Origin: Desulfobaculum xiamenense
GTDB taxonomy: Bacteria; Desulfobacterota; Desulfovibrionia; Desulfovibrionales; Desulfovibrionaceae
Reading direction: 5' to 3'
DNA: 64,000 bases
NCBI RefSeq assembly: GCF_011927665.1
Contig: NZ_JAATJA010000002.1
Location: 1,054,001 to 1,118,000 of the forward strand
Shown: piece by piece, positions 1 to 64,000 of the stretch
Position numbering within the stretch: the stretch's first letter is position 1
Layout: every line of letters starts with the position of its first letter
The notes under the pieces: generated by a model
Seen by the model: only the letters and a program-made list of their open reading frames with translations
What the model was told of the DNA's origin: nothing
Database searches by the model: none
Made by a program: the position numbers and the translations under genes

Positions 1-618
1 GAAGTTCACGCCCGAGAGGCCCGCATCGGCCTCCATGTACTTGCGGCGCAGGGTCTTTCGCGCGATGGCGTTGAGTTCCGGGATGTCCTCGGTGAGGGGG
101 GTGTCCGGCAGGTGCTGGTGGAAGATTTCGCCCACCTGCCTACGGTTCTTGTGCACGGCGGGGACGATGATGTGCGAGGGCGGCTCCCCGGCGAGCTGGA
201 TGATGAATTCCCCGAGGTCCGTCTCGGCCACCTCGATGCCGTGGGCTTCGAGGAAGTGGTTGAGGTGCATCTCCTCGGAGACCATGGACTTGCCCTTGAC
301 CAGCCGCGTGGCGTTGTGGCTGCGCAGGATGGAGAGCACGAGGGCGTTGGCTTCGTCCGTGGTTTCGGCCCAGTGCACGTGGATGCCGTTCTTCGTGCAG
401 TTTTCTTCCAGCTTCTGGAGCAACTTCGGGAGCTTGGCCAGCGTGCGGCGACGGATGGCCCGCACAGCCGCGCGCAGGCGTTCGGTTTCCTCCGGGTCGG
501 ACAGCAGTGCCCTGCGCTTGAGGACGAATCCGCCCATGGCTGCGGCGAAATTGCCGCGCAATTGCTGGTCCGCCAGCGCCTTGTTCACGTTCGCCTTGAA
601 ATCGAATGCCTTAGCCAT
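1..618 (-). CDS. lutB: LutB-type lactate utilization iron-sulfur protein (N-terminal 206 codons, cut by window edge)
   Basis: Only the N-terminal LUD (DUF162) part is inside the window; the reading frame is open to base 1, so the ferredoxin-like cluster-binding C-terminus lies outside. LutB works with LutA and LutC in oxidation of L-lactate to pyruvate in the cytoplasm. Seen here: a basic N-terminus, then a VKGKSM segment followed by TDLGEFI and QLAGEPPSHI, which are typical of the LUD fold. The ATG at 618 overlaps the lutA stop by 8 bases (ATGGCTAA), so the two genes are translationally coupled. LutB family membership is family knowledge; the presence of lutC beyond the edge is inference. 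Confidence 0.85.
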   Translation of the reverse strand, partial: MAKAFDFKANVNKALADQQLRGNFAAAMGGFVLKRRALLSDPEETERLRAAVRAIRRRTLAKLPKLLQKLEENCTKNGIHVHWAETTDEANALVLSILRSHNATRLVKGKSMVSEEMHLNHFLEAHGIEVAETDLGEFIIQLAGEPPSHIIVPAVHKNRRQVGEIFHQHLPDTPLTEDIPELNAIARKTLRRKYMEADAGLSGVNF

Positions 619-1360
619 TGGTCCTCTCCCATATGAACTCGGCGATGTGCTTGCCGGTCATGGCCAGTCCCATGCGGTCCAGCGCGCCGGTGATGTTCAT
701 GAGGCAACCGCAGTCCGCCGTAAGCAGAACCTGCGCGCCGGTGCGAAATGCCGCCTCGGCCTTGTCCCGAACCATCGCCGCCGAGATTTCCGGTTGCTTC
801 ACGGAGAATGTGCCGCCGAAGCCGCAGCACTCGTATTCCTTTTCCAGCTCGACGAGGGTGACGTTTTCGAGTTGGCCGATGAGGTCCTTGCAGATGCCGA
901 TGATGCCCATCTCGCGCATGGCGTGGCAGGAGGAGTGCCAGGTGACGGTGACGGGCGCGCCCTTGTCCGCGAGGCGGATGCCGCAGACGCGCACGAGGAA
1001 TTCCGTGAGTTCGAAAACGCGGTTGGAGAAGGCCTTGGCCCGGAAGTAGTCCGGGTCGCCCTCGAAGAGCTTCGGATAGTGGCGATGCATCATGCCTGCG
1101 CAGGAGCCGGAGGGCACAATGATGGGCCAGTCGCGCGGGAAGCTGTCCAGTTGCTTTCGCGCCACTTCGCGGGCCTCGTCCATGTAGCCAGAGTTGTAGG
1201 CGGGCTGCCCGCAGCAGCTCTGGTCCTGCGGATAGACGACGCGCAGGCCTTCGCGTTCGAGCAGCCGGATTCCGGCCATGCCCGCGTCCGGGTAGGCCAT
1301 GTCCACGAGGCAGGTGCCGAAGAAGTACACGTTCTTCGGCTTTTCCGGGTAGATGCGCAT
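611..1360 (-). CDS. lutA: LutA-type (Fe-S)-binding lactate utilization protein
   Basis: A 249-residue protein with two CCG (DUF3483/cysteine-rich) motifs, CCGQP at residues 49-53 and CCGFGG at 178-183. These are the heterodisulfide-reductase-type cysteine-rich domains found in LutA/YkgE and GlcF. It is expected to form a soluble electron-transfer complex with LutB, oxidising lactate, a main electron donor for sulfate reducers. The start is placed at ATG 1360 (MRIYPEKP) because GGAGG lies a few bases upstream. The open frame extends to 1489, but that extension is low-complexity and not LutA-like. It overlaps lutB by 8 bases, and umuC lies upstream on the same strand after a 166-bp gap. Confidence 0.85.
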   Translation of the reverse strand: MRIYPEKPKNVYFFGTCLVDMAYPDAGMAGIRLLEREGLRVVYPQDQSCCGQPAYNSGYMDEAREVARKQLDSFPRDWPIIVPSGSCAGMMHRHYPKLFEGDPDYFRAKAFSNRVFELTEFLVRVCGIRLADKGAPVTVTWHSSCHAMREMGIIGICKDLIGQLENVTLVELEKEYECCGFGGTFSVKQPEISAAMVRDKAEAAFRTGAQVLLTADCGCLMNITGALDRMGLAMTGKHIAEFIWERTNG

Positions 1361-1526
1361 GATGCCTCCGCAGCTTGGTTCGAGTCCGCCGTCCGCGCGT
1401 GGCGGGCGGTATTCGGGGAGTGTCCAGCATAGCACGCGGGGGCGGCGATGAACAAGGCGGGGAGGCGGAAGAGTGGGCTGAAGGCGCACCCCTGCTAAGG
1501 GTGTATGGGGAAGAGCCAGCCGGGGG

Positions 1527-2837
1527 CTAGGAGCCGATGTGAGCGATGGGCAGTTCGTCCCAGTTGGTGGTGAAGCGCCGCGACAGGCGGGCCTGACGCA
1601 TGTCCCATTCGCGGGCGACGCCGGAGGCCGCGTACTGGACGGTATCGCGCCCCCACTTGGAATTGATGCCGTCGAGGGCCTTCATGAGCGCCTCGCCGCG
1701 CGGGTCCGTATCCACGATGGGGTCCGGGGCGATGGTCAGCAGGCTCAATTGGCGGGTGCCTGCGTCCTCAAGGCCCGTGAGGGTCACTCCGGCCTTGATG
1801 TAGGCGTATCCGGAGCGGAAGATGCCGTCCAGAATGCGCAGGGCGGCCTTGATGAGCGTTGGCGTGTGCGCTGTGGCCACGGGCAACTGCAAGGTGCGCG
1901 AGGCCGAATGCTGTGGTAGGTCCGGCCGGTGGGGATTGGTGGAGACGAAGACGCCGACGTGCGCGGCCACGAGGTGCTCCCGGCGCAACTTCTCCGCGGC
2001 GCGGGTGGTATGTGCGGCCACGGCCTCGCGCAGGTCCGTCGGGTCCGTCACCGGATGCCCGAAGGAGCGTGACGCGAGGACCGAGCGACGTGGCGCGGGC
2101 GCGTCTTCCAGTGGAATGCAGGAGACGCCGCGCAGTTCGTGAACGGTCATGAGGCCGCGAATGGTCATCCTGCGGCGGACCCAGTCGTCGGGCATGTCGC
2201 GCAGGGCAAGGGCCGTGCGCACGCCGTGGCGCGTGAGCATCTCGGCGTAGCGCCTGCCGACGCCCCACACGTCGCCGACGTCCGTCCCCGCGAGGATGGC
2301 GTCCGGGTCGGGATGTGCGGCGAGATCGAACACGCCGTCGCAGTCCTGCGCGCGCTTGGCGTGGCGGCTGGCGATCTTGGCCAGTGTCTTGGACGGGCCG
2401 ATGCCGACGGAGACGGGAATGCCCGTCCACTGGCCCACGCGGGTGCGTATGGCGCGGGCGAGGTCCGTCAGCGTTGTGCCCGCGCAGGGCGTCAGGTGCA
2501 GAAAGGCCTCGTCGATGGAGTAGATTTCCATGTCCGGCGCGAAGGTGGCCAGCGTGTCCATGACCCGGCGCGACATGTCGCCGTACAGGGCGTAGTTGGA
2601 CGAGAACACGCGCACCCCGTGGTGGCGGAAGAATCCTTCGCGCTTGTAGGCCGGTTCGGCCATGCGGATGCCGAGGGCCTTGGCTTCGGCGCTACGGGAG
2701 ATGACGCAACCGTCGTTGTTGGAAAGCACCACCACCGGCACGCGCGCAAGGGATGGGGCGAAGGCCCGCTCGCACGAGACGTAGAAGTTGTTGCAGTCGA
2801 CCAGCGCGTACATGGCTGGCTGGGCCGTGGTGGGCAT
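1527..2837 (-). CDS. umuC: UmuC, catalytic subunit of Y-family DNA polymerase V
   Basis: A 436-residue Y-family translesion polymerase. Catalytic acids are visible: D14 in ALVDCNNF and D109-E110 in YSIDEAF. The [11 protein letters not shown] segment of the fingers is typical of UmuC, and the protein runs through a little-finger domain to a C-terminal UmuC tail of family-like length (about 420). It copies damaged templates after association with processed UmuD and is normally SOS-induced. ATG 2837 has AGGA upstream and lies 8 bases after the umuD stop, so the pair is one operon. A second Y-family polymerase (dinB) occurs at 36445. Confidence 0.93.
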
Positions 2838-2845
2838 GGCGCGTC

Positions 2846-3349
2846 CTACAGCTTGTGGATGACGTAGGTGACCACGCCCCAGACCTCGAAATCACGCTCG
2901 GGTGCGACTTCGAAGGGCGGGTACTCCGGGTTTTCAGGCATGAGCCACAGTTTACCGTCCCTGCGGCGGATGCGCTTCACGGTCAGTTCTCCGTCCAGTG
3001 CGGCGACGACAACGTGGTTGTCGCGCACGTCCACGGCGCGGTCCACGACGATGACGTCGCCATCCTGAAGGCGCGCGTCGATCATGGAATCCCCGTGCAC
3101 ACGCACAAAGAAGGTGGCGGCGGGGTGGCGCACCAGATGCTCGTTGAGGTCGATGGTCCGTTCGATGAAGTCGTTGGCCGGGGAGGGAAAGCCTGCGGCC
3201 ACGGCTTCGAGGTGCAGCGGCAGCGTCAGCGCGCTTCGTTTCTCGAAGCCGAGAATCTCGTTGCCGCGCAGGGCCGCCGGAGTGGCGGGGGGCGTGGCGG
3301 AATCGCGAGTGGGGGTCGCGTTGGCGACGGTTGAAGCCTGTCTCGTCAT
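2846..3349 (-). CDS. umuD: UmuD-like S24 self-cleaving protein, N-terminally extended
   Basis: A LexA/UmuD-family S24 peptidase of 167 residues. The Ser-Lys dyad is visible as S88 (HGDSMID) and K125 (LTVKRI), with a probable cleavage bond A52-G53 in the AAGFPSPA segment. E. coli UmuD is 139 residues and cleaves Cys-Gly; here the site is Ala-Gly as in LexA, and about 28 extra residues precede it. Processed UmuD' binds UmuC to make polymerase V. The start is uncertain: ATG 3349 gives MTRQAS, and an in-frame ATG at 3367 or codons further upstream (to 3709) are possible. Two inverted repeats lie in the upstream region (3435-3481). Confidence 0.85.
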
Positions 3350-3434
3350 GATGCCGCAGGCTAGCATATGCCCCGTGCGAAGGGAACAGCGAGGAGTGCT
3401 GGGGAATGCAGGTGTGTCCGTTATGATTGGTTCC

Positions 3435-3481
3435 GTGGCACGATCCGTTCGGCGGGTGCCACTACAGAACCCGCGCCGTTC
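3435..3481. promoter_or_regulatory. Inverted repeats in the umuD/histidine-kinase divergent region (operator candidates)
   Basis: GTGGCAC at 3435-3441 is repeated inverted as GTGCCAC at 3456-3462. GAAC (3467-3470) and GTTC (3478-3481) form a second half-site pair spaced by 7. The region lies about 90-130 bases upstream of umuD and about 100 bases upstream of the divergent kinase gene. A damage-responsive repressor would be expected for umuDC, but the LexA box of this lineage is not known to me, so the assignment is tentative. Confidence 0.3.
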
Positions 3482-3584
3482 GTGAATTTTTTGTCTTGAT
3501 AAAAAGTGGTACACCTGTTTTTCATAGTCCGTTTGCGGTGAAGCGGAATCAGCCGCATGCGCCGTCATGCAAAAGGAACGCTCA

Positions 3585-5059
3585 GTGTCCGTCTGGAAGC
3601 GAATATCCCTTCGGGGGCATATTTTCATTCTGTTGTTCTCGATGGTGGTCGTCACCCTGTGCGTGGGGCTGGTGGCCATGTGGTATGCCGTGCGTGTGGA
3701 CGGCATCATGACCAGCGTGGTGGGAAGAAGCTACGCCGCGACCCGCGCGGCGGAGGAACTGACCATCGCCCTCGTGACCCAGAAGGGCCTGACCACCTAC
3801 TACTTTCAGGACCGCAATCCCGGCTGGCTCGACTCGCTGGAGCAGAAGCACGGGAATTTCCAGCACTGGTTGCAGAAGGCGCGGGAGTCGGCGTCCGGCT
3901 CCGAGGCCGAGGAACTGCTGACGCGCATCGAGTCCGGGTACCGGCGCTACGTCAACGCCCGCGATCAGGTGTTGGTTCTGTACCGTGACGGGCGCGCCGA
4001 GGAAGGCGCTCTGCTGCACAAGGACATCCGGGGGCAGTTTCACGAGCTTCTGGAATTGTGTCAGCGCTACCGGCACATCCACGAGGAGGCCATCGCCGCG
4101 TCCAACGCCGAGATTGCCGAGCGGCTGGAGAGCATCCGTAACGCCTCTGTGGCGGCCATGCCGCTGGTGGCGGGGCTTGGGCTGTTTCTGGCGTGGTTCA
4201 TCGTGCAGCATGTGCTGCGGCCCATCCGGCGCATGGCCGACGAGATGGATTTCGCCCGCAGCGGGCCACTTCTGCCGGACGAACTGTCCAACCTCGGCAC
4301 GCGGGTGCGCAGCCTGCTGGAGGACGTGGACCTCACTCATCACAAGCTCAAGCGTAGCCGCGAACACCTGAAGCAGTCCGAGAAATGGGCGCTGACCGGC
4401 AAGCTCGCGGCGGGCGTGGCCCACAGTATCCGCAATCCGCTGACGTCCGTGAAGATCCGTCTGTTCTCCCTTGAGCGCAATCTGTCGCTCTCGGGCGAAC
4501 AGAAGGAGGACTTCGAGGTCATCACCGAGGAGATTGGACACATCGACTCCATCGCCCGCAATTTCCTTGAATTTTCTCGTCCGCCCAAGCTGCGCATGCA
4601 GCCCGTGGACGTGTCGCAGGTGGTGGACAGCGCCATGAAGCTCATGCGTCATCGCCTCGAATCGCACGAGGTGGAAGTGGTGCATGACCGTCCCTCGCCG
4701 CTGCGGAACATTTCCGCCGACCCGGAGCAGCTCAAGGAGGTGTTGGTCAACCTCATGGTCAACGCCTGCGACGCCATGGGGCGCGGCGGACGCATCTGCA
4801 TTCGCGAGGAGGAGGGCTTCGTGGTGCCCCTTGGCGACGTGGTGATGCTGCGCGTGTCCGACACCGGTCCCGGCATTCCCGAGACGCGGCGCAAGATGGT
4901 CTTCCAGCCCTTCTACAGCTCCAAGGAGGAGGGAACCGGGCTTGGCCTGTCCATCGCCAAGCGCATCGTGGAGGACCACGGCGGATGGATCAACGTGACC
5001 TCGCGCGACGGCGAGGGCGCGACATTCACCATCACCCTGCCCTGCAAGGAGGAAGGAAA

Positions 5060-5075
<16 letters not shown>
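3585..5075 (+). CDS. Membrane sensor histidine kinase, partner of the downstream NtrC-type regulator
   Basis: About 496 residues. A TM helix near residues 12-34 is followed by a roughly 155-residue periplasmic helical sensor region, a second TM near 191-210, a HAMP-like linker, the HisKA box with H280 in AAGVAHSIRNPL, and a HATPase_c domain (NACDAMGRGG, DTGPGIP, GTGLGLSIA). It should autophosphorylate on H280 and pass phosphate to the regulator whose GTG start overlaps its last 16 bases. GTG 3585 is preferred because AAGGA lies 8 bases upstream; ATG 3567, six codons earlier, has no clear ribosome site. The signal sensed is unknown; the long helical periplasmic part resembles four-helix-bundle sensors. 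Confidence 0.88.
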
Positions 5076-6493
<1,418 letters not shown>

Positions 6494-6737
6494 CGCATCC
6501 GGCTTTCCTGTCCCGTGGGCGGGCGGTTTCTGTCTGCCCCGCCTTTCATGTGTTCGTCGGTCCGTCGGCCGCGCGTCGCGCATATCGTCCGGCGGACACT
6601 CTGCCGCGCCTATTTCTTACATCTCCCCGTTAATGTTCATTATTTCACGACCATCCCGCTGCGGTCGCGAAGCCTGGCGCAGTCATGCCCCGGATGTCCC
6701 CTGTGCGACACGTTTCGCCGTGCCGCACGTCGAATAT

Positions 6738-6754
6738 CTTTACAGCCTGTAAAG
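6738..6754. promoter_or_regulatory. Perfect 17-base palindrome, candidate activator binding site
   Basis: CTTTACAG-C-CTGTAAAG is an exact inverted repeat about 108 bases upstream of the -24 element of the sigma-54 promoter. This is the usual distance for an NtrC-type enhancer. A second GACA-N8-TGTC pair follows at 6761-6776. Binding by the regulator encoded at 5060 is inference. Confidence 0.5.
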
Positions 6755-6861
6755 CGTACCGACAGGCGAACGTGTCAGAAAGTTCGACAGGTTGGTGAAG
6801 TGATTCGTAAAAATACTGTGTTTACAATATGTTATGCTGCACTTGTGTGGCTTGTGCCTTT

Positions 6862-6877
6862 TGGCACGAGCGTTGCT
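6862..6877 (+). promoter_or_regulatory. Sigma-54 (-24/-12) promoter
   Basis: TGGCAC-N5-TTGCT matches the RpoN consensus (TGGCAC-N5-TTGCW) at every defined position. With -12 at 6875-6876, transcription should start near 6887-6889, almost exactly at the ATG of the next gene. An NtrC-type activator gene ends 368 bases upstream. Confidence 0.85.
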
Positions 6878-6888
6878 CTAAAAGAGGC

Positions 6889-7329
6889 ATGACAAGGGAA
6901 CGGACACAGGCACACGGGTACACGCTGGTGGTCGCGGAACGCAATCCGCGCATCAGGCGTTTCCTCGAACGGGAGCTGGCTGCCGAGGGCTACGGCATCA
7001 TCGCCGTGGGCGACGGCCGAGAGCTGCGGGCCGCCGCGGGCCGCCGTCCACGTCCCAGTGCTTATGTCGTGGACATCGAGATTCCCTATCTGGAGGAAGG
7101 GCTGAAGGATGGGCCGGGCGGGCACCTGATTCGCCCGCTGGTCATCCACGCGCTACTTCCGGACACCGCCCAGCATCCGGCCATGGCACTGGCCGAGGCC
7201 GTAGTGGGCAAGGACGCCGACCCCGGAGCGCTCAAGCGGGCCGTGGCGCGGGTGCTCGAAAAGTTCCACAGGCACGACGATGCCGCAACCGACGAATGGG
7301 GCGATGCGGAGGAACGTCATGAATCCTGA
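6889..7329 (+). CDS. Degenerate receiver-domain protein
   Basis: A 146-residue protein with the length and layout of a stand-alone receiver domain (TLVVAERNPRIRRFLEREL, then VVDIEIP, then VVGKDADP). The predicted acceptor Asp (D62) and the conserved Lys near residue 109 remain. The N-terminal acidic pair that binds Mg2+ is replaced by Ala-Glu (residues 16-17), and the Thr/Ser loop is not recognisable (IHALLP). It may therefore bind or decoy a kinase rather than be phosphorylated normally. ATG 6889 sits at the predicted sigma-54 start site with no leader or ribosome site; it overlaps the next gene by 11 bases. Confidence 0.7.
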   Translation: MTRERTQAHGYTLVVAERNPRIRRFLERELAAEGYGIIAVGDGRELRAAAGRRPRPSAYVVDIEIPYLEEGLKDGPGGHLIRPLVIHALLPDTAQHPAMALAEAVVGKDADPGALKRAVARVLEKFHRHDDAATDEWGDAEERHES

Positions 7330-9103
7330 AGAACTCCATTCCCCGCGCTACTACCGCACCCTCACGCGGTCCATGGCGGCCATCGTCATCCTCGTTTCCA
7401 TGACCCCGCTCCTGCTCATCAGCGCGGTCAGTTCCTACCAGTTCCATTATTCCTTCCAGTCCAAGGTGGAGGCCCAGCTCAAGGAGATGGTCCAGAAGCA
7501 CCAGCAGACCATCGACCTCTACCTGAGTGAGAAGCTTGGCGAGTTGCGCCTCGTGGCGCGCACCAAGTCGTTCGCCGAACTCTCCGACAACGCCCAGCTT
7601 GCCGCCGAACTTCGCCACCTTCAGGAGGAGTTCAGCGGGGCCTTCGTGGACCTCGGCCTCGTGGCCGACAACGGCGTGCAGTCGGCCTACGCGGGGCCGT
7701 TCCCGCTGCGCAACGCGGACTATTCCGGGTCGGCGTGGTTCCGCAGGGCCATGGAAAGCGAATTCTACATCAGCGATGTGTTTCTTGGCCTTCGTGGCGT
7801 GCCGCACTTCATCGTGGCGGTGCGTCAGAAGTGGGAGGGGCGGCAGTGGATACTGCGCGCCACCATCGACTTCATGGCCTTCAACTCGCTGGTCGAGAAC
7901 ATACGTATCGGACGGACCGGCAGCGCCTTCATCATCAACAACCAGGGCACCTTCCAAACAGGGCCGCCGCGTGACGCATCCCTCGACACGCGCTGGCTCG
8001 TGCAGGCGCTGCAGGCCCAGGGTCGTGGGTCGAAGGTACCTTCGGGGACGCCCGAAGGTACTCGGACCCCGCTTCGGTCCTACTGGTCCTCGGCTATCAT
8101 GCCGGGCAAGGTCACCGTCTTCCGCCACGCCGATCCCGAGGGTGTGGATGCCATCTACGTGTCCACGCGGCTCAAGGGCGGCGACTGGATACTCATCTAC
8201 CGACAGGACGAGGCCGACGCGTTTTCGGCCCTGTATCAGACCAGACGGCTCGTGGTGTTCATCGTGGGCGCGGGTGGCGTGGCCATCATCCTCATGGCTG
8301 TGCTCCTGTCGCGACGCATCGTGCGACACATCGAACAGGCCGACCACGAGAAGGAAGTCATGAACGATCAGGTCATCGAGGCCGGAAAGCTGGCCTCCAT
8401 CGGCGAACTCGCGGCGGGTATCGCTCACGAGATCAACAATCCCGTGGCGATCATGGTGGAAGAGGCCGGATGGATCGGCGACCTGATGCGCGAGGGCGAG
8501 GATCCGCGCGACAACCGTGGCGAGATAGCCAAGTCCCTTCAGCAGATTCGCACGCAGGGCGCGCGCTGCAAGGAGATTACCCACAAGCTTTTGTCCTTCG
8601 CCCGCAAGATCGATCCCACCATGCGCGAGGTGGATTTGAACGACCTCGTGCGCGAGGTGGCGAGCCTCTCCGAGCAGCGCGCACGCTACGGCAACATTGA
8701 GGTGGAGCTGGACCTCGGCGAGGGCCTGCCGAGTCTCGAAGGCTCGCCGTCGGAATTGCAGCAGGTGCTGCTCAATCTGGTCAACAACGCCATCGACGCC
8801 ATGGGCACGCGCGGCGGCAAGGTTCGCGTGCGCACGGCCTACGAGAACGAGGGGATTCGCCTGAGTGTCGAGGACAACGGCGAGGGCATCCCCAAGGCGA
8901 ACATTTCGCGGATATTCGATCCGTTCTTCACCACCAAGCCGGTGGGCAAGGGAACGGGACTCGGCCTGTCCATCATCTACGGCATCGTCAAGAAGATGGG
9001 CGGCGAGATCAGCGTGGAAAGCGAGCAGAATGTCGGCACGACGTTCCATGTGCGGTTCCCGGTACCGGGGCGCAAGGGCGAGTCCGACGCGTCGGAAGCA
9101 TAG
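7319..9103 (+). CDS. Membrane histidine kinase with periplasmic Cache-like sensor
   Basis: About 594 residues: TM near 17-39, a large periplasmic region to about 310 with Cache features (SGSAWFRRAME, a typical dCache segment), TM near 311-333, HisKA with H370 in AAGIAHEINNP, and HATPase_c (NNAIDAMGTRGG, DNGEGIP, GTGLGLSII). The start is ATG 7319 after GGAGGAA, overlapping the upstream gene. It is followed by three genes for receiver-only proteins, its probable phosphorylation partners. Within the sensor domain, DNA at 8031-8061 consists of overlapping palindromes encoding a Gly/Ser/Pro/Arg-rich stretch (see the repeat entry). Confidence 0.88.
   Translation: MNPEELHSPRYYRTLTRSMAAIVILVSMTPLLLISAVSSYQFHYSFQSKVEAQLKEMVQKHQQTIDLYLSEKLGELRLVARTKSFAELSDNAQLAAELRHLQEEFSGAFVDLGLVADNGVQSAYAGPFPLRNADYSGSAWFRRAMESEFYISDVFLGLRGVPHFIVAVRQKWEGRQWILRATIDFMAFNSLVENIRIGRTGSAFIINNQGTFQTGPPRDASLDTRWLVQALQAQGRGSKVPSGTPEGTRTPLRSYWSSAIMPGKVTVFRHADPEGVDAIYVSTRLKGGDWILIYRQDEADAFSALYQTRRLVVFIVGAGGVAIILMAVLLSRRIVRHIEQADHEKEVMNDQVIEAGKLASIGELAAGIAHEINNPVAIMVEEAGWIGDLMREGEDPRDNRGEIAKSLQQIRTQGARCKEITHKLLSFARKIDPTMREVDLNDLVREVASLSEQRARYGNIEVELDLGEGLPSLEGSPSELQQVLLNLVNNAIDAMGTRGGKVRVRTAYENEGIRLSVEDNGEGIPKANISRIFDPFFTTKPVGKGTGLGLSIIYGIVKKMGGEISVESEQNVGTTFHVRFPVPGRKGESDASEA
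8031..8061. repeat. Overlapping palindromes inside the kinase sensor domain
   Basis: CGAAGGTACCTTCG at 8031-8044 is a perfect 14-base palindrome. GTACCTTCGGG (8036-8046) is repeated inverted at 8051-8061 after a 4-base loop, giving an 11-bp perfect stem. The frame is kept and encodes residues around 238-248 of the kinase (KVPSGTPEGT). It resembles a small palindromic element inserted in frame, but homologues would be needed to show that. Confidence 0.45.
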
Positions 9104-9157
9104 GCAGGCGTCGTCCGCAGGGCGGAGGGCGTTAAACATGAGACCAGGAGGTGCATA

Positions 9158-9598
9158 GTGTCCACACTCACCACCACGATCCTCATCGTCGATGACGAAG
9201 TGGCCTTCGTCGATGCCATAGCCCGCAGGCTGGACAAGCGCGGATTCGACATCGTCAGTGCCCACTCGGGCGATGAGGCCCTGAATGCACTCGCGGCGAA
9301 CGACAAGGTCGACGTGGTCATTCTGGACGTGAAGATGCCCGGAATGGACGGCATCGAGACGCTCAAGGAGATTCGGCGGCAGTTCCCGCTGGTCGAGGTG
9401 ATCATGCTCACCGGCCACGGAACCGTGGAGTCCGCCATCGAGGGCATGAAGCTCGGTGCCTTCGATTTCCTGCTCAAGCCGAGCGACATCGAGGAACTGA
9501 CGGCCAAGGTTGCCGAGGCCAAGAGCCGCAAGGCCGGGCACGAGGACAAGATTCTCGAAGCACAAAGTCTTGACATAGTTCTTCGTCGCGGAGATTAG
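9158..9598 (+). CDS. Single-domain response regulator (receiver only), first of three
   Basis: 146 residues, almost entirely a CheY-like receiver: acidic pair in IVDDE, acceptor D57 in ILDVKMPGMDG, Thr loop MLTGHGT, Lys in LLKPSD. There is a short basic tail and no DNA-binding or enzymatic domain. The GTG start at 9158 follows CAGGAGG. It probably receives phosphate from the kinase encoded immediately upstream and acts by protein contact. It is closely related in sequence to the receivers at 9609 and 10000, suggesting tandem duplication. Confidence 0.88.
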   Translation: MSTLTTTILIVDDEVAFVDAIARRLDKRGFDIVSAHSGDEALNALAANDKVDVVILDVKMPGMDGIETLKEIRRQFPLVEVIMLTGHGTVESAIEGMKLGAFDFLLKPSDIEELTAKVAEAKSRKAGHEDKILEAQSLDIVLRRGD

Positions 9599-9608
9599 GA
9601 GCATCCTC

Positions 9609-9998
9609 ATGAACCGTGGATCCGACACCATCGTCAAGGTGCTGCTCGTCGACGACGAGGCTGGGTACGTGGAGGTGCTGACCAAGCGCCTCGGCCTGCG
9701 CGGCATCGAGGTCACGGGAGCGCTCTCCGGCACGGAGGCCCTGCGCCTCATGCGCGGACACGAATACGACGTGGCCGTTCTCGATCTCAAGATGGAGGAC
9801 ATGGACGGCATAGAGGTGCTTCGGATCTTCAAGCGGATGGCTCCGGAAATGCCGGTGCTCATGCTCACCGGGCATGGCTCCCAGCTCGCCGCGCGCGAGG
9901 GAATGGCCGCCGGAGCCTTCGACTACCTCACCAAGCCCTGCGAACTCGACCAGCTGATCGAGAAGATTCGCGAGGCCGCCGGACACGGGAGGGAGTGA
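9609..9998 (+). CDS. Single-domain response regulator (receiver only), second of three
   Basis: 129 residues, a receiver domain and nothing else: VDDE acidic pair, acceptor D59 in VLDLKMEDMDG, MLTGHGS loop and TKPCE lysine. The usual MPG after the acceptor is MED here. It begins 10 bases after the previous receiver gene and ends one base before the next, so all three are co-transcribed. No output domain is present, and its target is unknown. Confidence 0.88.
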   Translation: MNRGSDTIVKVLLVDDEAGYVEVLTKRLGLRGIEVTGALSGTEALRLMRGHEYDVAVLDLKMEDMDGIEVLRIFKRMAPEMPVLMLTGHGSQLAAREGMAAGAFDYLTKPCELDQLIEKIREAAGHGRE

Positions 9999-9999
9999 G

Positions 10000-10428
10000 A
10001 TGGAAACCTGCGGATGCCGACTGCTCATCGTCGATGACGAAGAGGATTTCGCGGCGGTGCTGCGTAAGCGGCTGACCCGGCGCGAAGTGGACGTGACCGT
10101 CGCGCATAGCGGCGAGGAGGCGCTTGCCGCCGTGTCCGCAGGTGGGTTCGACATCGTCCTTCTGGATGTGAAGATGCCCGGCATGGACGGTATAGCCACC
10201 CTGCGCGAGATCAAGGCGCTGGCCCCGGCTGTGGAGGTCATCATGCTCACCGGGCATGCCAGCGTCCCGGCGGCCATGGAGGGCATGACGTCGGGGGCCT
10301 TCGACTACCTCGTCAAACCGGTGGATTTCGGCGATCTCGTGCTCAAGCTGCAAGACGCCTACAGGCGCAGGGAACTGCGCTGCGGCAGGCAAACGCATGA
10401 TGCTAGTGACCCGCGACAGCGCGGGTAA
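10000..10428 (+). CDS. Single-domain response regulator (receiver only), third of three
   Basis: 142 residues with a complete CheY-type receiver: VDDEEDF, acceptor D56 in LLDVKMPGMDG, MLTGHAS, VKPVD. A short C-terminal tail has two Cys and many Arg and carries no recognisable domain. ATG 10000 follows GGGAGTGAG. It closes the receiver array 45 bases before the TauE/SafE-family permease gene, suggesting the array and transporter serve the same stimulus. Confidence 0.87.
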   Translation: METCGCRLLIVDDEEDFAAVLRKRLTRREVDVTVAHSGEEALAAVSAGGFDIVLLDVKMPGMDGIATLREIKALAPAVEVIMLTGHASVPAAMEGMTSGAFDYLVKPVDFGDLVLKLQDAYRRRELRCGRQTHDASDPRQRG

Positions 10429-10473
10429 GCGATAGAGGCGGAACCGATTACGAAAAATGGAGGAGTGCAACTC

Positions 10474-11754
10474 ATGAAATTCGGCAGACGGCTGTACAAC
10501 ACACTTCTGGAAGGTTCCATCGCGTACGCGAAGTGGGATCTGGAGACCTCGCGCAACATCCTGCGCAGCAAGAAGCGCATGTGGATTCTCGCGCTCATGG
10601 TGGTGCCGATCATCCTCGGGTCCGTGGCCATCGCCGCGCCCGAACTGCCCGACATCCTCGGCGGACACAAGGCCTATTCCCCGGCCTACTACACGCCCGT
10701 CATCTTCGGCGTGTCCATTCTCATCGGCCTGTGCGCCGGTCTCATCACCGGCTGCATCGGCGCGGGTGGCGGCTTCATCATCACCCCGGCGCTGATGAGC
10801 GCGGGCGTGAAGGGCATCCTCGCCGTTGGTACCGACCTGTTCCACATCTTCGCCAAGGCCATCATGGGCACGGCGATCCACAAGAAGCTCGGCAACGTGT
10901 CCGTGGGACTGGCCGTAGCTTTCCTCGTTGGCTCCGGCATCGGCGTGACGGGCGGCGGCGTCATCAACCGCGCCCTGTATCAGGCCAACCCGCTTCTCTC
11001 CGACACCTTCATCAGCGTGATCTATGTGGTGCTTCTGGGCTTCCTTGGCACCTACGCGCTCATTGACTTCCTGCGCCTGCGCAAGGCCGGCGGCGACGTG
11101 GGTGCGCACGGTGCCGAGACTGCGTCCGAGGCCTCCGCGTCCGGCCGCAAGAGCCTGCCCGAGCGCCTGCAGGCCAGCAAGATTCCGCCGCTGATCAGCT
11201 TCGACGAAGACCTCACCCCCGGCGGCAAGAAGATTCCGGCCGTGTTCGTCGCCATCTGCGGCAGCATCGTCGGCTTCGCGGCAGCCATCATGGGCGTGGG
11301 CGGCGGCTTCCTGACCTTCCCCATGTTCGTGTACATCCTTGGCGTGTCGTCCTTCACCACCGTTGGCACCGACATTCTCCAGATCATCTTCACCGCCGGT
11401 TACGCGTCCATCGCCCAGTACGCGATCTACGGCTTCATCTTCTACACGCTGGCCATGGGCATGCTGCTCGGTTCCCTGCTGGGCATTCAGGTCGGCGCGC
11501 TGACCACCAAGGTGGTCAAGGGCATCTACATCCGCGGCTTCTACGCTACCGCCATCATGGCCGGTTTCGTGAACCGCCTGTTCGCACTGCCCGGTAAGCT
11601 GAACGAGATGAAGATCATAAACATCTCCTCCGAGCTGTCGCACATTCTGGCCAATATCGGCAACGTACTGTTCTTCATCGCCATCGGCATCTTCGCGGTG
11701 TGGGTGGTCGGCAAGTTCCTCGGCAGCATGAAGCTCCTGAGAGAGGAGGCGTAA
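10474..11754 (+). CDS. TauE/SafE-family membrane exporter (sulfite/organosulfonate family)
   Basis: A 426-residue polytopic membrane protein. Two repeats with the glycine-rich signature of the family are visible: GLITGCIGAGGGFIITPAL near residue 90 and the matching AAIMGVGGGFLTFPMFVYILG near residue 280, each followed by a T-D segment (VGTD). The cytoplasmic loop between the halves is long. Members move sulfite, sulfoacetate or related anions, and a link to sulfur metabolism is attractive in a sulfate reducer, but the substrate is inference. ATG 10474 is preferred over GTG 10465 because GGAGGA lies 9-10 bases upstream of it. Confidence 0.85.
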   Translation: MKFGRRLYNTLLEGSIAYAKWDLETSRNILRSKKRMWILALMVVPIILGSVAIAAPELPDILGGHKAYSPAYYTPVIFGVSILIGLCAGLITGCIGAGGGFIITPALMSAGVKGILAVGTDLFHIFAKAIMGTAIHKKLGNVSVGLAVAFLVGSGIGVTGGGVINRALYQANPLLSDTFISVIYVVLLGFLGTYALIDFLRLRKAGGDVGAHGAETASEASASGRKSLPERLQASKIPPLISFDEDLTPGGKKIPAVFVAICGSIVGFAAAIMGVGGGFLTFPMFVYILGVSSFTTVGTDILQIIFTAGYASIAQYAIYGFIFYTLAMGMLLGSLLGIQVGALTTKVVKGIYIRGFYATAIMAGFVNRLFALPGKLNEMKIINISSELSHILANIGNVLFFIAIGIFAVWVVGKFLGSMKLLREEA

Positions 11755-11757
11755 CCC

Positions 11758-12516
11758 ATGTCCAAGAGTGAAAACAGGAAGCACATGATTCTGGGCCTCT
11801 CGATGGGGGTCGTGTTCTTCGGCGTGCTCATCGCGATGTTCTCGCCCATCTTCGGCAAGGGCATGAACGCCCTCGAATTCTCGGATCAGCTCTTCAACAC
11901 CATCGCCAAGGGCTCCACCGAGTACATCCCCGGCCTGCAGAAGCAGGTGGCCAAGTTCGACGGCAAGACCTTTGACCTGACCCTGCACTTCCACAGCGGC
12001 ACCACTGAAGGACACGAGGGCATCAACGTGAAGGCCGACGAGGTCGCCGCCAAGGCGTCCGTCCTTCTCGGCACCGTCGCCGATGTCGAACTCATGGGCG
12101 AGCAGCTCAAGGTCTCGGGCGACATGGGCCGCGTGCTCACCGCCGTGCTGCAGGACTCCGCCGACATGTTCGAGAATCGCGGACAGATCGTCAGCGACAA
12201 GTACGGCATGGACGAGCGTATGGTCATGTTCATGTGGTGGAAGGCGCTCAAGGAGCTGGATAAGGAACTCAAGATCCAGGGTGGCCGCGATAACGTGGCT
12301 ATGGCCAAGTTCGTCGACACCGTGGTCAAGAAGGGTGTCGAGGTCGGCTACAACTTCTACGGCATCGCGCCGGAGAAGGCGTCCGACCGCGCGGGCATCC
12401 TGTCCTTCTCCCTTGTGTTTTACGTCGTGTACACCCTGTGGTGGGGCATGACGATCTTCTACCTCTTCGAGGGCTGCGGCCTGGCCATGAGCGCCGGACG
12501 CAAGAAGGAAGTCTAG
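11758..12516 (+). CDS. Unrecognised two-TM protein with periplasmic domain, permease companion
   Basis: A 252-residue protein not assigned to a family. A TM helix near residues 10-28 is followed by about 180 soluble residues, predicted periplasmic, with a LHFHSGTTEGHEGI segment and regular helices, then a second TM near 217-242 (LVFYVVYTLWWGMTIFYLF) and a short basic tail. Both termini are probably cytoplasmic. ATG 11758 begins 3 bases after the permease stop and has GGAGGCG upstream, so the two are tightly coupled. It could be an accessory subunit or a signal transmitter for the exporter. Confidence 0.75.
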   Translation: MSKSENRKHMILGLSMGVVFFGVLIAMFSPIFGKGMNALEFSDQLFNTIAKGSTEYIPGLQKQVAKFDGKTFDLTLHFHSGTTEGHEGINVKADEVAAKASVLLGTVADVELMGEQLKVSGDMGRVLTAVLQDSADMFENRGQIVSDKYGMDERMVMFMWWKALKELDKELKIQGGRDNVAMAKFVDTVVKKGVEVGYNFYGIAPEKASDRAGILSFSLVFYVVYTLWWGMTIFYLFEGCGLAMSAGRKKEV

Positions 12517-12523
12517 CGAAATC

Positions 12524-12540
12524 GGGGCGTATGCCCCTTT
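12524..12540 (+). terminator. Short intrinsic terminator candidate after the exporter operon
   Basis: GGGGC-GTAT-GCCCC followed by TTT. The stem is only 5 bp and the T run short, so termination may be partial. Its T run merges with the -35 element of the next promoter. Confidence 0.4.
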
Positions 12541-12579
12541 GACCGGGGCGGGCCGTCCAGCGTATACTGACGGTCCGCC
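12539..12579 (+). promoter_or_regulatory. Sigma-70-type promoter with inverted repeat around the -10
   Basis: TTGACC (12539-12544), an 18-base spacer and TATACT (12563-12568) resemble a housekeeping promoter for the gene at 12666. GGCGGGCCGT (12547-12556) and ACGGTCCGCC (12570-12579) form a 9-of-10 inverted repeat bracketing the -10, a good position for a repressor. Confidence 0.55.
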
Positions 12580-12665
12580 CATTGACCTTTCCTCGGGCCG
12601 GTTCCAGTGCGGAATCGGCCTTCATCTCATCATGATCGGGCGCGAACCCGCGAGGTGCTCCGCCA

Positions 12666-15314
12666 ATGGCCTGGCTCCGAAACATCTTCGACAAGCTTGT
12701 CGGCATCCGCCGCGACGAAGGCCCCACTCCCGAGCAGCTGGAGGAACTCAAGGCCGCGTGCAGCGCCCAGCATCATCATTTCCAGATGCTGCTTGCCGCC
12801 AACTCCAAGTCCCTCGAACTCATGAGCGACATGGAGGAGCTGCTCCACGGCGGGCGCGTGTTCGGCATGTCCTTCATCCGCGCCACGTGCACGGCCGTTC
12901 TGGTCAACGTCTACAGCATCATCCAGCATCTGGATGGCATCGCTCCCGGCAAGTATACGCGGCTTTTCACCCGTTTCGAGGACATCCAGCGCAAGGTGAC
13001 GGAGGCGCTGGTGCCCACCCGCGCCAAACAGCACATGGACCTCGTGGTGCCCCTTGAATACGTGGACAAGTCGCTGGCCGACGTGGTGGGCAGCAAGATG
13101 GCCAACATTGGCGAGATGACCTCGCGCATTGGCTTGCCCGTTCCGGCGGGCTTCGTGGTCACGGCGCGGGGCTTCGACGAGTTCATGCGGCAGGGCGGCT
13201 TGCAGGAGGAGATCAACCGCATGCTCCTGTCCACCCGCGTGGAGGACATGAGCGCGCGTTTCAGCCTTTCCGCCGCCATCCAGCAGCGCATCATGCAGAC
13301 CGAATTGCCGCCGGAACTGACCCGCAGTCTGGAGCGCCAGTACGAGCGGCTGCGGGCCGAGTGCGGCCGCAATATGCGTATTTCCCTGCGCTCCAGCGCC
13401 CTTGGCGAGGATGCTGCGGGCACGTCCTTTGCCGGGCAGTTCCGCACGATTCTCAATGTGGACCGCGAATTCCTGCCGCAGGCCTACAAGGAGGTCGTCG
13501 CGAGCCTCTACGGCCTGCCCGCGTTGTCCTACCGCCTCACCCGTGGCATCCGCGATGAGGACGTGGCCATGTGTGTGGGCGGCATGGTCATGGTTCGTTC
13601 CGTGGCTGGCGGCGTCATGTATTCGCGAAGCCCCATCAACGTGCGCGATGACGCGGTGTTCATCAACTCCGTGTGGGGACTGCCCAAGCTCGTTGTCGAT
13701 GGCGGCGCCACGCCCGACCGCTTCGTGGTGGCCCGCGGCAAGCATGAGGACCCTGCCGAGGGGCTGCGCATGCGGGAGCACACCATTGCCGTGAAGCCGG
13801 AACTTTACGTCTGTCGCGACAACGAGGGCGTGTTGCTCGTGGAGCAGGACCCCGCACGGGCCGTGCAGGCCTCGCTGACCGAGACGCAGGCGCTGCAACT
13901 GGCCGAAATGGCCGTGCGGCTCGAACGCTATTACGGCGTGCCGCAGGACATCGAGTGGACCCTCGACGAATCCGGCCAGCTCTACATTCTTCAGTGTCGC
14001 CCCCTTGCGCGGCGCGATATCGGCGAGCCGCCGGTGCAGGCGGAGCATCGCCACTATGGCGAATCCATTACCTCGGGCGGAGCCACAGCCAGCCCCGGCG
14101 TGGGCTGCGGCCCGGTGTTCGTGGTCGAGCGCGACGCGGACGCCTTGCAGTTCCCGCCCGGCTCGGTGCTGGTGACGCGGCTGTCGCTGCCCAAGTGGGC
14201 GTCGCTGCTCAACTGGTGCGCCGCCGTGGTTACGGAGCAGGGCAGCGTGACGGGCCATCTGGCCAACGTGGCCCGCGAGTTCGGCGTGCCCGCCATCACC
14301 GGGCAGGCCGGAGCGCTGGAACGGCTCAAGCCGGGGACAGTGGTCACCGTGGATGCCGACGCCTGTGTGGTCTATCCCGGCTGCATCGAGGAACTCATCG
14401 CGCGCGGGCAGCCGCGCCCGGACCTCATGAAGGGCAGCCCTGTCTACGAACTGCTCAAGGACATCAGCCGGTTCATCATTCCGCTCAACCTGCTGGACCC
14501 CGATTCGCCGGACTTCCGCATCCGCAACATCGAGACCTTGCACGACGTCACGCGCTACTGCCACGAGAAGTCCGTGCAGGAGATGTTCGAGCTGAACATG
14601 AACCGCGACTTCCGCGAATGCGGCAGTCGACAACTGGTGGTGGGCGGCTCGCCTACGCAGTTCTGGGTGGTGGACCTCGAAGACGGCTTCATCCGTGAGG
14701 AACCCGGTCCCTTCGTGCGCATCGGCAACATCGCCTCCACGCCCATGCTCGCGCTGTGGGAGGGCATAAGCGCCATCCCGTGGGAGGGGCCGCCCTCGGT
14801 CAATGCCAAGGGCTTCATGTCCATCGTCGCCGAGGCCACGACCAATCCGGCCCTGCACCCGGCCCTGCAGTCCAAGTTCGCCAACCGCAACTATTTTCTG
14901 GTCTCGAAGGAGTACTGCAATCTCCAGTCGCGCTTCGGGTTCCATTTCTCCACCGTGGAGGCCGTGGTGGGCGACCGGCCGCAGCGCAACTACATTAATT
15001 TCCGCTTTGCCGGCGGCGCGGCGGACTTCGAGCGGCGCAGGCGGCGCGCCGCGTTCATCGGCGGCATTCTAGAGGAAATCGGTTTCTACGTGAATGTGCG
15101 CAGCGACAACGTGCTCGCCCGCTACGAAGGCTTTCCCAAGGACGCCATGTGCGAGCGTCTTGTGGTCATGGGCTACCTGACCATGCACACCCGCCAACTC
15201 GACATGATTATGGCCGATGCCGCCGCCACGCGCATGCATCGCACCAAGATCATGGCTGACATCGACAAGCTGTTGACCGGCAAGGCGCGCTGTCCCGAGG
15301 CCGTTTCGAGCTAG
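12666..15314 (+). CDS. PEP synthase/PPDK-like protein with swivelling His domain and novel C-terminal domain
   Basis: 882 residues. A helical N-terminal region (about 1-130) precedes a pyruvate/ATP-binding PPDK_N domain (ADVVGSKMANIGEM, LPVPAGFVVT, then SLRSSALGEDAAGTSFAGQF). The phosphohistidine domain follows with H531 in GSVTGHLANVAREFGVPA. In true PEP synthase or PPDK the remaining third is a PEP-binding TIM barrel; here residues about 590-882 do not show its motifs and form an unrecognised region. It could carry phosphoryl or nucleotidyl groups to something other than pyruvate. ATG 12666 is chosen as MAWLRNIF; GCGAGGTGC upstream is a weak ribosome site. Confidence 0.8.
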   Translation: MAWLRNIFDKLVGIRRDEGPTPEQLEELKAACSAQHHHFQMLLAANSKSLELMSDMEELLHGGRVFGMSFIRATCTAVLVNVYSIIQHLDGIAPGKYTRLFTRFEDIQRKVTEALVPTRAKQHMDLVVPLEYVDKSLADVVGSKMANIGEMTSRIGLPVPAGFVVTARGFDEFMRQGGLQEEINRMLLSTRVEDMSARFSLSAAIQQRIMQTELPPELTRSLERQYERLRAECGRNMRISLRSSALGEDAAGTSFAGQFRTILNVDREFLPQAYKEVVASLYGLPALSYRLTRGIRDEDVAMCVGGMVMVRSVAGGVMYSRSPINVRDDAVFINSVWGLPKLVVDGGATPDRFVVARGKHEDPAEGLRMREHTIAVKPELYVCRDNEGVLLVEQDPARAVQASLTETQALQLAEMAVRLERYYGVPQDIEWTLDESGQLYILQCRPLARRDIGEPPVQAEHRHYGESITSGGATASPGVGCGPVFVVERDADALQFPPGSVLVTRLSLPKWASLLNWCAAVVTEQGSVTGHLANVAREFGVPAITGQAGALERLKPGTVVTVDADACVVYPGCIEELIARGQPRPDLMKGSPVYELLKDISRFIIPLNLLDPDSPDFRIRNIETLHDVTRYCHEKSVQEMFELNMNRDFRECGSRQLVVGGSPTQFWVVDLEDGFIREEPGPFVRIGNIASTPMLALWEGISAIPWEGPPSVNAKGFMSIVAEATTNPALHPALQSKFANRNYFLVSKEYCNLQSRFGFHFSTVEAVVGDRPQRNYINFRFAGGAADFERRRRRAAFIGGILEEIGFYVNVRSDNVLARYEGFPKDAMCERLVVMGYLTMHTRQLDMIMADAAATRMHRTKIMADIDKLLTGKARCPEAVSS

Positions 15315-15364
15315 CGCCATCGCGGCGCATCCGCTCCGAGACTGTTGCGCGAATCGCAAACGAA

Positions 15365-15400
15365 GACGCCCGTCCGGCAGTGCCGGGCGGGCGTCGTTTC
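15365..15400 (+). terminator. Intrinsic terminator between convergent genes
   Basis: A 14-bp stem (15365-15378 with 15382-15395, one T-G pair) and AGT loop, followed by GTTTCGTT. It lies between the converging PEP-synthase-like gene and tgt; the T-rich side favours the plus strand. Confidence 0.7.
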
Positions 15401-15420
15401 GTTCGTGGGAATGGCTTGGG

Positions 15421-17207
<1,787 letters not shown>

Positions 17208-17392
17208 GCTCGCCTCGCTTGTCAGAGTCGTTCGCGCCGTGGCGCTTGAAGCGTGTTATAGGATTCGGCGGCAATTTTCCAGCGCGGCCTGCCGCTACGC
17301 GTCGGATGTCCGTGCGCAGAGTGCGCCGGGCACGTGTGCAAGTGCCGGATATGGCGGAACCTCGTGGGGCGTCCGCCGCTCTTGCCGCTATG

Positions 17393-17429
17393 AAAAAAAG
17401 CCGCGCGCAGGGCGGACCGTGCGCGCGGC
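17393..17429 (-). terminator. Strong intrinsic terminator of the DUF89-like gene
   Basis: On the minus strand, GCCGCGCGCA pairs with TGCGCGCGGC (17420-17429 with 17400-17409), followed by seven T. It lies 27 bases past the stop of the gene ending at 17456. Confidence 0.9.
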
Positions 17430-17455
17430 GGTGTCGGCGGGGAGCTGTTTCGCGG

Positions 17456-19204
17456 CTAGATGTGTTCGAGCACAGCGTCGCTGAACTTGCCCACGCCGTA
17501 CTCGCTGCGGCGGAAGAACTTTTCCGGCGACGGGCCGATGATCTGCATTTCCGGATTGGTGCGCTGCATGTCGAGGGCGATGCGCATTTCCTTGGTGCAG
17601 CCGGTGGAGAACGTGGAGTCCTTGCCCGCCCAGATGGGCGGCACGCGCATGCCCATCAGCTCGAAGCTGCGTTCGATGTCGGACACGGTCTGGAAGCGCC
17701 AGACGTTGAGCAGTCCGCTGCGCTGGACCTTCTCCCACATGTACATGAGGTCGTCGGCGTCCATGCCTTCCTCGAAGTGCTCGGCGGGGTTGATGATGTA
17801 GGTGTTCTCGATGCGCTCGCGCAGGTGGCGCACGAAGGTGTCGACAACCTTGATGGCCGTGGTGACCTGTCCGGGCAGCGAACCGATGATGGCGCTGTAG
17901 AACATGACGGTCTTGCCGTCCCTGCGCGCCTGCCGCATTTCGGCGATGATCTGCCCGGCCTTGTCCTGCAGGTCGTTTTCCGAGAACTTGATGATGCTGC
18001 TCGGGCGTTTTTTGAGGCGGATGTTGAACGCACCCGACTCGTCACGCCACCAGCACAGAACGTCGCGCGTGAATTCGTGGCTGGTGTTGATGAGCCTGCG
18101 ATAGTGCTGGTCGCCGGTGGCCATGATGAGGTCGGCCTCCTTCCATGCGCGGGCGAAGGTGACGGACGTGCGGTAGAGGTTCAGGTCCTCGCGCGTGCCG
18201 TCGGAGATGACGACCAGCGGGTGCGAGCGCTGCGTGGCCAGAAGCTGGTTCTTGGTCAGGTTGTTCTCCGGCACGAAGTGTGCGCCGTTCAAGGCCTTGG
18301 CCAGCGCGGGGTCGTGCTCCCAGTCCCAGAAGGATGCGGACTCGAAGTGGAAGCCTTCCTTGAGGGCCAGCACCACGCGATGCCCCTGCCGCAGCAGCGC
18401 CTTGATGATCAAGAGGTCGAAGATGATGCCGCCGCAGGTGTCGGGCAGGTAGAGGATCTTCATGGGCACGCCGCGGCTGGTGCCGAAGACGTCCTCAAGG
18501 CAGCGCTTGGCGTTCTGTGATGCGAGGTCGGCCGTGGAGAGCTTGTCGAAGGCCGCCTGATAGTACACGTCCGTCCAGATGTCCGAGATGGTGGACAGGA
18601 TGAGCAGGCGTTCCAGTTCGAGCATGTCGAGGTCGAAGCGCAGGTCCGAGAGGCGGTGGCAGGCGATGCGGTCCTCAGGACAGATGTTGAGTAGCCGGTC
18701 CAGCTCAGGGGACTGCACAGCCTCCATGGCCTGTCTGTTGTAGCGGGCCTTGCGTCCGCGATATGGGTCGCTGATGGCGGATTGGGTCATGAAAATGGTC
18801 AGGAAGCGCTTCATCATTCGCGACGGAATGATGATGGGAGATGCCTGCACCTGACGGTACTTGTGTCGGCACAGGTGAAGGATGCGTTTTCTGAGATAGC
18901 GGTCCGGCACGTAGCTGCGCACGAGCTGCACCAGTGCACACCATTTCTCGTTGTAGCGACGGTTCAGTTCGCCATTGAGCCGCGAATTGAGCAGGTGGGG
19001 GATGAGCTTGTTGGAGCAGGGCAGGAAGACCTGCCCCTCGTCAAGCCGGACCATGAACCGCAATTGTTCCGTTGACGCGTTCTTGTCGGGATCGATGGTG
19101 TATTCGAGGTTGTTCTCTGTCAGAAAATGCAGAAGCCACGCATCCCTTCGCGCCGAGTGTCCGAAGAAAAGCGAGGCAGTCGTTATTTCGGTCATGTCGC
19201 TCAT
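17456..19204 (-). CDS. Divergent DUF89/ARMT1-like protein
   Basis: 582 residues. The C-terminal half looks like the DUF89 damage-control phosphatase fold: LYLPDTCGGIIFDLLIIKAL corresponds to the DNAGEI-FD motif of that family, and WKEADLIMATGDQHY to its ADLVIxKGQGN segment. Key positions differ: Glu in the first motif is Gly, and Lys and Asn in the second are changed. It may therefore bind a sugar phosphate or methyl donor without the usual metal-dependent chemistry. The N-terminal 250 residues are helical and unrecognised. ATG 19204 (MSDMTEI) has GAGGG 8 bases upstream. It is a single-gene unit with a strong terminator. Confidence 0.65.
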   Translation of the reverse strand: MSDMTEITTASLFFGHSARRDAWLLHFLTENNLEYTIDPDKNASTEQLRFMVRLDEGQVFLPCSNKLIPHLLNSRLNGELNRRYNEKWCALVQLVRSYVPDRYLRKRILHLCRHKYRQVQASPIIIPSRMMKRFLTIFMTQSAISDPYRGRKARYNRQAMEAVQSPELDRLLNICPEDRIACHRLSDLRFDLDMLELERLLILSTISDIWTDVYYQAAFDKLSTADLASQNAKRCLEDVFGTSRGVPMKILYLPDTCGGIIFDLLIIKALLRQGHRVVLALKEGFHFESASFWDWEHDPALAKALNGAHFVPENNLTKNQLLATQRSHPLVVISDGTREDLNLYRTSVTFARAWKEADLIMATGDQHYRRLINTSHEFTRDVLCWWRDESGAFNIRLKKRPSSIIKFSENDLQDKAGQIIAEMRQARRDGKTVMFYSAIIGSLPGQVTTAIKVVDTFVRHLRERIENTYIINPAEHFEEGMDADDLMYMWEKVQRSGLLNVWRFQTVSDIERSFELMGMRVPPIWAGKDSTFSTGCTKEMRIALDMQRTNPEMQIIGPSPEKFFRRSEYGVGKFSDAVLEHI

Positions 19205-19444
19205 TTTGGCCCTCGTTGAATGTTGCAGTTCCGGTGGACCATACAGTGAATCCGTTGCGACTTGAAGCGCAAAAACGCGGTTTTGCCCGGCGCGCTGCGT
19301 CATTTCGGTGCAATACCCTTTGGATGTCGGGTCGGTGACGAACGGATTGTGTGGCGAGGGCGGCAATGCTATCGTCCGCACGGGCCGAACTGGCCCTTCA
19401 TGGTCGTGTCCGTTGGCGCGGCGATCCGAATGCGTGGAGTCCTG

Positions 19445-20263
19445 ATGGTCCGAATCGACATTGCGCAGGTTGCGCGGGGTGTGGTGCCGCTTCTTGTCTG
19501 CCTTGTGGCCTTGTGCTGCACGGCCTGCGGCAAGTCGCGCCTGCCGGGGATGGACGCGCTGGCTGCGCGGCCGAGCTTCGTGCACGAGACCGGGCCGGAC
19601 GGCCGCGTGGTGCGTCGGCCCCTGCGCCGGGGGCATGTGGACGTGGTCTGCACGCCCGGCGTGTCCGAGGCGCGTGGCGAGCGCGATACGCTCTTCGGTG
19701 CGCTACTGCATGCGCGGGAGACTGGAACGGGAGTGGTGGAACTGCCCCATGGCGTGTATCTGGGGCATGTGTCGCGGTTCATCGTCGGTGCGCTGCGCTT
19801 CTACCGTATTGAGGAGAATTTTGAGCGGCTCTACGGCTGCCGCATTGTGCTGCGCTTTCGCGAGGCCACGGACGACGAGGTGCGTTCCCGGCGCAATGAC
19901 GGCACTGTCCGCATGGGCGTGTCGCTGGCCGGGGATACGGCGCTTTCGCTTGCGGGCGGGCCGCTGGTGCCGGTCGTCGCGCCGGTGAGCTTTCTGTTCG
20001 AGAGCGTTGCGGCGGAGGATGAGCGTCGCGCTTTGGCCCGCCATGCGCGGGAGAACGGCTTGCCTCTGCCGGACCGTGGCGGTGCGGACGTGGTGTGGCG
20101 CGAGTATGCGGATCGCTATTCGTCCAGCTTGGACACCATTGCCGGGGGGGACGCGGCGTGGGATGCCATGGACACGTATGTCGTTGAGGAGTGCTATCTG
20201 GAGCGCGTGGACACGCGCGAAGTGCTGCGACTGGCGCACGCCGGGGCGACGGCTGGGCGCTAA
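19445..20263 (+). CDS. Putative lipoprotein or secreted protein of unknown function
   Basis: 272 residues, not assigned to a family. A hydrophobic N-terminal segment (VVPLLVCLVALCCTAC, ending at about residue 26) looks like a signal peptide; CTAC-G would be an imperfect lipobox. The mature part has PHGVYLGHVSRFIVGALRFYRIEENF near the middle and ends with a long acidic segment. ATG 19445 is preferred because GGAG lies 8 bases upstream; ATG 19430 is an alternative. It is transcribed divergently from the DUF89-like gene and converges with the ABC transporter operon across a shared terminator. Confidence 0.7.
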   Translation: MVRIDIAQVARGVVPLLVCLVALCCTACGKSRLPGMDALAARPSFVHETGPDGRVVRRPLRRGHVDVVCTPGVSEARGERDTLFGALLHARETGTGVVELPHGVYLGHVSRFIVGALRFYRIEENFERLYGCRIVLRFREATDDEVRSRRNDGTVRMGVSLAGDTALSLAGGPLVPVVAPVSFLFESVAAEDERRALARHARENGLPLPDRGGADVVWREYADRYSSSLDTIAGGDAAWDAMDTYVVEECYLERVDTREVLRLAHAGATAGR

Positions 20264-20280
20264 GATCGGTTTTTTGGGGA

Positions 20281-20328
20281 AAAGAAAAGGGGCCGCATTC
20301 CGGAAGGAAGGCGGCCCCGAATGTTTTT
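20281..20328 (-). terminator. Bidirectional terminator between convergent units
   Basis: GGGGCCGC (20289-20296) and GCGGCCCC (20311-20318) form an 8-bp stem. On the minus strand it is followed by TTTTCTTTT (strong, for the ABC operon); on the plus strand GAATGTTTTT follows (weaker, for the lipoprotein gene). Confidence 0.8.
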
Positions 20329-20341
20329 CGTGGCGGAGGAC

Positions 20342-21850
20342 TTAGTCGGCCACGCCCGCCATGAGCTGGCCGATGCGTTCCACGCGCGTTGTGTCGGCAA
20401 CGTCGAAGACGTCCATGAACCGTCCGCGGAACATGACGGCCACGCGGTCGGCCAGTTGGAGCGCCTCGTTGAGGTCGCCGGTGACGAGGAGCACGCCCGC
20501 CTTCATGCGCGCATTGAGCAGGCGATGCCAGACCTCTTCGGTCGCCGAGACGTCGAGGCCCTGACTGGGCTGCTCGGCCACGATGATCTTGGGCTGGCGC
20601 AGAAACTCGCGCCCGAGCACGAGCTTCTGGAGATTGCCGCCCGAGAGTTGCCGTGCCCGGACTTCCGGGATGGGCGGCTGCACGTGGTAGCGGCGGATGA
20701 TGCTTTTGGTCACGCCGAGGGCACGTTCCTTGTCGAGGAACAGGCCGGGCGCGAAGCCCTCGCGGGTGGTCAGCAGCACGTTGTCGATGAGGTCCAGTTC
20801 CGGGCAGGTGGCGAGGCCAAGCCTGTCCTCGGGGATGTAGCTGATGGTGTTCATCCACGGGGTGTTTGTGTAGAACGCCTTCCAGTCTTTGCCGAGGAGC
20901 TTCACGGAGCCGCGCTGCGGCGCGCTCTGGCCGGTGATGGTCTCCACCAGTTCCTTCTGGCCGTTGCCTGCCACGCCCACCACGGCCACGATCTCGCCGC
21001 GGGTCAGGGTCAGCGTCAGGTTGTCCATGCCGTTGCCGGACAGCCCCTCGATTTCGAGGACGGGGCGGCCCTTGGGAGCCGGAGCCTTCTCGATTTCCAG
21101 CATCACGTCGCGGCCCACCATGCGGCTGGCCAGCGCCTCCTTTGAGGTGATGGAGGCCTTGGTCATGGTGTCCACGATGCGGCCCTTGCGCAGGATGGCC
21201 ACGTCGTCCGCGATGTCCATGATCTCTTCCATCTTGTGACTGATGAAGACCACGGCCTTGCCTTGGCGCGTCATTTCGCGCATGGCGGCGAAGAGTTGTG
21301 GGGTTTCCGTGGGTGTGAGCACGGCGGTGGGTTCGTCGAAGATGAGCACGCGGCTGTCGCGCATGAGCAGCTTCAGAATCTCCACGCGCTGGCGCTCGCC
21401 CATGGACAGGTCGGCGACGAGGGCAGAGGGGTCGATGGGCAGATTGAAGCGCTCGGCCAGTTCGGCCACGCGGCGCTCCATCTCGCGCGGGCGCAGGAAG
21501 TAGGAGCCTTCCTGCCCGAGGAGCACGTTCTGGGCCACGGTCATGGTGTTTACGAGCATGAAGTGCTGGTAGACCATGCCGATGCCCGCCTCGATGGCGT
21601 CGCGCGAGGAGGCGAACACCGTGGGCGTTCCGTCCACGACGATGCGGCCCGAGTCCGGCTGGAAGCGGCCCGAGAGCATGTTCATGAGCGTGGACTTGCC
21701 CGCGCCGTTCTCGCCGAGTAGCGCAAGCACGCGGCCTGCGGCGATGTCGAGATGGATGTCCTGATTGGCCTTGACCGGGCCGAAGGTCTTGCTGATGCCT
21801 TCGAGGCGGATGAGCGGTGCCGCGACGGCGGATGTCTGTGCGGTGGTCAT
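20342..21850 (-). CDS. Nucleoside/purine ABC transporter, double ATP-binding subunit
   Basis: 502 residues with two ABC domains in tandem, as in ribose-type and BmpA-type (YufO/NupA) importers. The first is canonical: GENGAGKST, LSMGERQRVEI, FDEPTAVL. The second has a degenerate Walker A (GVAGNGQKEL) but a signature LSGGNLQKLV and EQPSQGLD, the usual pattern of this subfamily. ATG 21850 has GGAGGG upstream and lies 2 bases after the permease stop. It is the last gene of bmpA-permease-permease-ATPase and energises uptake by the two permeases. Confidence 0.93.
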   Translation of the reverse strand: MTTAQTSAVAAPLIRLEGISKTFGPVKANQDIHLDIAAGRVLALLGENGAGKSTLMNMLSGRFQPDSGRIVVDGTPTVFASSRDAIEAGIGMVYQHFMLVNTMTVAQNVLLGQEGSYFLRPREMERRVAELAERFNLPIDPSALVADLSMGERQRVEILKLLMRDSRVLIFDEPTAVLTPTETPQLFAAMREMTRQGKAVVFISHKMEEIMDIADDVAILRKGRIVDTMTKASITSKEALASRMVGRDVMLEIEKAPAPKGRPVLEIEGLSGNGMDNLTLTLTRGEIVAVVGVAGNGQKELVETITGQSAPQRGSVKLLGKDWKAFYTNTPWMNTISYIPEDRLGLATCPELDLIDNVLLTTREGFAPGLFLDKERALGVTKSIIRRYHVQPPIPEVRARQLSGGNLQKLVLGREFLRQPKIIVAEQPSQGLDVSATEEVWHRLLNARMKAGVLLVTGDLNEALQLADRVAVMFRGRFMDVFDVADTTRVERIGQLMAGVAD

Positions 21851-21852
21851 GC

Positions 21853-22779
21853 TCAACCCTCCGGCTCGATGTTCACGCCAAGCGCCGCGGGGGCCGCGGA
21901 GCTTTTGCCCTTGCCGCGCATGGCGGAGAGGAGCAGGACGAAGATGGTCAGGGCGTAGGGCAGCATGAGCAGCAGCGACGAGGGCAGGTTGGTGCCCGTG
22001 GCCTGTAGGCGAAGCTGGAAGGCCATGACGCCGCCGAAGAGGTAAGCGCCGAAGACCGCGCGTCCCGGACGCCAGAACGCGAAGATGACGAGGGCCACGG
22101 CGATCCAGCCGCGACCGGCGCTCATGCCGTTGGTCCACAGGTGCGTGTAGGCCAGCGAGAGATACGCGCCGCCCATGCCGATGAGGAATCCGCCGACGAG
22201 AATGCCGATCCAACGCAGGCGCACGGGGTTCAGCCCGGCTGCGGCCGCCGCCTTGGGATACTCGCCCGCTGCGGTCAGCGCCATACCCGTTCGCGTGCGG
22301 TGCCAGAAGAACCAGAAGGCCAGCGGCGCGAGGAACGAGATGTACACCAGCGCGTCGTGCTTGAAGAAGATAGGCCCGATGAACGGAATGGCGGACAGGA
22401 CGGGCATGTCGAAGGCGTAGAAGCCCGGGGCGTTCTGCCCGATGTAGGGCGTGCCCAGATAGTCGGCCAGACCCGCGCCGAGGATGGTCAGCGCGAGGCC
22501 GGAGACGGTCTGGTTGCCGAGAAATTCGAGACAGACCAGCGCGTGGATGCCGCCGAGGGCGGAGGCCGCCATGCCGCCAGCCAGAAGGCCGAGCCACGGC
22601 GAGCCGGTGAACTTGGCGGTGAGGAACGCCGCAAGCGCGCCGACCACCATCATGCCTTCCACGCCGAGGTTCAGGATGCCCGAGCGCTCGGTGAACATCT
22701 CGCCCAGCGTGGCGTAGAGGACCGGCGTGCCGGACTGCACGGCGGCGGCCAGAAGCGGGATGAGCAGTTCGGGACTCAC
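21853..22779 (-). CDS. ABC transporter permease, second subunit (BmpA-type nucleoside importer)
   Basis: 308 residues, a BPD_transp_2 permease with about eight membrane segments and the family signature GILNLGVEGMMVVGALAAF near residue 35. The GTG start at 22779 (MSPELLIPLL) has GGAGG upstream and overlaps the preceding permease stop by 4 bases, giving coupled translation. It forms the membrane channel with the permease encoded at 22776-23849; substrate is delivered by the BmpA protein. Confidence 0.92.
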   Translation of the reverse strand: MSPELLIPLLAAAVQSGTPVLYATLGEMFTERSGILNLGVEGMMVVGALAAFLTAKFTGSPWLGLLAGGMAASALGGIHALVCLEFLGNQTVSGLALTILGAGLADYLGTPYIGQNAPGFYAFDMPVLSAIPFIGPIFFKHDALVYISFLAPLAFWFFWHRTRTGMALTAAGEYPKAAAAAGLNPVRLRWIGILVGGFLIGMGGAYLSLAYTHLWTNGMSAGRGWIAVALVIFAFWRPGRAVFGAYLFGGVMAFQLRLQATGTNLPSSLLLMLPYALTIFVLLLSAMRGKGKSSAAPAALGVNIEPEG

Positions 22780-23849
22780 TTGGACACCTCCGCGGAACCG
22801 AGTCTGATCGAGTAGTTCATGAAGAACTGGCCCGCGATGACGGTCACGAGGATGAGACCCTCCATGATGTGACCGAAGGCGGCGGGCACCTGCAATTCGA
22901 GCATGAGATTTTCCGTGCCCACGCGTAGCGCGGCGAGGAACACAGCGGCAAGGCCGATGGCCCACGGCTTGAGCCGGGCGAGCCACGCCACGACGATGGC
23001 GGTGTAGCCGTAACCGACCATGATGGACGGCTGGAGCCTGCCGACCACGGCCGAGGTTTCAAGCATGCCCGCCCAACCGGCCAACGCACCGCACAGGCCC
23101 ATGACCAGCATCACGAGGAAGCCGTAGGGCATGCGGGCGTAGCGCGCCGCGCCGAGGCTTTCGCCGCTGGCCTTCAGCTCGAAGCCGAGGCGCGAGCGGG
23201 ACAGGAAGATCGTCAGGATGACTGCCGCCACCACGCACACCGCAACGCCCCAGTGCAGCCGGGTGCCCGGAATGGCGGCAACCACGGCGGCGGAGGGGAA
23301 CTCCTCGGTCATGGGGAATCCGAAGCTGGCCTTGGCCTTCCACGGACCGTAGACGAGGAATTGCAGGATGAGGATGCCGATGTAGTTGAGCATCAGGGTG
23401 GTGATGATCTCGTTCACCTTGAGCCGCAGCTTGAGATAGGCGGGGATGAGACCCCATGCGCAGCCCGCGACGGCGGACGAAAGGAACATGATAGGCATGA
23501 GCTGCCAGCCGGGCAGATTCGGGAAAGTCAGCACTGCCCATGTCGCGCCCACTGCGCCGAGGGCGAACTGGCCCTCCGCGCCGATGTTCCAGACCTGCAT
23601 GCGGAAGGTCACCGCAACGCCGAGGGAACACAGGAAGATGGGCACGGTCTTGAGCAGCGTGTCCTCGAAGGCGTACCACGCGCCGAAGGCACCCTGCCAC
23701 AGCATGACCATGCCTTCGAGGGCGGGCTTGCCCTGCGCGGCAAGCAGCAGACAGCTGATGCAGAGCGAAAGCGCGATGCAACCGGGGTAAATTAAAAAGG
23801 AGCCCCACTTCGGGGGCTCCTGTCTCTTTACGACGTTGAGTCCGAACAT
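22776..23849 (-). CDS. ABC transporter permease, first subunit (BmpA-type nucleoside importer)
   Basis: 357 residues, BPD_transp_2 family with the MQVWNIGAEGQFALGAVGA signature. The first TM begins near residue 20 (FLIYPGCIALSLCISCLLLA). ATG 23849 (MFGLNVV) lies 16 bases after the bmpA stop with GGAAG about 9 bases upstream; a GTG at 23888 inside bmpA is less likely. Codons about 10-18 lie within a complete intrinsic terminator (see that entry), so read-through from bmpA should be limited. The coding stretch is normal otherwise. Confidence 0.9.
   Translation of the reverse strand: MFGLNVVKRQEPPKWGSFLIYPGCIALSLCISCLLLAAQGKPALEGMVMLWQGAFGAWYAFEDTLLKTVPIFLCSLGVAVTFRMQVWNIGAEGQFALGAVGATWAVLTFPNLPGWQLMPIMFLSSAVAGCAWGLIPAYLKLRLKVNEIITTLMLNYIGILILQFLVYGPWKAKASFGFPMTEEFPSAAVVAAIPGTRLHWGVAVCVVAAVILTIFLSRSRLGFELKASGESLGAARYARMPYGFLVMLVMGLCGALAGWAGMLETSAVVGRLQPSIMVGYGYTAIVVAWLARLKPWAIGLAAVFLAALRVGTENLMLELQVPAAFGHIMEGLILVTVIAGQFFMNYSIRLGSAEVSK
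23788..23821 (-). terminator. Intrinsic terminator inside the 5' end of the permease gene
   Basis: On the minus strand, AGGAGCCCC pairs with GGGGCTCCT (9 bp, perfect; 23813-23821 with 23798-23806) over a 6-base loop and is followed at once by TTTTTAATTT. This is a textbook Rho-independent terminator, yet it lies about 28 bases inside the permease coding sequence. It would favour high bmpA mRNA over transporter mRNA, and ribosomes entering the permease gene could suppress it. Confidence 0.8.
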
Positions 23850-23865
23850 TACCGCGTACTTCCGG

Positions 23866-24933
23866 CTATTCGGTGGTGCCGATGACACCCTTGACGAACC
23901 AGGTCATGCCGAGAAGCTCTTCGTCGGTGGCATGCTTGCCAGCGGCGACGCGCTCCTTGCCTTCCTGGTCGAACACGGGGCCGCTGAACACCTGATATGC
24001 GCCACTGATGATCTCGGCCTTGCGGGCGTCAACAGTGTTGCGCACGTTCTCGGGAACCATCTTGCCGTAGGGGGCGAGACCGACGATGCCCTTGTCCATG
24101 CCAACCCAGTAGTTGCCGTGCTTCCACTCGCCGCTCTTCACCTTGTTGACCACGTCGGTGTAGAAGGGAGCCCAGTTCCAGACCGCGGCGGTCAGGTGGG
24201 AGTTGGGAGCGAACTGGCTCATGTCGGAGTTGTAGCCCACGGAGTACACGCCACGTTCCTGGGCGGCTTCCTGCGGGGCGGGGGAGTCCTGATGCTGGGC
24301 GATGACGTCGCAGCCCACGTCGAGCAGGCTCTTGGCGGCTTCCTTCTCGGTGGCCGGGTCGTACCAGGTCTTGGACCACACCACGCGGACTTCGACGTTG
24401 GGATTGACGGACTGGGCGCCGAGGGCGAAGGCGTTGATGCCGCGAATGACTTCGGGAATCGGGAACGCGCCGACGTAGCCGAGCTTGTTGGACTTGGTCA
24501 TGGAACCGGCCACCATGCCTGCGAGGAAGCGGGCCTGATACATGCGGCCGAAGTAGGCGCTCATGTTGGTGGAGGTCTTGTAGCCGGAGCAGTGCATGAA
24601 GTTCACGTTGGGGAACTTCTTGGACACCTTGAGGGACGGGTCCATGTAGCCGAAGCTGGTGGCGAAGATGATGTCGTAACCCTTGCGGGCCATGTTGAGG
24701 ATGACGCGTTCGGCGTCTGCGCCCTCGGCCACGGACTCGACAAAGGAGGTGCTCACGCCGGGCATTTCCGCAATGGCCTGACGACCGAGGTCGTGGGCAT
24801 AGGAGTAGCCTGCGTCACCAATGGGAGAGACGTAGACGAAGCCCACCTTCATATCCTTGGCGTGGGCCGCGCCGCTCATGGCCGGTACGGCGACCATGGC
24901 GAGCATCAGTACGAGATACCAGAATTTGCGCAT
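23866..24933 (-). CDS. bmpA: BmpA/Med-family periplasmic nucleoside-binding protein
   Basis: 355 residues. The signal peptide (MRKFWYLVLMLAMVAVPAMS, cleavage likely after AHA at residue 25) has no lipobox, so the protein is free in the periplasm. The mature domain starts KVGFVYVSPIGDAGYSYAHD, matching the Bmp/PnrA purine-nucleoside receptor fold, with later NVNFMHCSGYKT and GAFPIPEVIRGINAF segments. ATG 24933 follows GGAGGAGAAGG. It delivers substrate to the permeases encoded downstream. Purine specificity is inferred from family and from the neighbouring gpt. Confidence 0.9.
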   Translation of the reverse strand: MRKFWYLVLMLAMVAVPAMSGAAHAKDMKVGFVYVSPIGDAGYSYAHDLGRQAIAEMPGVSTSFVESVAEGADAERVILNMARKGYDIIFATSFGYMDPSLKVSKKFPNVNFMHCSGYKTSTNMSAYFGRMYQARFLAGMVAGSMTKSNKLGYVGAFPIPEVIRGINAFALGAQSVNPNVEVRVVWSKTWYDPATEKEAAKSLLDVGCDVIAQHQDSPAPQEAAQERGVYSVGYNSDMSQFAPNSHLTAAVWNWAPFYTDVVNKVKSGEWKHGNYWVGMDKGIVGLAPYGKMVPENVRNTVDARKAEIISGAYQVFSGPVFDQEGKERVAAGKHATDEELLGMTWFVKGVIGTTE

Positions 24934-25037
24934 CCTTCTCCTCCGCGTTCACTATAATTGGTTGAGTAGCCCATACCCGTGAATCGGGCAAGGCCTTGCA
25001 CGCATGAGCACTGCTTTTCGGCCGCAAGGGCGGTCGA

Positions 25038-25532
25038 TCAGTCTTCGGAATGGGCGACTTTGATAAGAGGCTCCGCAAAACGGGACTCCGCGTCCCACGG
25101 AAAAAGAACCCAAGTGTCCTGGCTGACTTCGGTTATGTAGGTGTCCACTGTGGGCTTGCCGGACGGCTTGGCGTAGATGGTGGCGAAATGCGCCTCGGGC
25201 AAGAGGCCACGGATGATGCGGGCCGTTCCGCCGGTATCGACGAGGTCATCGATGATGAGCCAGCCTTTGCCGGTTCCCTCGACACCCTTGATGATGTTCA
25301 CCTTGCCCTGCTCCTTCCAGTCGTAGCTGGAGATGCAGATGGTGTCGATGTGGTGGATATCCAGTTCACGGGCGATGATGGCGGCCGGAACGAGTCCTCC
25401 GCGCGTGACGGCGATGATGCCCTCGAACGGGCCGTGTTCGATGAGTCTCCAGGCCAGGGCCTTGCCGTCGCGGTGCAACTGCTCCCAGGAGACAGGGTAC
25501 ATCTTGCAATACCTGTCGCTTTTCTTCGTCAT
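25038..25532 (-). CDS. gpt: Xanthine(-guanine) phosphoribosyltransferase
   Basis: 164 residues, close to E. coli Gpt (152). The PRPP loop LIIDDLVDTGGTA is intact, VTRGGLVPAAIIAREL is the pyrophosphate loop, and WVLFPWD near the C-terminus is the purine-binding segment. It converts xanthine or guanine plus PRPP to XMP or GMP. ATG 25532 has AGGAAGG upstream. It lies 104 bases upstream of bmpA on the same strand, so uptake and salvage are probably co-expressed. Confidence 0.92.
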   Translation of the reverse strand: MTKKSDRYCKMYPVSWEQLHRDGKALAWRLIEHGPFEGIIAVTRGGLVPAAIIARELDIHHIDTICISSYDWKEQGKVNIIKGVEGTGKGWLIIDDLVDTGGTARIIRGLLPEAHFATIYAKPSGKPTVDTYITEVSQDTWVLFPWDAESRFAEPLIKVAHSED

Positions 25533-26093
25533 CGGATCCTTCCTGAACCGCGATTTTTAAAACCGCACTTTTATAAATTTTTCCGTGGAACGCAACCTTT
25601 TCATGCAAGGCGCACACTGTGGCGACGCAGTGGCCGGGTGCATACGGAACAATGCGGCATCCGTTGCGGATTGCGGACCGGGCTTGCGAAGCCGTACATG
25701 CGTCGACGGTTGCGCCGGGAGTGATCCCGCGCTGCGTGCAACGATGCGTCGAGCGTCACGGCGTTGGTGAAGGAAGGGTGAGTATTGAACTCGGCAGGGG
25801 AAAGCAAGGCTTTTGTCATTGCGCGGACCGCGCGGAAGTTGACTGATGCTGCAATTGCGTGTGCATGGTTCCTGATGGCGTGACGCGGGGCGTCAGTTAG
25901 GGAGCGCGAACGGACGGGATTTCCGCGGCAAGGTATGGGAATGGCGGATTTTGTCAGGTCCAGACGAGAGTGGCGGGTTGCCACGTTCAAGGTCCATCGT
26001 ATAGAGCATGCGCAAGGGCTTGAAACGACAGCTCTTGATGTCGTCGGCCCACGGCGTGACGCCGGAACGCACTTGTATGCATGGAGGGGATGA
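25533..26093. other. 561-bp divergent intergenic region (gpt / glnD)
   Basis: No credible gene. The 60 bases next to gpt are AT-rich, with two copies of GCGGTT on the minus strand, and probably hold the gpt promoter. The middle is GC-rich with CG-rich imperfect repeats but no recognisable RNA family. Short open frames here lack ribosome sites. Confidence 0.5.
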
Positions 26094-28694
26094 ATGTCGG
26101 ATCGGGAACTGCCGCGCGTGAATGCCGCCCTTGGCGACGCGCGAAGGCTCGCCAGTGCGGCGGGCGTTTCGCCGTCGGAGCTGTCCGGCGTGGTGGACAG
26201 GCATTTCGCGAGGCGTCTTGCCGACGTCTGGCCGGTGGAACTCGGCGCGCCCGACGAAGCACCCTTTGCCGTATGCGCGCTTGGCGACTACGGACGCGGC
26301 GAATTGTGCCTGCATTCCGACATCGAACTGCTGCTCGTCTACGAGAAGGCCATCCCGCCCGAGGCGCTGGACCTTGCGCAGTCGCTGCTCTCCCCCTTGT
26401 GGGACGCCGGGTTCGACGTCACGCATTCCTTTCGCAGCATCAAGGAGACGTTGAGCCTCGCCCGTGCGGACTTCGCCTTCTTCGCCTCGCTGCTCGACGC
26501 GCGCCCCGTCGCCGGTTCGCCTGACATCTTCGATTCGTTTTCCACGCAATTCGCGGTGAAGGTCATGGCCAAGAAGCGGCAGGCCTTCCTGTCGTACCTC
26601 GAACGTTTCAACGCCGTGCGGCTGCGCCGTCAGGGGGATGCGAGCACCTTGCTGGAGCCGGATGTGCGCGAGGGCGTGGGCGGACTGCGCGATGTGCATC
26701 AGGTGCTCTGGCTCGGACGCGTCTTTCATGGCGCGGCGGGTCCGGACGCCCTCGTGGCGCAGGGGCTGTTCACCCAGCAGGAGAAGGCTGCCCTCGACGA
26801 GCAGGTCGGCTTCGTGCTGGCGGTGCAGAATGCGCTACATGTCTTTTATGGACGGCGTGACGAGCGGCTGACCCGTGATGCGCTGCCTGTGGTCGCGGCT
26901 CGCTTCAAGGGGCAGGGGGGGGCCGATGGCGCGGCGCTGCTGGGGCGTCTGCATCGGTGCATGGCGTCGTTCAAGGCGCTTCGGGCTTCGTTCATGGCCG
27001 CACTGCCCGACGAGAACGGGCGCAAGCGGCGTAGCTCGCGCGTGTCGGCCGAGCTGATTGAATGCGGCGGGGAGTTGCATCTCGATCCCGGTGTGGAGGT
27101 GGCCGAAGGGCTTGCCGGCGGCATGGATATCCTGCGTCAGTCGGCGGAACTTGGGCTTGCGCTGTCGTGGCAGGCGCGCCGGGCGCTGGAACGGCATGTC
27201 GATTCGTGCGATACGCGGCAGGCGGACGGTGACCCGGCAGTGGCGATGTTTCGGGCTGCGCTGCGCAGCGGTCATGTCAGACTTTTCGTCTCACAGATGC
27301 TCGAAACCGGCGCGCTGGAGGCGTTGGTTCCGGAGTTTTGCTTCGTGCGCGATTTCGTGCAGTTCGACGATTATCACATCCACACCGTGGGTAGGCACAC
27401 GGTGAACGTTATGGCTGCGCTGGATGGCGCACAGCGTCAGGTTCCCGAAGTCGTGGCGGGCGCGTGGCGCTTGCTGGACGATGTCGAGCCGCTTTTTCTC
27501 GCTGCGCTGTTTCACGACTTGGGCAAGGGGGCGCAGCGCGGGCATGCCGAGCGTGGGGCGCGTGTCGCGCGGGAGGTGCTTGAGCGCTGGGGTGTCGATG
27601 GCGCGCTCGTAGAGGATGTTGTCTTTCTAGTGCGCAACCACCTTGTGTTGCGCCACACGGCCCAGCGCCGGGATATCGACGACGAGTCCGAGGTCGCCGG
27701 GTGTGCGGCGGTCATTGGTTCGCCGCGACGGCTGGCCATGCTGCATGTGTTGACGTGGGCCGACGCCGTGGCCACCGGCCCCGAGGCATGGACGCGCTGG
27801 ATCGCCCGGCAGGTGGCGGAGCTTGCCGAGCGTGTGCAGCGGATGATGGAGCGCGGCGGTCCCAGCGGGGCCGACTCCGTGCGCCGGGTGCTACGCGTGC
27901 GCGATGGCGTGCGGGCTGCACTGGAGGCGGCGGGGGAGGGCGACATTGCCGAGGCCGTGCTTGATGCCATGCCCACCCGCTACGCTCTGGCCGTGGAACT
28001 GCCGGACATCCTGCGCCATGTGTCCATGTTGCGCACCCTGCATCTCGCAGTGGAGGAGGACCGCCGGGTCAAGCCGGGCGGGCGTGGGGGAGAAGGCGTC
28101 TTCGTGCGTGATTCCCGGTATCTGGCCGACGCCGACGCGTGGGAGATCGCCGTTGCCGCAAGCTATACGCCGGACCTCTTTGCCGCCGCGACCGGCGTGC
28201 TGACGCTCATGGAGGTCAATATTCTCGCCGCATCGTCCTTCCTGTGGCGCGACGGCACGGCGGTGGACGTGTTCATCGTCAATGGCCTGCCGGAAAGCAT
28301 GGCTCCCGAGGAGTTATGGAAGCGCGTGGACTATTCCCTGCGCGCGGCGCTTTCCGGTCGCCTGTCCCTTGATGCGCGGCTTGCGGAATTGCGAGGCGGC
28401 GTCTCGCCCGTGGCCGAACGCGAGGTGGACGTGGCCGTGGGGGCCGATGCGTCGGATTTCCACACCGTCATTGAGGTCGAGGCTCCGGACCGACTGGGCG
28501 TGCTGTACGACATGGCTTGCGCCTTCCGGGATCAGGGGCTGGACGTCGTGCTGGCCAAGGTCGCCACGCGGGGCGAGCGCGCAACGGACGTCTTCTATGT
28601 GCGCGAGGGCGGGCGCAAGGTCGCATCCGTCCAGCGCTTGCGCGAGATAGGCCAAGCCCTGCGCCAGCGCCTCGCGCCCGGTCCGGTGGTCTGA
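26094..28694 (+). CDS. glnD: Protein-PII uridylyltransferase / uridylyl-removing enzyme
   Basis: 866 residues, near the family length of about 890. The nucleotidyltransferase motif is GDYGRGELCLHSDIELL (residues 64-80), then a GlnD helical domain with EPDVREGVGGLRDVHQVLW, an HD domain (VGRHTVNVM, LFHDLGKG) for UMP removal, and two C-terminal ACT domains that sense glutamine. The second catalytic acid is Glu (E78) where most GlnD have Asp. It uridylylates PII under nitrogen limitation. ATG 26094 follows GGAGGGG. It is a single-gene unit ending at the terminator at 28730. Confidence 0.93.
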   Translation: MSDRELPRVNAALGDARRLASAAGVSPSELSGVVDRHFARRLADVWPVELGAPDEAPFAVCALGDYGRGELCLHSDIELLLVYEKAIPPEALDLAQSLLSPLWDAGFDVTHSFRSIKETLSLARADFAFFASLLDARPVAGSPDIFDSFSTQFAVKVMAKKRQAFLSYLERFNAVRLRRQGDASTLLEPDVREGVGGLRDVHQVLWLGRVFHGAAGPDALVAQGLFTQQEKAALDEQVGFVLAVQNALHVFYGRRDERLTRDALPVVAARFKGQGGADGAALLGRLHRCMASFKALRASFMAALPDENGRKRRSSRVSAELIECGGELHLDPGVEVAEGLAGGMDILRQSAELGLALSWQARRALERHVDSCDTRQADGDPAVAMFRAALRSGHVRLFVSQMLETGALEALVPEFCFVRDFVQFDDYHIHTVGRHTVNVMAALDGAQRQVPEVVAGAWRLLDDVEPLFLAALFHDLGKGAQRGHAERGARVAREVLERWGVDGALVEDVVFLVRNHLVLRHTAQRRDIDDESEVAGCAAVIGSPRRLAMLHVLTWADAVATGPEAWTRWIARQVAELAERVQRMMERGGPSGADSVRRVLRVRDGVRAALEAAGEGDIAEAVLDAMPTRYALAVELPDILRHVSMLRTLHLAVEEDRRVKPGGRGGEGVFVRDSRYLADADAWEIAVAASYTPDLFAAATGVLTLMEVNILAASSFLWRDGTAVDVFIVNGLPESMAPEELWKRVDYSLRAALSGRLSLDARLAELRGGVSPVAEREVDVAVGADASDFHTVIEVEAPDRLGVLYDMACAFRDQGLDVVLAKVATRGERATDVFYVREGGRKVASVQRLREIGQALRQRLAPGPVV

Positions 28695-28729
28695 AGTCGT
28701 TCACAGCCCAATTTTTACAGTCTTTTCAG

Positions 28730-28765
28730 AGGCCCCTGTGCGTGACGCATGGGGGCCTTTTCTGT
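28730..28765 (+). terminator. Intrinsic terminator of glnD
   Basis: A 13-bp stem (28730-28742 with 28746-28758, two G-T pairs), a TGA loop and a TTTTCTGTT tail, 36 bases after the glnD stop. Confidence 0.85.
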
Positions 28766-28784
28766 TGTGTGCGCCTGAGAATGT

Positions 28785-28800
28785 ATCATGCGTACATGAT
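28785..28800. promoter_or_regulatory. Inverted repeat upstream of the betaine operon (operator candidate)
   Basis: ATCATG-CGTA-CATGAT is a perfect inverted repeat in a region less GC-rich than its surroundings, about 145 bases upstream of the proV -35 element. Its binding protein is unknown; the remaining sequence from 28695 to 29022 holds the glnD terminator and the proV promoter but no gene. Confidence 0.3.
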
Positions 28801-28944
28801 GCGCGTTGTGTGTTGGAATGTGATGTATCTCAGCTTGAAGTCGTGTTGTGTTTGATTGTGTATCTTTATTTTGTGATTTGCTGCAACGCATGCGTATGAG
28901 GGCGTCTGGTTTTGTCTGTCTGAAACGATGTTCATGGTCCGAGG

Positions 28945-28972
28945 TTGACAGATGAGATATGTTTGATATGCT
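28945..28972 (+). promoter_or_regulatory. Sigma-70-type promoter of the betaine transporter operon
   Basis: TTGACA (28945-28950), a 16-base AT-rich spacer and TATGCT (28967-28972), 50 bases before proV. A perfect -35 with a slightly short spacer is typical of osmotically controlled promoters, though that link is inference. Confidence 0.6.
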
Positions 28973-29022
28973 TCGCGGGATTTGCCGATGATTTCGGCCT
29001 GAACAGTCATCAAGGAGTATCA

Positions 29023-30291
29023 ATGGATAAGATAGTCGTAGAAGGCATGAGTAAGATTTTTGGTCCATCTCCGGAGCGCGGTCTGAAGCTTTTGGAGAAG
29101 GGCCTTGGCAAGAAGGAAATTTCCGAGCGAACCGGGCTTTCGGTCGGCGTGGACCGCGCGTCGTTCACCGTGAAGCAGGGCGAGATTGTCGTGATCATGG
29201 GGCTGTCCGGCAGCGGAAAGTCCACGCTGGTTCGCTGTCTCAATCGGCTCATCGAGCCAACGGCGGGCCGCGTGCTCATCGACGGGCAGGACATCACCAC
29301 CCTGTCCCGACAGGAGCTTCGCGAGGTCCGGCAGAAGAAGCTTGGCATGGTCTTTCAGAATTTTGCCCTTTTCCCCCACCGTACGGTGCTGCGCAATGCG
29401 GAGTTCGGGCTGGAGGTGCAGGGCGTGGCCGCGTCCGTCAGGCGCGACAAGGCCATGGCCGCCCTCGAACAGGTGGGGCTCAAGGGCTGGGAGAGTTCCT
29501 ACCCCCGGCAGCTTTCCGGCGGCATGCAGCAGCGTGTGGGATTGGCCCGCGCACTGGCATCGGACCCCGACGTGCTGCTCATGGACGAGGCCTTCAGCGC
29601 CCTCGATCCCCTCATCCGCAGCGACATGCAGGACGAGTTGATTGAGTTGCAGGAATCCGTCCGTAAGACCATCGTCTTCATCAGCCACGACCTCGACGAG
29701 GCGCTCAAGCTCGGGCATCGCATCATCCTCATGAAGGACGGGCGCATCGTGCAGAGCGGAACGCCCGAGGACATCCTGACCAACCCCGCCAATGACTACG
29801 TGGAGCGCTTCGTCGAAGGCGTGGACATCTCCCGAGTGCTCACCGCCGAGCACGTCATGAAGAAGTCCGAGGCCGTCGCATTCATGAGCACGGACGGCCC
29901 GCGTACCGCCCTGCGCAAGATGCGCACCAACAACATTTCGAGCATCTTCGTGCTCGACAACGATCACCGCGTGGTCGGCCTGCTCACGGCCGAGGAAGCC
30001 GCACAGCTCGTCGAGGCGGGCGAGCGCTCCATCGTCGGGGCCAAGCGTGCCCAGTTCTCGATGGTGCGCCCGGACACCCCCGCGAGCGAACTGTTCCAGA
30101 TCATGAATGGCTCGTCCCTGCCCGTCGCCGTCGTGGGCGACACGGGCAAGCTGCGCGGCGTCATCATCAAGGGGTTGCTGCTGGGAGCCATCGCCGAACG
30201 CGGCGCCAACTCCGGCGGACAGAATCCCTCGGACCATGCATCGCGGATGTCCGATTCGCCGGCATCCTGCGTCGTCGGTTCCATTCAGTAG
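29023..30291 (+). CDS. proV: Glycine betaine/proline ABC transporter ATP-binding subunit with CBS pair
   Basis: 422 residues of the ProV/OpuAA family. The N-terminus carries the characteristic KIFGPSPERGLKLLEKG. The ABC domain shows GLSGSGKST, LSGGMQQRVGLARAL and LMDEAFSALDPLIRSDM, and a tandem CBS module (about residues 285-400) senses ionic strength or cyclic nucleotides in relatives. ATG 29023 follows AAGGAG. It is first in the proV-proX-proW operon, which imports compatible solutes under osmotic stress. Confidence 0.93.
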   Translation: MDKIVVEGMSKIFGPSPERGLKLLEKGLGKKEISERTGLSVGVDRASFTVKQGEIVVIMGLSGSGKSTLVRCLNRLIEPTAGRVLIDGQDITTLSRQELREVRQKKLGMVFQNFALFPHRTVLRNAEFGLEVQGVAASVRRDKAMAALEQVGLKGWESSYPRQLSGGMQQRVGLARALASDPDVLLMDEAFSALDPLIRSDMQDELIELQESVRKTIVFISHDLDEALKLGHRIILMKDGRIVQSGTPEDILTNPANDYVERFVEGVDISRVLTAEHVMKKSEAVAFMSTDGPRTALRKMRTNNISSIFVLDNDHRVVGLLTAEEAAQLVEAGERSIVGAKRAQFSMVRPDTPASELFQIMNGSSLPVAVVGDTGKLRGVIIKGLLLGAIAERGANSGGQNPSDHASRMSDSPASCVVGSIQ

Positions 30292-30370
30292 GAACCGCTA
30301 GCCGGAGGTCGCCTCGCGCGGCCATTCGGTTCCCTTCATTCGAACACAGACACTCATCGGAGGCACACCC

Positions 30371-31369
30371 TTGCGATTCACGAGACCTGCCCGCTGGGCA
30401 TCGGCCCTGCTTCTTCTGTTATCCATGGTCTTCGCCGGCTCCGTCGGCGCGGCATCGAACAAACCCATCATCTTCGCGGACATGAGCTGGGATAGCATCA
30501 TGGTCCACAACCGCATCGTGGCGTTCATCATCGGCCACGGCATGGGCTACGAGAGCGAATTCGTCCCCGGCTCCACGCCGGTCATGGTCAAGGCCATGAT
30601 GCTTGGCGACGTGGACGTGGACATGGAGTCGTGGACCCAGAACGTTCAGGAGGTCTACGACGAGGCCATCGCCAGCGGCCGCGTCATCGACCTTGGCCCC
30701 AACTATCCCGATTCGTGGCAGGGCTGGCTGGTGCCGACCTACGTCATCAAGGGCGACCCCGAGCGCGGCATTGAGCCGATGGCTCCGGACCTGCGCTCCG
30801 TGGCGGACCTGCCGCGCTACCGCGAACTGTTCCGCGATCCCGAGAACCCGGACATGGGCCGCTTCTACAACGCCATCGCCGGGTGGCAGGCGACAGCCTT
30901 CAACGAGCGAAAGCTCGCGGCCTACGGGCTGGACAAGCATTTCACCTCCTTTGTCGCCGGGTCCGATGCGGCGCTCTCCGGCTCCATGCTGCGCGCTTAC
31001 GAGCGCGGCAAGCCGTGGTTCGGCTACTACTGGGGACCGACGTGGGTGCTTGGCATGCTCGACATGACGCCCCTTGAGGAACCCGCCTACGACGCCAAGA
31101 CGTGGGACGAGAGCGCTGCCTGCGCGTTCCCCTCTGTCGAGGTCAACAAGCTCGTGACCACGGACCTCGCCGAGCGCGCGCCGGAGGTGGTGGAGCTGCT
31201 GCGCCGCTACACGACGACACTTGCGCTCAACAACGAGTTCCTCGCGTACATGAAACAGAACAAGGCAACTGCCGAGGACACCGCCAAGTGGTTCCTGCGT
31301 GAGCATCGCGACCTGTGGACCGGCTGGGTCTCGCCCGAGGTGGCCCGCAAGGTGGAGGCCGCACTTTAG
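30371..31369 (+). CDS. proX: Glycine betaine-binding periplasmic protein
   Basis: 332 residues with a signal peptide (ASALLLLLSMVFAGSVGAAS, cleaved near residue 28) and an OpuAC substrate-binding domain: IIFADMSWDSIMVHNRI, GSTPVMVKAMMLGDVDVDMESWTQN, and several Trp/Tyr (YYWGPTWVLGM) fit to bind a quaternary ammonium group. The start is a TTG at 30371, supported by GGAGG 7 bases upstream; the next Met is inside the signal peptide. The gene lies between ATPase and permease, an order (V-X-W) different from E. coli V-W-X. Confidence 0.9.
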   Translation: MRFTRPARWASALLLLLSMVFAGSVGAASNKPIIFADMSWDSIMVHNRIVAFIIGHGMGYESEFVPGSTPVMVKAMMLGDVDVDMESWTQNVQEVYDEAIASGRVIDLGPNYPDSWQGWLVPTYVIKGDPERGIEPMAPDLRSVADLPRYRELFRDPENPDMGRFYNAIAGWQATAFNERKLAAYGLDKHFTSFVAGSDAALSGSMLRAYERGKPWFGYYWGPTWVLGMLDMTPLEEPAYDAKTWDESAACAFPSVEVNKLVTTDLAERAPEVVELLRRYTTTLALNNEFLAYMKQNKATAEDTAKWFLREHRDLWTGWVSPEVARKVEAAL

Positions 31370-31462
31370 CGGCGACGAATATCGGCGCGTCCACGGACGC
31401 GCCTTGCTGCGGTGGCCTGCGCGGCGTGCGGGCCGCCGGTAATCCGGCACAAAGGAGAGAAT

Positions 31463-32314
31463 GTGATCGATTTTCCCGAATATCTGAATATACCCATGGC
31501 CCAGTGGGTAGACACGGCGATGAAGTGGATGCTCCTCAATTGGGGCGATTTCTTCGAGGCCGTGGGCGACGTGATGCTCGGCTTCCTCGTCAATCTGGAA
31601 CGCATGTTCCTGTGGGTGCCGTGGCCTGTGGTTGTGGCGCTAGCCTTTCTGGCCGGGTGGCGGCTGGTGGGGCGGCTCACCTCGGGACTGGCCATGGCGG
31701 CCATGCTCATGATCGTGGGGGCCTTCGGCTACTGGAAGTTCGCCATGATGACGCTGTCCCTCGTGACGGGCGCGGTGGTCGTGTCCCTCGCGCTGGGCGT
31801 GCCGCTTGGCATCCTCATGGCTCGCAGCGACCGTTTCGAGCGAGTGGCGAAGCCCGTGCTCGACGCCATGCAGACCATGCCGAGCTTTGTGTACCTCATC
31901 CCGGTGCTCATGTTCTTCGGACTTGGCAAGGTTCCGGCCCTGTTCGCGACCATCATCTACTCCATGCCGCCGGTTATCCGGTTGACCAATGTGGGCATCC
32001 GCGAGGTGCCGCGCGAGGTGGTGGAGTGCTCGCAGGCCTTCGGTGCCACGCCGTGGCAGACGCTGCTCAAGGTCCAGTTGCCGCTGGCACGGCCGACCAT
32101 CGTCGTGGGATTGAACCAGACCACCATGATGGCGCTGGCCATGGTCGTGGTGGCATCCATGATCGGCGCACGCGGACTCGGCATGGAAGTGCTCATTTCC
32201 ATCAATAGGATTGAGGTTGGGCGCGGCTTCGAGGCCGGATTGTCCATCGTCTTCCTTGCCATCATCATCGACCGCATCACCCACGCGCTGGCCACTCGCA
32301 AGGCTACCGCGTAG
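31463..32314 (+). CDS. proW: Glycine betaine/proline ABC transporter permease
   Basis: 283 residues, BPD_transp_1 family with about six TM helices and the cytoplasmic EAA-like loop EVVECSQAFGATPWQTLLKVQLPLA. The N-terminus VIDFPEYLNIPMAQWVDTAM is typical of ProW/OpuAB. The GTG start at 31463 follows AAAGGAG. It is the channel for betaine delivered by ProX; ProV supplies energy. It is last in the operon, and no clear terminator follows directly. Confidence 0.92.
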   Translation: MIDFPEYLNIPMAQWVDTAMKWMLLNWGDFFEAVGDVMLGFLVNLERMFLWVPWPVVVALAFLAGWRLVGRLTSGLAMAAMLMIVGAFGYWKFAMMTLSLVTGAVVVSLALGVPLGILMARSDRFERVAKPVLDAMQTMPSFVYLIPVLMFFGLGKVPALFATIIYSMPPVIRLTNVGIREVPREVVECSQAFGATPWQTLLKVQLPLARPTIVVGLNQTTMMALAMVVVASMIGARGLGMEVLISINRIEVGRGFEAGLSIVFLAIIIDRITHALATRKATA

Positions 32315-32372
32315 CGGACGTGATTCGCGCGGCGCGCATTGACGCGTGGTCGCAACGCCTGTAGCCGTGAAG

Positions 32373-32466
32373 GGCGACTTGAGCGGCGTACCCTGAACCT
32401 CGTTCGGGCGGGGGTAGAAGCAAGGGTGTCGCAGGTCCGGAAGCCCGACTCTTTCGGGCCGTCGCC
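32373..32466 (+). ncRNA. Structured intergenic RNA candidate between proW and ggt
   Basis: An outer stem GGCGAC (32373-32378) / GTCGCC (32461-32466) encloses at least two perfect hairpins: CCTGAAC-CTC-GTTCGGG (32392-32408) and GCCCGA/TCGGGC (32443-32448 with 32454-32459). ACCCT (32390-32394) and AGGGT (32423-32427) could pair as an alternative to the first hairpin, as in a switching leader. No known riboswitch family was recognised. It lies 59-205 bases after proW and 112 before ggt. Confidence 0.25.
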
Positions 32467-32577
32467 AATCATGGCGCTTCGCTTTCATGCGGGGCTTGCG
32501 CGCACGCGGCGCAAGGGGCACTCTGCTCCTGCACACATTTCCCCGGATTCGATCCGGAAATCACGCAGGAGCAGTTC

Positions 32578-34236
32578 ATGTCCCCGTTCGATTCGTCATT
32601 CGCCTTTCCCCCCTTTGGCGCGGCGTCGCGCCGTTCTCCTGTCTATGCCCGCAATGCCATGGCCGCGGCCAGCCACCCCGCGGCAGTTGAGGCCGGTCTC
32701 GGCATGCTTGACCGTGGCGGGACCGCCGCCGATGCCGCCGTGGCCATGGCCGCCGTGCTGGCCGTGGTGGAGCCGTGTTCCACCGGCCTTGGCGGCGACG
32801 CCTTCGTCCTCTATCACGACGCAGCAAGCCGCCGCGTGACCGGACTGAACGGTTCGGGGCGCTCGCCGCAGGCCCTCGATTTCGACACTCTCGCCAGCCG
32901 CACCGGCGGCGCGCTGCCGCCGCGCCATGCACTGGCGGTTACCGTGCCCGGCGCATGCGCTGCGTGGTGCGATCTGCTGGAGCGCCACGGGGTGTTGCCG
33001 CTGGCCGAGGTGCTGGCTCCTGCCCTTGAGTATGCGGCGGAGGGCTTCGTGGTCGGTCCGGTGACGGCGCACCTGTGGGCCGAGGGCGCGGACGCGTTGC
33101 GTGCCGCCGGGGGGGAGGAACTTCTGCCCGGTGGTGAGGCTCCCCGACCGGGGCAGCCCGTGACCAGCCCCGGCATGGCCCGCGTGCTGGACATCCTGTC
33201 CGGGGCGGGAGGCACCGAGGCAGCGCGCCGGGCCTTCTATGCCGGTGAGATCGCCGCCGACATCGTGACCGCCGTACGCGAGCGTGGGGGCGTGCTGGAC
33301 GCTTCGGACCTTGCCGCGCATCGCTCGCAGTGGGCGGCGCCCATTACTACTATGTACCGTGGCCTTCGCGTCAGTGAGTGCGCCCCGAACGGGCAGGGCA
33401 TCACCGCGCTCATGGCCCTCGACGTGCTCTCCGCTCTTGATGCGCCGACATTCGGCGACGGCTTCGGCCCCGCACGCGTGCATGCGCAGGTCGAGGCCCT
33501 GCGTCTCGCCTTTGCCGATTCCCGCCGCTATGTGGCCGATCCGGATCACGAGGACGTGCCCGTGCGTGGCCTGCTCGATGCGGACTATGCTGCGCAGCGG
33601 GCGCGACAGGTGCTACCCGGTCGCCGCAATCCGGACATCGTCCATGGCACGCCGCCCGCGTCGTCGGACACCGTATACTTTTGCGTCATGGACGCCTTCG
33701 GCAACGCCTGCTCCATGGTCAACAGCTGCTACATGACCTTTGGAACAGGCATCGTGCCGCGCAACACGGGCTTCGCGCTCCAGAATCGCGGGCACAATTT
33801 CAGCCTCGACCCCGCAAGTCCCAACCGCCTCGGTCCCGGACGGCGCACCTACCACACCATCATTCCCGGCATGCTTCACGATCGGCGCGGAACGCTGCTT
33901 GGGCCCTTCGGTGTCATGGGCGGATTCATGCAGCCGCAGGGGCACGTGCAGATTCTTTCCGCCCTTGCCGACGACGGCTGTGACCCGCAGGCCGCGCTGG
34001 ACCGGACGCGCTTCTGCATTACCGACGGAACGCCCGGCGGAGAACTTGCGGTGGAGGAGGGCATGCCCGAGGCCATTCGCGTCGCGCTGGCCGACATGGG
34101 GCACCCTGTGCGTATGGTTGGCGGGTATGACCGGGCGTTGTTCGGACGGGGGCAGATCATCCTGCGCGATCCGCACACCGGGTGGCTGACCGCGGGCAGC
34201 GACCCGCGCGCCGACGGCTGCGCCTTCGGCTACTGA
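32578..34236 (+). CDS. ggt: Gamma-glutamyltransferase-family protein (YwrD-type, no signal peptide)
   Basis: 552 residues, Ntn-hydrolase precursor. The large-subunit region shows MAAASHPAAVEAGLGMLDRGGTAADAAVAM; autocleavage is expected before the Thr of SSDTVYFCVMDAFGN (about residue 363), which becomes the nucleophile. PGKRPYHTI-like RRTYHTIIPGM and FGVMGGFMQPQGH follow. The N-terminus lacks a signal peptide, so unlike E. coli Ggt it should act in the cytoplasm, on glutathione or other gamma-glutamyl compounds. ATG 32578 follows GCAGGAGC. Confidence 0.88.
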   Translation: MSPFDSSFAFPPFGAASRRSPVYARNAMAAASHPAAVEAGLGMLDRGGTAADAAVAMAAVLAVVEPCSTGLGGDAFVLYHDAASRRVTGLNGSGRSPQALDFDTLASRTGGALPPRHALAVTVPGACAAWCDLLERHGVLPLAEVLAPALEYAAEGFVVGPVTAHLWAEGADALRAAGGEELLPGGEAPRPGQPVTSPGMARVLDILSGAGGTEAARRAFYAGEIAADIVTAVRERGGVLDASDLAAHRSQWAAPITTMYRGLRVSECAPNGQGITALMALDVLSALDAPTFGDGFGPARVHAQVEALRLAFADSRRYVADPDHEDVPVRGLLDADYAAQRARQVLPGRRNPDIVHGTPPASSDTVYFCVMDAFGNACSMVNSCYMTFGTGIVPRNTGFALQNRGHNFSLDPASPNRLGPGRRTYHTIIPGMLHDRRGTLLGPFGVMGGFMQPQGHVQILSALADDGCDPQAALDRTRFCITDGTPGGELAVEEGMPEAIRVALADMGHPVRMVGGYDRALFGRGQIILRDPHTGWLTAGSDPRADGCAFGY

Positions 34237-34268
34237 CGCGAAGCGTACAGGGCTATATCAATGACAAC

Positions 34269-34307
34269 GGGGCCGTCGCGCGTGGTGCGCGGCGGCCTCG
34301 TCTTTTT
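34269..34307 (+). terminator. Intrinsic terminator of ggt
   Basis: A 13-bp GC-rich stem (34269-34281 with 34287-34299, two G-T pairs) with a GTGGT loop and GTCTTTTT tail. It sits between ggt and the convergent lhgO. Confidence 0.8.
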
Positions 34308-34320
34308 GAAAGAGGAAATG

Positions 34321-35520
34321 TCAGACGGTGGCGGGGAGGTGGTCGTCGGCGATAATGCGGGCAAAGGCCATGGAACTGGTGAAGGCCGGGGAGATGGAAT
34401 TGAGGATGTGCGTCGAGTTGCCGGTGCCGAGGACCAGGAAGTCCGAGACTAGTTCATTGGTGCGGGTATCCACCAGCTGCGGGCGGATGCCGACCTTGGC
34501 GCAGGGCAGGATGTCCGTGGGTTCGAGGCCCTTCACCAGCCGCTGTGCCTCGCGGAAGAAGCAGGCGAAGACCATCCGCCGCACCTCGTCCACGGCCAGC
34601 GAGCGGAACTTGGGGTTGGCGGCGAAGAGCGTGGCATCGCGCATGAGGATGGACAGGCCCTCGCGGCCGATGCCATCGATGCCGTGGTAGTTTTCGCGTC
34701 CGAAGGCGGGCGTGGCCGTTGGGCCGATGTACACGTCGCCGTGTACGCCGCGCGTGAAGTGCACGCCGAGGAACGGATTGCGGATGTCCGGCACGGGGTA
34801 GATGCTGCCGCGCACAAGCTCCGCGCGGGCCGGGGCGAGCTGGCGGTACGCACCCTTGAAGGGCACGAAGCAGTAGTCCAGACCGATTCCGAAGGCGTGG
34901 GCGAGGGTGTCGGCATGCGCGCCCATGGCGTTGATCAGGTGCCCGAAGGCCACTGGCCCGGCCGTGGTGTCGAGCCTGCCGTCCGGGCGCGGGCCGATGG
35001 CGCGGGTGTCGAGGAACAGGCGCACGCGGCCGGTGGCCGTCAGGTCGTCCGCAAGGCTTTTCAGGATGGCGCGGGGATCGACCACGGCAGTTCGCGGCGA
35101 GTGCAGCGCCCTGTCGATGGTTTTGGCGTGGGGTTCGATGTCGGCCAGTTCATGCTCATCGACCATGCGCACGTCCGCTCCGTTGGCGAGGGCGCGGCGG
35201 TGAAGTTCGTCGAGGACGGCGAGCTGCTCCGGGGCCGTGGTCACGATGACCTTGCCGTTCTCCCCGAGGGGCAGGCTCTTTTCGCGACAGTACTCGCGCA
35301 TGAGCCGGTTGCCTTCCATGCACGTCTTGGCGCGGGCGGAACCCGGTGCGTAGTAGATGCCCGCATGCAGCACGCCGCTGTTGCGGCCCGATGCGTGCGC
35401 CCCGGTGTGGGGTTCCTTTTCGATGATGAGGATGTCGCCGTGTCCCCGGGAGAGCAGTTCGCGGGCGATGGTCAGGCCCATGATGCCTGCTCCGCAGATG
35501 ACGGTCTGTGCCTTGTGCAT
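34321..35520 (-). CDS. lhgO: L-2-hydroxyglutarate oxidase (LhgO family FAD enzyme)
   Basis: 399 residues, a DAO-family flavoprotein. The FAD-binding beta-alpha-beta is VICGAGIMGLTIARELLSRG (with GxGxxG), followed by HASGRNSGVLHAGIYY and KGAYRQL, both typical of LhgO/YgaF. Near the C-terminus TNELVSDFLVLGTGNSTHILN closes the FAD site. It oxidises L-2-hydroxyglutarate to 2-oxoglutarate, passing electrons toward the quinone pool. ATG 35520 is preferred: GAGGA lies 9 bases upstream, while ATG 35529 touches that site. Confidence 0.88.
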   Translation of the reverse strand: MHKAQTVICGAGIMGLTIARELLSRGHGDILIIEKEPHTGAHASGRNSGVLHAGIYYAPGSARAKTCMEGNRLMREYCREKSLPLGENGKVIVTTAPEQLAVLDELHRRALANGADVRMVDEHELADIEPHAKTIDRALHSPRTAVVDPRAILKSLADDLTATGRVRLFLDTRAIGPRPDGRLDTTAGPVAFGHLINAMGAHADTLAHAFGIGLDYCFVPFKGAYRQLAPARAELVRGSIYPVPDIRNPFLGVHFTRGVHGDVYIGPTATPAFGRENYHGIDGIGREGLSILMRDATLFAANPKFRSLAVDEVRRMVFACFFREAQRLVKGLEPTDILPCAKVGIRPQLVDTRTNELVSDFLVLGTGNSTHILNSISPAFTSSMAFARIIADDHLPATV

Positions 35521-35713
35521 CGGATGCATTCCTCGCGGATGTGTTGAACGTGCGCAGAAGGGCAGGTTTGTAATGCATTTTCGCAGGTTTTACAAATGGA
35601 TGTGCCGGACGTTCCGCGCGTGCAACCTCTTGCCATGAAGCGTCGGGAAGCGTAATGATTGGAGATTCGGAGAAGGAACAGTCTACAACGTATACCTAAC
35701 CTGTGGAGAAGTC

Positions 35714-36268
35714 ATGAAATTCAAGCTGATGTTCGCTGCCGCGCTTCTCGCGGCCATGGGCTGTCTCGCCGGCTGCCAGAAGCAGGAGACCGAAAAGATC
35801 GCGCTGGTCGATCCCGCCGAAGTGTTCCAGACCTGCGACGCCTGCGTCGCTGGCGGCGAGTACCTGCGCGGCATGGGGCAGCAGATGCAGGCGCGCCTTG
35901 CCGCCATCCAGCAGCCCGCCGAGGGCGAGATGGACAAGGACGCCATGAAGAAGGCTCAGGACGAGTTCATCGCCCTGCAGCAGAAGATTTCCTCCGAGCA
36001 GCAGCGCATCGTCGAGAAGCTCAATGGCGAGTTCAAGTCCGTCATGGACGACTACCGCGCCAAGAATGGCGTGAGCGTCATCCTCAATAAGCAGCAGGCC
36101 CTGTCCTACGGCGAGACCGCCGACGCGACCAAGGCCGTTGTCGAGGCCCTCAACGCCCGCAAGATCGACCTCGGCATCACCGCTGAGACCGCTGCCCCCG
36201 AGGCGACTCCCGAGGCTGCCCCCGAGGCTGCGAAGGAAGCTGCTCCCGAGGCTCCCGCCGCCCAGTAG
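35714..36268 (+). CDS. OmpH/Skp-like lipoprotein with Ala-Pro-Glu-rich tail
   Basis: 184 residues. The N-terminus MKFKLMFAAALLAAMGCLAGC has a good lipobox (LAGC, lipidated Cys at residue 21). The body (about 30-145) is OmpH-like: IALVDPAEVFQTC resembles the start of Skp, then a coiled-coil stretch rich in Gln/Glu/Lys, then VSVILNKQQALSYG matching the Skp C-terminal strand. Residues about 158-184 are repeats of PEA/APEA. ATG 35714 has GGAG upstream. It is a membrane-anchored relative of the soluble OmpH at 57003, possibly a periplasmic chaperone tether. Confidence 0.78.
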   Translation: MKFKLMFAAALLAAMGCLAGCQKQETEKIALVDPAEVFQTCDACVAGGEYLRGMGQQMQARLAAIQQPAEGEMDKDAMKKAQDEFIALQQKISSEQQRIVEKLNGEFKSVMDDYRAKNGVSVILNKQQALSYGETADATKAVVEALNARKIDLGITAETAAPEATPEAAPEAAKEAAPEAPAAQ

Positions 36269-36335
36269 ACCGTCCGGACGTGCGCACGCGATGCCGATGT
36301 GGCATCCGTGGCGTGGCGTCCCGGTTCATTTTGCG

Positions 36336-36367
36336 AGGCCCGCGCGGACATTCCGTGCGGGCCTTTC
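36336..36367 (+). terminator. Intrinsic terminator after the OmpH-like lipoprotein gene
   Basis: A 13-bp stem AGGCCCGCGCGGA with TCCGTGCGGGCCT (36336-36348 with 36352-36364, one G-T pair), CAT loop and a short TT tail. Confidence 0.65.
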
Positions 36368-36444
36368 GCATGCCCGGCGTTCGGTCAGTCCTGCCGTCGG
36401 CGCGGCGTTGACAGGCGTTGCGCCGGGTGCGAACACAAGGTGTC

Positions 36445-37653
36445 ATGCACACATCGCGCAGAGTCATATTGCACGTCGACATGGACGCCTTTTTCGCCAG
36501 CGTGGAGCAGGCCGACGATCCGAGCCTCAAGGGGAAGCCCGTGATCATCGGCGGTTCGCACCGAGGCGTGGTCTCCACCGCGTCCTACGAGGCGCGGGTC
36601 TTTGGCGTGCATTCCGCCATGCCCTCGGCCACGGCGCGCAGGCTGTGCCCGCATGGCGTGTTCCTGCCGGGGCGCATGCGCCGCTACCGCGAGGTGTCGG
36701 GCATCGTCATGGACATTCTGCGCACCACCTCCCCGCTGGTCGAGCAGGTTTCCGTGGACGAGGCCTACATCGACGCCACGGGCACCGATCGGCTGTTCGG
36801 GCCGCCGCAGGCGCTGGCGGCGCACATCAAAAGCGAGATCGTCGCAGCCACCGGGCTGACTTGTTCCGTCGGCATCGCCCCCAACCGTTTTCTGTCCAAA
36901 ATCGCATCGGACATGAACAAGCCCAACGGCGTCTTCTCCATCGCCGAGGACGAGGTGGCGGCATTTCTGGCGACCTTGCCGGTGCGGAAGATTCCGGGCA
37001 TCGGCCCGCGCACGCAGGAGACGCTCAAGCTCTACGGCGTGACTGTCGTCGGGGACATCCTGAAGCGCTCCGCCGAGTTCTGGGTACAGCGGCTTGGGCG
37101 CATGGGGGCCCTGCTGCACGAGCGGGCATCCGGTGTGGACGATACGCCCATCGTGCCCTACCACGAACCGAAGTCGTCCAGCGCCGAGAATACGCTGGAC
37201 GAGGATACGACGGATCGCGAGGTGCTGCGGCGTTGGCTTTTCGTGCAGGCCGAGCGCGTGGGGGCGGACCTGCGGCGGCACGGCTACCGTGGGCGCACGG
37301 TGACCCTCAAGCTCAAGTACGCGGATTTCACTGCCTGCACCCGTAGCCGGACGCTGCCTGACTGTACCGATGTGACGGGTGTTATTTTCGATACCGCCTG
37401 CGAATTGCTGGATGCCGAGGCGCTACGCAAGCGGGTTCGGCTCATCGGGGTGGGGGTGTCGAACTTCAATCAGCCGCAGCGGCAGTTGAGCCTGTTCGAG
37501 ATGCCTGCGCAGTCTGCGGGCGGCGCACCGCGAGCCGTTGACGCAAAGCCGCGCGGCGCGGAACTCGACAGGGCCATGGACGCCATTCGGCAGCGCTTCG
37601 GGCGCGACGCCGTGCAACGGGGACTCGTGTTCGGATTCGACGGCGACGACTGA
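36445..37653 (+). CDS. dinB: DNA polymerase IV (Y-family, DinB)
   Basis: 402 residues. Catalytic acids are in ILHVDMDAFFASVEQ (start of palm) and VSVDEAYIDATG. SVGIAPNRFLSKIASDMNKP is the DinB signature, and a helix-hairpin-helix KIPGIGPRTQETLKLYG and little-finger domain follow. The C-terminus GRDAVQRGLVFGFDGDD ends without an obvious beta-clamp motif; QLSLFEM at about residue 350 is a good clamp-binding candidate. ATG 36445 has AAGG upstream. It is a translesion and mutagenic repair polymerase alongside umuDC. Confidence 0.94.
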   Translation: MHTSRRVILHVDMDAFFASVEQADDPSLKGKPVIIGGSHRGVVSTASYEARVFGVHSAMPSATARRLCPHGVFLPGRMRRYREVSGIVMDILRTTSPLVEQVSVDEAYIDATGTDRLFGPPQALAAHIKSEIVAATGLTCSVGIAPNRFLSKIASDMNKPNGVFSIAEDEVAAFLATLPVRKIPGIGPRTQETLKLYGVTVVGDILKRSAEFWVQRLGRMGALLHERASGVDDTPIVPYHEPKSSSAENTLDEDTTDREVLRRWLFVQAERVGADLRRHGYRGRTVTLKLKYADFTACTRSRTLPDCTDVTGVIFDTACELLDAEALRKRVRLIGVGVSNFNQPQRQLSLFEMPAQSAGGAPRAVDAKPRGAELDRAMDAIRQRFGRDAVQRGLVFGFDGDD

Positions 37654-37680
37654 CGCGGCCTGCGGGCCGGGGGAGGTGTC

Positions 37681-39093
<1,413 letters not shown>

Positions 39094-39102
39094 CGGATTT
39101 AG

Positions 39103-39114
39103 TTGCATATGCAA
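39103..39114. promoter_or_regulatory. Perfect AT-rich palindrome upstream of the DAK2-DegV gene
   Basis: TTGCATATGCAA is an exact 12-base palindrome 99 bases before the ATG, followed by TAATCGG, in a locally AT-rich pocket. It is a possible operator; no binding protein is known. Confidence 0.3.
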
Positions 39115-39212
39115 TAATCGGATTGCCACATGTGTCCAAAAGATATATGTGCCAGATGCGGCAAGGGGCGGTTGCGCCCGCCGCATCATTTCCAGCGCAT
39201 AGAGGAGAACCC

Positions 39213-41027
39213 ATGGCTCCTACGCCAAACAGAATACAGTACATAGACGGCATTCGCTTCAAGCGTATTCTCTTCGCTGCGGCGAAGCGCCTTATCGACA
39301 AGCATCGTCACCTCGACGAAATCAATGTCTTCCCCGTGCCCGACGGAGACACCGGCTCGAACATGGCCGGAACCATGCGCTCCATCGTGGACGGCGCCTC
39401 CAAGTCCCTCGATCAGTCCATCGACAAGATGAGCAAGACCATCGCCGAATCCGCGCTGCTTGGTGCGCGTGGCAATTCCGGCGTCATCCTTGCTCAGTTC
39501 TTCTGCGGCTTTTCCGAGGGTGTGAAGGATCTGTGCCGCATCACGCCCAAGCAATTCGCCGAGGCCGCCTCCGAAGCCGCACGACGTGCCAAGGAATCCA
39601 TGGCCAACCCGCGTGAGGGCACGATTCTGACCGTCATCACCGACTGGGCCGATCATCTGAAGGACAATTGCGACAAGTATCGCGATTTTCCCGAGCTGTT
39701 GCAGGATTCCCTGCGCCGCGCCCAGACCTCGCTCAAGGAGACCACAGACAAGCTCGCGTCCCTCAAGACAGCGGGCGTTGTCGATGCCGGTGCGCAGGGC
39801 TTCGTGTACCTGCTGGACGGCATTGTCGATTTTGTCGAGCGCGGCCGACTGGATATGAAGGTCGAGCGCGAGATCATCGGCGAAAAGGGCAGCGGCAGCG
39901 GCCGGGCGCAGGAGCGCGTGGCGGTGGAGGAACTGACCTTCCGCTTCTGCACGGAATGCATGCTCACCGGCAAGGACATCGATCGTGACGCCCTGCGTGG
40001 CGAGCTTTCCGCCATCGGCGACAGCCTGATCGTGGCCGGAACGTCCGAGACGGTGCGCATTCACGTCCATTCCAACGAGCCGGAGCGCGTCTTCGAGATC
40101 GCCGCCGCATACGGCGAGATGTCCCGCCGCAAGATCGACGACATGCTCCAGCAGCATCGCGACCTCGTGGCCAAGGCGAGGCAGAAGGTCGGCATCGTTA
40201 CCGATTCCTGCTGTGACCTGCCCGAACCGTTCCTGCGCAAGTACGGCATCGGCGTCGCGCCGCTCACGCTCAATCTCAACGGGCAGGAGTTCCTCGACAA
40301 GGTCGACATCACGGCCGAGGAATTCAATGACCGCCTGCGCGTGTCGGAATCCGCCAAGACCTCGCAGCCCGCACCTGTCGAATTCAAGACCGTCTACGAG
40401 TCCATGCTCGACCAGTACGAGGACATCGTCTCCGTGCATCTGTGCGCCGCCAACAGCGGCACCTTCCAGGGTGCGCGGACCATGGCCTCGACCCTGGCCG
40501 ATGATCGCATTTCGGTGGTGGACAGCAACAACCTTACCGTCGGCCTCGGCCTTGTGGTGCGCGAGGCGGCCCTTGCCGCAGCACGCGGTCTCGATGCCGC
40601 AGAGGTTGCCGACGTGGCGCGCGACGCCGCCAGCCGCGTGCGCATCTTCGTGACGCTCGAAACACTGGACTTCGCCGTGCGCGGCGGCCGCATGTCCCGC
40701 AAGATGGGCGTGGTGGCCAAGGCGCTCAACATCAAGCCCGTTTTGACCTTCCATCCCGTCACCGGCAAGGCCACTGTCATCGGCAAGGGCTTTGGCGTGC
40801 ACCACGCGCGTGGCATTCTCATGCGCAACGTGCGCAAGGTTGCCGAGGACAAGCGCAACCTGCGCTTCGCCGTGGCCCACGTGGCCGCTCCGGAGACCGC
40901 TCGTCGCTATGCGGACCTGCTGTGGTCGGTGTTCGGCGTCGAGCCGCTGTACTCCATGGAGGCTTCGCCCGTGCTGGGATGCTATTCCGGCCTTGGCGCG
41001 GCGGCCGTGGCTGTGCTCGGCGACTAG
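39213..41027 (+). CDS. DAK2-DegV fusion protein (fatty-acid kinase FakA/FakB-like)
   Basis: 604 residues. The N-terminal half is a DAK2 (dihydroxyacetone-kinase L) domain: INVFPVPDGDTGSNMAGTM carries the Asp residues that bind Mg-ATP, with LLGARGNSGVILAQFF next. The C-terminal half from about residue 325 is a DegV lipid-binding domain: KVGIVTDSCCDLP, TSQPAPVEF and HLCAANSGTFQGAR. In Firmicutes these are separate proteins, FakA and FakB, that phosphorylate fatty acids held by FakB. Here kinase and carrier are joined in one chain. ATG 39213 follows AGAGGAGAA. Confidence 0.88.
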   Translation: MAPTPNRIQYIDGIRFKRILFAAAKRLIDKHRHLDEINVFPVPDGDTGSNMAGTMRSIVDGASKSLDQSIDKMSKTIAESALLGARGNSGVILAQFFCGFSEGVKDLCRITPKQFAEAASEAARRAKESMANPREGTILTVITDWADHLKDNCDKYRDFPELLQDSLRRAQTSLKETTDKLASLKTAGVVDAGAQGFVYLLDGIVDFVERGRLDMKVEREIIGEKGSGSGRAQERVAVEELTFRFCTECMLTGKDIDRDALRGELSAIGDSLIVAGTSETVRIHVHSNEPERVFEIAAAYGEMSRRKIDDMLQQHRDLVAKARQKVGIVTDSCCDLPEPFLRKYGIGVAPLTLNLNGQEFLDKVDITAEEFNDRLRVSESAKTSQPAPVEFKTVYESMLDQYEDIVSVHLCAANSGTFQGARTMASTLADDRISVVDSNNLTVGLGLVVREAALAAARGLDAAEVADVARDAASRVRIFVTLETLDFAVRGGRMSRKMGVVAKALNIKPVLTFHPVTGKATVIGKGFGVHHARGILMRNVRKVAEDKRNLRFAVAHVAAPETARRYADLLWSVFGVEPLYSMEASPVLGCYSGLGAAAVAVLGD

Positions 41028-41062
41028 TTTTCCTCGCTGCTGAGGGACGCAGACATATCATG

Positions 41063-41102
41063 AAGGCCCCACGCTCGCTTGAGCGTGGGGCCTTCGTTTT
41101 TT
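41063..41102 (+). terminator. Strong intrinsic terminator of the DAK2-DegV gene
   Basis: A perfect 14-bp stem AAGGCCCCACGCTC/GAGCGTGGGGCCTT (41063-41076 with 41081-41094) with a GCTT loop and CGTTTTTT tail. Confidence 0.92.
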
Positions 41103-41123
41103 GCTTGGCTGATGAGGGTGACG

Positions 41124-41159
41124 AAAAAGGGACCACAGGCGCAACGCGCCTGTGGCCCC
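41124..41159 (-). terminator. Intrinsic terminator of the pnt operon
   Basis: On the minus strand a 14-bp stem (41146-41159 with 41129-41142, one G-U pair) and GTT loop are followed by TTTTTCG. It lies 28 bases after the pntB stop, back to back with the opposite-strand terminator. Confidence 0.88.
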
Positions 41160-41187
41160 TTCGTGGGTTCGGGATGGAACCGTGAGG

Positions 41188-42573
41188 CTAGAGTTCCTTC
41201 ATGGCTTCGCAGATCTGCTGGACGGCCTTTTTGCCGTCCTCGAAGTACATGAGGGCGTTGTCCGCGGAGAAGAGCGGGTTCGGGATGCGTGCAAAGCCCG
41301 GCGAGAGGCTGCGCTTGACCACGATGACCGTGCGGCATTCGTCCACGTTGATGATCGGCATGCCCGCGATGGGGCTTGCGGGATCGGTCTTGGCCAGCGG
41401 GTTGACCACGTCGTTGGCGCCGAGGACGATGGCCACGTCGATCTGGCTCATCTCGGGATTGATGGAGTCCATTTCGCGCAGCTTGTCGTAGGGCACCTCG
41501 GCCTCGGCCAGCAGCACGTTCATGTGTCCGGGCATGCGTCCGGCCACGGGGTGGATGGCGAATTCCACGGTGGTGCCGCGCGCCTCCAACTGGTTCATGA
41601 GGTCGCGTACGGCGTGCTGGGCCTGCGCCACGGCCATGCCGTAGCCGGGCACGACGACCACGCGCTGCGCGCCGTCGAGGATCATCGCCACTTCCTCGCC
41701 GGAGGTGGCCTTCACCTTGCCCGCGTATACGTCGTCCGCCGATGCGGTCTTTTCGCCGGGGCCGAGGGAACCGCCAAAGAGGACGTTGGTCAGCGAGCGG
41801 TTCATGGCGCGGCACATGATCTTGGTCAGGATGATGCCGGACGCGCCGACCAGCGAGCCGGCGATGATGAGCATGTTGTTTTCGAGCACGAAGCCCGTGG
41901 CCGAGGCGGCAATGCCGGAGTACGAGTTGAGCAGGGCGATGACGACGGGCATGTCCGCGCCGCCGATGGCCATGGTCAGCAGCACGCCGAGCACCGACGC
42001 CGCGCCGACCATCACCCAGTAGCCGGTGATGTCTTCGGGGACGATGGAGACGTAGACGCCAAGGCCCACCGTGACTACTGCCAGTGCGAGGTTCACGAGG
42101 CGCTGGCCGCCGAAGCTGCATGCGCCTTCGAGGAACAGCCGCTGGAGCTTGCCGAATGCCACGAAGCTGCCCCAGAACGTCACGCCGCCGATGATGCCCG
42201 AAAGGGCCGTGGCGATGGAGAACTGGAGGCCGGGCGCGGCGCCGCTGGCCTGCACGAGGGTGGCCCCGGCCACGAGGACCGATGCGCCGCCGCCGAAGCC
42301 GTTGAACAGGGCCACGAGCTGCGGCATGGCCGTCATCTCGATCTTCATGGCCAGCACGGCACCGATGGCCGCGCCGAGCACGATGCCCGCGAAGATGTAT
42401 TCGAAGCTCAGGATGTTCTTGTCGAACAGCGTCACAGCCACGGCCAGCAGCATGCCGAAGGCGGACAGGACGTTGCCGCGCACGGCGCTTTTGGGGTGGG
42501 TGAGGCCCTTGATGCCGAGGATGAACAGGACCGAGGCCAAGAGGTAGACGAGGTTGATGATGGACAGGTTCAT
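41188..42573 (-). CDS. pntB: NAD(P) transhydrogenase subunit beta
   Basis: 461 residues, normal PntB length. About eight or nine TM helices fill the first 270 residues (for example AVTLFDKNILSFEYIFAGIVLGAAIG), followed by the NADP(H)-binding domain III with VPGYGMAVAQAQHAVRDL and RMPGHMNVLLAEAEVPYD. In the inner membrane with PntAA/PntAB it uses the proton gradient to reduce NADP+ with NADH. Its ATG is 4 bases after the pntAB stop. It is last in the operon. Confidence 0.95.
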   Translation of the reverse strand: MNLSIINLVYLLASVLFILGIKGLTHPKSAVRGNVLSAFGMLLAVAVTLFDKNILSFEYIFAGIVLGAAIGAVLAMKIEMTAMPQLVALFNGFGGGASVLVAGATLVQASGAAPGLQFSIATALSGIIGGVTFWGSFVAFGKLQRLFLEGACSFGGQRLVNLALAVVTVGLGVYVSIVPEDITGYWVMVGAASVLGVLLTMAIGGADMPVVIALLNSYSGIAASATGFVLENNMLIIAGSLVGASGIILTKIMCRAMNRSLTNVLFGGSLGPGEKTASADDVYAGKVKATSGEEVAMILDGAQRVVVVPGYGMAVAQAQHAVRDLMNQLEARGTTVEFAIHPVAGRMPGHMNVLLAEAEVPYDKLREMDSINPEMSQIDVAIVLGANDVVNPLAKTDPASPIAGMPIINVDECRTVIVVKRSLSPGFARIPNPLFSADNALMYFEDGKKAVQQICEAMKEL

Positions 42574-42577
42574 GGGG

Positions 42578-42862
42578 CTACCTCTTCTTCTGCTGGAACA
42601 TTGCGAGCATGCGGTGCGTGACCATGAAGCCGCCCACCACGTTGACGGTGGCGAAGACCAGTGCAGCGATGCCGAGGATGGTCGAGGTCAGGGAATGCTC
42701 GCTTCCCGCGGCGATGAGCGCGCCGACGAGGGTGATGCCGGAGATGGCGTTGGTTCCGGACATCAGCGGCGTGTGCAGCGTCGGCGGAACCTTGGTGATC
42801 ACTTCGAATCCCACGAAGACCGCGAGGACGAAGATCGTGAGGCCTATGACGAAGGTTTCCAT
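42578..42862 (-). CDS. pntAB: NAD(P) transhydrogenase subunit alpha, membrane part
   Basis: 94 residues with three hydrophobic segments. LHTPLMSGTNAISGI is the hallmark of the PntA membrane domain. In E. coli this is the C-terminal part of a single PntA; here it is a separate gene, the three-subunit arrangement. It pairs with PntB helices to form the proton channel. Confidence 0.93.
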   Translation of the reverse strand: METFVIGLTIFVLAVFVGFEVITKVPPTLHTPLMSGTNAISGITLVGALIAAGSEHSLTSTILGIAALVFATVNVVGGFMVTHRMLAMFQQKKR

Positions 42863-42908
42863 TCGGACTCTCCCAGAATGCCTGCGCGGTCAGCGCGCAG
42901 GGGGGCGG

Positions 42909-44069
42909 TTATTCGTAGCACTGCTCCAGACATTCGACGATGCGCGGATGAACCACGTGGCCCCCGTGGGTGACCATGGTGCCGGAGACGACCTCGTCGT
43001 CGCGGTTCATGTCGAGCGCGCCGTTTTTCATCATCGAGAGAAGCAGTGTGGTGATGTTCTTGCCGTACATCTGGCTCGCGTCGCGCGCGAGGTCCGACGG
43101 AACGTTGGTGGGGCCGAGGATGGTGACGCCGTTGTGGTCCACGATCTCGTCGGGGCGCGTCAGTTCGCAGTTTCCGCCGGTGAGCGCGGCGAGGTCCACG
43201 ACGACGGAACCGGGATGCATGGATTCGACCATATCGCGGGTGACCAGCACCGGAGCCTTGCGTCCGGGAATGGCCGCCGTGGTGATGACCACGTCGTTGG
43301 CGGCGACAACGCGGGCCATGAGCTCGCGCTGCTTGCGGTAGAATTCCTCGCCCATGGCCTTGGCGTAGCCTCCGGTGTCCTCGGAGTCCTTGGCGTCGAG
43401 CTCCATCTCGACGAACTTGGCACCGAGGCTCTGGACCTGTTCGCGCACGGCGGGGCGTACGTCGTAGGCCTCGACCACAGCGCCGAGGCGCTTGGCCTGC
43501 GCAATGGCCATCAGGCCCGCCACGCCGACGCCGATGACGAAGACGCGGGCCGGGGTGATGGTTCCTGCGGCGGTCATCAGCATGGGAAACATCTTGGGCA
43601 GGTGCGTTGCCGCCAGCAGCACGGCGCGGTAGCCCGCGAGCGTGGCCATGGACGACAGCGCATCCATGCTCTGCGCCCGCGTGATGCGCGGGATGAGTTC
43701 CATGGAGAAGAGTGTGGCACCCGTTTCGGCGACGCGGCGGGAAATGGCGGGATGCGTGAAGGGATCGGTGAGCCCGATGAGCACGTGCTCGGGCCGCAGA
43801 AGCTCGATGTCCCGCGATCCTTCCTCGGGATTGGCTCCCGGAGTGCGGACTTGCAGGATGATGTCGGCCATGCGGAAGAGGTCCGCGCGGTCCTGGACGA
43901 TGGTTGCGCCCTTCTCTGTGTAGGCCGCGTCGGTGAAGCCCGCCTGCGTGCCTGCCCCGGTCTCGACGAAGACGCCAAGACCGGCCTTGACGAGGCCCGG
44001 AATCGCAGCCGGTGCGATGGCCACGCGTCTTTCGCCGGGAAAGGTTTCCCTTGGAACTGCCACATTCAT
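42909..44069 (-). CDS. pntAA: NAD(P) transhydrogenase subunit alpha, NAD-binding part
   Basis: 386 residues, soluble domain I of the transhydrogenase, related to alanine dehydrogenase. MNVAVPRETFPGERRVAIAP is the family start, with VFVIGVGVAGLMAIAQAKRLGA the NAD(H)-binding GxGxxG and YDVRPAVREQVQSLGAKFV the next strand. ATG 44069 has AAGGAG about 12 bases upstream. It is the first gene of pntAA-pntAB-pntB and supplies NADPH for biosynthesis and peroxide defence. Confidence 0.94.
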   Translation of the reverse strand: MNVAVPRETFPGERRVAIAPAAIPGLVKAGLGVFVETGAGTQAGFTDAAYTEKGATIVQDRADLFRMADIILQVRTPGANPEEGSRDIELLRPEHVLIGLTDPFTHPAISRRVAETGATLFSMELIPRITRAQSMDALSSMATLAGYRAVLLAATHLPKMFPMLMTAAGTITPARVFVIGVGVAGLMAIAQAKRLGAVVEAYDVRPAVREQVQSLGAKFVEMELDAKDSEDTGGYAKAMGEEFYRKQRELMARVVAANDVVITTAAIPGRKAPVLVTRDMVESMHPGSVVVDLAALTGGNCELTRPDEIVDHNGVTILGPTNVPSDLARDASQMYGKNITTLLLSMMKNGALDMNRDDEVVSGTMVTHGGHVVHPRIVECLEQCYE

Positions 44070-44188
44070 GTCGCGTAATCTCCTTATTGCGCTGGTTGAC
44101 CCTTCTGAAGCGCGTCATGTGTAAATCATTTCGGGTCGGAAGACTATCTATTGCGTAGGCAAGGATTGGGTTGGACGCAGAGGGGCGC

Positions 44189-45418
44189 TCACGCGCTCGA
44201 GGAATGGCGGGTAAAGGCGTCGGCCCATGCGAGGGCGGCGTTGTAGGCGTTGGTGATGGTGGCGAAGTCGAACCCGAGGCCCGCCACGATGGATTCGAGG
44301 CGTTCCCAGCCTGCAAGTTCGTAGCAGTTCACCATGTCGAGCCAATCCCGATGCGGGGACGGCGCGCCGAGGAGCGCGTCGCGCAACTCCTGGGAGAGGG
44401 GGAGCCGGGCTACGATGGCGTTCATGGGCATTTCGAGGATGGATTCGAGCATGGAGAACAGCCCGAGCAGGAATATCTGGTCGGGGTCGAAGTCCGGGGA
44501 CTTTTTTGCTCTGGCGAGTATTTCGAAGAACTTCGCACGCTTGAGGGCCGTGATGAGCAGTTCCTCGGTCCGGATGTCGGGGTTCAGGTCGGTGAAGACG
44601 ATGATCCGCAGCCAGTGGCTGAGTTGCTTCCAGCCGAGGATGACCACGGCCTGCTTGATGGAGTTGATCCGTTCGGGAAAGCTGAACGCGGCGGAGTTGA
44701 GGTAGGTGAGCAGGCGGTAGCTGAGCGCCGCGTCGTTGCGGATGGCAGCGGAGAGTTCGTCGAAGTCCTCTTCGGCGCGCTCGATGATTTCGAGCAATTG
44801 GAAGCGGGACGATTCGTGTGAGGTGAGTTCCCGGCGGTCGAGGTTTTCCGGTACGGCAAAGAAGGGGCCGGAGAACAGTACGCAGCCTGCGGCGCGGACT
44901 TCGGCGAGATGCTGGCGATCCTGCACATGGCGCGCGACGAGCTGCGAACCGTTCTGGCAGTGTTCGCGGATGGCCTCGATTCTGCGGGCGTCGCAGGCGA
45001 TGGTGTCGATGAGCACGAAGTCCGCGAGGCGGACGGATGTTTCCTGCGGGAGAAAGCTTTCATCCGTGTCGATGGCCACGGCGTATCCGCGGCGCTTGAG
45101 GAGCGTGAAGACCATTTCGAGGTCGTCGTTCATGGGTTGGTCCGGGATGACGATGACGGTCTTTCCCGGAGGCATGGCCGAGAGCGCGTTCTGTCTGAAG
45201 TCGATGAGCACGGTCTTGCCCGCTTCGCACAGGCTGGTGGCCGTGAATCGCGCTCCGGCGTCGGTCGGCGCCGGGGGGAGGAGCTCGTCCAGTTCCCGGC
45301 CGGTCTCCGTGCTGAACACAAGCTCGTAGCCCCACACGGTGTAGTCCGTCGCGAAGATGGGCTGCCGGGTGAAGAATGTGGCGAGAACGTTGTTTGAGGT
45401 GGTCGGTTCGCGGTGCAT
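44189..45418 (-). CDS. EAL-remnant/HDOD-domain signalling protein (YuxH-like)
   Basis: 409 residues. The N-terminal part (about 10-195) looks like a catalytically dead EAL domain: FTRQPIFATDYTVWGYELVFS resembles the usual start, but the EAL triplet itself and metal ligands are not seen. The C-terminal HDOD domain (about 200-390) contains IRNDAALSYRLLTYLNSAAF and QAVVILGWKQLSHWLRI, typical of HDOD signal proteins. Such proteins often influence motility or c-di-GMP signalling. ATG 45418 follows CAGGAGATC. The 119 bases to pntAA hold no gene. Confidence 0.85.
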   Translation of the reverse strand: MHREPTTSNNVLATFFTRQPIFATDYTVWGYELVFSTETGRELDELLPPAPTDAGARFTATSLCEAGKTVLIDFRQNALSAMPPGKTVIVIPDQPMNDDLEMVFTLLKRRGYAVAIDTDESFLPQETSVRLADFVLIDTIACDARRIEAIREHCQNGSQLVARHVQDRQHLAEVRAAGCVLFSGPFFAVPENLDRRELTSHESSRFQLLEIIERAEEDFDELSAAIRNDAALSYRLLTYLNSAAFSFPERINSIKQAVVILGWKQLSHWLRIIVFTDLNPDIRTEELLITALKRAKFFEILARAKKSPDFDPDQIFLLGLFSMLESILEMPMNAIVARLPLSQELRDALLGAPSPHRDWLDMVNCYELAGWERLESIVAGLGFDFATITNAYNAALAWADAFTRHSSSA

Positions 45419-45500
45419 GCCGATCTCCTGCTGGACGCTTGGCGGTTTATGTCGACTGTAGCGCAGCTTGAGTGACGTGCCAAGAGTTCGGCGAACCTGC

Positions 45501-45529
45501 TTGACCGCATGTGGAACCGAACGTATTGC
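45501..45529 (+). promoter_or_regulatory. Promoter candidate of the cysteine desulfidase gene
   Basis: TTGACC (45501-45506), a 17-base spacer and TATTGC (45524-45529), 61 bases before the ATG. The -10 is weak; other AT-rich -10 sites lie nearby (45540-45557). Confidence 0.35.
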
Positions 45530-45590
45530 GTTCGTATCGTATGTCTTTATTTTAAAATGTTTTTTGAATGGCTTCGGAGGGTGCAAGCCG

Positions 45591-46907
45591 ATGACGTTTT
45601 CCATCAAGGATATTCTGCTCATGGAGGTTGCGCCCGCGCTTGGGTGCACGGAGCCGGTGGCCATAGCTCTTGCCGCGGCGGCGGCCGCATCCCTGCTCGA
45701 TCACCCGGAGCCGGACGCCATCGAGGTTTGGGTCGATCCCAATATCTACAAGAATGGCCTCGCGGTCATCATTCCCGGGACGGGTGGGTTGGTCGGTCTC
45801 GATACCGCTGCTGCGCTTGGTGCGTTTGGCGGGGATGCCTCGCGCGGACTGGAGGTGCTGGACACCGTGGACGATGCCGCCGTGGACCGGACCCGCGCCT
45901 GTGTGCGGGACGCACGGGTGCTGGTGAACCTGCTGGAGGACCGCAAGGGGCTGTTCATCCGTGTGCTCATCCGCAGTGGTGCCGACACCGCCGAGGCGGT
46001 CATCGAGGGCGTCCACGACAATATCACCACACTGCTTCGCAATGGGCAGCCGGTGGCAGATTCTCCGCTCGTCGCGTCGAAGCGGGGGGTGGACAAGGGC
46101 GGGCTGTGCGCCCTCGAAGAGTGGCTGAAGGCGCAAAGCCTCGACCGGCTGCTGGAACTTCTCGACGGACTCGATGCGGACGATCTGGTTTTTCTGCGTG
46201 AGGGCGTGGATACCAACATGCGGCTGGCCGAATACGGCCTGCGCAACGATCCTGGGCTTGGCGTCGGGCGGACCCTCGAACGGTTGGTGCGCCAGAAACT
46301 CATCTGTCGCGACATGGTGCAGGCCGCTCGCATTCTGACCTCCGCCGCCGCCGATGCGCGGATGGGCGGTGCCCGGCTTCCGGCCATGAGTTCCGCCGGG
46401 AGCGGCAACCATGGCCTGACCGCCATCCTGCCCATCCGGGCGGTATACGACTACGTGGCCTGTACCGAGGAGGATATGCTCCGCGCCGTGGCGCTTAGCC
46501 ATGTCGTCACCGCCTACGTCAAGGCCTACACGGGGCGGCTGTCCGCAGTGTGCGGATGTTCCGTGGCCGCCGGAGCCGGAGCGACGGCGGGTGTCGCGCT
46601 CCTGCTTGGCGGTTCGGCGCGTCATGTGGCGGGTGCGATCAAGAATCTCACCGGCGATCTTGCGGGGGTGATCTGCGACGGGGCCAAGGCCGGGTGCGCG
46701 CTCAAGCTGGCCACTGCGGCCGGAACGGCGGTGCAGGCCGCGCTGTTTGCCCTTCAGGGCGTGAACGTCTGGGAGACCGATGGCATCATCGGCCCCTCGC
46801 CCGAAAAGACCATGCAGAACATCGGCACGCTTTCGACCGAGGGGATGATCGAGACGGACCGCACGATTCTGAAGATCATGCTGGAGAAACGCTTCTCCGG
46901 ATATTGA
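45591..46907 (+). CDS. cyuA: L-cysteine desulfidase family protein (CyuA/YhaM, UPF0597)
   Basis: 438 residues. VAPALGCTEPVAIALAAA at the N-terminus and SAVCGCSVAAGAGATAGVALLLGG, GDLAGVICDGAKAGCALKLATAAG later carry the cysteines that ligate a [4Fe-4S] cluster in this serine-dehydratase-alpha-like family. It breaks L-cysteine down to pyruvate, ammonia and sulfide. ATG 45591 is chosen because GGAGGG lies about 9 bases upstream; the open frame reaches further back to 45468 without family similarity. It is monocistronic, ending at the 46933 terminator. Confidence 0.9.
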   Translation: MTFSIKDILLMEVAPALGCTEPVAIALAAAAAASLLDHPEPDAIEVWVDPNIYKNGLAVIIPGTGGLVGLDTAAALGAFGGDASRGLEVLDTVDDAAVDRTRACVRDARVLVNLLEDRKGLFIRVLIRSGADTAEAVIEGVHDNITTLLRNGQPVADSPLVASKRGVDKGGLCALEEWLKAQSLDRLLELLDGLDADDLVFLREGVDTNMRLAEYGLRNDPGLGVGRTLERLVRQKLICRDMVQAARILTSAAADARMGGARLPAMSSAGSGNHGLTAILPIRAVYDYVACTEEDMLRAVALSHVVTAYVKAYTGRLSAVCGCSVAAGAGATAGVALLLGGSARHVAGAIKNLTGDLAGVICDGAKAGCALKLATAAGTAVQAALFALQGVNVWETDGIIGPSPEKTMQNIGTLSTEGMIETDRTILKIMLEKRFSGY

Positions 46908-46932
46908 GTGCACGAGGCCCCGCGATGTTCGG

Positions 46933-46968
46933 AAGGCCCCTCGACGCCACGCGTCGAGGGGCCTTTGA
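46933..46968 (+). terminator. Intrinsic terminator of cyuA
   Basis: A perfect 14-bp stem AAGGCCCCTCGACG/CGTCGAGGGGCCTT (46933-46946 with 46952-46965) over a 5-base loop; the T run is only three bases. Confidence 0.75.
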
Positions 46969-47010
46969 GCGTATGGAATCCTTGATCGCGCACATGAGCG
47001 CACGCAATGA

Positions 47011-47039
47011 TTGACGATAACTGGCTTTATGCTTAACTT
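47011..47039 (+). promoter_or_regulatory. Sigma-70-type promoter of the chemoreceptor gene
   Basis: TTGACG (47011-47016), an exact 17-base spacer and TAACTT (47034-47039), 125 bases before the ATG at 47164, in an AT-rich pocket. No sigma-28 site was recognised. Confidence 0.5.
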
Positions 47040-47163
47040 TGAATTGTTGAGTGAAAAGGTCTGATATGGCGTGTCCAGTACGCCGGATGAAAATCGTTGC
47101 ACGGCAGTGACCATGCGGGTAATGTTGGGACAATGGGACCAATCGAACATTGGGGGTGGCATC

Positions 47164-48984
47164 ATGTTGCGTAGAATGGTGATCGGCGTGCGCATTTCCA
47201 TTGCAATGATCGCGATGGTGGTGTTCATCGTCGGGGTTATCCTTGCCTTCCTGTACAATTCCGCGAAGGTGCAGGAAATCAGCATCAGCGAAGTGCAGGA
47301 GATCATGCTCAAGGGGCAGAAGGAGAAGATATCCGTCGGCTCGTCGTCCATCGCTCGGGCGCTCGGCGATATCCTTCAGGGCGCCCCCCGCGATCAGGCC
47401 ATCGAGACGATGCGCACGGCGCTCAAGAAGATCCGCTTCGAGGAAGACGAGTCCGGCTACTATTTCATCTACGAAGGGACGATCAACATTGTCCATCCCA
47501 TCCAGCCCGCCATGCAGGGCACGGACCGTGGCGACTCCAAGGACCCCAATGGCAAGTACTACCTGCGTGAACTGTACAAGGCAGCGCAGCAGGGCGGCGG
47601 ATTCGTCGAGTACGTGTACGACAAGCCCGGCGCGGGCAAGCAGCCCAAGATGGCCTACGCCATGCCCATTCCGGGGACCACGTTCTGGATCGGCACCGGC
47701 GTGTACATCGACAACATCGAGAAGGAAAAGGCGCGCATCGCCGGGAATATCGACGAAATCGTCAGCAGCAACACGCGCGTGATCGTCATCGCCATCGTGG
47801 TGCTGCTTCTCGGCGTCATCGTGCCCGCCGTGCTGTTCATCATCCGCAGTATCGTCATTCCCATCAAGGCCGCCACACAGGCCGCTACGGACATTGCCGC
47901 CGGGGAGTACGGCGTGTCCCTTGACGAGTCCGGGCGCGACGAGGCCGCCATGCTCAGCCGGTCCCTGAATGCGATGGCTGCCACACTTAGCGCCAACATC
48001 GAGGAAATCACCCTCAAGACGCAGGAGGCCGAGGAAAAGGCCCACGCGGCTGAGGTTGCCATGGAGCAGGCCGAAGAGGCGCGCAAGAGGGCCAATCTGG
48101 CGCGCAGCGAGGGTATGCTTCAGGCCGCCATGCGCCTCGAGACGGTGGTGGAGCGCATTTCCGCCGCAACCGAGGAGATTTCCAGCCAGTCCGAGGAAAT
48201 CCGTCAGGGTGCCGATGTGCAGAAGGAACGCATCCAGACCACGGCCACGGCCATGGAGGAGATGAACGCCACGGTGCTTGAGGTCGCCCAGAACGCGGGC
48301 AGCGCCGCCGAGCGCGGAGCCGAGGCCAAGAACAAGGCCCAGCACGGCGCAGAGGTGGTGGGGCATTCGGTGAAGGCCATGAATACCACCTACAAGCAGG
48401 CCGAACTGCTCAAGGAAAACATGGCGCAGTTGGATGAACAGGCGCAGGCCATTGGCAACATCATGAGCGTCATCACCGACATCGCGGATCAGACCAACCT
48501 GCTGGCGCTGAACGCGGCCATCGAGGCCGCCCGCGCCGGAGAGGCGGGGCGCGGTTTTGCGGTCGTCGCGGATGAGGTGCGCAAGCTGGCCGAGAAGACC
48601 ATGGGCGCGACCAAGGAAGTGGGCGATTCCATCGTCGCCATCCAGCGGGTGGCCGAGGAGAATGTGACGTCCATGGAAAAGGCGCTTCAGGATCTGGAGC
48701 AGGCGGTGGATTACTCCAACCAGTCGGGCAAGGTGCTCAACGAGATCGTGCAGGAGACCGAGTCCTCGGCCGAGCAGATTCAGGGCATCGCCGCCGCCGC
48801 GGAGGAGCAGTCTGCAGCTAGCGAAGAGATCAACCGTTCCATCGAGGAAATCAACATCATCACCACTGAGACGGCGCGCGGCGTGTCCGAGTCCGTCATC
48901 GCCCTTCAGGAGCTTGCGGAGCAGGCCGAGGCGCTGAAGACCCTCGTCCAGCAGCTCAAGGAGGAAGGTCAGGCGGCCGGATAG
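47164..48984 (+). CDS. Methyl-accepting chemotaxis protein with single Cache sensor
   Basis: 606 residues: TM near 7-29, periplasmic sCache domain (about 45-190; [36 protein letters not shown]), TM near 200-222, HAMP, a long coiled coil, and the conserved signalling tip [33 protein letters not shown] (about 440-475). No C-terminal CheR-binding pentapeptide is seen (it ends EEGQAAG). It should control CheA/CheW in response to a small organic ligand. ATG 47164 has GGGGGTGG upstream; ATG 47116 is possible but adds no family sequence. Confidence 0.93.
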
Positions 48985-49016
48985 CGACGGCGTCTGTGAA
49001 ACGCGGCAGTCACCCC

Positions 49017-49050
49017 AAGGCCCCGTTCGTGTGCGGACGGGGCCTTTGTT
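49017..49050 (+). terminator. Intrinsic terminator of the chemoreceptor gene
   Basis: A 13-bp stem (49017-49029 with 49034-49046, one T-G pair) with TGTG loop and TTTGTT tail, between the chemoreceptor and the convergent TPR gene. Confidence 0.8.
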
Positions 49051-49062
49051 CTGCCCGGTGCG

Positions 49063-49797
49063 TTACGACTGGTTTTCGCAGAAATCGAGGAACCGCTGGG
49101 CCTCGTCGAAGCCGGGGTTCAATTCCAGCGCATGGCGCAGGTGCCGGATGCACAGGGTGCGGTCTCCGGCCTGCCCCCGCTGATGGAATGCGCGGGCGAT
49201 GTTGAAGTGGAGATTCTCGTCGTGCTCGTTCATGGCGAGGGCGCGGGCGTAGTAGGCCACGGCCTCGTCCGCGAGGCCCTGCTTGCGCAGGCTCATGCCG
49301 AAGGTGTTGAAGAGGTGGCGTTGCTCCTCGCGGAACGTGTCGTCGTTGTTCATGAGGATGCGCAGCACCTTGGTGAGTTTTTGCGTCTTGCCCTGCTCGC
49401 AGTAGATGGTGCCGAGGCCGAGATTGGCCTCGACGTTCTCCTCGTCGATCATGGCCGCCTTCATGAATTCGCGTTCGGCAGGGCCGAGGAGGCGCTCGTC
49501 GAGGTAGCGTGCGCCAAGTTCCAGCTTTTTTTGCAGGGAGCGCAGGAGCGGCAGGGTGCGCTGTTCGTAGAACCCTGGCTCCGGGGTGAACTGGCGGATG
49601 AAGTCGCCCTTGGAGAGGTGGGTGCGCAGTCCGGCGGGGATGTTGTTGGAGTTGAGCGGCTGGACCTCGTAGACATTGTCGTCGATGCGCCGCACGTACC
49701 AGTAGGTCGCGGACGCCTTGTCCGACGTCGTGCCTCCGGTTCCCGTTTTCGCGGGGGGGCGCTTCGAGAAGACGCCGAGCGTCTGTGGATAGGGCAT
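49063..49797 (-). CDS. Tetratricopeptide-repeat protein
   Basis: 244 residues. An N-terminal basic Gly/Thr-rich segment and a YWYVRRIDDNVYEVQPLN strand region precede about four TPR-like helical pairs (residues about 90-240: AEREFMKAAMIDEENVEANLGLGTIYCEQG, DEAVAYYARALAMNEHDENLHFNIARAF, CIRHLRHALELNPGFDEAQRFLDF). No signal peptide. It is likely a cytoplasmic scaffold; no specific role can be assigned. ATG 49797 has AAGGAAG upstream; the frame continues to 49851 without a better start. Confidence 0.82.
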   Translation of the reverse strand: MPYPQTLGVFSKRPPAKTGTGGTTSDKASATYWYVRRIDDNVYEVQPLNSNNIPAGLRTHLSKGDFIRQFTPEPGFYEQRTLPLLRSLQKKLELGARYLDERLLGPAEREFMKAAMIDEENVEANLGLGTIYCEQGKTQKLTKVLRILMNNDDTFREEQRHLFNTFGMSLRKQGLADEAVAYYARALAMNEHDENLHFNIARAFHQRGQAGDRTLCIRHLRHALELNPGFDEAQRFLDFCENQS

Positions 49798-49904
49798 GCG
49801 AATCTTCCTTCGGCGGGCTTTTGGGGTCCCGTCATGATAGCATAGTCGCAAGGCGGCAATCCGTCGATGGCGAACGTCATTTTCGCGTTTGAGGCGCAGG
49901 TAAA

Positions 49905-49935
49905 GAAAAAGCCTCCATCTTGCGATGGAGGCTTT
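49905..49935 (-). terminator. Terminator of the first tRNA-Asn unit
   Basis: Minus-strand stem GCCTCCATC/GATGGAGGC (9 bp, extendable by AAA/TTT) over a 4-base loop, followed by TTTTTC, 7 bases after the tRNA CCA end. Confidence 0.88.
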
Positions 49936-49941
49936 GAAGTC

Positions 49942-50017
49942 TGGCTCCCCGGCACGGACTTGAACCGCGAACCTAGTGGTTAACAGCCACCCGCTCTGCC
50001 TATTGAGCTACCGGGGA
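49942..50017 (-). tRNA. tRNA-Asn (anticodon GTT), copy 1
   Basis: A 76-base cloverleaf with encoded CCA. The acceptor TCCCCGG pairs with CCGGGGA, the D arm starts TAGCTCAATAGGCAGAGC, the anticodon loop is CTGTTAA, and the T arm contains GTTCAAGTCC. It reads AAC/AAU codons and is a substrate of the tgt product. It is identical to the copy at 50425-50500. Confidence 0.97.
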
Positions 50018-50054
50018 ATGTTGCGCACGTGCGTTGCCGCCGTTGCGAAGAGCG

Positions 50055-50083
50055 TGTTTAGGCGTATTCACCATCGACGTCAA
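50055..50083 (-). promoter_or_regulatory. Promoter of tRNA-Asn copy 1
   Basis: On the minus strand TTGACG (50078-50083), exactly 17 bases, then TAAACA (50055-50060). The predicted start is about 30 bases before the tRNA. Confidence 0.75.
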
Positions 50084-50386
50084 GCGCAAAAAATGAAAAA
50101 GTTGAAAAAGTCCGTGGGGCGGGCACGTGAAGCGATGGGGCGGCGGGGCGGTTAGGTCCCACGCGGAAGGTGGCGGTCGCCATCGGAGAAACAAATGTGC
50201 GGCAGTGGGGAAAAGGCGGCGGTCTGCGGAGTTGCTCGGCTGTATCCGTGGTCGCGGGTCGGTGGGCATGTTTGTCGTTTTGCACAGGGGCAAAACGTGT
50301 TAAGCGTCCATGAGCGGGATGGATGGAAACGGCGGGGCCGCCGAGCGTGGCGGAAGTTGGCATGGGGGCGGCTTCGGCAGGGTACG

Positions 50387-50417
50387 AAAAAAGGTCCATG
50401 CCGAAACATGGACCTTT
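50387..50417 (-). terminator. Terminator of the second tRNA-Asn unit
   Basis: Minus-strand 11-bp stem AAAGGTCCATG/CATGGACCTTT (50407-50417 with 50390-50400), a 6-base loop and a run of T on the 3' side. It differs in sequence from the terminator of copy 1. Confidence 0.88.
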
Positions 50418-50424
50418 GAAATTC

Positions 50425-50500
50425 TGGCTCCCCGGCACGGACTTGAACCGCGAACCTAGTGGTTAACAGCCACCCGCTCTGCCTATTGAGCTACCGGGGA
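50425..50500 (-). tRNA. tRNA-Asn (anticodon GTT), copy 2
   Basis: 76 bases, identical to copy 1 including CCA. It has its own promoter at 50535-50563 and its own terminator, so the two are separate transcription units rather than a tandem operon. Confidence 0.97.
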
Positions 50501-50534
50501 ATGCTTGGGACGATCACGCCGTCCGCGAGTTGGG

Positions 50535-50563
50535 TTATTAGGTTTTTCGCCGCGAACCGTCAA
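50535..50563 (-). promoter_or_regulatory. Promoter of tRNA-Asn copy 2
   Basis: On the minus strand TTGACG (50558-50563), exactly 17 bases, then TAATAA (50535-50540); stronger -10 than copy 1. Confidence 0.78.
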
Positions 50564-50628
50564 GGGGAAAACGTTGGGGCATGTAAAAAAAGTTCGTGGC
50601 GGTGGGGGCGGCGCGCCGAGAGCCGTTC

Positions 50629-50657
50629 TTGACGCCGGACGTCAATCCGAATAAACC
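50629..50657 (+). promoter_or_regulatory. Promoter of the lysS-envelope operon
   Basis: TTGACG (50629-50634), a 17-base spacer and TAAACC (50652-50657), 45 bases before the lysS start. It uses the same TTGACG -35 as the divergent tRNA promoters. Confidence 0.65.
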
Positions 50658-50702
50658 TCTCGGGTTCTTTCACGATGAATGTCACGGTTTGGAGAGAGTA
50701 CC

Positions 50703-52297
<1,595 letters not shown>

Positions 52298-52301
<4 letters not shown>

Positions 52302-53536
52302 GCTTCGAATCGTTCATCGCCCTCAGGTATCTGATCGCACGCCGCGGTCAGGCGTTCATCTCGGTCATCTCGGTCATCTCGATTCTCGGCGTGGCCCTCG
52401 GCGTGGCTGCACTGATCGTGGTTCTGGGGGTGATGAACGGTATGAGCACCGACATGCGGGACAAGATTCTCGGCGTCAACGCGCACCTCGTGGTGTCCAG
52501 CGTTGACGGGAGAATCCCCGACCGTGCCGAGACCAGCCGCAGGGCGGCAAGCGTGAAGGGCGTCACCGGCGTGACGCCCTTCGTGTACTACGAGGTCATG
52601 CTCAGCACGCGTCAGGGCGTGAAGGGCGTGGTTCTGCGCGGCATCGATCCCGCGTCCGCCGGAACCGTGCTCAGTCTGGCTCGCGACATGAATCAGGGGG
52701 CGCTGGAGGATCTGGTCTCCGGCTACGGTCCCGACGGCCCTCCTGGCATCATCATCGGCGACGAGCTTGCCAAGCGGCTCGGCCTTGCGCGCGGCAGCCT
52801 CGTGAATCTGCTGTCTCCGGCCGGAAAGAGGACGTCCGCGGGCTATGTGCCCACGGTGCGCATCTTCCGCGTCGTCGGCGTGTTCAAGACTGGCATGTAC
52901 GAGTACGACTCGTCCCTCGCCTACGTCACCATCCCCGCCGCGCAGGAACTCTTGAGCCTTGGCGACGACGTGGTCAACGGCCTTGAGCTTCGCGTGGACG
53001 ACGTGGACCGCGCCACGCAGATCGGACGCGAGGTTTCGCAGGCTGTGGGCGGCTATCCGTTCTACGTGCGTTCGTGGCAGGAGATGAATGCCAACCTTTT
53101 CGCTGCGCTCAAGCTGGAGAAGGTGGGCATGTTCGTGATTCTGGTCATGATCGTGCTGGTCGGCTCGTTTTCCATCGTCACCACGCTGGTCATGCTGGTC
53201 ATGGAGAAGACGCGCGACATCGCCATCCTCATGTCCATGGGTGCCACGCGCGAGAGCGTCCGCCGCATCTTCATGCTGCAGGGGATGATTATCGGCGTCG
53301 CGGGGACGGCGCTCGGCTACGCGCTGGGCCTGACCCTGTGCTGGCTGCTGCAGAAGTACCAGTTCATCGAGTTGCCCAAGGGCATCTACTCCATGGACCA
53401 CCTGCCGGTACTCCTCGAATGGCTGGACATGGTGATTATCGGCATTTCGGCCCTCGGCCTGTGCTTCATCGCCACCATCTATCCCGCGCGGCAGGCCTCG
53501 CGGCTGATGCCTGCCGAGGCCTTGCGCCATGAATAA
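52298..53536 (+). CDS. lolC: LolC/LolE-family lipoprotein-releasing permease
   Basis: 412 residues. An N-terminal TM follows FIALRYLIARRGQAFISVIS, then a large periplasmic domain (about 50-270) and three C-terminal TMs with TTLVMLVMEKTRDIAILMSMGA, the FtsX/LolE signature. It extracts mature lipoproteins from the inner membrane for transfer toward LolA. Only one permease gene precedes lolD, so a homodimer (LolF-like) is likely rather than LolC plus LolE. ATG 52298 overlaps the lysS stop by 4 bases. Confidence 0.93.
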
Positions 53537-54218
53537 TTTCCCGTTGTATGAATTGCGGGCTGTTGGTAAGGAGTTTGCCGGACCCGGCGAACAGGTTGTT
53601 GTTCTGCGCAATATCGACATGCGCGTGGAGGAGGGCGAAACTCTCGCCATCATCGGGGCGTCCGGCTCCGGCAAGTCCACGCTGCTGCATATTCTCGGGA
53701 CGCTCGAAACACCCTCGTCGGGGGAGGTCCATTTCCGGGGGAAGGATCTCGTGCGACTGAATGGCCGCGAAAGGGCCGGCTTCCGCAATAGGGAAATCGG
53801 CTTCGTCTTTCAGTTCCACCATCTGCTCCCGGAATTTTCGGCACTCGAAAACGTGGCCATGCCCGGAATCATCTCCGGCATGTCCCGCGCCGAGGCCTTT
53901 GCTCGCGCCGAGGAGGCGCTGGCGCTCACGGGGTTGTCGGGACGCTCTTCCCACCGCGTGACGACGCTTTCCGGCGGAGAGCGTCAGCGGGCGGCCATCG
54001 CCCGGGCTATCCTCCTGCGGCCCAAGGTGCTTCTGGCCGATGAACCCACCGGCAGTCTGGACGAAAGAAATGGCGAGAAGATAGGAAGCCTGCTCTTCGA
54101 TCTCAACCACGAACTTGGAATGACGCTTGTCGTCGTTACGCACAACCACGATCTGGCCCTGAAAATGAACAGACGCTTGGAACTGCGCTCCGGAGAACTC
54201 TATGAACAAGTTGATTGA
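53529..54218 (+). CDS. lolD: LolD lipoprotein-releasing ATPase
   Basis: 229 residues: Walker A GASGSGKSTLLHILG, Q-loop FQFHHLLPEFSALENV (the LolD/MacB-like FHHLL), signature LSGGERQRAAIARAI, Walker B LLADEPTGSLD and H-loop VVTHNH. It powers LolC. It overlaps the lolC stop by 8 bases and bamA by 17, so expression is coupled across lipoprotein release and barrel assembly. Confidence 0.94.
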   Translation: MNNFPLYELRAVGKEFAGPGEQVVVLRNIDMRVEEGETLAIIGASGSGKSTLLHILGTLETPSSGEVHFRGKDLVRLNGRERAGFRNREIGFVFQFHHLLPEFSALENVAMPGIISGMSRAEAFARAEEALALTGLSGRSSHRVTTLSGGERQRAAIARAILLRPKVLLADEPTGSLDERNGEKIGSLLFDLNHELGMTLVVVTHNHDLALKMNRRLELRSGELYEQVD

Positions 54219-56889
54219 GCGGATGCGGCTCTTGTGCGCCTGCCTTGCGGCGTGCGCAATTCTCGCGGGTATCCGACCCGCCGCCGAGGCTGCGGAAGCC
54301 GTGCGGCTCAAGGTCGTTGTGCTGCCCTTTGAGGTTCGCGCCGACCAGCAGCTCGACTACCTGAAGCAAAGCCTGCCCCAACTCCTCAATGACCGGCTCA
54401 AGGAGCTGGGCTTCGACGTGGTGGGGCATGACGATATGTTCAAGCTGCTTGAACAGAACGACATCGAATATCTCGACCTCGCGTCCGCGAAGGACATTGC
54501 GCTGCTCGCCGGGGCGAACTACGCCCTGTACGGCAGCTTCAATCAGCTTGGGGAAACCCTCAGCCTGGATGTCCGTCTCGTGGAGGCCTTCGGTCTCAAG
54601 CCCCCCAAGCCGCTGTTCGTGGTCAAGGAAGGGCTGATCAACGTCATCCCCGCCATTCAGGAGCTCGCGGACAAGGTTCGCATGGAGCTTCTGCGCAAGC
54701 AGAGCATCGCCGTCATCGACGTCGAGGGCACCAAGGTTCTCGAAAAGGACGTCGTGCTCATGCGCCTGCGCACTCGGCAGGGCGACATCTACGATCCCAA
54801 GGCCCTCAACGAGGAAATCAAGCGCGTGTACGAGCTTGGCTACTTCGAGGACGTGCAGGCCCGCATGGACGACCTGCCGGACGGCATCAAGCTGACCTTC
54901 GTGGTCAGCGAGCGTCCGCGCATTCAGGCCGTGAGCATCCTCGGCAACGAGGAACTTGACGCCGACGACGTGCTGGAACTCATGTCCACCAAGACCGGCG
55001 CGGTCCTCAACCCCAAGGTGCTCGCCGACGATCTGACCAAGATTCGCGAGGAGTACCGCAAGAAGGGCTACTACAAGGCCGAGGTCACCTACGAGCTTGA
55101 GGAGTCCGACGCCAAGCAGGCCCGCCTGAACATTCGCATCAAGGAAGGCAACAAGCTCTACATCCGTGGCATCGCCATCGAGGGTGCCGAGCAGATGGAC
55201 GAGGATGATCTGAAGGGCGAGCTGGCTCTCGACGAGCGCGGCATCTTCTCGTGGATCACCGGTTCCGGCGTGCTCAAGGAAGACCTCCTCACCCGCGATA
55301 GCGCCGCCATTGAGGCCTACTACGGCAACCACGGCTTCATCGACGTAAAGGTCGGCCAGCCTGAGGTTCGCTACGAGGACGACGGCATCTACATTACCTT
55401 CAAGGTCGAGGAAGGCACCCGCTACAAGGTCGGCAACATCGCCTTCAAGGGCGACATTCTCGAAAGCGAGCAGAAGCTCGCCGAGGTCACCCGCATCGAC
55501 GATCTCGCCGCCGAGGACGACTACTTCAACCGTTCCGTGCTGCATAGCGACTCGCAGCGGCTGACGGAGTACTACTCCAACTACGGCTACGCCTACGCCG
55601 AGGCCGACTACCACCTGTCGCCCAACCGCGAGGCCGCGACTGTCGACATCGAGTTCGAGCTGCGCAAGCGTGATAAGATTTACATCCGTCAGGTCATCAT
55701 CGAGGGCAACTCCAAGACCCGCGACAACGTCATCCGCCGCGAGATGCGACTCTCCGACGGCGACCTCTACAGCGGTTCCATGCTGCGTCGTTCCGGCCAG
55801 CGCCTCGGCTACCTCGATTACTTCGATAGCGCCGACATCGAGCCGGTTCCCACCGGCGAGCCTGGCCTTATGGACCTCAAGGTCAAGGTGAAGGAGAAGA
55901 ACACGGGTCGCCTGTCCGCTGGCGTGGGCTACTCCAGCGCCGACGGCGGCTTCCTCGCCGGTTCCATCGAGGAGCGAAACCTCTTCGGAAAGGGCTACTA
56001 CACCGGCTTCACCGGTACCATTGGCGGGTCCGACTCCAACTACAACATCAGTTTCACCAACCCGCAGGTCAACGACTCCCCGCTGTCCATGGGCGGCGAC
56101 CTCTACCTGACCAAGGTTGACTGGGACGACTACGACCGCGATACCGTGGGCGGCCGTGTGCGCATGGGCTACCCCCTTGGCGAGTACACCAACTTCATCT
56201 GGAACTACCGCCTCGAAAACTACGAGGTGTCCGAGGTGCAGGATGACGCTGCGTGGGAAATTCGCGAGGTCGAGGGCAACCACTGGCTGAGCTCCATGAC
56301 CTTCGGCATCAAGCGCCGGACCACGGACCAGCGTCTCGATCCCACCTCCGGTTCCGTCTCCAGCCTTTCGCTGGAATACGCGGGTGGTGCGCTGCTGGGC
56401 GACGACGAGTTCATCAAGCTCATCGCCGAGCACAGCCAGTACTTCCCGCTGTGGCTCGACACCACCTTCCACGTGCACGGACGCTTCGGCTACGCCTTCG
56501 AGAACGGCAGCGACGAGATTCCGGTCTTCGAGCGCTTCTACCTCGGCGGTATCAACTCCGTGCGTGGCTATAGTTCCCGCCGGATTTCGCCTATCGACCC
56601 CGCGACTGGGGACCGTATCGGCGGCGACAAGATGGCCTTCGTCAATCTGGAGTACCTCTTCCCGCTGCTGGAGGACCTTGGCGTGAAGGGCGTGGTGTTC
56701 TTCGACGCGGGCAACGTGTGGGATGACGACGAATCCATGGATTTGGACTGGAAGAAGAGCGTCGGCGGCGGTATCCGCTGGTACTCGGCCTTCGGTCCGC
56801 TGCGCCTTGAATACGGCTACGCCCTCGACGAAGTCCACGATCAGGGCGGCAAGGGCAAGCTCGAATTCTCCATGGGCCAGTTCTTCTAG
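54202..56889 (+). CDS. bamA: BamA outer-membrane assembly factor with extra N-terminal periplasmic domain
   Basis: 895 residues against about 800 in E. coli. The signal peptide ends near AEAAEA (residues 29-33). Residues about 35-160 are an additional domain (VVVLPFEVRADQQLDYLKQSL, YALYGSFNQLGETLSLDVRLV) resembling TolB-N/CsgG-type folds, ahead of POTRA repeats beginning near 168. The Omp85 barrel runs from about 563 (GRLSAGVGYSSADGGF, EERNLFGKG) to a C-terminal Phe. FERFYLGGINSVRGY contains the conserved L6-loop VRGY. It inserts beta-barrel proteins into the outer membrane. ATG 54202 has GGAGAA upstream. Confidence 0.94.
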   Translation: MNKLIERMRLLCACLAACAILAGIRPAAEAAEAVRLKVVVLPFEVRADQQLDYLKQSLPQLLNDRLKELGFDVVGHDDMFKLLEQNDIEYLDLASAKDIALLAGANYALYGSFNQLGETLSLDVRLVEAFGLKPPKPLFVVKEGLINVIPAIQELADKVRMELLRKQSIAVIDVEGTKVLEKDVVLMRLRTRQGDIYDPKALNEEIKRVYELGYFEDVQARMDDLPDGIKLTFVVSERPRIQAVSILGNEELDADDVLELMSTKTGAVLNPKVLADDLTKIREEYRKKGYYKAEVTYELEESDAKQARLNIRIKEGNKLYIRGIAIEGAEQMDEDDLKGELALDERGIFSWITGSGVLKEDLLTRDSAAIEAYYGNHGFIDVKVGQPEVRYEDDGIYITFKVEEGTRYKVGNIAFKGDILESEQKLAEVTRIDDLAAEDDYFNRSVLHSDSQRLTEYYSNYGYAYAEADYHLSPNREAATVDIEFELRKRDKIYIRQVIIEGNSKTRDNVIRREMRLSDGDLYSGSMLRRSGQRLGYLDYFDSADIEPVPTGEPGLMDLKVKVKEKNTGRLSAGVGYSSADGGFLAGSIEERNLFGKGYYTGFTGTIGGSDSNYNISFTNPQVNDSPLSMGGDLYLTKVDWDDYDRDTVGGRVRMGYPLGEYTNFIWNYRLENYEVSEVQDDAAWEIREVEGNHWLSSMTFGIKRRTTDQRLDPTSGSVSSLSLEYAGGALLGDDEFIKLIAEHSQYFPLWLDTTFHVHGRFGYAFENGSDEIPVFERFYLGGINSVRGYSSRRISPIDPATGDRIGGDKMAFVNLEYLFPLLEDLGVKGVVFFDAGNVWDDDESMDLDWKKSVGGGIRWYSAFGPLRLEYGYALDEVHDQGGKGKLEFSMGQFF

Positions 56890-57002
56890 AATAATTGGGC
56901 AAACCCGCGCCCCGTGGTCGCTGTGTCGCGTGACATGCCGACGGCGGGGCGCGATTTCGGTTTACGGAATTGAAAACACCTCTCTTGTATAAGGAGTGAA
57001 TC

Positions 57003-57518
57003 ATGCGGAAAATTCTTCTCGCAATCGTTGCAGTCGTTCTTCTTGCTCCCGCCGCCTGGGCACAGGGCCCCATCGGTGTGGTGGACATGGCCAAGATCAT
57101 CAAGACCTGCGAGCCCGGACAGAAGGCTCTGAAGGAACTTCAGGGCAGCTTCTCCGGCGTCAAGGACGACCTCGACAAGCAGAAGGCCAGCATCGAGCAG
57201 ATGCGCCAGGAGATGCAGAAGCAGAGCCTTGTGCTGTCCCAGGAAGCCAAGATGGACAAGGAGATGGAGTTCAAGCGCAAGGTGCGTGACTTCCAGGATG
57301 CACTGCGCAACTACCAGCGCAAGGTTAAGGCTGAAGAAGAGCGCCTGTCCGAGCCGGTCATCAAGACCATCTTCGAAGTCATGAAGGATTTCGGCAAGAA
57401 GAATGGCTATGCCATGATTCTCGACGGCCGCGGTGCCGGTCTGCTCTACGTGGACGACAAGGCCGACGTGACCAATCAGATCATCGTGGAAGTCAACAAG
57501 GCCTCCCGCAAGAAGTAG
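57003..57518 (+). CDS. skp: Skp/OmpH-family periplasmic chaperone
   Basis: 171 residues. The signal peptide MRKILLAIVAVVLLAPAAWA is cleaved after AWA; the mature protein starts QGPIGVVDMAKIIKTCEPGQK, continues as a long coiled coil rich in Lys/Glu/Gln, and ends with GYAMILDGRGAGLLYVDDKADVTNQI, the Skp beta strand. It holds unfolded outer-membrane proteins for BamA. ATG 57003 follows AAGGAG; the 113-base gap after bamA is the longest in the operon and contains AT-rich sequence that could hold an internal promoter. Confidence 0.92.
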   Translation: MRKILLAIVAVVLLAPAAWAQGPIGVVDMAKIIKTCEPGQKALKELQGSFSGVKDDLDKQKASIEQMRQEMQKQSLVLSQEAKMDKEMEFKRKVRDFQDALRNYQRKVKAEEERLSEPVIKTIFEVMKDFGKKNGYAMILDGRGAGLLYVDDKADVTNQIIVEVNKASRKK

Positions 57519-57533
57519 CATCGGGGAATCTCC

Positions 57534-58580
57534 ATGGAATTCCGCCTTTCGGAACTGGCGGCCCGACTGGGCCTGACCCTGCGCGGCGACGATTGCGTCG
57601 TGACCGGTGTGGGCACTCTTGAGTCCGCCGGTCCGGATGACATCACCTTCCTCGCCGACGCCAAGTACGCGGCCCTGCTGGATACCACGCGGGCCGCTGC
57701 CGTTGTTGTGGACGAAGCGCATGCGGCGGGCGTCGGCAGGGCGCTGGTGAGTGCCAATCCGTACATGGATTTCGCGCGCATCCTCTTCCTGTTCACGCCC
57801 GCGCAGGGCTGTCTGGAGGGAACCGGCGTCCACGAGCGCGCATTTGTGCATCCGGGCGCCGAGGTCGATCCCACGGCCGACATCTATCCCTTCGCCTTCG
57901 TGGCGGATGGGGCGAAGATCGGTCCGCGCACGCGTGTGTTTCCCGGCTGCTACGTCGGCGAGGGCTGCGTGATCGGCGAGGACTGCACCCTGTACCCCAA
58001 CGTCTCGCTCATGGCGGGGACCGTGCTCGGCAACCGGGTCATGATCCACCCCGGAGCGGTGCTCGGAGCCGATGGCTTCGGCTACGTGCCCACGGACGAC
58101 GGCCGACAGAAGATTCCGCAGGTCGGCCGCGTGGTGGTGGAGGACGACGTGGAGATTGGGGCGAATACCGCCATCGACCGCGCCATGCTCGACCGCACCG
58201 TCATCGGCCACGGCACCAAGATCGACAACCTCGTCCAGATCGCCCACAATTGCATCCTGGGCGAGCACTGCACCATCGTGTCGCAGGTGGGCATCGCGGG
58301 GAGCACGAAGGTGGGGCGCGGCGTGATCATGGCCGGTCAGGCTGGCGTCGCCGATCATGTGACCATCGGCAACGATGCGATCATCGGCCCCCAGTGCGGC
58401 GTGCGCACCGATGTTGAGGAAGGCCGTCGCATGGGCGGACATCCCGCCATGGACTACGGCACGTACATGCGCAACATGTCGCTGGCCCCCAAGATTCCCG
58501 ATCTCTTCAAGCGCGTGAAGGCGCTGGAGAAGGAATTGGCGGCGCTTGTGACCAAGCGTACGGGAGAAGACAATGAGTAG
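57534..58580 (+). CDS. lpxD: UDP-3-O-acylglucosamine N-acyltransferase
   Basis: 348 residues. An N-terminal uridine-binding domain ([30 protein letters not shown]) precedes a left-handed beta-helix of hexapeptide repeats from about residue 110. [38 protein letters not shown] is the LpxD signature, and [11 protein letters not shown] holds the catalytic His. It performs the third step of lipid A synthesis with acyl-ACP. Begins 15 bases after skp; overlaps fabZ by 8 bases. Confidence 0.95.
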
Positions 58581-59037
58581 AGTCGACCTTGGGTCCGTGG
58601 ACATTCAGGGTATTCTGAAGATGCTTCCGCACCGGTATCCCTTCCTGATGGTTGACCGCATCACGGAGTTCGTGCCGGGCGAGAGCATCAATGCGTACAA
58701 GAACGTAACCTTCAACGAGCCGTTCTTTCAGGGCCATTTCCCGGAGCTTCCGGTCATGCCCGGCGTCATGATCTGCGAGTCCCTCGCACAGGCGGGCGGG
58801 CTGCTGGTCGGACTGACCGACGGACCTGAACGCGCCAAGGGCGTGTTCATGTTCACCGGGCTGGACAAGGTTCGCTTCCGTCGCCCGGTGCGTCCTGGCG
58901 ACAAGCTTGAGCTTCGGGTTTCCGGCGTGCGCCGCAAGCTGAACATCGTCAAGATGCACGGGGTTGCCCTCGTGGACGGCGAGGTCGCCTGCGAGGGCGA
59001 CATGAGCGCGGCGCTTGTGAAGAGGGAGGACATCTAG
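58573..59037 (+). CDS. fabZ: 3-hydroxyacyl-ACP dehydratase
   Basis: 154 residues, hot-dog fold. The catalytic His is in [13 protein letters not shown] and the catalytic Glu in [30 protein letters not shown] lies between. It dehydrates 3-hydroxyacyl-ACP in fatty acid elongation and thereby competes with LpxA and LpxD for the same substrate, which explains its place in the operon. Its TAG stop shares one base with the lpxA GTG start. Confidence 0.95.
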
Positions 59038-59846
59038 TGTCAACCGTGATCCATCCGACTGCCGTCGTCGATCCCGGCGCGCAGCTCGGCGAGAACGTCG
59101 TCGTCGGCCCCTACGCCATCATCGAGGCGGACACCCGCATCGGCGACAACACCCATATCGACGCCTTCGCCCAGATCAAGCGCTTCACCACCATGGGCAG
59201 CGACAACCACATCCACTCCAACTCCCTCGTGGGCGGCGATCCGCAGGATATCAAGTTCAAGGGTGCAGAGACCACGCTGGTCATGGGCGATCGCAACATC
59301 ATCCGGGAGTTCACCACCATCCACCGGGGAACCCCCGGCGGCCGTGGCGAAACGCGCATCGGCTCCGACTGCATGATCATGGCCTACGCCCACGTCGCCC
59401 ATGACTGCCGCCTGTCCGATCATTCCATCCTGACCAACTGCGTCATGCTGGCCGGTCACGTGGACGTGGGCTATCACGCGGTGGTCGGCGGCATGTGCGG
59501 CGTGCACCAGTTCAGCCGCATCGGCGACTATGCCTTCATCGGCGGCATGACCGGCGTGACCATGGACGTTCCGCCCTATTGCATGGCTGCGGGCACCCGC
59601 GGTTCCCTGCGCGGGCTGAACACCATCGGCCTGCGCCGTGCGGGCATCTCCCGCGAGGCCATTCGCGGCCTGAAGGAGGCCTACATGGCGATCTTCAGGT
59701 CCGAGCTCACCCGTCAGGAGGCGCTGTCCAAGGTCGAGGCCGAGGAGAGCGAGATTCCCGAGGTGCGGCACTTCCTCGAATTCATCCGTTCCAGCGAGCG
59801 CGGCTGCCTGTCCGACGTGAGCCGCAACGCCAAGCACGTGGACTGA
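59037..59846 (+). CDS. lpxA: UDP-N-acetylglucosamine acyltransferase
   Basis: 269 residues of hexapeptide repeats plus a C-terminal helical domain. Markers: IHPTAVVDPGAQLGENVVVGPYAII, GGDPQDIKFKGAETTLVMGDRN, REFTTIHRGTPGG, and the catalytic His in MAYAHVAHDCRLSDHSI. It catalyses the first step of lipid A synthesis. The GTG start at 59037 sits in TAGTG at the fabZ stop, with GGGAGGA upstream. Confidence 0.95.
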   Translation: MSTVIHPTAVVDPGAQLGENVVVGPYAIIEADTRIGDNTHIDAFAQIKRFTTMGSDNHIHSNSLVGGDPQDIKFKGAETTLVMGDRNIIREFTTIHRGTPGGRGETRIGSDCMIMAYAHVAHDCRLSDHSILTNCVMLAGHVDVGYHAVVGGMCGVHQFSRIGDYAFIGGMTGVTMDVPPYCMAAGTRGSLRGLNTIGLRRAGISREAIRGLKEAYMAIFRSELTRQEALSKVEAEESEIPEVRHFLEFIRSSERGCLSDVSRNAKHVD

Positions 59847-59854
59847 GCGACTTC

Positions 59855-60682
59855 ATGGCTTCCGAGACCATCGGCATTATCGCGGGCGGCGGGCAGTTTC
59901 CCTTCCTCGTTGCGCACGGAGCGCGCGAGCTGGGCATGCGCGTCGCCGCCGTGGGCTTCACCGGCCATACGGACATGACCCTCGGCGAAAGCACTGACGC
60001 CTTCCGCGAGCTGCACATCGGGCAGCTTGCGCGGCTCATCGGCTTCTTCCGCGAAGAGGGCGTGAAGCGCATCGTGCTGGCCGGGGCCATCAACAAGCCC
60101 CGCGCTCTCGACATCCGCCCTGATTTCCGCGCGGTGAAGCTGCTGTTCAAGCTGCGCACCAAGGGGGACGACGCCATCCTGAAGACCGTGGCCGCAGAGC
60201 TGGAGTCCGAGGGCTTTTCCGTCGTTTCCGCGCTGGCTCTCGTGCCCGGTCTGGGCACGCCCGCCGGGCCGCTCACCAGCAAGGCTCCGCGCGAGTCGGA
60301 CTGGGACGATCTGCGCTACGGTTGGCCCAAGGCCAAGGCCATCGGTGCCATGGACATCGGCCAGTCGCTCATCGTCAAGAACGGCATGGTGGTCGCGGTG
60401 GAAGGGCCGGAAGGCACGGACGAGGCGCTTCGGCGCGCCGGACGTCTTGTCGGGCCGGGCTGTGTGCTGGTCAAGGTCTACAAGCCGGGGCAGGATGATC
60501 GCATCGATTTGCCCGCGGCCGGATTGCAGACCGTGCGGACCATGATCGAGATCGGCGCGTCGTGCCTCGGCATCGAGGCGGGCAAGAGCCTGTTCTTCGA
60601 TCTGGCCGAGGCCGTGGAACTCGCCGAGCGGCACGACATCCGCATCATCGGTCTCACTCCCGAGGAGATGGGCGGCGAATAG
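59855..60682 (+). CDS. lpxI: UDP-2,3-diacylglucosamine pyrophosphatase LpxI
   Basis: 275 residues (DUF1009/LpxI). IGIIAGGGQFPFLVAHGARE at the N-terminus, LAGAINKPRALDIRPD, then GAMDIGQSLIVKNGMVVAVEGPEGTDEAL and KPGQDDRIDLPAAGLQTVRTM are the family motifs. It hydrolyses UDP-diacylglucosamine to lipid X in place of LpxH, using a different attack on the pyrophosphate. ATG 59855 lies 8 bases after lpxA with only a weak ribosome site. Last gene before the operon terminator. Confidence 0.93.
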   Translation: MASETIGIIAGGGQFPFLVAHGARELGMRVAAVGFTGHTDMTLGESTDAFRELHIGQLARLIGFFREEGVKRIVLAGAINKPRALDIRPDFRAVKLLFKLRTKGDDAILKTVAAELESEGFSVVSALALVPGLGTPAGPLTSKAPRESDWDDLRYGWPKAKAIGAMDIGQSLIVKNGMVVAVEGPEGTDEALRRAGRLVGPGCVLVKVYKPGQDDRIDLPAAGLQTVRTMIEIGASCLGIEAGKSLFFDLAEAVELAERHDIRIIGLTPEEMGGE

Positions 60683-60706
60683 CGGCCGCCGAGAATACAA
60701 GATTCA

Positions 60707-60756
60707 GGAGCCGGTACGGACGACAGCAGTCGTCCGTACCGGCTCCTTCTTTTTTC
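60707..60756 (+). terminator. Very strong terminator of the envelope operon
   Basis: A perfect 18-bp stem (60707-60724 with 60729-60746) with an AGCA loop and TTCTTTTTT tail, 25 bases after lpxI. Confidence 0.95.
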
Positions 60757-60774
60757 CGCGTTGTGGCGACGTCG

Positions 60775-62277
60775 TTATCCGGCCGTGGCCTTGGCCCGTT
60801 CCTCATCGCTCATGGCGGCCAGTCGTTCGACGTCGGCGATGTCGAGGGCGAGGCCCTTGGCGACGGCGCGTCCGTAGTTGTGGTGCGCCTTGAAGAACAG
60901 GGCGCATTGACGCAGTTGGATGCGCGGGCAGGCACCGGAGAGATGCCCGACAATGTTGGCCACGAGGTTTGCGCGGTCCGTATCGGTCATGACCTTCGAG
61001 TAGAGCGCGCCCCCCTGTGCGAAGTCGTCGTTGGGGTGATCGAAGGCGTGGCGAGCACCTGTCCCGTCGAGGGGAATGTCGGGTTCGACGGCCGATGGTT
61101 CCGGAGCCGGGCCGCCGAAGCTGTTGGGCCAGTAGTTCGGCCCTGCGCCGCCGTTGTCGTCCACGCGCATGAAGCCGTCGCGCTGGTAGCTGTGCTCGGG
61201 GGCGTTTTTCGGCGCGTTGACCGGAATGAGGTGGTAGTTCGGGCCGAGGCGGTGGATGTGCGTGTCATGGTACGAGAATATCCGCGCCTGAAGCATCTTG
61301 TCCGGCGAGGCGGCGATGCCGGGGACGAGATTTCCGGGGCAGAAGGCGGCCTGCTCGACCTCGGCGAAGTAATTGACGGGATTGCGGTCGAGCACGAGCC
61401 TGCCGACGGTGATGGGCGGGACTTCGGCGTGGGGCCAGACCTTGGTGATGTCGAAGATGTCCCACTTGAAGTCCGCCGCCTGTTCGGGCGTGAGAATCTG
61501 CATTTCGAGCGTCCACGAGGGGTGTTCGCCTTTCGCGATGGCGTCGTGCAGGTCGCGGGTGGCGTGGTCGGGATCGCTTGCGCACATCTTCCGTGCCTCC
61601 GACCCCGTGAGGTTGCGGATGCCCTGATCGGTCTTGAAATGGTACTGGACCCAGAAGTACTCGTCCTTGGCGTTGTACCACTTGAAGGTGTGGCTGGAGT
61701 AGCCGTTCATGTGACGGTAGGTGGCGGGGGTGCCCCGGTCCGAGAAGAGGACCGTCACCTGATGGATGGATTCCGGCGTCAGGGACAGGAAATCCCAGAA
61801 CATGTCGGCGTTTTTCAGGTTCGTTTCCGGATGGCGCTTCTGGGTGTGGATGAAGTCCGGAAACTTGAGCGGATCACGGATGAAGAAGACGGGCGTGTTG
61901 TTGCCGACGAAATCGTAGTTGCCTTCCTCGGTGTAGAATTTGACCGCGAAGCCACGGGGGTCGCGCTCCGCGTCTGCGGAACCCTTTTCGCCGCCAACGG
62001 TGGAGAAGCGCGCGAAGACCTCGGTTTTCTTGCCGACCTTGGAGAGAAAGGCCGCCTTGGTGTAGCGGGTCACGTCCGCGGTGACCTCGAAGTGCCCGTA
62101 GGCCCCGGCTCCCTTGGCGTGGACCACGCGTTCGGGAATGCGCTCGCGGTCGAAGTGGGCGAGCTTTTCCAGCAGGTGCATGTCCTGCATGAGCACCGGC
62201 CCGCGCGGACCGGCGGTCATGGAGTTGAGGTCGTTGCCCACGGGGATGCCGAAGGCGGTGGTGAGTTTCTTCTTCAT
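60775..62277 (-). CDS. katA: Monofunctional haem catalase
   Basis: 500 residues, small-subunit (clade 3) size. Catalytic His in [17 protein letters not shown], Asn in [16 protein letters not shown], and the proximal Tyr haem ligand in [33 protein letters not shown] is the active-site signature. It disproportionates hydrogen peroxide, useful to an anaerobe exposed to air. ATG 62277 follows AAGGAGC. It converges with the envelope operon terminator; no PerR-like operator was recognised upstream. Confidence 0.95.
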
Positions 62278-62423
62278 GCCGTGCTCCTTGTTCGTTTGGG
62301 GGCGCAACGATGTCCTGCGGTCGCGGGATGGGCCCGCCCGCATTATGGCATGGGAACGCTGCCCGCCGGACGGCGGGACTCGTTACACAGTAGAACGGAA
62401 AGCGTGGAGCATGGCAAGGCTGG

Positions 62424-62467
62424 GAAACAAACATGCCCCCGGGCTTGCGCGAAGCTCCGGGGGCATG
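62424..62467 (-). terminator. Intrinsic terminator of the metallo-hydrolase gene
   Basis: Minus-strand 11-bp stem CATGCCCCCGG/CCGGGGGCATG (62457-62467 with 62432-62442) followed by TTTGTTT; it separates this gene from katA. Confidence 0.85.
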
Positions 62468-62494
62468 GGAAATGGCTGGTGTGACGGCTTGGAA

Positions 62495-63217
62495 TTAGTC
62501 CTGCGGGCCGAAGGTCATGCGGGCGGTGGTCAGGCCGTGCATGGGCAAGATGGTGCCTTCCATTGCTCCGATGCGCTGGGCGGTGTCGTAGGCGACGAAG
62601 GCGTCGTAATGCACGCCGGGGCAGACGACCTTGCCGTTGCCCGGGAAGTTTTTTTCGTTGCAGCAGAAGCCGGGCAGGATGACCGGACCTTGCTCCGTCT
62701 GGATGATCACGGTCTGGATGCCCGGGGTGTGCCCCGGGGAGAGTTCCACGCGGATGCCGGGCAGGATTTCAGCGTCGCCGTCCACGGTCTCGAATTCGAC
62801 GTCCTCGGTGAAGTATGTATCGTAGCGGTGGTCGAGGGGGTGCGGGTTGTTGCAGAATTCGAGTTCCTTCTTCTGCACGTAGTGGGTGGCTTTGGTGAAC
62901 AGGCGGTTGTTGCCGCAGTGGTCGTCGTGGAGGTGGGTGTTGATGACTACGTCGATGTCGTCGGGGGTGAGCCCGTGCTCGGCAAGACACTCGGTGATGG
63001 TCTTCACCGACAGGCCGGTCTCGGCGACGAAGGCTTCCGGCTCGATGACCTCGTCCTCGTCGAGACCCGTATCTATGAGGATGTTCTTCCCGCCGCCGCG
63101 AACGAGCAGGGCGTAGATGGGCAGCCAGATGGGCTGGCCGTAGCCGCGCTGGTAGGTCATGATGCCCTGGTCCGGGTTGCGGACGCCGGTCAGCAGGGGG
63201 GTGATCGAATAGTTCAT
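62495..63217 (-). CDS. Metallo-beta-lactamase-fold hydrolase (AHL lactonase-like)
   Basis: 240 residues. The two-zinc motif HLHDDHCGNN (HxHxDH) is intact, with a third His in LSPGHTPG and a terminal Asp/His in the VVCPGVHYDAF and LPMHGL segments. An N-terminal extension MNYSITPLLTGVRNPDQGIMTYQRGYG and the overall order resemble N-acyl homoserine lactone hydrolases (AttM/AiiA) and related esterases; the substrate is not certain. ATG 63217 has GGAGC about 9 bases upstream. The open frame to 63307 is not supported by a start. Confidence 0.8.
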   Translation of the reverse strand: MNYSITPLLTGVRNPDQGIMTYQRGYGQPIWLPIYALLVRGGGKNILIDTGLDEDEVIEPEAFVAETGLSVKTITECLAEHGLTPDDIDVVINTHLHDDHCGNNRLFTKATHYVQKKELEFCNNPHPLDHRYDTYFTEDVEFETVDGDAEILPGIRVELSPGHTPGIQTVIIQTEQGPVILPGFCCNEKNFPGNGKVVCPGVHYDAFVAYDTAQRIGAMEGTILPMHGLTTARMTFGPQD

Positions 63218-63569
63218 CGCGTGCGCTCCGTGTCTGTTGAAAGGTGGAAACGATGCAGGCGCTCGGCGATCGGCGGTCGGGACGGCCGGGGTGGGCCTTC
63301 CGGGCACGGAAACCGATGGCGGACGTCGCTCGCGAGATCAACCGGAATGCATGTTCGGGAGTAGTGCGTTCTCTTCCCGTTCATGCGTTTCGGGTTGCAG
63401 CGGTTCATGCACGGGGAGATAGTGGGCATGCGGACACGTCAAGTCAAGTGGCTGGGCGGACGCGTGTGGACATTTCGCGCCAAATGCGGGACCGATGCAT
63501 TTGAAGTTCGGACGGAACTGATTTATACAGGCCCGTTGGACACTACACGAACCCAGACAGGAAGGCGAC
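63218..63569. other. 352-bp divergent intergenic region
   Basis: No credible gene. The right side holds the promoter of the PSP1 gene (63501-63529); the left side is GC-rich without a recognisable promoter or RNA. Confidence 0.5.
63501..63529 (+). promoter_or_regulatory. Sigma-70-type promoter of the PSP1-domain gene
   Basis: TTGAAG (63501-63506), an exact 17-base spacer and TATACA (63524-63529), 41 bases before the ATG. Confidence 0.65.
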
Positions 63570-64000
63570 ATGGGCCACGCACTTGGATTGAAATTCAGCG
63601 ATTACGGCCAGATCTACTATTTCGACTCGGGCGCGTTCGTCGTGAACACGCACGACAGCGTCATCGTCAAGACGGATCAGGGCATGGGGCTGGGCGCGGT
63701 GATCACCGTGACCCCCGAGCCGCCCGAGGGCATTTCCCCCGAGGAACTCAAGCCCATCTTTCGGCTTGCGACGGAGGAGGACCTCGTCACGGCCGAGGAA
63801 AATCGCACGCTGGCGCGTGAAGCCTTCAGGTTTTGCAGGCGCTGCATAAGCGAGCGCGAACTCGAAATGAAGCTTGTCGATGTCGAGGTGTTCTTCGACC
63901 GCGGCAAGATCATATTCTATTTCACCGCGCCGGGACGCATTGATTTTCGCGAACTGGTCAAGGATCTGGTGAAAAACTACCGCACGCGCATCGAGCTGCG
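63570..64000 (+). CDS. PSP1-domain / RicT (YaaT)-like protein (partial, cut by window edge)
   Basis: The first 143 codons are present. LGLKFSDYGQIYYFDSGAFVVNTHDSVIVKTDQGMGLG starts the YaaT-type N-terminal strands, and the PSP1 core follows with RFCRRCISERELEMKLVDVEVFFDRGKIIFYFTAPGRIDFRELVKDL. In Bacillus, RicT joins RicA and RicF in an iron-sulfur complex acting on RNA processing; the cysteines seen here are two, in the CRRC segment. ATG 63570 follows AGGAAGG. The C-terminus is beyond the window. Confidence 0.85.
   Translation, partial: MGHALGLKFSDYGQIYYFDSGAFVVNTHDSVIVKTDQGMGLGAVITVTPEPPEGISPEELKPIFRLATEEDLVTAEENRTLAREAFRFCRRCISERELEMKLVDVEVFFDRGKIIFYFTAPGRIDFRELVKDLVKNYRTRIEL

Follow-up and report, generated by a model that had tools for sequence, protein, structure and literature searches.

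A recurrent TauE–DUFm permease locus with lone receivers and a PEP-synthase-like gene in sulfate-reducing Desulfobacterota

Genes and signals at the locus

The window analysed here is the whole stretch of 64,000 nucleotides taken from contig NZ_JAATJA010000002.1 of Desulfobaculum xiamenense. It carries on its forward strand a block of signalling and transport genes (table 1). From the dCache kinase onward, the ORFs up to position 12516 are separated by 54, 10, 1, 36 and 3 bases. This spacing is operon-like, in agreement with the single operon proposed in an earlier note on this DNA. The same note had spoken of a genetic fusion to an exporter; nothing is fused, and these are separate ORFs. The genes it described are real, but the block runs past both ends of its range (6889–12516), with a second kinase, an NtrC-type activator and a sigma-54 site on the 5′ side and a PEP-synthase-like gene on the 3′ side.

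Table 1. Features of the block, with positions in the window and the evidence for each.
Feature	Position	Strand	Evidence
Second sensor histidine kinase	3567–5075	+	HisKA-HATPase: PF00512 44 bits, PF02518 98 bits; overlaps next ORF
NtrC-type sigma-54 activator	4985–6493	+	Receiver-AAA-Fis HTH: PF00158 244, PF00072 105, PF02954 35 bits
Sigma-54 promoter match TGGCACGAGCGTTGCT	6862–6877	+	Consensus match
Degenerate (pseudo-)receiver	6889–7329 (ORF open from 6829)	+	Homologues match PF00072
Membrane histidine kinase with dCache sensor	7280–9103	+	dCache_1 75, HisKA 30, HATPase_c 106 bits
Lone receiver R1	9158–9598	+	PF00072 113 bits; phosphorylation residues kept
Lone receiver R2	9609–9998	+	PF00072 100 bits; phosphorylation residues kept
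Lone receiver R3	10000–10428	+	PF00072 106 bits; phosphorylation residues kept
TauE/TSUP permease, long (approx. 430 aa) subfamily	10465–11754	+	PF01925 115 bits
DUFm, orphan membrane partner	11758–12516	+	Next to TauE; without family match
Sigma-70-like promoter match (weak)	12539–12568	+	10 of 12 positions match; precedes 12666 gene
PEP-synthase-like ATP-grasp/phospho-His protein	12666–15314	+	PPDK_N 295 bits, PEP-utilizers 63 bits
Terminator-like hairpin, 14 pairs	15365–15395	+	3′ of cluster; longest stem of 8 found

Four receivers had been counted at first sight, of which three are intact. R1, R2 and R3 possess all of the DD, D, T and K residues and lack an output domain, and are thus CheY-type lone receivers (defined here as receiver ORFs of less than 340 aa, with less than 70 aa past the domain and no kinase match). 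The first of the four is degenerate: the 6889 protein has no Pfam match and retains the Asp and Lys but neither the DD pair nor the Thr, so that a canonical receiver at this position is ruled out. Its family displays ERN or similar where the DD pair would stand. One homologue (in L123) clears the PF00072 cut-off with 33.7 bits, and two others fall under it (23.0 and 29.5 bits).

The match TGGCACGAGCGTTGCT is the sole sigma-54 match with zero mismatches in the 64 kb window; with up to two mismatches allowed, the count of 57 does not exceed the expected 74.5. The transcription start predicted from it, at about 6888, nearly touches the ATG at 6889, and the true start of the degenerate receiver may therefore be further downstream. 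Sigma-54 sites were also found 5′ of TauE in 37 of 60 homologous loci of the same family (other strand 0/60; shuffle mean 0.29), and more rarely among the named loci listed (10/56; other strand 1/56; shuffle mean 0.13). At the other end of the block, the 149-base gap between DUFm and the 12666 gene, together with the sigma-70-like match, leaves room for separate transcription of the PEP-synthase-like gene; four such sites were counted in the scanned stretch versus 1.9 (s.d. 1.6) in shuffles. The number of terminator-like hairpins was not above that of shuffles (7.8), and the gene beyond 15314, on the opposite strand, is a queuine tRNA-ribosyltransferase.

With a PF01925 cut-off of 32.6, the window TauE is a member of the TSUP/TauE-SafE family. 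It shares this domain with the TauE of C. necator, reportedly a sulfite exporter, but belongs to a long subfamily with a conserved N-terminal extension and central loop (60–82% identity to 17 relatives). A sequence search of the PDB gave no match for it. The designation ‘exporter’ comes from the family name, export activity being putative. DUFm is predicted to consist of a helix (3–28), an alpha/beta domain and a second helix (208–239), in a model with a pLDDT of 93.9. No family was found for it; the PDB sequence search retrieved one match, a designed protein at E 0.097, and the structure searches gave at best E 0.25 (Foldseek) and Z 6.7 (VIA, again a designed protein), which does not in itself make the fold new.

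The PEP-synthase-like protein is composed, in this order, of a helical N-terminal domain, an ATP-grasp domain, a phospho-His domain (496–565 of 882 residues) and, over the approximately 300 residues that follow, a C-terminal domain (approx. 580–882). Residues K144, R242, D428, E430, Q443, R445 and H531 are invariant in 38 rows of the alignment, and we take their ATP-grasp and His roles to be those known from PPDK. Whole-model matches at E < 0.001 were to PEP synthase, RPH, PPDK, pyruvate kinase and an enzyme named HpeI. Indeed, ATP-grasp and phospho-His domains with their catalytic residues are common to PEP synthase, PPDK, rifampin phosphotransferase and the 12666–15314 protein. However, Pfam at E 0.01 detected only PPDK_N and PEP-utilizers and no PEP/pyruvate barrel, and the helical N-terminal domain and separate C-terminal domain further distinguish this protein from PEP synthase and PPDK. 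Rifampin phosphotransferase is ordered as ATP, rifampin-binding and C-terminal His domains, whereas the His domain is internal here, so that the two orders differ.

Recurrence of the layout and association of its parts

Homologous loci were gathered in two sets, sharing three loci with identical TauE: family loci fetched by DUFm (66 of 67 matches used) and a named set of 80 TauE loci out of at least 503 confirmed. Once loci with short flanks had been dropped, 57 of 62 and 48 of 80 were kept in the adjacency survey, and 56 and 46 (102 in all) in the co-occurrence survey. The layout recurs across sulfate-reducing Desulfobacterota, and its presence in named genomes of several groups rules out a one-off arrangement. 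Kinase, lone receivers, TauE and 11758 protein are thus genuinely linked, as the earlier note had supposed. A kinase, at least three intact receivers, TauE and the PEP-synthase-like gene were found together in 20 of the 102 full-flank loci (window included), 12 of which carry the degenerate receiver too. Another 20 loci, chosen for close TauE and PEP-synthase-like coordinates, show recurrence and not frequency.

TauE–DUFm is the constant core of this layout. DUFm directly follows TauE in 79 of the 80 TauE-anchored loci, the contig of the 80th ending at the DUFm position; this is the independent figure, since TauE was the query for the named set. A full window-type TauE adjoins DUFm in 62 of the 66 family loci; in L055, the TauE beside DUFm is cut by the contig end, and in L098–L100, weak DUFm matches lie beside a different TauE (25–26% identity). 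The 62/62 adjacency in family loci is circular on the DUFm side because these loci were fetched by DUFm. The membrane partner that had gone unrecognized is still without a family, and is the near-constant neighbour of TauE. In a Desulfobacterota sample, all 54 DUFm genomes (matched by hand) were dsrA-positive, versus 118 of 237 overall (Fisher p 1.5e-20, uncorrected for relatedness), and 64 of the 118 dsrA genomes were without DUFm.

The intact receivers behave otherwise: they are absent from 25 of the 56 family and 16 of the 46 named TauE–DUFm loci listed. Hence the conserved-neighbourhood check proposed in the earlier note gave a mixed answer, as TauE–DUFm linkage is constant but intact receivers are often lacking, which goes partway towards the unlinked receivers and exporter that would speak against the note. 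Where present, intact receivers go with the PEP-synthase-like gene and not with TauE, being found in 29 of 31 family loci with this gene versus 7 of 25 without, and in 29 of 30 versus 6 of 16 named loci listed. Independent pairs drawn on the TauE tree (receivers versus enzyme) were concordant in seven cases, discordant in none and tied in six (p 0.016); pairs contrasting in the enzyme gave seven concordant and one discordant (p 0.07). Intact receivers without a PEP-synthase-like gene nearby occur in L051, L089 and L162, and 11 loci have the gene downstream with no intact receiver. The degenerate receiver also tracks the PEP-synthase-like gene in the named set listed (16/16 versus 19/30).

This conservation pattern suggests that the receivers work with the PEP-synthase-like enzyme and not directly on the permease. 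In the alternative put forward by the earlier note, receivers would bind TauE/DUFm and gate transport by phosphorylation, the PEP-synthase-like neighbour being a separate metabolic or regulatory gene. The receivers are indeed tightly linked to TauE and immediately 5′ of it, the conserved extension and loop of TauE could dock a regulator, and the degenerate receiver stands beside TauE–DUFm with no intact receiver in 17 of the 102 full-flank loci (15 distinct). However, the loci devoid of intact receivers, and the intact receivers that lie beside PEP-synthase-like genes with no TauE nearby, argue against such direct control, which we consider unlikely.

All 12 family loci with at least three intact receivers show a kinase gene upstream, as do 15 of the 16 such named loci listed, while pairs comparing intact receivers with the upstream kinase were five concordant and one discordant (p 0.22). 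The second kinase and NtrC regulator immediately upstream, and the consensus sigma-54 site heading the operon, would also fit receivers acting as phosphate sinks or relays, to that regulator or to each other, thereby tuning sigma-54 transcription and not transport. This seems quite improbable, as L149 has a kinase and three receivers but no long receiver protein within 9 kb 5′ of TauE, and no Hpt family appeared among the matches of the genes scanned.

PEP-synthase-like genes form an expanded group: of the 99 family genomes, 67 contain them, with as many as 10 matches in one genome. We sampled 20 of them outside TauE–DUFm loci, one listed copy per genus from 20 genera, beyond the stretches already fetched; these were hand-picked, not always best-scoring and not random. 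A lone receiver lies within 3 kb in 17 of the 20, and in 15 the matched stretch has a receiver domain no more than 230 bases away. Lone-receiver linkage is a feature of this gene, unlike PEP synthase, PPDK and rifampin phosphotransferase. TauE was sought near these genes with profiles of two lineages and by BLAST with a third (none found), and lies within 6 kb in 6 of the 20 and in none of the other 14. The PEP-synthase-like enzyme and lone receivers also accompany two other TauE lineages. The first of these comes with a PF09608 protein, as scanned in two loci, and the second is of the nitrate-cluster type described below. It could be argued, from the expansion and from the 14 copies distant from any TauE, that the enzyme is the receivers’ target but is metabolic, phosphorylating small molecules or proteins, and is co-inherited with the permease via sulfur respiration only. 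The linkage to two other TauE lineages, and the phenotype that the nitrate-cluster PEP-synthase-like mutant shares with the TauE mutant, make this improbable.

The nitrate cluster and other described systems

The earlier note knew of no described system with this layout. A cluster of similar composition is in print, however, and the layout is thus not wholly undescribed: the Desulfovibrio ‘nitrate cluster’ (DVU0251–DVU0245/Dde_0597–Dde_0605) comprises genes for TauE, a hypothetical protein, PtxB, a kinase, a lone receiver, a PEP-synthase-like protein and a phosphatase (Korte et al. 2014, PMC4001038). TauE, a membrane partner, a histidine kinase, a lone receiver and a PEP-synthase-like protein without PEP barrel are common to this cluster and the window block. 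The block is nevertheless not the nitrate cluster itself, as ruled out by its TauE lineage and by the absence of PhnD/PtxB and phosphatase. Indeed, the nitrate cluster has another TauE lineage, no DUFm and one receiver, whereas the window has DUFm and three plus one receivers. The gene set and order of the nitrate cluster recur in relative L208, and L207 and L208 were assigned to it by these and not by DVU sequences; with the window-type profile, their TauEs reach 22 and 14 bits, versus 635–738 bits for the named window-type TauEs listed. The kinase sensor is sCache-HAMP-PAS in L208 and dCache in the window. No DSP/tyrosine-type phosphatase was found among the proteins scanned around the window cluster, and the six PF12974 matches of its genome all lie outside C2:1054001-1118000. 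This genome contains a PhnD–kinase–receiver–PEP-synthase-like set elsewhere (L205). In the own-genome simulation, two small contigs had rounded sizes, and a fifth weak match (a 1201-residue frame) was excluded.

Isolated D. vulgaris transposon mutants in DVU0251 (TauE), DVU0250 (hypothetical), DVU0247 (lone receiver) and DVU0246 (PEP-synthase-like) grew in 100 mM nitrate as they did without it, which was not the case of the DVU0245 mutant and the control (PMC4001038). For DVU0250, the pooled mutant fitness was low (−5.82) and the isolated mutant resistant. The DVU0247 phenotype could be owing to polarity on DVU0246. The TauE gene heads the L208 cluster and the PEP-synthase-like gene is its last but one; if this order is true of D. 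vulgaris, the DVU0246 insertion is not polar on TauE. The D. vulgaris annotation marks the kinase gene DVU0248 as a pseudogene, and in preliminary data its isolated mutant gained little or nothing in nitrate, while the kinase mutant of G20 had high fitness (2.34) (PMC4001038). The available portion of PMC6052904 holds nothing further on this cluster.

Sigma-54 promoters and two-component NtrC-type activators over TSUP permeases, as in the window, are also known from D. vulgaris, where nine sigma-54 operons include TSUP or PSE transporters (Kazakov et al. 2015, PMC4641369). Lone-receiver arrays and a PEP-synthase-like protein, present in the window, are not described for these operons in the portion of that paper available.

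A possible route from kinase to permease

Taken together, we tentatively read the block as an anion-transport module that sulfate reducers place under sigma-54/NtrC control, in which the signal would pass from kinase to receivers, to PEP-synthase-like phosphotransferase and to an oxyanion permease; as a whole, this reading is possible, with somewhat less than an even chance. TauE and DUFm would form the transport unit. The dCache kinase would sense a ligand and phosphorylate the three intact receivers, which may in turn switch the PEP-synthase-like protein, TauE not being their main target. This protein would move ATP phosphate onto its own H531, and its C-terminal domain may enable or energize the permease, a step proposed by analogy with the published mutants of the related cluster. 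The genetics of that cluster are weaker evidence for the window because it is paralogous, lacks DUFm and has TauEs of 14–22 bits. Moreover, the D. vulgaris data do not bear out the kinase step, DVU0248 being a probable pseudogene whose mutant has little advantage, and our confidence is lowered accordingly.

A broader reading is somewhat doubtful: lone receivers switching an ATP:histidine phosphotransferase might be a general device of sulfate reducers, gating or energizing oxyanion transport via several TauE lineages, a new target domain having replaced the PEP barrel of the enzyme. Our literature search retrieved no such link of lone receiver and PEP-synthase-like protein between two-component signalling and transport. 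If real, it would provide a possible output for a share of the numerous lone receivers in sulfate reducers, and a testable reason for the nitrate resistance of receiver and PEP-synthase-like mutants in Desulfovibrio, which bears on oil souring control.

Sulfate respiration begins with the entry of sulfate and other sulfur oxyanions, and the function of the many TSUP proteins of sulfate reducers is reported not to be predictable (PMC5840216). TauE–DUFm, confined to dsrA genomes in our sample and accompanied by signalling genes of its own, makes a good transporter candidate. Its substrate is most likely a sulfur oxyanion, and uptake appears more probable than the export assumed from the family name, as the nitrate-cluster authors suggest that gene loss bars nitrate entry (Discussion of PMC4001038). 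In D. vulgaris, growth in chlorate suffers when DVU3299, also a putative anion transporter, is lost (PMC10102598), so that such transporters need not be importers.

A conserved locus of signalling genes, TauE and DUFm

The locus in the window is real and widely conserved. All seven open reading frames claimed in an earlier note are present (see table); three lone receivers are intact, although the first of the four receivers counted in that note is degenerate, while still of the receiver family. The block extends upstream to a second kinase and an NtrC-type activator, and downstream to an 882-residue PEP-synthase-like protein, 3' of whose gene lie a terminator-like hairpin and then an unrelated tgt on the opposite strand.

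Features of the window, with positions in nucleotides
Feature	Positions	Strand
UmuC-like polymerase and S24 peptidase pair	1527-3709	minus
Kinase/NtrC	3567-6493	plus
Zero-mismatch sigma-54 site	6862-6877	
Predicted sigma-54 start point	~6888	
Degenerate receiver (ATG at 6889)	6889-7329	plus
dCache kinase	7280-9103	plus
Lone receivers R1-R3	9158-10428	plus
TauE (TSUP permease, PF01925)	10465-11754	plus
DUFm	11758-12516	plus
PEP-synthase-like protein	12666-15314	plus
tRNA-Asn pair	49942-50500	
Class II (D/K/N) tRNA synthetase	50679	

The genome of the window belongs to the Desulfovibrionaceae, and some of its relatives in that family turn up in the named set as well. Homologous loci were fetched by DUFm (a family set, 66 of 67 matches) and by TauE (80 named loci among at least 503 confirmed); loci common to both by identical TauE are L038 = L105 (Desulfovibrionaceae bacterium UBA6814), L044 = L123 (another Desulfovibrionaceae bin) and L067 = L168 (Pseudodesulfovibrio pelocollis). 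The TauE of the window belongs to a long, highly conserved subfamily and shares 60-82% identity with 17 relatives. DUFm follows TauE in 79 of the 80 named loci listed, the 80th being a contig that ends at TauE, and a full window-type TauE adjoins DUFm in 62 of the 66 loci fetched by the latter. The linkage of signalling genes to TauE that had been proposed is borne out, and the layout recurs: a kinase, at least three intact receivers, TauE and a PEP-synthase-like gene are found together in 20 of 102 full-flank loci (window counted), among them Desulfosarcina widdelii (L173) and Desulfacinum infernum (L108), the latter with a degenerate receiver ahead of the kinase, like the window. Gram-positive sulfate reducers (Desulforamulus, Desulfoscipio; L140, L160, L154) carry TauE-DUFm with no same-strand receiver close upstream and no PEP-synthase-like gene within the stretch examined.

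DUFm matches no family in Pfam or NCBIfam. Its predicted structure is confident (pLDDT 93.9), with a long helix at either end and an alpha/beta domain in the middle; since both ends carry basic residues, the termini are probably cytosolic and the middle domain periplasmic. The protein is present in 63 of 99 family genomes. At phylum level, 54 of 237 genomes have it, and every one of these also has a dsrA match above cut-off; as 118 of the 237 have such a match, 64 dsrA genomes are without DUFm.

Beside the cluster lies a UmuC-like polymerase (IMS, DUF4113) with an S24 peptidase, likely an SOS mutagenesis pair. Elsewhere, two tRNA-Asn genes with identical anticodon, approximately 400 bases apart, are divergent from a class II tRNA synthetase.

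Association of receivers with the PEP-synthase-like gene

A PEP-synthase-like gene is near 29 of 31 family loci with an intact receiver versus 7 of 25 without, and, among the named loci listed, near 29 of 30 versus 6 of 16. A tree of 99 distinct TauE sequences yielded 13 independent pairs that contrast in intact receivers; with respect to this gene seven agreed, none disagreed and six tied (p 0.016); the reverse test, on 12 pairs contrasting in the gene, gave seven, one and four (p 0.07). For intact receivers and the upstream kinase, five pairs agreed, one disagreed and seven tied (p 0.22). The degenerate receiver showed no association with the PEP-synthase-like gene on this tree (1 agree, 2 disagree, 11 tie); it did track the gene in the named set alone (16/16 versus 19/30, loci listed).

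Among 20 PEP-synthase-like genes outside TauE-DUFm loci, which were picked and not random, a lone receiver is found within 3 kb of 17 and a TauE within 6 kb of six; in 15 a receiver domain lies at most 230 bases from the matched stretch. In the genome of the window itself, a strict lone receiver lies within 3.5 kb of three of the four such genes (all four if a longer ORF is accepted), the chance of at least three being approximately 2e-4. The mechanism probably differs from the direct control of the permease by receivers that the earlier note proposed.

In the PEP-synthase-like protein, K144, R242, D428, E430, Q443 and R445 align with the ATP-grasp site and H531 with the phospho-histidine; all seven are conserved without exception in 38 sequences, and we take their catalytic roles to be those of PPDK. 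The closest PDB relative spans residues 126-581, and Pfam detects no PEP/pyruvate barrel. Residues 580-882 carry a conserved HDITRF.HEK motif and matched no known family. Residues 1-125 form a conserved helical N-terminal domain, possibly a receiver dock.

Sigma-54 promoters

The window has a single zero-mismatch sigma-54 site, 3' of the NtrC gene and 5' of the gene that opens the receiver operon; weaker matches in the window were not above shuffles (57 versus 74.5). The predicted start point falls almost on the ATG, and the first gene may therefore be leaderless or begin further on. Upstream of TauE, 37 of 60 family loci have a site matching TGGCAC[AG]NNNNTTGC on the coding strand (other strand 0/60; shuffle mean 0.29), as do 10 of 56 named loci listed (other strand 1/56; shuffle mean 0.13). 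Among the examples inspected, such sites lie approximately 3-3.6 kb from TauE if kinase and receivers intervene (L035, L037, L042, L049, L063) and less than 1 kb away if few genes do (L044, L058, L066), which fits a position at the head of the operon. Sigma-54 control of Desulfovibrio vulgaris TSUP operons was previously reported (PMC4641369, in excerpt).

The published nitrate cluster and other TauE lineages

The composition of the window locus is related to that of a published Desulfovibrio nitrate cluster (excerpts of PMC4001038), so the view that no such system had been described does not fully hold. A third arrangement (L208: TauE, membrane protein, PhnD, kinase, lone receiver, PEP-synthase-like protein, DSP-phosphatase) has the gene set and order of that cluster (Table 3 therein). 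According to the same excerpts, 100 mM nitrate leaves unchanged the growth of isolated transposon mutants in DVU0246 (PEP-synthase-like), DVU0247 (lone receiver), DVU0250 and DVU0251 (TauE), whereas growth of the DVU0245 (phosphatase) mutant and of the control is not kept up. If the order in D. vulgaris is as in L208, the DVU0246 insertion is 3' of TauE and could be polar on DVU0245 only, not on TauE; nitrate sensitivity would then require the PEP-synthase-like protein itself. The DVU0247 phenotype could reflect polarity on DVU0246. DVU0248, the kinase, carries a pseudogene annotation, and in preliminary data an isolated mutant of it gained little or no advantage in nitrate (PMC4001038, in excerpt), which counts against our own reading. 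The authors suggest there that nitrate enters via a leaky thiosulfate transporter. Loss of DVU3299, a different putative anion transporter, impairs growth in chlorate (PMC10102598, in excerpt); transport may therefore run in either direction. The functional evidence found is that from the nitrate cluster alone, which is paralogous to the window locus.

In a second lineage, TauE has approximately 310-350 residues and accompanies a PEP-synthase-like gene, with a lone receiver nearby in most of 20 loci chosen for TauE-enzyme proximity; the intervening gene encodes a PF09608 membrane protein in both loci tested. The genome of the window holds, within 20 kb (L185, C2:146000-165990), a second TauE (345 aa), two PEP-synthase-like genes, kinases and lone receivers. 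Another 20 kb stretch (L205, C3:203000-222900), with no TauE match, carries PhnD, a kinase, a receiver, a PEP-synthase-like protein and a relative of the L208 phosphatase, like the nitrate cluster. At L187-L192 and L204, up to three PEP-synthase-like genes stand in tandem close to TauE and a lone receiver, and the additional copies are diverged (approx. 300-570 bits).
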